Source of the DNA: a virus
Virus record (IMG/VR): IMGVR_UViG_3300030098_002229
Location: 1-23,415 of that record
Length of the DNA stretch: 23,415 nucleotides
Strand: one strand, 5' to 3'
A model generated the notes under the pieces. That model was not told the origin of the DNA. It made no database searches and saw only the letters and a list, made by a program, of their open reading frames with translations. The position numbers and the translations under genes are program-made. Below are positions 1 to 23,415 of the stretch, one piece after another; positions within the stretch are counted from its first letter, which is position 1; each line of letters starts with the position of its first letter.

Positions 1-1
1 T

Positions 2-1111
2 TCATTAGCAAGTATATTTTTACAAAACAATGGACACATTAGTAGTAGTTTAGGAACTATAAAAGGATTTAGTGCGATTGACGGAACCACAATTACAGGA
101 ACAACATTTACGGGTGTTTCTGGTTCGTTTAGTGAAAACTTAGGTGTAAACACAACCACGCCAGCAGAGGCACTCGAAATAGTTGGTAATGTTAGTGCAA
201 GTGCAAGTGGTTCTTTCTTAAATGTAAATGTTAAAGATAACTTAGAAGTAGAGGGTAAATTTACATTACCTAATATTACAGATGTATCAGCGTCAATTGC
301 ATCAGCAGTCGCTGGTGGTGATGATATGGGTAATCATACAGCAACACAAGATTTAGATATGGACGGAAATGATATATTTGATGTCCAACATATTAGTGGT
401 AGTGGAAACATAAGTGGTAGTGGAGGAAATATCTTAGGATATAAATCAGGTTCTTTTGCTTATGTATCTAGTTCTAATTTAGAATCTAATTTAATTACAT
501 CAAATGATGATTTAAGACTTGATTCATCATTAGATATTATTCTTGACGCAGACGGAGCAGATATAATACTAAAAGACGGTGGAACTGAGTTCGGTAGATT
601 TAAAAGAGACTCTTCTGATTTTATTATAAAATCAATGGGTAATAACAACGATTTAGTATTTAGAGGTAGAGATGATGGTTCAACCATAACTGCACTTACA
701 TTAGATATGTCTGAGGGTGGAAATGCACAATTCTTAAAAAACATATCTGGTTCTCAAATAGAAGCAAGTGGAGATGTAATCGCATTCGGTTCATCAGATA
801 AAAGATTGAAAGATAATATTCAACCAATTGAAAATCCATTAGAAAAAATGGACAAGATTGGTGGTTATACATTTGATTGGAATGAAAAACAAGACGCATA
901 CAAAGGACACGATGTTGGTGTTATCGCACAAGAAATTGAGGAAGTCTTACCAGAATTAGTAACAACTAGAGATACAGGTTATAAAGCCGTTAAGTATGAA
1001 AAGATTGTTCCATTGTTGATAGAAAGTATTAAAGAAAACACAAAGAAAATTAAAGAATTAGAGGAAGAAATCAATCAAATTAATAAAAATTGTGCTTGTT
1101 TGAACAAGTAG
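2..1111 (+). CDS. Tail fibre-like protein, C-terminal part, with S74 intramolecular chaperone (5' end outside window)
   Basis: The frame is open from base 2 to the TAG at 1109-1111, giving 369 visible residues; the true start lies upstream, and the ATG at 326 is only an internal methionine. The first ~260 residues are rich in Gly, Ser, Thr and Asn with repeated GSGNISGSG-like stretches, typical of fibrous trimeric beta-structure. From residue 264 (base 791) the sequence reads SSDKRLKDNI and continues to GVIAQEIEEVLPELV, which is the peptidase S74 chaperone signature. Ser265 and Lys270 have the S-x4-K spacing of the known self-cleavage dyad, so the chain should cut itself just before Ser265 after trimerisation. 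The last ~35 residues are a charged coiled coil. Likely role: fibre or spike for host binding, or another trimeric virion protein. The receptor is unknown. Confidence 0.82.
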   Translation, partial: SLASIFLQNNGHISSSLGTIKGFSAIDGTTITGTTFTGVSGSFSENLGVNTTTPAEALEIVGNVSASASGSFLNVNVKDNLEVEGKFTLPNITDVSASIASAVAGGDDMGNHTATQDLDMDGNDIFDVQHISGSGNISGSGGNILGYKSGSFAYVSSSNLESNLITSNDDLRLDSSLDIILDADGADIILKDGGTEFGRFKRDSSDFIIKSMGNNNDLVFRGRDDGSTITALTLDMSEGGNAQFLKNISGSQIEASGDVIAFGSSDKRLKDNIQPIENPLEKMDKIGGYTFDWNEKQDAYKGHDVGVIAQEIEEVLPELVTTRDTGYKAVKYEKIVPLLIESIKENTKKIKELEEEINQINKNCACLNK

Positions 1112-1114
1112 AAT

Positions 1115-1131
1115 TATATTTATATATAGTA
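1115..1131 (+). promoter_or_regulatory. Candidate phage late promoter (AT-rich motif, copy 1)
   Basis: ATATTTATATATAGTA at 1116-1131 matches 15 of 16 bases of the motif at 1465-1480 upstream of the sheath gene. No TTGACA-like -35 box lies at the usual distance. The motif ends 14 bases before the start codon of the next gene, with AAGGAG between. Promoter function is inferred from repetition and position only. Confidence 0.45.
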
Positions 1132-1145
1132 AATAAGGAGTTATA

Positions 1146-1433
1146 ATGGCAAAAGACAAACAAATAAAATTCACAGAAGAAGAATTAAAATCACTAAATG
1201 ACTTAAGAGATAGTTATTCAAACAATGAATTAGCTTTCGGTAGATTAGAAGTTCAAAGATTAAATTTAGAAAAAACTTTAGATTCAATTAGTGATACAAA
1301 ATTAAGACTAGAACTTGAGTATGCAGAATTACAAAAAGCTGAAAAAGAATTAGTTGATAGTTTTGATGAAAAATATGGTGCGGGTAATTTAGACCCAAAT
1401 ACAGGCGTATTCACACCAATTGAAAATAATTAG
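1146..1433 (+). CDS. Small coiled-coil protein of unknown function
   Basis: 95 residues with a good ribosome site (AAGGAG at 1135-1140) five bases before the ATG. Residues 10-75 are almost entirely charged, helical sequence with regular leucines (for example LEVQRLNLEKTLDSISDTKL), so a long coiled coil is expected. The tail (GAGNLDPNTGVFTPIENN) is Gly/Pro/Asn-rich and probably disordered. There are no cysteines, signal peptide or membrane segment. It lies between a fibre-like gene and the tail sheath, each preceded by the same AT-rich motif, so it is probably expressed late with virion genes. It could be a small structural or assembly factor. I do not recognise the family. Confidence 0.72.
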   Translation: MAKDKQIKFTEEELKSLNDLRDSYSNNELAFGRLEVQRLNLEKTLDSISDTKLRLELEYAELQKAEKELVDSFDEKYGAGNLDPNTGVFTPIENN

Positions 1434-1459
1434 TCCAAGTGAAGCGTTTTGATAATTTT

Positions 1460-1480
1460 GTATAATATTTATACATAGTA
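1460..1480 (+). promoter_or_regulatory. Candidate late promoter of the sheath gene (copy 2)
   Basis: ATATTTATACATAGTA at 1465-1480 matches copy 1 at 15 of 16 positions. It overlaps a perfect dyad GTATAA-TAT-TTATAC (1460-1474) that contains a perfect -10-like TATAAT (1461-1466), but no -35 box. The sheath ATG is 22 bases downstream, preceded by GGGAG. Confidence 0.5.
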
Positions 1481-1502
1481 TTAAAATAATGGGAGAAAAA
1501 AA

Positions 1503-3944
1503 ATGGCTGAAAGAATAGTCAGTCCTGGTGTATTTACCAGTGAAAAAGATTTATCATTCTTACCACAGGGTGTAGGTGAAATTGGAGCAGCATTAATCGG
1601 ACCAACAGATATGGGTCCAGCATTTGTTCCAACTTTAGTTAGAAATTTTGGTGAGTTTAAGAAATTTTTTGGGGATTTAAACGAGGACTTTTACGTTCCT
1701 TTTACAGCAAAGGAATATTTAAGAAATGCAGGAGCAGTTACGATTGTTCGTGTATTAGGTATAAACGGATACAAGAACGACAATATTTCAATTATGATGA
1801 GTGGTTCAACAAAACAATCAGCTGACTTAGGAAGTAGAGTAGTAGCTATACTAAAACCTTCAAAAGCAGCAGGTGGTGTAGCAAATAATCAAGTAACAGA
1901 ATTAAGTTTAGCAGGACCAACAAGTTGTTCGTTCGTGGGTGGAGATGGAGAAACTTCTTCATCGGCACTTTCAACAATACAAATAGGACCTGACGACACT
2001 CAATTTGCATTCTCAATGGAAACTGGTTCAGCAAACTATATTGAAAATGTATTTAGCACTGACCCACAAGATACAAACAACATTGTATACTTAGCAGCAA
2101 ACTATAAATCAATACAATCACAATTTGGATTGACTACAAGTTTACCATTAAGTATGAGTCTTGCAAGTGGTAGTGATGACTTTACAACAGATTACTCAGT
2201 GGCAACAACACCATTTATTCAATCACAGTTGATTAATTCTAAAAGAACAAATTTATTTAAAGTAAATACTCGTTCACACGGAACTAACCTTAATTCAAAA
2301 TACAAAATTGGTATTTCTGATGTTAGAGAAGCGGCAGATGTGCCTGGTTCAGACTTTGGTGATTTTACACTAACCGTACAGATTAATAATCCAGGTGAGT
2401 CAAATGATGGAGATATATTAGAAACATTCAATTTCTTAAGTCTTGATGAAAATGCAGACAATTACTTCGTAAGAGAAATTGGTGATAAATTTACAACTAT
2501 TGATTCAAATGGTAATCTAACCAACAATGGTGATTTTCCAAATAAATCTGCATACATTTTCATTAGTGATTTCGCTAATACAAAAGGTATGTCAGAAGCA
2601 TTGGTTCCAATGGGATTCGGTGAAGTGTTTCAACCATTCGGTAGTTCAGGTAATTCATCTTTTTCTTACAATGGGACCTTAGCACTGACTGGTTCAGATG
2701 CTTATCAAAATGAACACCAACCATCCGCTTCATTTAAAATAAACCAATTGAATGACTTAGGTCAATATGATGAAAATGTTTTCTATGGATTTGATTTCAG
2801 TAATGATGACAGTAAACAATATTTACAACCATTAGCTGCAAATTCAGAAACAGGTTCAAATGTTCCTTTTTCACTTGAAAATATGTTAGGAGACAATAAC
2901 GCTCCAGGAGCAACAAATTCTGACGCAACTGAAAATGTAACATTAGCACTTTCAAATGTTAAACAAAGAAAGTTCTTAGTTCCTTTCCAAGGCGGTTTTG
3001 ATGGATTGAATCCAGCGGTTGATAGAAAAAGTGGAACAAATATCACAGGCACTAATACACAAGGATTTGACTTAGATGAATTAACATCAAGTGGTTCAAT
3101 AGCTTACATTAGAGCGATTAACGCAATAAGTAATCCTGATGAATTTGATATTAATTTATTGTCAACACCAGGTGTTGTTCACGAGTTTCACGATTCAGTA
3201 ACTAATCACGCTATTACAAAAATGGAAAATAGAGCCGACGCATTCTATATTATGGATGGTTCTCGTTGGGGTCGTTCCATTGATAACGCGGTTAATGATA
3301 TCAAATCATTAGATTCAAACTATGTAGCAACATATTATCCTTGGGTAAAAATATCAGACCCAGCGTTTAATAAACCAACTTGGGTTCCACCATCAGTGGT
3401 AATGCCAGGTGTATACGCTAAATCAGACTCACTATCACACGAATGGTTCGCACCAGCAGGTTTAAATCGTGGTGGTTTGACAAGTGTAATTGAAACAAAA
3501 GGTCATTTAACTCATAATGAAAGAGATACATTGTATGAAAATCGTATCAATCCAATCGCACAATTCCCAGCACAGGGTGTTGTAGTGTTTGGACAGAAAA
3601 CACTTCAAGGAAAACCAAGTGCATTGGACAGAGTTAATGTAAGAAGATTGTTGATTAGAGTTCGTAAATTTATCGCATCTACTTCAAGATTCTTAGTCTT
3701 TGAACAAAACACAACAACAACAAGAAATCGTTTCTTGAACATTGTGAATCCGTTCTTAGAACAAGTCCAAGCAAATTCAGGATTATCAGCGTTTAGGGTG
3801 GTGATGGATGAATCAAACAACACACCAGATGTTGTGGATAGAAACCAACTAGTAGGACAGATATTCCTACAACCAACCAGAACAGCTGAGTTCATAGTCT
3901 TAGATTTTGTAGTCCAACCTTCAGGTGCAGCATTTGCAGACTAA
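1503..3944 (+). CDS. gp18: Contractile tail sheath protein (T4 gp18-like)
   Basis: 813 residues. The N-terminus (MAERIVSPGVFTSEKDLS, then GAALIGPTDMGPAF) is the typical start of phage sheath subunits. Residues ~627-680 (PPSVVMPGVYAKSD, then HEWFAPAGLNRGG) and ~683-813 (NPIAQFPAQGVVVFGQKTL to the end) are the conserved sheath core and C-terminal domain that link neighbouring subunits. The middle, roughly residues 95-500, is Gly/Ser/Asn-rich and looks like inserted surface domains. T4 gp18 is 659 residues, so this protein is long. Sheath rings surround the tube and contract to drive DNA delivery. GGGAG sits just before the ATG. A strong terminator follows, so the gene probably forms its own transcript end rather than reading on to the tube gene. 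Confidence 0.95.
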   Translation: MAERIVSPGVFTSEKDLSFLPQGVGEIGAALIGPTDMGPAFVPTLVRNFGEFKKFFGDLNEDFYVPFTAKEYLRNAGAVTIVRVLGINGYKNDNISIMMSGSTKQSADLGSRVVAILKPSKAAGGVANNQVTELSLAGPTSCSFVGGDGETSSSALSTIQIGPDDTQFAFSMETGSANYIENVFSTDPQDTNNIVYLAANYKSIQSQFGLTTSLPLSMSLASGSDDFTTDYSVATTPFIQSQLINSKRTNLFKVNTRSHGTNLNSKYKIGISDVREAADVPGSDFGDFTLTVQINNPGESNDGDILETFNFLSLDENADNYFVREIGDKFTTIDSNGNLTNNGDFPNKSAYIFISDFANTKGMSEALVPMGFGEVFQPFGSSGNSSFSYNGTLALTGSDAYQNEHQPSASFKINQLNDLGQYDENVFYGFDFSNDDSKQYLQPLAANSETGSNVPFSLENMLGDNNAPGATNSDATENVTLALSNVKQRKFLVPFQGGFDGLNPAVDRKSGTNITGTNTQGFDLDELTSSGSIAYIRAINAISNPDEFDINLLSTPGVVHEFHDSVTNHAITKMENRADAFYIMDGSRWGRSIDNAVNDIKSLDSNYVATYYPWVKISDPAFNKPTWVPPSVVMPGVYAKSDSLSHEWFAPAGLNRGGLTSVIETKGHLTHNERDTLYENRINPIAQFPAQGVVVFGQKTLQGKPSALDRVNVRRLLIRVRKFIASTSRFLVFEQNTTTTRNRFLNIVNPFLEQVQANSGLSAFRVVMDESNNTPDVVDRNQLVGQIFLQPTRTAEFIVLDFVVQPSGAAFAD

Positions 3945-3975
3945 AAGTTGAAACTATAAATCAATACAAGATAAG

Positions 3976-4004
3976 AAAAACCCCCGAGATTTCGGGGGTT
4001 TTTT
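3976..4004. terminator. Strong terminator after the sheath gene, usable from both sides
   Basis: Perfect stem CCCCCGA (3981-3987) / TCGGGGG (3992-3998) with loop GATT, flanked by five A on the left and six T on the right, so it can end transcription from either strand. It separates the sheath gene from the convergent minus-strand gene at 4130-4552. Confidence 0.92.
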
Positions 4005-4031
4005 GTGTAATGGGAACAAAGTAAATTTTGA

Positions 4032-4118
4032 GAGTTTAACCACCTAACTCACAAGGGTTGTTTCTAATATCGTGAAACCCTACATAACCCATTCGGTTCC
4101 AAATATGTAGTCACCGAA
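4032..4118. other. Structured non-coding segment with possible H-type pseudoknot (3' region of the minus-strand gene)
   Basis: No gene fits between the terminator and the end of the minus-strand gene. Read on the + strand, the segment holds GAGTT/AACTC (4032-4036/4046-4050), GTTTC/GAAAC (4060-4064/4074-4078) and CTACATA/TATGTAG (4080-4086/4104-4110). The loop of the last stem contains TTCGGT (4092-4097), exactly complementary to ACCGAA two bases beyond the stem (4113-4118), which is an H-type pseudoknot arrangement. The pairings exist on either strand. The only visible promoter would transcribe it on the minus strand, as a 3' untranslated region ending at the shared terminator. Confidence 0.5.
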
Positions 4119-4129
4119 AACCCACAAAA

Positions 4130-4552
4130 CTACTTAGGATAAATAGCGAATGTATCAGCGTATTCAGCCAAACAATTTCTTTGACTTCTTACATAACCAT
4201 ATTGTGGCTTACTACAACCACGATACCTAATTCTAAAACCACCAGTTTTCATTATATTTCTAATAACTGGATTATATCTAAATCTCATAGGAATACCTTT
4301 ATATAAAGCGACTTCATTATAGTTATCGTTCGTATAATTTTCAAGATTTAAATTTGGTTGATTAGCATTTGCTTCATATAATTCCATAGGATTATGAGCA
4401 TATCTATAATGAGTAATAGTAAATGTTCCGTTTTCTACATACTCACCAGCGTCATTATAATACCCATAGTTATTTGGTATTTCTCTAGTTACCAAAGTAT
4501 CTTGGTAATCTCTCATATAAATACCTTCAGTATCAGTCGTTATTTCAATCAT
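4130..4552 (-). CDS. Unknown 140-residue protein in an inverted single-gene island
   Basis: This is the only convincing minus-strand gene. I start it at ATG 4550-4552 (protein begins MIEITTDTEG) because AAGGA lies six bases upstream (4559-4563). The in-frame start at 4576 would fall almost on the predicted transcription start. The protein is rich in Tyr, Asn and Arg with a basic C-terminal third (MRFRYNP, FRIRYRGCSKPQYGYVRSQ) and two cysteines; it has no membrane segment or signal peptide. I do not recognise the family. It has its own host-type promoter, nearly identical to the one before the RNA at 17471, and a terminator shared with the sheath gene. This suggests early expression, independent of the late genes around it, as for an inserted accessory gene ('moron') or host-takeover factor. 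That role is inference. Confidence 0.8.
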   Translation of the reverse strand: MIEITTDTEGIYMRDYQDTLVTREIPNNYGYYNDAGEYVENGTFTITHYRYAHNPMELYEANANQPNLNLENYTNDNYNEVALYKGIPMRFRYNPVIRNIMKTGGFRIRYRGCSKPQYGYVRSQRNCLAEYADTFAIYPK

Positions 4553-4584
4553 ATTTTTTCCTTTATTTCTTATCATTACACTAC

Positions 4585-4613
4585 AATATAATAATACTAT
4601 TTGTAAAAGTCAA
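4585..4613 (-). promoter_or_regulatory. Host sigma70-type promoter for the minus-strand gene
   Basis: On the minus strand: TTGACT (4613-4608), 17-base spacer, TATATT (4590-4585), then GTAGTGTAA. The predicted start is near 4578. The whole element, including an A-run and AAGC before the -35 and TTTACAAATA in the spacer, closely matches the promoter at 17436-17464. Confidence 0.82.
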
Positions 4614-4628
4614 GCTTTTTTTTAAAAA

Positions 4629-4661
4629 AACTTCAAAAAAACTTCTAAAAAGATATTAAAC
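4629..4661 (+). repeat. Paired AACTTC repeats with TATTAAAC, shared with the RNR upstream region
   Basis: AACTTCAAA (4629-4637) and AACTTCTAA (4640-4648) start 11 bases apart and are followed by TATTAAAC (4654-4661). The same elements occur at 22975-23032 before the ribonucleotide reductase gene, there 23 bases apart. They may be protein-binding sites, for example for a phage transcription activator. Confidence 0.4.
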
Positions 4662-4686
4662 AGAGTATTCACTTTTTTTGGTTTTG

Positions 4687-4709
4687 TTATATTTATTAAT
4701 GTAATATAA
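4687..4709 (+). promoter_or_regulatory. Candidate late promoter of the tail-tube operon (copy 3)
   Basis: ATATTTATTAATGTA (4689-4703) shares 13 bases exactly with 6463-6475 and differs by one base from 18380-18394. Inverted arms TTATATT (4687-4693) and AATATAA (4703-4709) flank it. There is no clear -35 box. The tube start is 25 bases downstream of the dyad. Confidence 0.5.
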
Positions 4710-4734
4710 AAAAATTCTTTATAGGAGAAAGAAA

Positions 4735-5226
4735 GTGGCTGAATTACTAGACCCAAATGATATATTTTTTACGCCGTTTGAACCGAAAACAAAAAATCGT
4801 TTCGTTATGTATATTGGCGATATACCCGCATACTTAGTTAAAACTATGAACAGACCGAGTATAACATTTGAAGAAGTTGAAATAAACCATATAAATGTTA
4901 AAAGATATGTTAAAGGTAAAGGAGCTTGGAATACTTTAGAAGTGACTTTATATGACCCAATCGTTCCGAGTGGAGCACAAGCAGTTATGGAGTGGGTTAG
5001 ATTACACCACGAATCCGTAACAGGTCGTGACGGATATTCAGACTTCTATAAAAAAGACATTACATTTAATGTATTAGGGCCGGTCGGTGATAAGGTTGAA
5101 GAGTGGGTATTGAAAGGTGCTATGATTCAAGAAGCAAATTTCAATGATTTAGACTACGCAAACGGAACAGATGTAGTTGACATTACTTTAACACTAAGAT
5201 ACGACTACGCAATACTACAATTCTAA
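4735..5226 (+). CDS. gp19: Tail tube protein (T4 gp19-like)
   Basis: 163 residues, the same length as T4 gp19. It starts with GTG at 4735 after ATAGGAG. Recognisable tube-family stretches are PKTKNRFVMYIGDIPAYLVKT (shortened here to its key part, NRFVMYIG), the central LEVTLYDPIVPSGAQAVMEW, and the C-terminal VDITLTLRYDYAILQ. These build the beta-sandwich that stacks as hexameric rings inside the sheath and forms the DNA channel. It is the first gene of the tail operon and follows a candidate late promoter. The next gene begins 10 bases after the stop, so the two should be cotranscribed. Confidence 0.93.
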   Translation: MAELLDPNDIFFTPFEPKTKNRFVMYIGDIPAYLVKTMNRPSITFEEVEINHINVKRYVKGKGAWNTLEVTLYDPIVPSGAQAVMEWVRLHHESVTGRDGYSDFYKKDITFNVLGPVGDKVEEWVLKGAMIQEANFNDLDYANGTDVVDITLTLRYDYAILQF

Positions 5227-5236
5227 GGAGAAAGTT

Positions 5237-5452
5237 ATGTGGGCAATATTTAAAGACAATAATGAATACAACGAGAAATCAATAATTGGTTTCGGTGCAT
5301 TCACAGTAATGGTTTTATTTGCATTTGCAGATGTTGTTACTGGACTTATGGGTAAAGATTTAGTTATCAATGATGTGGTATACAATTCTTTCCTATTCAC
5401 TACATTAGGTAGTTTCGGTATCGCAGGTGCAGAAAAAGTTTTAAAAAAATAA
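5237..5452 (+). CDS. Small two-helix membrane protein, possible holin-like protein
   Basis: 71 residues with a strong ribosome site (AAGGAG) just before the ATG and a 10-base gap after the tube gene. Residues 16-37 and 47-65 form two hydrophobic helices joined by a short polar turn (KDLVIND); the N-terminus is polar and the C-terminus ends in Lys (KVLKK), a topology with both ends in the cytoplasm. Small size, two membrane helices and a charged tail are compatible with a holin or other inner-membrane phage protein, but no lysis enzyme is visible nearby and the placement inside tail genes is unusual for a holin. A role in tail or DNA-delivery contact with the membrane is equally open. Confidence 0.75.
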   Translation: MWAIFKDNNEYNEKSIIGFGAFTVMVLFAFADVVTGLMGKDLVINDVVYNSFLFTTLGSFGIAGAEKVLKK

Positions 5453-5455
5453 TAG

Positions 5456-5476
5456 TTATTAATTCATATTAATCAA
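5456..5476 (+). promoter_or_regulatory. Weak copy of the TTATTAAT promoter-like motif
   Basis: TTATTAAT (5456-5463) followed by ATCAAGG (5472-5478) resembles the end of the SSB upstream motif (TTATTAATGTATCAAGG, 18384-18400) but is interrupted. It lies in the 37-base gap before the gp26-like gene. This may be chance in AT-rich DNA. Confidence 0.2.
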
Positions 5477-5489
5477 GGAGTAAAACAAA

Positions 5490-6263
5490 ATGGCTGAAAA
5501 TCAGTATGGATTTCCTACTGAAGTTCTATCTTTACCATCACAGGGATTATTATATCCCGAAGATAGTCCTTTGCGTAGTGGAACAATAGATGTCAAATAT
5601 ATGACAGCAAAAGAGGAAGATATTCTAACTTCTACAAACCTTATACAAAAAGGTTTGGTGATAGATAAATTATTAGAATCAGTGGTGGTTCAACAAGGTA
5701 TTGATATAGATGATTTATTAATCGGTGACAAAAATGCACTTATGGTTGGAACTCGTATTTTAGGATACGGAAAAGAATACCGAACAAGAATAATGAATCC
5801 GGATACAAATGAGTATGAGGAAACCACAATAGACTTAACACAATTTAATCATAAAAAAATTGATGTTGAATCATATAAAAATGGTAATTTATTTTCATAT
5901 ACTTTACCAAATTCAAAACGAGTCGTTGAATTTAAATTAATGACTGGTCTTGATGAGAAAAATATTAAACAACAATTAAAAGACTATGAGAAAGCAGCTG
6001 AATTGACAGGTGTTTCAAATGAATTAACAACACGATTAAAATATCAAATTCAATCAGTTGACGGAAATAAAGAACAATCATTTATAGAAAACTTTGTTGA
6101 TAATGAATTTTTAGCTCTTGATACAAAAGCTTACAGAAAATATTATGGTGAGATATCGCCTGATATTGATATGATTTTTGATTTCACAACCAAAGACGGA
6201 AAAACAATAAAGGTGGACGTCCCACTTGGGATTGACTTTTTTTGGCCAGCCGGCGACAAATAG
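5490..6263 (+). CDS. gp26: Baseplate/tail assembly chaperone (T4 gp26-like)
   Basis: 257 residues with a good AAGGAG site. The start FPTEVLSLPSQGLLYPEDSP, followed by SGTIDVKYMTAKEEDILTS and LVIDKLLESVVV, is the hallmark of the T4 gp26 baseplate-hub family (Pfam T4_baseplate). Residues 80-100 (LIGDKNALMVGTRILGYGKEY) continue the same family pattern. It lies between the tube and tape-measure genes, where other phages encode tail-assembly chaperones. Its stop codon TAG (6261-6263) lies inside the loop of a GC-rich hairpin that follows a run of seven T, and the downstream gp51-like frame overlaps it. A longer fusion product by frameshifting is therefore likely (see the site at 6237-6270). Confidence 0.85.
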   Translation: MAENQYGFPTEVLSLPSQGLLYPEDSPLRSGTIDVKYMTAKEEDILTSTNLIQKGLVIDKLLESVVVQQGIDIDDLLIGDKNALMVGTRILGYGKEYRTRIMNPDTNEYEETTIDLTQFNHKKIDVESYKNGNLFSYTLPNSKRVVEFKLMTGLDEKNIKQQLKDYEKAAELTGVSNELTTRLKYQIQSVDGNKEQSFIENFVDNEFLALDTKAYRKYYGEISPDIDMIFDFTTKDGKTIKVDVPLGIDFFWPAGDK

Positions 6264-6459
6264 GCCGGCTATTCACGAAGAAATCTTCAACATCGCCTAT
6301 TATGGAAATGGATTTACACATTCAGAAATCTACAATATGCCACTACCTTTGAGAAGGTTCTATGCTGAAAAACTCATCTCAGCTAAGTCAAAAGAAAAAG
6401 AAGCATTAGATAAATCTATGAAAAAATCTAACTCTCAAAGATTCCAAAAATCTAATTAA
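6226..6459 (+). CDS. gp51: gp51-like tail assembly protein, probably made as a frameshift fusion to the gp26-like protein
   Basis: 77 residues if counted from TTG 6226; the distinctive part is IHEEIFNIAYYGNGFTHSEI followed by YNMPLPLRRFYAEKLISAK, which resembles T4 gp51-type proteins next to gene 26. The C-terminus is Lys/Ser-rich. There is no ATG before the conserved part: the first in-frame ATG (6338) is inside it. Two routes are possible. One is a +1 or -2 shift at the T run (6237-6243) from the upstream gene, giving a fused protein. The other is initiation at TTG 6226, for which AAAGGTGG (6209-6216) is suitably placed. In either case the reading frame is real, given the conserved motif and matching codon use. 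Confidence 0.8.
   Translation: MGLTFFGQPATNRPAIHEEIFNIAYYGNGFTHSEIYNMPLPLRRFYAEKLISAKSKEKEALDKSMKKSNSQRFQKSN
6237..6270 (+). promoter_or_regulatory. Candidate programmed +1/-2 ribosomal frameshift signal
   Basis: Seven T (6237-6243, read TTT TTT T in the upstream frame) are followed after four bases by a perfect 7-bp stem AGCCGGC (6248-6254) / GCCGGCT (6264-6270). The 9-base loop contains the zero-frame stop TAG (6261-6263). The stem is all but one pair G-C on each side, striking in this AT-rich genome. The downstream conserved frame is +1 relative to the upstream one, reachable by +1 or -2, not -1. Confidence 0.65.
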
Positions 6460-6462
6460 TTG

Positions 6463-6477
6463 ATATTTATTAATGAA
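6463..6477 (+). promoter_or_regulatory. Candidate late promoter (copy 4)
   Basis: ATATTTATTAATG (6463-6475) is identical over 13 bases to copy 3 before the tail-tube gene. TTTATT-AATG-AATAAA (6466-6481) forms a perfect dyad. It lies in the 32-base gap before the gene at 6492 and would start a transcript only a few bases from that ATG. Confidence 0.42.
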
Positions 6478-6491
6478 TAAACACATACATT

Positions 6492-6755
6492 ATGAATAAA
6501 CAATTTATCAAAGAAAACAAAAAAATAGTAAAAGAATTTATAGGTTCTTTTGTAAAAGCTATGGCTTCTAAAAAAGCCGTAAAGGGCTTTGACGCATTTG
6601 TAAAAAATGACCCGGTTTTAAAAAAACACAATGCAGATGTTGCCCGTATTGGTAAACAAATTCAACAAAGAATAGAAAAAAGAAAAGCAGAAGACCCAAA
6701 GTTTAAAAAGTTTTTTGCAAATTTACAAAAGCAACTTGATTCTGAAACAAATTAA
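6492..6755 (+). CDS. Small basic helical protein of unknown function
   Basis: 87 residues, strongly basic and helical throughout (KENKKIVKEFIGSF, then KQIQQRIEKRKAEDPKFKKF), with no cysteines and no membrane segment. It sits between the assembly chaperones and the tape measure, so a role in tail assembly is plausible but not shown. No clear ribosome site precedes the ATG at 6492. An 11-base sequence ATGAATAAACA occurs at 6473-6483 and again at the start codon (6492-6502); the upstream copy would encode only an eight-codon peptide, so I prefer 6492. Confidence 0.7.
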   Translation: MNKQFIKENKKIVKEFIGSFVKAMASKKAVKGFDAFVKNDPVLKKHNADVARIGKQIQQRIEKRKAEDPKFKKFFANLQKQLDSETN

Positions 6756-6791
6756 TTTTTTTTCATTCCACACAACTAAAGAGAATAATAT

Positions 6792-8147
6792 ATGGCAGAC
6801 CCAATAAGAAATCTACTTGATGAGCTGAACGCAGCACTTGATGCTTCAGGTGAACAATCTGCTGAAGTTCAAAAAAATCTTAAAGATAGAAGAGATAGAA
6901 CAAAAGAAGTTCTTGATAATGAACAAGAAATTACATCGGAAAACTTTAAGCAAGCAGATTTACAAGATGATTTGATAAAAGCCATTAGAACACAAAATAA
7001 AGAAGAAGAAAAAGAATTAAGACTTCTAATCGCTAGAGGTAAAGCGCAAAAAAGAATTAATGACCAAGTTGAATATCAAGTTGGATTAGGTAAAGACTTG
7101 GTTGAGAACACTCTTGGACAATTGAAAAACATTCCAGTATTTGGTGACTTTCTTTACAAGACTCTAAACATTGAAGGATTGGCAGAAAAAACAGGTGATA
7201 AAATAAGAGAAAATATTACACAGGGTTTTGTTGAAGGAGCGACTTCGGGTCTTGTTGAAGCGGGATTTGCAAGAGGATTTTCTAAACTTCTTACTCCTGC
7301 CTTATTAGCGGGATTCATTGGACTCACAGCTTTTGCAACCCAAGGTATACAACAAGGTTTAGAAAAAGGTTTAGGACTAACTGGAACCGGTAGAGGTGCA
7401 CTTCAAACTCTATTCTTTGGAGACAAAGCAGATGCTTTTGAAAAAGAATTTGGACAAATAAATGCTCTTAGTGATGAGTTAGCCAGAGACTTAGCATTCT
7501 CAGAACAACGATTCGGATTAAGTAATGAGAACGCAGCCGTTCTTTCAAAAACACTAACAGATATTACGGACCAAAGTCAAGAACAAGTAATAAATAATTT
7601 AAAAAATGTTGCTTCTTTAGCAAAACAAAATGATGTTGCACCAAAGAAAGTAATGGAAGACTTAGCGTCAAACGCAGAAATGTTTGCAGAGTTTTCTCGT
7701 GATGGTGGTGAAGCACTTCAAAGAGCTTCAGTCAACGCAAACAAACTTGGTTTAAATTTAGGCACCGTCGGAAAAATATCTGAAAAATTATTAGATTTTG
7801 AAGGTTCTATAACTTCAGAATTAGAAGCACAAGTATTAACAGGTAAATCTTTAAATCTTGATAGAGCAAGACAATTAGCATTGTTAGGTGAAACCGATAG
7901 ACTATTAGATGAAGTTATTAAACAAGTTGGTTCAGAAGCAGAATTAGCTCGTATGAACGCGATTGAAAGAAGAAGTTTAGCAAACGCAATCGGTGTATCG
8001 GTCACTGAATTAAATAAATTGGCACAAGGTGAAGGAGTTGAATCAGTCGCACAACAACAACTTAATGTTTTAAAAAGTATTGATGAAGGTATTAAAAAAA
8101 TACCTCCAGGTGGTGGACAAGCAGGAGACGTAACCGCAAACGTATAA
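6792..8147 (+). CDS. Probable tail tape measure protein
   Basis: 451 residues. Residues 1-95 are charged coiled coil (QKNLKDRRDRTKEVLDNEQE). Residues ~145-190 contain a hydrophobic, Gly/Ala-rich segment (LLTPALLAGFIGLTAFA at 166-182), as in tape measures that cross the membrane during DNA entry. The rest is long amphipathic helix, including SLNLDRARQLALLGE and ERRSLANAIGVSVTEL, followed by a Gly/Pro-rich tail. Position directly after the assembly chaperones and before the baseplate genes is where tape measures are normally found. At about 1.5 angstrom per residue, 451 residues would set a tail of roughly 68 nm (inference). Assignment rests on composition and gene order more than on a firm motif. 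Confidence 0.72.
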   Translation: MADPIRNLLDELNAALDASGEQSAEVQKNLKDRRDRTKEVLDNEQEITSENFKQADLQDDLIKAIRTQNKEEEKELRLLIARGKAQKRINDQVEYQVGLGKDLVENTLGQLKNIPVFGDFLYKTLNIEGLAEKTGDKIRENITQGFVEGATSGLVEAGFARGFSKLLTPALLAGFIGLTAFATQGIQQGLEKGLGLTGTGRGALQTLFFGDKADAFEKEFGQINALSDELARDLAFSEQRFGLSNENAAVLSKTLTDITDQSQEQVINNLKNVASLAKQNDVAPKKVMEDLASNAEMFAEFSRDGGEALQRASVNANKLGLNLGTVGKISEKLLDFEGSITSELEAQVLTGKSLNLDRARQLALLGETDRLLDEVIKQVGSEAELARMNAIERRSLANAIGVSVTELNKLAQGEGVESVAQQQLNVLKSIDEGIKKIPPGGGQAGDVTANV

Positions 8148-8151
8148 AATT

Positions 8152-10002
8152 ATGGCATTGATTGATTTATTAACAAATTTAAGTAGTTTTGATTACGACA
8201 AAATAGGAACCAAACAAGGTGAATATCTTGGCGAAGATAAAGCTACGGGCTTTACACCAAACAGACAGCAAGGAGACCCAACTGAATTTAAAACATTACA
8301 ATTACCTGAAACACCAAACGCTGTAAATTTCTTTGAAGACACAGATGCTACTGGGTTTACTATTGGAAGACAACAAGGAGACCCAACGGAATATATCAGT
8401 AAAGGAACGAGTGGTTTTTCAAATGGTGAAATATTTTCAAATAAATTGTCAGATTTTGCACCAAATTGGCCAGGTGGTTCAGATTGGTTTCCTAAGTATA
8501 ATCCAGGTGGAATTGCAAACTCAGATACCAATGATGGATTTAAATTAAAAGAAAATGATTTAAACAAAGAAAGAGAAACAAGTTTTGATGTATCAAATGA
8601 AAACTTAAAAACATTATATGATAGTCTTGATTACGGAGATGATGAACCATTCATCACAAAAGAAATCGGTGATAGATATGCAGATAGTCCATTTGATGAT
8701 TTATTAGGTAGAGGTGGAATCGTAACAAGAACTGAAAGAACAAAAGATGATGTTATCCGTATTGGTAAATTTTTAGCATCACCAAAAGGTTTGATATGGA
8801 GTTTAAAACAAAATGTTCTACAAACTAAAAATCCAAGAAAAGAAACAAGACTATTCAACAATTTATCAACGATAGCTAGTTTACCAACTGGTCTAACTGA
8901 AGAAAGACATTTCCCACCATTAAAGTATACAGATATTGTCAGTTTAAAGGAAGATAGTGAACAATTAAGTAAAGGTGCTGGAATCGCGGACGCAAAACCC
9001 CAAACACTAGAAGAAGAGTTTGAAACATTAACATCGGGCCAAGGAAATCTATTTCAAAACATTGGAAATAATTTAAAAACAAGAATTAAAAACAGAACAA
9101 TAGGTGCGGTTAATCAAAAAGTAAGCAATATTGTGGATACCGCAACCACTTTTGGTAGAAGTGTAATCAGGTTAGGAGCCAGAAATATAGAGGAACGAAC
9201 AGGTATAAAAGGACTAAGTCCTACAATTGAAGTAGATACTGACTTACAAATTCCATATCAGGGTTCATATGGAAATTTAAGCGCCAAACAATATCCTGAT
9301 GATTTAATAAAATTTAGAATTAGAGATGCGGTCAATGGTAAATGGATAATATTCCCAGCTTATTTGTCTGATATCACTGATAACTCATCTGCAGAATACG
9401 CAACAGAACGATACATTGGGAGAGCAGATTCAGTTCACATTTATCAAGGATACTCACGAACAATATCTTTAAGTTTTAAAGTAGTTGCATTATCAAGAAA
9501 TGATGTTCCAATTATTTGGGAAAAAATTAATTACTTAAAAGGATTAACACTACCAACTTACAAAAAACAAATGAATGAATTGAGACCAGTAGCACCATAT
9601 ATTTATTTAACCATAGGTGATTTATTTGACAATACGCCTGGATATTTTAGTAGTGTCGGAATAACCATACCTGAAGGTGCTACTTGGGAAATATCTGACG
9701 GAGTTCAAGTTCCACAAGTTTGTGATGTATCTGCAGAATTTACATACATTGGAAAACAAACACCACACACAATAGGAAAACAATATGATGGATTGTGGTG
9801 GGTTCAAGGTAGACATTTAGACGCTGGAGCTGATACCTATGACAGAGCGAGTTTCGCAGCTAATTATCCGGTGGGAGATGAAATCAGTCAAAGAGTTGCA
9901 GCTGGAGAACCAGCAGCAAAACAACGAATAATTGATGGTCAAAAAGTTAACTTAAAAGATAAAATTAAAAATAAAATACTTAATAGTCAAGGAAGAGGTT
10001 AA
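8152..10002 (+). CDS. Baseplate/tube-end structural protein with N-terminal peptide repeats
   Basis: 616 residues, starting four bases after the tape-measure stop with no clear ribosome site, so translational coupling is likely. The N-terminus carries two copies of TGFTxxRQQGDPTE (residues 32-45 and 67-80, period 35) and a weaker third piece near residue 86. Residues 90-360 are low in recognisable features. Residues ~365-560 (PDDLIKFRIRD, IIFPAYLSDITD, YIGRADSVHIYQGYSR, SLSFKV) look like a beta-rich domain seen in baseplate or tube-cap proteins of T4-related phages (gp48/gp54 type). The position between tape measure and LysM protein supports a baseplate inner-ring or tube-initiator role. The exact T4 counterpart is uncertain. 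Confidence 0.68.
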   Translation: MALIDLLTNLSSFDYDKIGTKQGEYLGEDKATGFTPNRQQGDPTEFKTLQLPETPNAVNFFEDTDATGFTIGRQQGDPTEYISKGTSGFSNGEIFSNKLSDFAPNWPGGSDWFPKYNPGGIANSDTNDGFKLKENDLNKERETSFDVSNENLKTLYDSLDYGDDEPFITKEIGDRYADSPFDDLLGRGGIVTRTERTKDDVIRIGKFLASPKGLIWSLKQNVLQTKNPRKETRLFNNLSTIASLPTGLTEERHFPPLKYTDIVSLKEDSEQLSKGAGIADAKPQTLEEEFETLTSGQGNLFQNIGNNLKTRIKNRTIGAVNQKVSNIVDTATTFGRSVIRLGARNIEERTGIKGLSPTIEVDTDLQIPYQGSYGNLSAKQYPDDLIKFRIRDAVNGKWIIFPAYLSDITDNSSAEYATERYIGRADSVHIYQGYSRTISLSFKVVALSRNDVPIIWEKINYLKGLTLPTYKKQMNELRPVAPYIYLTIGDLFDNTPGYFSSVGITIPEGATWEISDGVQVPQVCDVSAEFTYIGKQTPHTIGKQYDGLWWVQGRHLDAGADTYDRASFAANYPVGDEISQRVAAGEPAAKQRIIDGQKVNLKDKIKNKILNSQGRG

Positions 10003-10004
10003 TT

Positions 10005-10301
10005 ATGGCGAGATACGATAAAGCAAGAATATTCAAAGACAATACTGGAAAAGAATATCTTTCCAGAACAAGATATCCATCCATTCCTACATCAGATACA
10101 GATATTATTATTACAGGTAGATACGGAGATACATTTACAAATCTATCATATCAATTCTACGAAACAACAGAATTATGGTGGATAATCAGTAGAGCGAATA
10201 ATCAAAACAACGGGTCTATGTATTTAGAAATAGGAAAACAATACAGAATACCAACCGACATTTCAGACATAATGTTAGAATTTGATATACTAAACGACTA
10301 A
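10005..10301 (+). CDS. LysM-like small baseplate protein (gp53-like)
   Basis: 98 residues starting two bases after the previous stop, with GAGG upstream. Residues ~33-85 have the LysM-like pattern: TGRYGDTFTNLSYQFYETTE, then LWWIISRANN and GKQYRIPTD. The Gly-Asp-Thr turn, the helix ending in an aromatic pair, Asn-Asn, and the closing 'RIP' strand are all visible. Small LysM-like proteins occur in the baseplates of contractile tails (T4 gp53, P2 gpX-type), where they bridge the hub and wedge. It lies between two large baseplate genes, in keeping with that. Confidence 0.75.
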   Translation: MARYDKARIFKDNTGKEYLSRTRYPSIPTSDTDIIITGRYGDTFTNLSYQFYETTELWWIISRANNQNNGSMYLEIGKQYRIPTDISDIMLEFDILND

Positions 10302-10305
10302 TAAT

Positions 10306-13300
10306 ATGATACTTCGTGAACAAATACATCCAGTCATTCAAAGAGCACTTTACAGAAAAATAGACGCAATAAATAGAATTAAAGTTGGAGAGGTCAACGG
10401 AAACAATTATTTTGATTTAGGTGCTTTAAATGTTTTAGGACCAACTACTGAACCTGGAACTAATCCAGTGGAACAAATACTGACCAGAAGTTGTTGGGCA
10501 AAAGTTAGTGCCGCCGTCTTTGGAACTAAAAAAATTTTAATTACAAATCCTATGTTTAAATCTTTTGAAAAAGAGATTGAAACTGAGACAATGGTTTCTT
10601 TATCAAGTTTTCGTGATAAAGATGGAAATCTTATCAATCAACCACTATCTTTTAGAAATGGGTTTGATGAAAAAAACTACTCTGATTCTATGTTAAGAGG
10701 GCACGCAGGAATCACATCAATAACTTCTGAGTATAAAAATTTCTTCATTAAGGAATCAGTTGTTAGTTTTGTTTGTCCTGACCCAGATACTTTCCAAGAT
10801 ATTAATGATGTTTTTTTAAAACACGGACAATATGTTTCAATTGAATTTGGTTGGGGAATTGAGTCACCTGCTCAAATGCCCAGACTAAACTCGGACGAAT
10901 TAAAAAAACTTAGTCAAAATATCAGAGCTAGAAATTTAAGAGGTGCGGGTAATTATCAATGTTTAGTTGGAGTGGTTTCTAATTTTTCATTTAACCAAAG
11001 GACGGATGGAGGATATGAGGGTTCATTTACGGTGATAAGTGCTGCCCAGAATATTTTATATACTGGAATTCCAACCGGTAATCTTCAAGATAATGTTACA
11101 TTTGCTCAAAGAAAAAAAATATCTCAAGGAAAAGACGCTACCAAACAACAAGAAGAAGACTGGAAAAAATTAAGAAGAAGTTTTGCCACATTTAACGCAG
11201 TGATTGAAAATCTTGATAGTGTGGTTGATGAACATTTAAGTGAAATAATAGAACCTGAACTTGATTATACAACTGAAAGAACTAGTCAAGGAATGCGAAA
11301 TTTTTATAATGCATTAAATGCGAAAAGGAAATTGAAAGACGAAGAAGCTAGAAAGAAAGGAATACAAAGGGTTTTCTCTTCAGCAGCCAAAAGCAATCAA
11401 GGTTCAGTATTGTATTATTATAAAGATGGAGCTATGAGATTACTAGCCAACACAGGAGTCAAAGGTGGAAAGTTAGACGATGTAAAACGTTTTGTTTCTT
11501 GGGGTTGGTTTGAAGATTATATCTTAAATAGTTTTTTTAGTTATGAATTAAAAGGTGATATAAAATTAGGAGAAGTTAGAAGCACAACTAACGGCGTGTT
11601 GAATAAATGTCAAACATCAAATCAATTAAGTTCAATGGGTTTAGATTCAATTATTTTACCAGGTAAAACCATAACACCGAGAAAAAAAATAGAGTTGTCC
11701 GCATTACCAGAGCTTGACACCATAGAGGCAGTGGCAGAAGCCACAGAAGATACAGACTTGTCAAACCCAAATATATTCTCACAATATGGTGTTGTATTTC
11801 AAAAAACAAAAAAAAGAATGGACAAAAAAACGGCTATAAATATCAATAAATTAAACACAATACTCAGTGCCTTTGATAAAACATTTAAAAGATTTGAAGA
11901 ACAAAAAATAACCAGAACTGAACAAAATGTCACGGACCCAGAAACAAACGAGGTAACGGATGACACTATCATAACTACAACTGGAGTAAACACAGGACGA
12001 CACGGTTTCATAAGAAATATGGTTTTTAATATTGATTACATAGCAGAGTCATTCGCTGGTGTTAGTTCATTAGAAATAGGATTAAGAAAATTTTGGTCAA
12101 AAGTGTCTGGTGAGTACGGTGGTTTTTGGAACTTTGCAATTGCTAATGATGAGGACAATAGTGGTAAAATTGGAATCATAGATACATATTATAATCCACA
12201 ACCTGATTTGCCCACTATGTTGGAAAATAGGTCTAAACGAGAGGACTTTGTAAATTATAAACGAAAAAAAGATACTGAACTATTAAACGATAAAACAGAT
12301 AAGATTTTTACTTTTCCAGTGTATTCTAAAGATAGCATTGTAAAAGATTTTAGTTTGAGTGTAAATTTATCACCGGAAGCAGTGACACTTGCGGTCTATG
12401 GTTCAAATAGTGATGTAAAAACTGGAACTGATAGTAATAAAGGTATATCAGAACCAGCGGTCAGGGCTTATTCATTATTATTGAATAAAAATTTTACCAC
12501 TGATAGAAAAGAAGGAAGAGGTATCGGAAGTTCCACTGTTTTGTCAGGTATTGAAACACCACTACAACAAAATGATAAAGGATACGCCTCAACAATAGAA
12601 AGATTTGGCGGATTAGAACCATTAAGAAAAGGTGAAGGAATTAATTTTTCTCAAATTAATGATTTAAAAGACGACACAAATAAGATTCTCACCGGTTTAT
12701 TAGAAAAAGAATCAACGGAGACTTTAAATCAAACAAATATTATTTACGATGTGGATACACTTGACCAAAATTTTAAAAATTACTTTGTTTATAATCCATC
12801 AACAGGAGCGTTAAAAGATAGTTTTAAACAATTTATGATAAGCATTATAAACAAATCTGAAAATCCAGCGGTTGATAGTAATTACACTAGACTAAAGCCC
12901 ATTATACCACTTGATTTAGACTTAACAATAGATGGAGTTGGTGGACTTAAACCAGGTGATTTGTTCAGAGTGGACTACTTACCACAACCATACAGAGAAT
13001 TTTGCTATTTTATAATTTTTAATGTTAGTCAGGAAATAACAAATGGTGGTTGGTTCACTAAAATAAAAGCAAAAGCAATAGCTGATTTAAAAACATTAGG
13101 AAGCCCGGCGGGTGAAGCTTATCAGATTAATGATAAACCAAAAGAAGAGCCAGAAAATACTAATACGGTAACCTTAGATTCATTTATTGATATGTCAATA
13201 CTTGATGAAGCAGAAAAATTTAAACAAAGACAAAGAGCTGGTGAGGCCATACAAGAGGCAACACCGAGTTTCATCAAACCTCTCGGTGAATTTCTTGGAT

Positions 13301-13431
13301 TTACATCTGCAACTTCAAAAGATTATGGTAAAAACAATAAAGAAGTGGTTGTGAACGCCAAGGAACCCGAAACATATCTTTCCCGCGGAACAGAAGAGCA
13401 GACAGGGGGAGAGCAGACAGATTATTCATAA
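10306..13431 (+). CDS. Large baseplate hub-like protein
   Basis: 1041 residues, beginning four bases after the LysM gene without a clear ribosome site. Residues ~868-930 (PLDLDLTIDGVGGLKPGDLF, then RVDYLPQPYREFCYFIIFNV and GGWFTKIKAKAI) match the pattern of the hub domain of contractile tails (T4 gp27 / P2 gpD type): an 'IDGVGGLxPGD' turn followed by strands that clamp the tube end. The N-terminal ~250 residues (VSFVCPDPDTFQDINDVFLK, then HGQYVSIEFGWG) also fit a hub beta-barrel. The middle is long and charged, and the last ~110 residues are acidic and Gln/Glu-rich, probably disordered. It is the last gene of the tail operon. It is far larger than gp27 (391 residues), so several hub functions may be fused. 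Confidence 0.68.
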   Translation: MILREQIHPVIQRALYRKIDAINRIKVGEVNGNNYFDLGALNVLGPTTEPGTNPVEQILTRSCWAKVSAAVFGTKKILITNPMFKSFEKEIETETMVSLSSFRDKDGNLINQPLSFRNGFDEKNYSDSMLRGHAGITSITSEYKNFFIKESVVSFVCPDPDTFQDINDVFLKHGQYVSIEFGWGIESPAQMPRLNSDELKKLSQNIRARNLRGAGNYQCLVGVVSNFSFNQRTDGGYEGSFTVISAAQNILYTGIPTGNLQDNVTFAQRKKISQGKDATKQQEEDWKKLRRSFATFNAVIENLDSVVDEHLSEIIEPELDYTTERTSQGMRNFYNALNAKRKLKDEEARKKGIQRVFSSAAKSNQGSVLYYYKDGAMRLLANTGVKGGKLDDVKRFVSWGWFEDYILNSFFSYELKGDIKLGEVRSTTNGVLNKCQTSNQLSSMGLDSIILPGKTITPRKKIELSALPELDTIEAVAEATEDTDLSNPNIFSQYGVVFQKTKKRMDKKTAININKLNTILSAFDKTFKRFEEQKITRTEQNVTDPETNEVTDDTIITTTGVNTGRHGFIRNMVFNIDYIAESFAGVSSLEIGLRKFWSKVSGEYGGFWNFAIANDEDNSGKIGIIDTYYNPQPDLPTMLENRSKREDFVNYKRKKDTELLNDKTDKIFTFPVYSKDSIVKDFSLSVNLSPEAVTLAVYGSNSDVKTGTDSNKGISEPAVRAYSLLLNKNFTTDRKEGRGIGSSTVLSGIETPLQQNDKGYASTIERFGGLEPLRKGEGINFSQINDLKDDTNKILTGLLEKESTETLNQTNIIYDVDTLDQNFKNYFVYNPSTGALKDSFKQFMISIINKSENPAVDSNYTRLKPIIPLDLDLTIDGVGGLKPGDLFRVDYLPQPYREFCYFIIFNVSQEITNGGWFTKIKAKAIADLKTLGSPAGEAYQINDKPKEEPENTNTVTLDSFIDMSILDEAEKFKQRQRAGEAIQEATPSFIKPLGEFLGFTSATSKDYGKNNKEVVVNAKEPETYLSRGTEEQTGGEQTDYS

Positions 13432-13451
13432 ATAAATCACATTTTCAAATC

Positions 13452-13468
13452 TATAAATACTATTTATA
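13452..13468. promoter_or_regulatory. Perfect 8+1+8 palindrome of the T4-type late promoter box
   Basis: TATAAATACTATTTATA consists of TATAAATA (the T4 late promoter -10 sequence) and its exact inverse around one C. It lies between the hub gene and the polymerase-like gene, 12 bases before the ATG with AAAGG between. It may be a late promoter, an operator, or both. Confidence 0.5.
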
Positions 13469-13480
13469 ATAAAGGTTATA

Positions 13481-14737
13481 ATGATTATAGTAAATACACA
13501 AAAACTATTCAATCAACTCAAACAACAAATACAATCTAAACCATTTGTATTATTGCAAATGTATTCTGATGTCAATGCGCATCCACAAGAAAATCGTGTG
13601 AGTTGTTATTATGTTGATTTTCAAGACGAACAATATATCGTTCCGATTCACCACACAGAAAAATACCAAGATGATATTCAAATGATTCAAACCGAACAAA
13701 CCATATTCGTTCAAGACTTAAAACAATATTATCACAATACATTGGTGTTCGGTAAAGATATTCGTGATATGAATTGGTCCTATTATTTACAACACAATAA
13801 ACCTTACGATACAGAACAACACTTAACAAATGCACATCATCATTATTATCGTTTGCATTATGATAAAAAAAACATCAATGATATTGTTCCATTGGTTAAA
13901 CACATAGAATATCTAAAACCAATAGCAGAAAACTTATTTGAACATTATGAAAAACAAGACCAAACTTTATTAGAAAACTTATATCAAATAGAACGAAGTG
14001 GATTGAAAACTTACGAAAAGATAGTTTATTCAGAATATAATCCCTACACATCAACAGGTCGTCCAAGTAATCGCTTTGGTGGTATGAACTTCGCCGCACT
14101 AAACAAATCAGACGGAAGTAGAAAACAATTCATTAGTCGTTTCAACAACGGAGTGTTGGTGGAAATGGACTTTGACGCATATCATTTAAGATTAATCGGA
14201 GAGATTGTCGGTTATGATTTCCCCAAAACATCAGTCCACGAACATATGGCTGAATTATATGGATTACCTTATGATGAGGCAAAAGCTTTATCATTTAAAT
14301 ATTTGTATGGTGGTATCACAGATGAGGTATCGGACAACCCATTTTTCTCAAAAGTAAATGATTATATTAAATTACTTTGGAACGACTATGAAACTAACAA
14401 TTTTGTAGAATCTTATATTTATAATAGAAAGATATATAGGAAAAATCTACGAGATATGAATCCAAACAAGTTGTTTAATTATATGATTCAATTGATGGAG
14501 ACAGAAAATAATATCAAGATTTTAAATGAATTAAATCCTAAATTACAACAATACAATAGTAAGTTGGTATTGTATAATTATGATTCGTTTTTGTTTGATT
14601 TTGATACTAAAGACGGATTAGATTTTCTAAATATTGTTAAACAAACTATTGAAAGTGATGGTAAGTATCCAGTTAAAATTGGTAAAGGAGTTAACTATCA
14701 CGATATGCAAGACATAACGGAGAAATTTAATGGTTAA
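13481..14737 (+). CDS. Compact, divergent family A DNA polymerase-like protein
   Basis: 418 residues with AAAGG upstream of the ATG. Family A landmarks are in order: TGRPSN (192-197, for TGRLSS), then MNFAAL and RKQFISRF; motif A MDFDAYHLRLIG with Asp230 and Arg237; motif B KALSFKYLYG (Lys268, Phe272, Tyr276); a Gln-containing helix (NYMIQLMETENN); and motif C YNYDSFLFDF with Asp368. Asp230 and Asp368 are the expected metal ligands. Unusual points: the motif B arginine four residues before Lys268 is Tyr264, and motif C His-Asp-Glu is Tyr-Asp-Ser. The N-terminal ~170 residues may be a worn exonuclease-like domain; I see no complete set of exonuclease acids. Full Pol I-type enzymes are much longer (Klenow fragment ~600). 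It could be an active small polymerase or a specialised, possibly inactive, relative. Confidence 0.75.
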   Translation: MIIVNTQKLFNQLKQQIQSKPFVLLQMYSDVNAHPQENRVSCYYVDFQDEQYIVPIHHTEKYQDDIQMIQTEQTIFVQDLKQYYHNTLVFGKDIRDMNWSYYLQHNKPYDTEQHLTNAHHHYYRLHYDKKNINDIVPLVKHIEYLKPIAENLFEHYEKQDQTLLENLYQIERSGLKTYEKIVYSEYNPYTSTGRPSNRFGGMNFAALNKSDGSRKQFISRFNNGVLVEMDFDAYHLRLIGEIVGYDFPKTSVHEHMAELYGLPYDEAKALSFKYLYGGITDEVSDNPFFSKVNDYIKLLWNDYETNNFVESYIYNRKIYRKNLRDMNPNKLFNYMIQLMETENNIKILNELNPKLQQYNSKLVLYNYDSFLFDFDTKDGLDFLNIVKQTIESDGKYPVKIGKGVNYHDMQDITEKFNG

Positions 14738-15020
14738 ATTAAAGAGTTTATTGAAAGAGTGGAACGACACTTCATTTAAAAAACTACCAAAAACTTGGTC
14801 CAAGAATGTAAATGATACACGAGATGGACTTACCGAGAGAGAAAGAAAAGAAGCTTATGGTTTTAATAGTGGTGGACAAACCAAGATAGCACATCCGACT
14901 AATCAGAAAACAGATTTTTCAAAACCAACCGTGGTTCATATTTCTAAAAAAGAAATGGAAATACTTTACACGACAGGTAGATTAGAAACAGACGGAATTA
15001 CAATCATTTATGAACAATAA
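14730..15020 (+). CDS. Unknown small protein, possible packaged internal protein
   Basis: 96 residues overlapping the polymerase end by eight bases, with CGGAG before the ATG. The N-terminus MVKLKSLLKEW is a short amphipathic helix in which Leu8-Lys9-Glu10 fits the (Leu/Ile)-x-Glu cleavage rule of the T4 prohead protease at the same position as in T4 internal proteins. The rest is polar and basic (RDGLTERERKEAYGF, PTVVHISKKEMEIL) with a compact C-terminal half ending GRLETDGITIIYEQ. No known family is recognised. Its end overlaps the next gene by 11 bases, so the two are translationally linked. Confidence 0.72.
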   Translation: MVKLKSLLKEWNDTSFKKLPKTWSKNVNDTRDGLTERERKEAYGFNSGGQTKIAHPTNQKTDFSKPTVVHISKKEMEILYTTGRLETDGITIIYEQ

Positions 15021-17019
15021 TTGGAACAAAATACTCAGTGAGTTAAGTTATAGAGTTTCTTCTGGTATTCCAGATTTATCTAATGAACAACACTTAATTA
15101 AATTATGGGACATTTTAAAAGAACATAATTGGAATATTGATGCGCGGGTAGAATTATTAAAGAATCTTAACGAGGTATCTATTGTCAAGAATAAAAAAAG
15201 TGGTAATGTTTATCCAGTAAAAACATTCAGACCACAAACTCAAACCATTATTAAAAAAGACGCAACTAAAGATGATATTAAAAAAGCACAACAAGGTGCC
15301 ACGGAAAAAGATTTTGAAACAGACAAAAAATTTGATAAAGAAAAAGTAGACAAAATACAAAAAGAACTATATGGTGAAGATGGAAAAGGACCATTACTAC
15401 AAAAGTCAGAAACAACACAACAAGCTTTAGATAATGGATATAAAAAAGGTGAACCTTGGGTAGCACCAGGAAATGCGGGTTCTAACTTTAATGAAAATAT
15501 GTCAAACGAAGCTTCACTAATTTTAGATAAACACCCAGACCTATCAGAAGAAGAACTAGCAGAAATACTATATAGAAAAACACTTGATACGGCTTTAGGT
15601 AAACAACAAAAGAAAACTATTGTTGAGAGTCCTAATAAAAACGAGAAGGGTTCAATACCTGAAGGTGTAGAAAATAAAGATTTATATAAGTCCAACATAA
15701 TAGCAGCTCGTTCAGCGAAGTCTAAAAATGACAGGGCGAAATTAGGAAAAGAAAAAGCTATTAAAGAAGTTGGATTCGGTGAAAATACCACACAAGATGT
15801 TTTCGGTGGAACTGAAAGTGATTTAAAAAGATTAGAAAGTAAAGTAGATAACGCAAATAAAATATTCGTTTATGATAGAGAAACTGATAAAGTTTATGAA
15901 ATACCAAAAGACCGAATGGTTGAGTGGGTTAAATCAAGTGGTGGTGGTGAAAACGCAGCAGACACATCAGTCATAACAGAAGATGAAAATGGTAATATTA
16001 TTTATGATGGTTGGTCAGATAAAAAAGGATTTAACGATATTCAAGCCAATGGAACTTTATTTAGTGACTTTACTAAAAAAGAGAATATCGCAAATAAATT
16101 AGTTGAGAGTGGTAATCTTGATGAAAAAACTTCTAATCAAGTTAAAGATATTCTTAGTAAATCAAAAGATGAAGTTAAAAGATTAGAGAACCAATACAAA
16201 AAAACAGGTATTCAGTTATCCAAACACTTTGAGAGTTTAAAGGGTGAAGATAGAGAAAGAGCTATTAAACACTTAGAAGAACAAAATAAAGGTTATGAGG
16301 AATCGGGAACAACTAATCATATTCAAAACGCTATGAAGCATTATGGTGTGGATAGTCTTGATGAATTAATAACATCAATGTCTAATGAAGGTGATAAAAT
16401 GTCAAGTGATAGAATTAAAATAGCTTCAAGAATGGGTTCAGCAGAAAGAAAACACCTAAGAGATAATAATCAAGACATACCAGATAATTTAGATACAAGA
16501 AAAGTTATATCAGATTTAAGAGAACAAGCATTAAACATACAAAAGAAAACCACAGAAGAATTAAATAAACTTACTGGAAAAACAAAATCAGGTAAAGAAA
16601 AACCGGTTGGTGACTTAATGGGTTTCCAAGAAGTAACCGATGATTTACATTTGGATAAAATAGATACACCAGAAAATGACGAAGACTATGATTCTATATT
16701 AAAAAGAAATACAGAATTGGCTATGGCGGGTGAAAAAGTTTCTGCAGGAGATATTAAAAAGTGTTTAGGTGTAAAAAATACATCAGACGCTCAAGACAAT
16801 TTTAAGGTGTTGACTGAAGAACGATTTACAAAAGACAGAGAAACAAATAAGTTCACAACTGGTAAAGTTGTAGAAATTTTTGCTATTGACAAAGAGGGTA
16901 AGAAAAAGTTTCTTGGAGTTAAAACTTATCGTGGTAAAGGTGGTCCAGATAGTAAGACTTCAACGACAACACAATGGTCACACAATATGCAAAAATGTTT
17001 TGATGGTGGGAAATCATAA
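15010..17019 (+). CDS. Large hydrophilic protein of unknown function, possible packaged internal protein
   Basis: 669 residues, starting inside the end of the previous gene. The first ~50 residues (MNNNWNKILSELSYRV, then GIPDLSNEQHLIKLWDILKE) form a distinct helical module; Leu9-Ser10-Glu11 again fits a prohead-protease cut. The rest is almost wholly charged, Lys/Asp/Glu-rich and helical, with one mixed region at ~290-345 (KIFVYDRETDKVYEIPKDRM, then IIYDGWSDKKGF) and a C-terminal ~60 residues that look folded (VVEIFAIDKEGKKKFLGVKT, then TTQWSHNMQKCF). There is no membrane segment, signal peptide or nucleotide-binding loop. I do not recognise an enzyme domain. Packaging with the DNA, or a structural/scaffold-like role, are options. 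Confidence 0.75.
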   Translation: MNNNWNKILSELSYRVSSGIPDLSNEQHLIKLWDILKEHNWNIDARVELLKNLNEVSIVKNKKSGNVYPVKTFRPQTQTIIKKDATKDDIKKAQQGATEKDFETDKKFDKEKVDKIQKELYGEDGKGPLLQKSETTQQALDNGYKKGEPWVAPGNAGSNFNENMSNEASLILDKHPDLSEEELAEILYRKTLDTALGKQQKKTIVESPNKNEKGSIPEGVENKDLYKSNIIAARSAKSKNDRAKLGKEKAIKEVGFGENTTQDVFGGTESDLKRLESKVDNANKIFVYDRETDKVYEIPKDRMVEWVKSSGGGENAADTSVITEDENGNIIYDGWSDKKGFNDIQANGTLFSDFTKKENIANKLVESGNLDEKTSNQVKDILSKSKDEVKRLENQYKKTGIQLSKHFESLKGEDRERAIKHLEEQNKGYEESGTTNHIQNAMKHYGVDSLDELITSMSNEGDKMSSDRIKIASRMGSAERKHLRDNNQDIPDNLDTRKVISDLREQALNIQKKTTEELNKLTGKTKSGKEKPVGDLMGFQEVTDDLHLDKIDTPENDEDYDSILKRNTELAMAGEKVSAGDIKKCLGVKNTSDAQDNFKVLTEERFTKDRETNKFTTGKVVEIFAIDKEGKKKFLGVKTYRGKGGPDSKTSTTTQWSHNMQKCFDGGKS

Positions 17020-17426
17020 TGAGAACTCAATTACTATGCACCTTCACTCGTAAGTCAAAGTTAAACGAAATCGTAGACATTATAGTTTCGTGTAATGATA
17101 TTTTGTATGACAAGATTTATGTATTTGAAAACAAAGATGATTCCAACCAATTGATTTGCACTTATAATGTAGAATTCATTGAGGACTTTGAAGAAAACAT
17201 AATAGATACAATTTCACTACATAGAAAGAAACAATCCAATACATTGTATACAATCAATGCATTGAATGAAGTTATCAGAGAAAAGAACGGAGGCGTGTTA
17301 GATAAATCCTATATGGTTGATTGGGATGAATTTGAAAACACATTGTTATTAACGAACGAGTCCGGTCTGACAAAAATACCTACCAAGATACATCAAATCA
17401 TAGATGTTACGACTTGGAAAAATTAA
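17019..17426 (+). CDS. Conserved-looking hypothetical protein
   Basis: 135 residues. The ATG overlaps the last base of the previous stop (TAATG), and GGTGGG lies at a good distance upstream. The sequence begins MRTQLLCTFTRKSKLNEIVD and alternates short strands and helices (KIYVFENKDD, QLICTYNVEF, TLYTINALNEVIREKNGG), so a small mixed alpha/beta fold is likely. There are three cysteines and no membrane segment. I have the impression of similar proteins in other large aquatic phages but cannot name a family. It ends the cassette that starts with the polymerase-like gene; the host-type promoter of the first structured RNA begins ten bases after its stop. Confidence 0.75.
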   Translation: MRTQLLCTFTRKSKLNEIVDIIVSCNDILYDKIYVFENKDDSNQLICTYNVEFIEDFEENIIDTISLHRKKQSNTLYTINALNEVIREKNGGVLDKSYMVDWDEFENTLLLTNESGLTKIPTKIHQIIDVTTWKN

Positions 17427-17435
17427 AAAAAAAGC

Positions 17436-17464
17436 TTGACATTTACAAATATTATCACTATATT
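17436..17464 (+). promoter_or_regulatory. Host sigma70-type promoter for structured RNA 1
   Basis: TTGACA (17436-17441), 17-base spacer, TATATT (17459-17464), with start expected near 17471. The surrounding bases (A-run, AAGC, TTTACAAATA in the spacer, TAGTGTAA after the -10) are nearly the same as in the minus-strand promoter at 4585-4613. Confidence 0.88.
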
Positions 17465-17470
17465 ATAGTG

Positions 17471-17801
17471 TAAGTTATTTGATAATTAGGTAGTAAATTC
17501 ATCACGAAAATCTTATCGTGTCTCGTAGAGGCGATGATATCGGCGGTAAGACAGGTGGTTAGGTAAACAAACAAACAGAATCACTTTGGAAACATTGTGT
17601 GGTTTGTTCCGATATGCCGGAAGCACAAACATCAGATTAGATACTGGTCTTGGAAACTTGACTTGGAGTCTGGTGGCGAAAAACAATAGTCTGGGTGTCA
17701 AGGGGTGATGAGAGAACGCGAAGATTCGGTTTAGATGAAAAGGTTCGTATTTACTACCTTTGTTAAAAAAAAATAAAAAAAAATCTCATTTTGAGATTTT
17801 T
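17471..17801 (+). ncRNA. Structured non-coding RNA 1 (unidentified class)
   Basis: No credible reading frame is present. A perfect 11-bp helix AGGTAGTAAAT (17488-17498) / ATTTACTACCT (17749-17759) closes a domain of ~270 bases. Inside are CACGA/TCGTG (17503-17507/17516-17520), ATATCGG/CCGATAT (17537-17543/17609-17615) stacked on AACAAAC/GTTTGTT (17570-17576/17602-17608), CATCA/TGATG (17630-17634/17706-17710), and CTTGAC/GTCAAG (17657-17662/17697-17702). The motif TTGGAAAC occurs twice, at 17587 and 17650. By hand count 104 of 240 bases (17521-17760) are G or C, while the 60 bases before (17401-17460) have 14. It has its own strong promoter and a terminator, so it is most likely a separate, early-expressed RNA. 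It is not a tRNA, tmRNA, RNase P RNA or group I intron by the landmarks I know. Confidence 0.8.
17779..17801 (+). terminator. Terminator of RNA 1
   Basis: AAAAATCTCA (17779-17788) / TGAGATTTTT (17792-17801), a perfect 10-bp stem with a three-base loop, ending in a T run. The stem is AT-rich but long, and an A-rich stretch precedes it. Confidence 0.75.
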
Positions 17802-17811
17802 GTTTAATATA

Positions 17812-17819
17812 TATAAATA
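17812..17819 (+). promoter_or_regulatory. T4-type late promoter box upstream of RNA 2
   Basis: TATAAATA is an exact match to the T4 late promoter -10 sequence, with no -35 box, as is normal for that class. It lies just after the RNA 1 terminator and ~33 bases before the closing helix of RNA 2. A short AT-rich match can occur by chance. Confidence 0.45.
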
Positions 17820-17824
17820 TACTA

Positions 17825-18338
17825 AGTAGTTTAGTATTAGTTTTTTGACAATTTGGAATTTGGAAAAGTAGAAAGAGTAATTAACTTTCTATGGGATTGG
17901 CAGAATAATGGGTAGACATTTGAAGCCCATAACGCAATCTAAGACAAAGTTGTGGTGACTTGATAGTTGGAAAATATTTTAACTATCTATATTGACAAAT
18001 ATTGTCTAATGTATTTCCGTAAAAAAGATAAGATGATTCTTATGACTCTATTGTAGGTAAGGGTAACACTGAAGTCCTACTATTATGACCGAACAATCTA
18101 AACTTGGAGAGATAAGGTATTTACATAGAAGTTGTATTCACATCAATGAGGAATAACCACCTTGAGATGAACTATCGTAACTGATAGATGTAAAGTTTAG
18201 AGTATGAAAAATCCAAGCCGGAAATTGTGAGTAATCATTAGTCTCACATCCCCAATAGAATTCCAAAGATTTTAAAAGCCCCAGCGATTTTTAGTTTCCA
18301 CCTTTTATACAGACTTAAAAACAATGGGGCTTTTTTTT
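17825..18338 (+). ncRNA. Structured non-coding RNA 2 (unidentified class)
   Basis: About 500 bases without a credible gene. TTTGGAATT (17852-17860) pairs with AATTCCAAA (18259-18267) to close the domain. Inside, in order: TAGAAAG/CTTTCTA (17869-17875/17885-17891); GGATTG/CAATCT (17894-17899/17935-17940) enclosing ATGGGT/GCCCAT (17908-17913/17925-17930); GATAGTT/AACTATC (17962-17968/17981-17987); GACAA/TTGTC (17994-17998/18002-18006); ATAAGA/TCTTAT near 18029-18044; GTAGG/CCTAC near 18053-18080; CTAAACTT/AAGTTTAG near 18098-18201, enclosing TTACAT/ATGTAA and CTATC/GATAG; and TGTGAG/CTCACA near 18226-18247. A multi-branched RNA is the simplest reading. A large terminator follows. The 5' end is estimated from the upstream late-type box. 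The SSB gene starts 115 bases after the RNA ends. Confidence 0.78.
18274..18338 (+). terminator. Terminator of RNA 2
   Basis: AAAAGCCCCA (18274-18283) pairs perfectly with TGGGGCTTTT (18325-18334), followed by a run of eight T (18331-18338). The 41-base loop can fold further (TTTTTAGT with ACTTAAAAA, one bulge). Confidence 0.85.
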
Positions 18339-18356
18339 ACCAAAACGCAAAAAAAA

Positions 18357-18394
18357 TTACATTTTTACAATTATATATTATACTTATTAATGTA
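18357..18394 (+). promoter_or_regulatory. Probable promoter of the SSB-UvsX block
   Basis: TTACAT (18357-18362), 16-base spacer, TATACT (18379-18384) resembles a host promoter; the spacer holds TTTACAA as in the two strong promoters. It overlaps ATACTTATTAATGTA (18380-18394), one base different from the motif before the tail-tube gene. The SSB start is 58 bases downstream. Confidence 0.5.
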
Positions 18395-18452
18395 TCAAGG
18401 TTATACTTGATTAATAAATGACAAATGAAAAATAAAAATAGGAGAATGAAAA

Positions 18453-19211
18453 ATGGACTTAAATGCAATTCGCAAACGTCTCGGTCAATTACAGACCACA
18501 AACAATCGCACATCAAGTTTATGGAAACCACAACCAGGTAAAACCCAAATTCGTATCGTGCCTTACGCATTCAATAAAGATAATCCTTTTATTGAATTAT
18601 TCTTTCACTACAATCTGAACAATCGTTCTTATTTATCACCAATCAGTTTTGGTCGTCCAGACCCAATTGAAGAGTTCGCACAGAAACTCAAAGCAAGTGG
18701 TAATAAAGAAGATTATCAATTGTCTAAGAAATTGGAAGCAAAGATGAGAACCTTTGCACCAGTTATCGTTAGAGGTGAGGAATCACAAGGTGTTAAATTT
18801 TGGGGATTTGGTAAAACGGTTTATCAAGAACTACTATCAATCATAGCTGACCCTGATTATGGTGACATAACAGACCCAGTTAATGGTCGTGATGTATCGG
18901 TTGAATTCATTTCAGCAGAGGAAAGTGGTGCAAGTTTCCCTAAAACAAACATTAGAGTGAAACCTAATCAAACACCAATTTCTGATGAACCATCAGTCTT
19001 AGAGTTAGTTAAAACTTCTCAAAAGGACATTACTGAAATTTATCAAGAGCAGTCTTATGACGACTTAACCAATGTTTTAAACGAGTGGTTAAATCCAAGT
19101 GAGGACTCAACAGAAGAGGAAGTTAAACAAGAAAGTGTTTCAACTTCTGATTTAGGAACTTCTAAAGTAAAAGACACTTCAGAAGCTTTTGATGAATTAT
19201 TCAATTCGTAA
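18453..19211 (+). CDS. gp32: Single-stranded DNA binding protein (T4 gp32-like)
   Basis: 252 residues with GGAG eight bases before the ATG; an earlier ATG at 18446 is out of frame and too close to that site. The N-terminus MDLNAIRKRLGQLQTTNNR is the basic cooperativity arm of gp32-type proteins, followed by SSLWKPQPGKTQIRIVPY, the usual start of the OB-fold core. Residues ~100-170 (FAPVIVRGEESQGVKFWGFG, then DITDPVNGRDVSVEF) continue the core. The last ~45 residues are Ser/Glu/Asp-rich (EDSTEEEVKQES to EAFDELFNS), the acidic tail that recruits replication proteins. The protein has no cysteine, so the zinc site of T4 gp32 is absent. It lies before UvsX, in line with a recombination/replication block. 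Confidence 0.88.
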   Translation: MDLNAIRKRLGQLQTTNNRTSSLWKPQPGKTQIRIVPYAFNKDNPFIELFFHYNLNNRSYLSPISFGRPDPIEEFAQKLKASGNKEDYQLSKKLEAKMRTFAPVIVRGEESQGVKFWGFGKTVYQELLSIIADPDYGDITDPVNGRDVSVEFISAEESGASFPKTNIRVKPNQTPISDEPSVLELVKTSQKDITEIYQEQSYDDLTNVLNEWLNPSEDSTEEEVKQESVSTSDLGTSKVKDTSEAFDELFNS

Positions 19212-19221
19212 ATAATAACAA

Positions 19222-19250
19222 TATGGGGATTGATAGGTTCAGTCCCCATT
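19222..19250 (+). promoter_or_regulatory. Stem-loop between SSB and UvsX genes
   Basis: ATGGGGA (19223-19229) pairs with TCCCCAT (19243-19249), plus one G-U pair inside. No T run follows, so it is a poor terminator. It lies eight bases before the UvsX ribosome site (GGAG, 19257-19260) and may protect, process or tune the mRNA. Confidence 0.5.
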
Positions 19251-19267
19251 AAATATGGAGTATTAGA

Positions 19268-20368
19268 ATGTCAGTAAATGATGTATTGGCTAAAACATTA
19301 GCCGACTCTTTGAATAAAAAATTCAAAGACACAAATAAAGTAGCATACTTCTTAGACGGAAGTGACTCAACACCAACAGATATTAAAGAATTTATCTCAA
19401 CAGGTAGTTCTACCTTGGACTTGGCTATATCAAATAGACCAGATGGAGGTATTGCAGTTGGTAGAATTACAGAAATCAATGGATTAGAATCAAGTGGTAA
19501 ATCTCTACTTGGTGCACACATCTTAGCAGAGACTCAAAAGAAAGACGGAGTAGCAGTTTATATAGATACTGAAACATCAGTCAGTCAAGAGTTTATGGAA
19601 GTTATTGGTTTAGATTTAAATAAGATGTTATATTTACATTTAGAAACCGTAGAAGAAATCTTTGAAGCAATAGAAGAAATCGTAACACAGGTTAGGTCAT
19701 CTGATAAAGATAGATGTGTGACGATATTAGTTGACTCATTAGCAGCAGCATCAACGAAAGTTGAAATGGATGCGGATTTTGACAAAGACGGATACGCCAC
19801 TTCAAAAGCAATTATCATATCAAAAGCTATGAGAAAAGTCACTCAAATGATTGGACGACATAACATAGCATTGGTATTCACTAATCAATTAAGACAAAAA
19901 CTCGGAGTAATGTTTGGAGACCCTTGGACAACAAGTGGTGGTAAAGCATTACCATTTCACGCTTCAACTCGTATTAGATTAAAGAATATGGGTCAAATCA
20001 AAGACACAGCAAAGAATGTTTTGGGTATGAAATGTAGAGCACAAATTGTCAAGAATAGATTGGGTCCACCTTTGAGACACGCAGACTATGATATGTATTT
20101 TGATAGAGGTATTGACAATTATGGTGGTTGGTTAAACGTTATGAAAGAACACAAACTTGTAAAAGTAGGTGGAGCTTGGTATACATTAGTGGACCAAAAC
20201 GGAGATGAACATAAGTTTCAGTCAAAAGATTGGGAAGAATTAATTACCAAAAATGACGAACTAAGAGATTATGTTTACCAACTCATTTGTGATAAGGTTA
20301 TATTAAAATACAAAGAAAAACTTGGTATTGATGATGTAGAATTCACAGATGAGGTGTTAGGTGATTAA
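19268..20368 (+). CDS. uvsX: UvsX/RecA-family recombinase
   Basis: 366 residues; T4 UvsX has 391. Walker A is GLESSGKS (72-79), with Lys78 and Ser79 binding ATP. The conserved IDTE follows (~97-100, VAVYIDTETSVS) and Walker B is TILVDSLAA with Asp156. Further landmarks are LVFTNQLRQKLGVMFGDPWT and the loop TSGGKALPFHAS of RecA-type enzymes, which contacts DNA. The enzyme coats ssDNA and carries out strand exchange for repair and recombination-dependent replication. The ribosome site GGAG lies seven bases before the ATG. The 3' end overlaps the exonuclease start by eight bases, so both are made from the same mRNA with SSB. Confidence 0.95.
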   Translation: MSVNDVLAKTLADSLNKKFKDTNKVAYFLDGSDSTPTDIKEFISTGSSTLDLAISNRPDGGIAVGRITEINGLESSGKSLLGAHILAETQKKDGVAVYIDTETSVSQEFMEVIGLDLNKMLYLHLETVEEIFEAIEEIVTQVRSSDKDRCVTILVDSLAAASTKVEMDADFDKDGYATSKAIIISKAMRKVTQMIGRHNIALVFTNQLRQKLGVMFGDPWTTSGGKALPFHASTRIRLKNMGQIKDTAKNVLGMKCRAQIVKNRLGPPLRHADYDMYFDRGIDNYGGWLNVMKEHKLVKVGGAWYTLVDQNGDEHKFQSKDWEELITKNDELRDYVYQLICDKVILKYKEKLGIDDVEFTDEVLGD

Positions 20369-21410
20369 CAAAAGACACCTATCAATTCTTAATCAAATCA
20401 AAGAATCTGGCGGCGAAATAGATAGTGGAAAACCTAATGACTCGGTTTTATTGATTGACGGTATGAATCTATTCATAAGAGTATTTTCTGCCATACCAAC
20501 TACTAACGAGGACGGAGTTCACGTTGGTGGAATAGTTGGTTTTTTAAGGTCATTGGCTTTTTCAATAAATATGATTAGACCTACACGAACTATCATAGTG
20601 TTTGATGGTAAAGGTGGGTCTAACCGCCGTAGAAAAATATTTCCACAATACAAAATGGGAAGAAAAATGTCGTATCGTTTGAACAGAGCAAACAATTATT
20701 TGACTCGTGAAGAAGAACAAAAGATGATGATACGACAACTCAATCGTGTTGTGGAGTATTTAGAGTGCTTACCAATCACACTCATCAATATAGAAAACAA
20801 TGAAGCGGATGATGTGATTGGATATTGCACAAAACATATCTTCAAAAATAACAAATCTACAATTATGTCAACAGACAAAGACTTTCTACAATTGGTTGAT
20901 GAAAATACAAGACTTTACTCACCAACTAAAAAGAAAATGTATGATGAGGAAAAAGTGTTTGAAGAATATGGAATACATCCAAAAAACTTTTTATTGTTTA
21001 GAATGTTTGACGGAGATAAGTCAGACGGAATACCAGGCGTAAATGGTATTGGTATGAAAACATTAGTAAAGTTATTTCCATTTATGAAAACAGAAGATAA
21101 ATATGAATTAGATGATATATACAGAAGTGCAGAAACACAAAAAAATCCATTGTGTGAAAAAGTATTACAATCAAAAGATTTGTTAGATATGAATAGAAGA
21201 CTTATGGATTTAGATGATAGTATTATATCTGGCAACACTAAATTAAAAATTAAAGAAATAACAGAAAGACCAATTCAACGAGTAATCAAACATAGATTTC
21301 AGAAGATGTTTTTAGAAGATAAATTATATCAAGCATTACCTAATCTAAATAGTTGGTTAGCAACGACATTCAACAGATTAAACTTTATTGCAGAGAAAAC
21401 TCACAAGTAA
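20361..21410 (+). CDS. 5'-3' exonuclease / RNase H (FEN family)
   Basis: 349 residues starting at GTG 20361, which overlaps the UvsX stop; GAGG at 20351-20354 supports it. FEN-type acidic residues are in place: Asp33 in LLIDGMN, Asp82 in VFDGKGG, Glu148, Asp150 and Asp151 in NEADDVIG, Asp172 and Asp174 in STDKDF, and Asp217, Asp219 and Asp222 in FDGDKSDGIPGV. The last is followed by the helix-hairpin-helix GVNGIGMKT that binds DNA. The usual role is removal of RNA primers and 5' flaps during lagging-strand synthesis, as for T4 rnh. The C-terminal ~100 residues are basic and less clear. Overlap with both neighbours shows tight coupling in the replication operon. Confidence 0.9.
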   Translation: MINKRHLSILNQIKESGGEIDSGKPNDSVLLIDGMNLFIRVFSAIPTTNEDGVHVGGIVGFLRSLAFSINMIRPTRTIIVFDGKGGSNRRRKIFPQYKMGRKMSYRLNRANNYLTREEEQKMMIRQLNRVVEYLECLPITLINIENNEADDVIGYCTKHIFKNNKSTIMSTDKDFLQLVDENTRLYSPTKKKMYDEEKVFEEYGIHPKNFLLFRMFDGDKSDGIPGVNGIGMKTLVKLFPFMKTEDKYELDDIYRSAETQKNPLCEKVLQSKDLLDMNRRLMDLDDSIISGNTKLKIKEITERPIQRVIKHRFQKMFLEDKLYQALPNLNSWLATTFNRLNFIAEKTHK

Positions 21411-21598
21411 TGGGTAGAAAACGAAAATATCATACAGAAAAAGAAAGACGAGAAGCTCAAAGAAAGTGGCAAATGGAACACTATCAACGAAATAAAGAAG
21501 AGATTAAACAGAAAGCAAGGGAAAGGTATCGTGAGAAAAAGAAAAATGAATTATATGAAAAAAAAGTATCATCTTTGTATGGAGACATTGATATTTAA
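21410..21598 (+). CDS. Small, very basic protein, probable nucleic-acid binder
   Basis: 62 residues, starting at ATG 21410 within the TAATG overlap with the exonuclease stop; a longer frame open from 21353 would run back through the exonuclease, so I reject that start. Residues 1-46 are almost a single basic helix (MGRKRKYHTEKERREAQRKW, then RNKEEIKQKARERYREKKK), with Arg and Lys making up a large share, and the tail is short and neutral. No membrane segment or cysteine. The basic helix suggests binding to DNA, RNA or an acidic partner such as the SSB tail. Its place between exonuclease and helicase suggests a replication accessory such as a helicase loader, but its size is far below T4 gp59 and no motif supports that. 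Confidence 0.7.
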   Translation: MGRKRKYHTEKERREAQRKWQMEHYQRNKEEIKQKARERYREKKKNELYEKKVSSLYGDIDI

Positions 21599-21606
21599 TA
21601 TTGGTT

Positions 21607-22974
21607 ATGAGTAAGAACGAATCACTAATACAATACGGAACATCTTTCCAATCAAAAATTATCACATCATTGTTGGTAAACAATAAGTTTATCAAAACCG
21701 TATATGACATTTTAGAAATAAGTTATTTTGATAGTGATGCGAACAAATTCTTAGTCAAAGAAATCAGAAAATACTTTGACAAATATAAAACACCACCAAC
21801 AATGGAAGCTCTAAAAGTGGTGATTGATGATTTAGATAATGATGTAATGAAGACAGCAGTTGTTGATTCATTGAGAAATGCTTGGAATCATAGAGAATCA
21901 CCAGACTTAGAATTTGTTCAAGAAAAAACATTAGAGTTTTGTAAGAATCAAGTTATCAAGAGTGCAATTATGCAATCAGTTGAATTGTTGGATACACAAA
22001 AATATGATGAAATCAAAGGTGTAATTGACAACGCAATGAAAGCAGGTGTAGAAAGAGACATAGGACACGAGTATTTAACCGGTTTTGAAGAACGAATGAA
22101 TCAACAATCAAGAAACACTATACCGACTAAATGGGATAGTGTTAATGATTTAATGGATGGTGGTTTAGCAGGTGGTGAGTTAGGAGTTATAGTTGCACCA
22201 GCTGGTATTGGTAAATCTTGGACACTTCAAGCAATCGGAGCAGACGCAATCAAACAAGGTAAAACCGTAATACATTATACATTAGAGTTAAATGCACAAT
22301 ATGTTGGATTAAGATATGATACGATTGTATCAGGACAACCAACTGGAAACTTACAATATTATAAAGAAGAAGTATTAAAGAAAATTAATCAGTTAAAGGG
22401 TAATCTGATTATCAAATATTATCCAACAAGAAGTGCGAGTGTTGCAACAATAACTGCACACTTACAACAATGTGAATTACAAGGTATAAAACCAGATATG
22501 GTATTGGTTGACTATGCAGATATTATGAAGTCCACGGTCAACTTCAAAGAAAAAAGACATTCTATTGGACACGTTTATGAGGAGTTGAGAGGTATGGCGG
22601 GGGAATTTGATATACCTATATGGACTGCTTCACAAGCCAATCGTTCATCATTGGAAGAAGATGTGATTGACGCATCAAAGGTTTCAGAAGATTATTCAAA
22701 AGTTATGACAGCAGATTTTATTATGAGTATGTCAAGAAAAGTGGAAGACAAGATAGCAAACACAGGTCGTTTCCACGTAATCAAAAATAGATTTGGACCA
22801 GATGGATTAACCTTTCCAGCAACCATAAATACCAACACAGGTTATATACAAATATATGAAGCCAACACTCAAGAGGGTAAACAAACTCAAGGGAAAATGG
22901 ATAATGCAGAGGAGTATATGAGAAAAACCTTAGCACAAAAAAAGAAAGATTTTGACGCAGAGGGGTTTGAATAA
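21607..22974 (+). CDS. gp41: Replicative DNA helicase (DnaB family, T4 gp41-like)
   Basis: 455 residues from ATG 21607; a TTG two codons earlier is possible but neither has a clear ribosome site. Residues 1-150 are the helical N-terminal domain that forms the hexamer collar. Walker A is APAGIGKS (197-204, Lys203), Walker B is VLVDYADI with Asp302, and the H3-like TASQANRSS and arginine-finger region KNRFGPDG follow in DnaB order. The enzyme travels 5' to 3' on the lagging strand and unwinds DNA for the polymerase. T4 gp41 has 475 residues, a similar length. It follows the exonuclease and small basic gene. The next 117 bases hold no gene but a set of repeats and a possible promoter. Confidence 0.93.
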   Translation: MSKNESLIQYGTSFQSKIITSLLVNNKFIKTVYDILEISYFDSDANKFLVKEIRKYFDKYKTPPTMEALKVVIDDLDNDVMKTAVVDSLRNAWNHRESPDLEFVQEKTLEFCKNQVIKSAIMQSVELLDTQKYDEIKGVIDNAMKAGVERDIGHEYLTGFEERMNQQSRNTIPTKWDSVNDLMDGGLAGGELGVIVAPAGIGKSWTLQAIGADAIKQGKTVIHYTLELNAQYVGLRYDTIVSGQPTGNLQYYKEEVLKKINQLKGNLIIKYYPTRSASVATITAHLQQCELQGIKPDMVLVDYADIMKSTVNFKEKRHSIGHVYEELRGMAGEFDIPIWTASQANRSSLEEDVIDASKVSEDYSKVMTADFIMSMSRKVEDKIANTGRFHVIKNRFGPDGLTFPATINTNTGYIQIYEANTQEGKQTQGKMDNAEEYMRKTLAQKKKDFDAEGFE

Positions 22975-23032
22975 AACTTCAAAGAAAATCTTTTAAAAAC
23001 TTCAAAGAATTTAAAATAATCTCGTATTAAAC
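22975..23032 (+). repeat. Paired AACTTCAAAGAA repeats with TATTAAAC
   Basis: AACTTCAAAGAA occurs exactly twice (22975-22986 and 22998-23009), start to start 23 bases, followed by TATTAAAC (23025-23032). The same set is found at 4629-4661, with the pair 11 bases apart. Spacing near one and two helical turns suggests a bound protein. Confidence 0.5.
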
Positions 23033-23037
23033 GAATA

Positions 23038-23048
23038 TATATTATAGT
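23038..23048 (+). promoter_or_regulatory. Possible promoter of the ribonucleotide reductase gene
   Basis: TATATTATAGT is identical to the -10 region of the RNA 1 promoter (17459-17469), but the -35 position (AATAAT, 23015-23020) does not match. Use may depend on an activator bound at the upstream AACTTC repeats. A ribosome site (AAAGGA) is near 23078-23083. Confidence 0.45.
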
Positions 23049-23091
23049 TATATCTGACGGAAAAAAAGAACTAAAATAAAGGACAAATAAG

Positions 23092-23415
23092 ATGTTTAAA
23101 TTATCAGAAAATTTTATAAATAAATATAAAAGAAAAAAAGCACCTTTCGGTTTTAACGGATTGGGTGAGTTAGTCTATATGAGAACTTACTCTCGTATCA
23201 AAGAAGACGGAAAAAATGAGAGATGGTGGGAAACCGTACAAAGGGTTGTAGAGGGAACCTACTCTATGCAAATGAATCACATTGAATCTCATCAATTAGG
23301 TTGGAATCCTTGGCAAGCACAAAAATCCGCACAAGAAATGTATGATAGAATTTTCAATATGAAGTTCTTACCACCTGGTCGTGGTTTATGGGCTATGGGG
23401 ACAGCAATCACAGAA
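23092..23415 (+). CDS. nrdJ: Class II (B12-dependent) ribonucleotide reductase, N-terminal part (3' end outside window)
   Basis: 108 residues are visible and the frame is open at the window end. KRKKAPFGFNGLGELVYMRT at 13-32 and especially FLPPGRGLWAMGT at 92-104 match the start of monomeric adenosylcobalamin-dependent ribonucleoside-triphosphate reductases; class I alpha subunits have a different N-terminal cone region. The enzyme turns ribonucleotides into deoxynucleotides for phage DNA synthesis, using a host-supplied B12 cofactor and no oxygen. The catalytic cysteines and effector site lie downstream, outside the window. AAAGGA lies nine bases before the ATG. The gene has its own 5' region with repeats, so it may be regulated apart from the helicase. 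Confidence 0.82.
   Translation, partial: MFKLSENFINKYKRKKAPFGFNGLGELVYMRTYSRIKEDGKNERWWETVQRVVEGTYSMQMNHIESHQLGWNPWQAQKSAQEMYDRIFNMKFLPPGRGLWAMGTAITE

Follow-up and report, generated by a model that had tools for sequence, protein, structure and literature searches.

Gene setting and identity of the RNA

The window analysed here is the whole 23,415-nt stretch of the IMG/VR virus record IMGVR_UViG_3300030098_002229. The left part of this 23.4-kb record encodes a tail-fibre-type chaperone domain and the tail sheath, tail tube and baseplate proteins, and the right part encodes gp32 (18453-19211), UvsX, a nuclease and a DnaB-like helicase. Judged by its sequence, the phage is T4-like and far from isolates; the closest matches of its UvsX and gp32 proteins are 54% and 50% identical, respectively, both in a Microcystis phage. 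Region 17825-18338, which lies 5' of gp32, has no blastn match among isolated phages, and the only three binned contigs belong to unrelated taxa and indicate no host.

Sequence comparison shows that the structured RNA at 17825-18338, ~500 nt long, is genuine and strongly conserved; its manA fold carries a second manA copy nested inside one of its arms. An earlier note on this DNA had placed two adjacent unidentified RNAs in front of the SSB gene. The site 5' of gp32 is as described, but this RNA does not count as unidentified, as Rfam matches a single family above its threshold, manA (RF01745), at 18052-18252 with 56.5 bits against a cut-off of 55.2 (E 3.4e-12). A second, weaker full-length manA match is found at 17870-18023 (25.9 bits, E 2e-4). 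There are two matches because a second manA core (core B) sits in the P4 arm of a complete manA scaffold, whose own core we call core A; since core B is nested inside P4 and precedes P5, the best match is a composite of core B and the P5 of the scaffold. The manA cut-off is also passed by 15 of 49 related records, core A scores 38-45 bits in relatives, and both cores are reported as full-length manA matches in some of them. Folding energy alone is not significant for this RNA (MFE z = -1.70, with 6 of 100 shuffles equally stable).

The other RNA, at 17470-17770, has no Rfam match. Twenty loci conserve it at ~78-96% identity, the 3' domain being variable. It has a promoter (TTGACA-17-TATATT) at 17436-17464 and folds unusually stably (z -3.24).

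GOLLD, ROOL and HEARO, the families named for checking at the outset, are large multi-branched RNAs, some of them phage-linked. A search of the window at the gathering score and another of 17400-18470 at E values up to 10 matched none of them. The nested RNA is like them in being large and multi-branched, but no architecture in common with them was recognised.

Conservation and covariation among relatives

A gp32-based scan of IMG/VR yielded 80 loci. The RNA is present 5' of gp32 in 32 of the 36 closest ones (L002-L037); of the other four, three begin at or close to gp32, so that only L028 truly lacks it. In the remaining 44 loci, where gp32 is 69-77% identical, blastn finds the RNA in three. 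Identity is ~70-93% over ~500 nt in some 30 gp32-selected loci. Two pattern scans added many copies, giving at least 83 distinct copies among the matches listed. The carriers are many uncultured marine T4-like phages, and the usual site is just 5' of gp32.

We aligned 51 diverse copies (mean pairwise identity ~72%) and drew up from this same alignment a structure of 105 pairs including two pseudoknots. Over these 105 pairs and 51 sequences, standard pairs occupy 93.5% of the cells compared with 78.8% after shuffling, and 68 of the 105 pairs show changes on both sides. The covariation score is 0.466 against 0.190 for shuffled alignments and 0.072-0.109 when the partners are slid, comparisons that are somewhat flattering because the shuffles ignore relatedness and the structure was derived from the same sequences. 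Nevertheless, the size of the gap and the replacement of whole helices leave little doubt about the fold; in P4, for example, ATTTCCG/CGGAAAT is exchanged for ACTTGAAG/CTTCAAGT. The fold, the nesting, both pseudoknots and the terminator are all shown by comparison of the relatives. Conserved pairing, the lack of which the earlier note had named as grounds for giving up its structured RNA, is thus present in the relatives, and their covarying fold supports its claim of a large multi-branched RNA with a terminator of its own.

Architecture of the nested RNA

All features described here are on the plus strand. The whole structure is closed by helix P0, whose arms TTTGGAATT (17852-17860) and AATTCCAAA (18259-18267) are present just as the earlier note had claimed; double changes occur in five of its nine pairs, and 75% of the cells are paired, the 3' strand slipping in the alignment. 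Perfect helices of 5-9 bp, too, number at least eight (13 have 5 bp or more), but they are not all in nested order, since two conserved pseudoknots cross them.

Core A (17868-18007), recognised by its RF01745 match and by covariation, consists of P1A (17868-17892), the pseudoknot 5' strand GGGAU (GGGAT in the DNA, 17893-17897), a two-base-pair P2A with an inner hairpin (17900-17935), and P3A (17942-18007) with three hairpins, the first of which has a GUGGUG loop. The P1, P2 and P3 hairpins of core A, all three features of manA, show covariation. Helix P4 (ATTTCCG/CGGAAAT, 18013-18019 with 18219-18225) follows, with double changes in five of seven pairs and 96.6% of cells paired. It encloses a spacer hairpin between the cores (18028-18043; 71% paired, variable in length) and core B, which is closed by ACTCTA/TAGAGT (18045-18050 with 18198-18203) and likewise supported by an Rfam match and covariation. 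Core B is complete, with its own P1B, P2B and P3B, and fills the place of the small hairpin in the classical P4. Downstream of P4 stands the P5 hairpin (18227-18247, 100% paired), and the pseudoknot 3' strand begins right behind it, an order that the classical manA of cyanophage sequences shows as well.

Two pseudoknots tie these parts together. The manA pseudoknot GGGAU/AUCCC (17893-17897 with 18248-18252) spans core B, is paired in 100% of the cells, and in five sequences has A-U in place of G-C, both strands having changed together. The second one, CUUGGA/UCCAAG (18103-18108 with 18212-18217), pairs the inner loop of P2B with the strand that precedes P4; it is also paired in 100% of the cells and shows double changes in three of its six pairs. 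A further pairing, between the GUGGUG loop and CCAC in the terminator loop, was rejected by inspection, as relatives such as L063 and L299 keep GUGGUG without CCAC.

We regard core A as the outer scaffold on the basis of topology, pseudoknot position and covariation. At the level of sequence, core B is nearer to classical manA: a sequence-only profile of eight cyanophage manA RNAs gave weak partial matches to core A plus P5 with core B cut out (best E 0.08), and better ones to core B plus P5 (E to 1.9e-7). Accordingly, naming one the scaffold and the other the insert fixes no direction of duplication.

Signals of a probable transcription unit

Upstream of the RNA lies a putative promoter, an A/T-rich region (17791-17819) with a TTTTGRGA-like box followed by TATATATAAATA. 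It contains the octamer TATAAATA at 17812-17819, which had been read as a T4-type late box. The octamer is indeed there, but it is not conserved: among the 62 distinct upstream regions of the copies listed, TATATAT is found in 58 and TTTTGRGM in 33, and NATAAATA in only 17. As it is missing in most relatives, a T4 late promoter was ruled out as the conserved driver, and the proposed late expression is not supported.

The putative promoter is followed by a 5' hairpin (ATACTAA/TTAGTAT, 17818-17837), the arms of which change together to form other perfect stems in relatives, the real stems being longer than shuffled ones. Immediately behind it is the conserved leader AGTTTTTTGACAA (17839-17851), which is shared with the first RNA, at 17470-17770, and with further small RNA-like units of these phages; the form AGUUUUUUGACAA also opens these, there directly behind a TTGACA/TATATT promoter. 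The common leader AGUUWUUUGAYAAUU occurs in the window at 17473-17486 and 17839-17852 and also in L128, L186, L210, L231 and L235, where it starts RNA-like units that are otherwise different, mostly directly behind a sigma-70-type promoter.

At the 3' end, the claimed strong terminator is borne out by a hairpin with arms AAAGCCCC and GGGGCTTT (18275-18282 and 18326-18333) and a T run, together covering 18275-18338. Its loop GATTTTTAGTTTCCAC...ACTTAAAAACA is conserved, and its stem is swapped for different complementary stems across relatives, and the nested RNA has its own covarying terminator. In 63 of 67 loci a terminator-like hairpin separates the RNA from gp32. The terminator stem forms together with P0 in the predicted ensemble (pairing probability 0.87-1.00), and there is therefore no sign of a terminator/antiterminator switch.

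Comparison with classical manA and other known RNAs

The manA RNA is known only from comparative work. Weinberg et al. (2010, PMC2864571) rated it a riboswitch candidate, and it has been an orphan among these ever since; Rfam 14 brought a correction of its alignment (PMC7779021). The openly accessible text of the literature on RF01745 yielded no description of a nested, tandem or stand-alone manA.

The likeness of the nested RNA to manA extends to the P1 hairpin, the 5-bp pseudoknot, the 2-bp P2 with its GAAUAA/UAA internal loop and inner hairpin, the three-hairpin P3 with the GUGGUG loop, and P4 and P5 followed at once by the pseudoknot 3' strand, as well as to the carriers, T4-like marine phages in which the RNA is often 5' of gp32. 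The consensus manA pseudoknot GGGaG/CuCCC joins the 3' side of P1 to the 3' side of P5, and GGGAU/AUCCC occupies the same two places. However, the nested RNA is ~500 nt long compared with ~190 nt, and it adds an outer closing helix (P0), a second pseudoknot within core B and a terminator of its own. The interior of P4 holds a small inner hairpin in classical manA and a complete second core in the nested RNA.

For comparison, a motif scan of marine viral contigs gave 102 distinct classical manA loci. All of them are short and un-nested, with no nested form among them, and the pseudoknot strands are 150-179 nt apart in 102 of 102, against 355 nt here (17893 to 18248). Since its P4 interior is a second core and its strands span 355 nt, the nested RNA is a manA variant rather than a typical member. 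A single classical manA was found in each of eight cyanophage genomes that were searched from end to end. The commonest neighbour of the classical RNAs is cyanophage gp32, directly downstream of 25 of the 102 (the gp32-linked loci include L317, L319, L325, L393 and L394); others are transaldolase, Hsp20-like and ThyX-like genes, names that were assigned by eye. In nearly all of ~40 classical upstream regions, a TTGACA/TATAAT-type promoter ends a few bases before P1, so that classical manA is probably the 5' end of a transcript. As these RNAs are located right behind a sigma-70-type promoter and ~50 nt before a gene, the manA family as a whole looks like a set of 5' leaders.

Two copies of one aptamer-like core in a single RNA are familiar from tandem riboswitches, for example those for glycine. 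There the second copy is placed after the first, whereas in the nested RNA it is inside an arm of the first.

Genomic context and possible roles

We counted gene contexts wherever a locus had 1 kb or more of sequence upstream, in a set chosen partly by RNA patterns. In this set the RNA is directly 5' of gp32 in 48 of 51 loci where gp32 is at least 80% identical, in 20 of 63 at 60-80%, and in none of 8 below that. As to the 5'-UTR location of manA, the nested RNA is mostly found before gp32 with a terminator in between, and it has other neighbours in several relatives: in L280 and L305 it lies behind an SMC-like recombination gene, and small ORFs follow downstream after ~1 kb of other sequence, and in L238, L266, L298 and L302 it precedes other ORFs.

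Because the RNA has its own terminator and occurs beside other genes too, we consider an autonomous phage RNA more likely than a switch for gp32. The balance tips slightly towards a transcription unit of its own with a doubled manA core, serving as a folded RNA in replication rather than as the switch of a single gene. Transcription would start from the A/T-rich promoter just upstream and run through the 5' hairpin and the common leader, and the intrinsic terminator would end the ~500-nt RNA before the next gene, giving a separate transcript. In this RNA the scaffold pseudoknot closes over the insert in P4, which contains the second pseudoknot, and the doubled core would be the functional part, binding a ligand, a protein or the transcription or translation machinery during genome replication. 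The main rival is a cis-acting leader that senses a metabolite or a protein, for instance gp32, and controls terminator read-through or the polymerase entering the gp32-uvsX genes, in which case it may resemble a tandem riboswitch or a polymerase-modifying leader. The location directly 5' of gp32 in most relatives speaks against autonomy in that it would also suit such a cis role, and so do the gp32 genes directly downstream of the 25 classical manA RNAs, the start of classical manA within a few nucleotides of a sigma-70-type promoter, that is, at an mRNA 5' end, and the rating of manA as a likely riboswitch (Weinberg et al. 2010, PMC2864571). Yet the terminator and the RNA fold neither overlap nor compete, the RNA is kept beside other genes, most close relatives have a promoter-like box and a 5' hairpin that belong to gp32 itself, and the next gene in L302 appears to own a TTGACA/TATATT promoter. 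We therefore consider the cis-acting leader a serious explanation with the smaller chance of being right.

Two other roles have far less in their favour. A 3'-end or mRNA-stability element, which would protect or process transcripts from upstream genes with the terminator hairpin as its active part, would fit L028, where the hairpin with its conserved loop is kept before gp32 without the rest of the RNA; but such an element would have no use for the many conserved unpaired bases, and the RNA has an A/T-rich element upstream, a 5' hairpin and a leader, all conserved and all its own, so this role is improbable. The least probable of all is the structural or packaged virion RNA suggested in the earlier note, to which only the size and ornate fold point, while the late box is not conserved and there is no similarity to GOLLD, ROOL or HEARO.

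Returning to the autonomous RNA, we propose, with slightly less than even confidence, that it represents the first stand-alone, double-core manA, a discrete RNA of widespread marine T4-like phages that acts in trans during replication, in a class linked to gp32 both here and in cyanophages. The nested form suggests that manA may be something other than a simple cis switch. This double-core RNA, complete with both pseudoknots and a terminator, recurs in many diverse sequences and thereby shows which parts of the manA fold are indispensable; it is also a well-defined object for probing, cryo-EM and the pull-down of ligands or proteins. Because gp32 recurs as a neighbour, in 25 of 102 classical and most nested RNAs, the search for a function narrows to phage DNA replication or its regulation.

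In L028, the terminator hairpin with the conserved loop TTTTAGTATCCACCT is at ~4810-4880, 5' of gp32. In L280 (9980-10560), L313 and L276, the nested RNA is followed by a long stretch that is non-coding and contains conserved segments such as AGGAGTCCGCGAGAGGACA; this stretch is possibly a further structured RNA.
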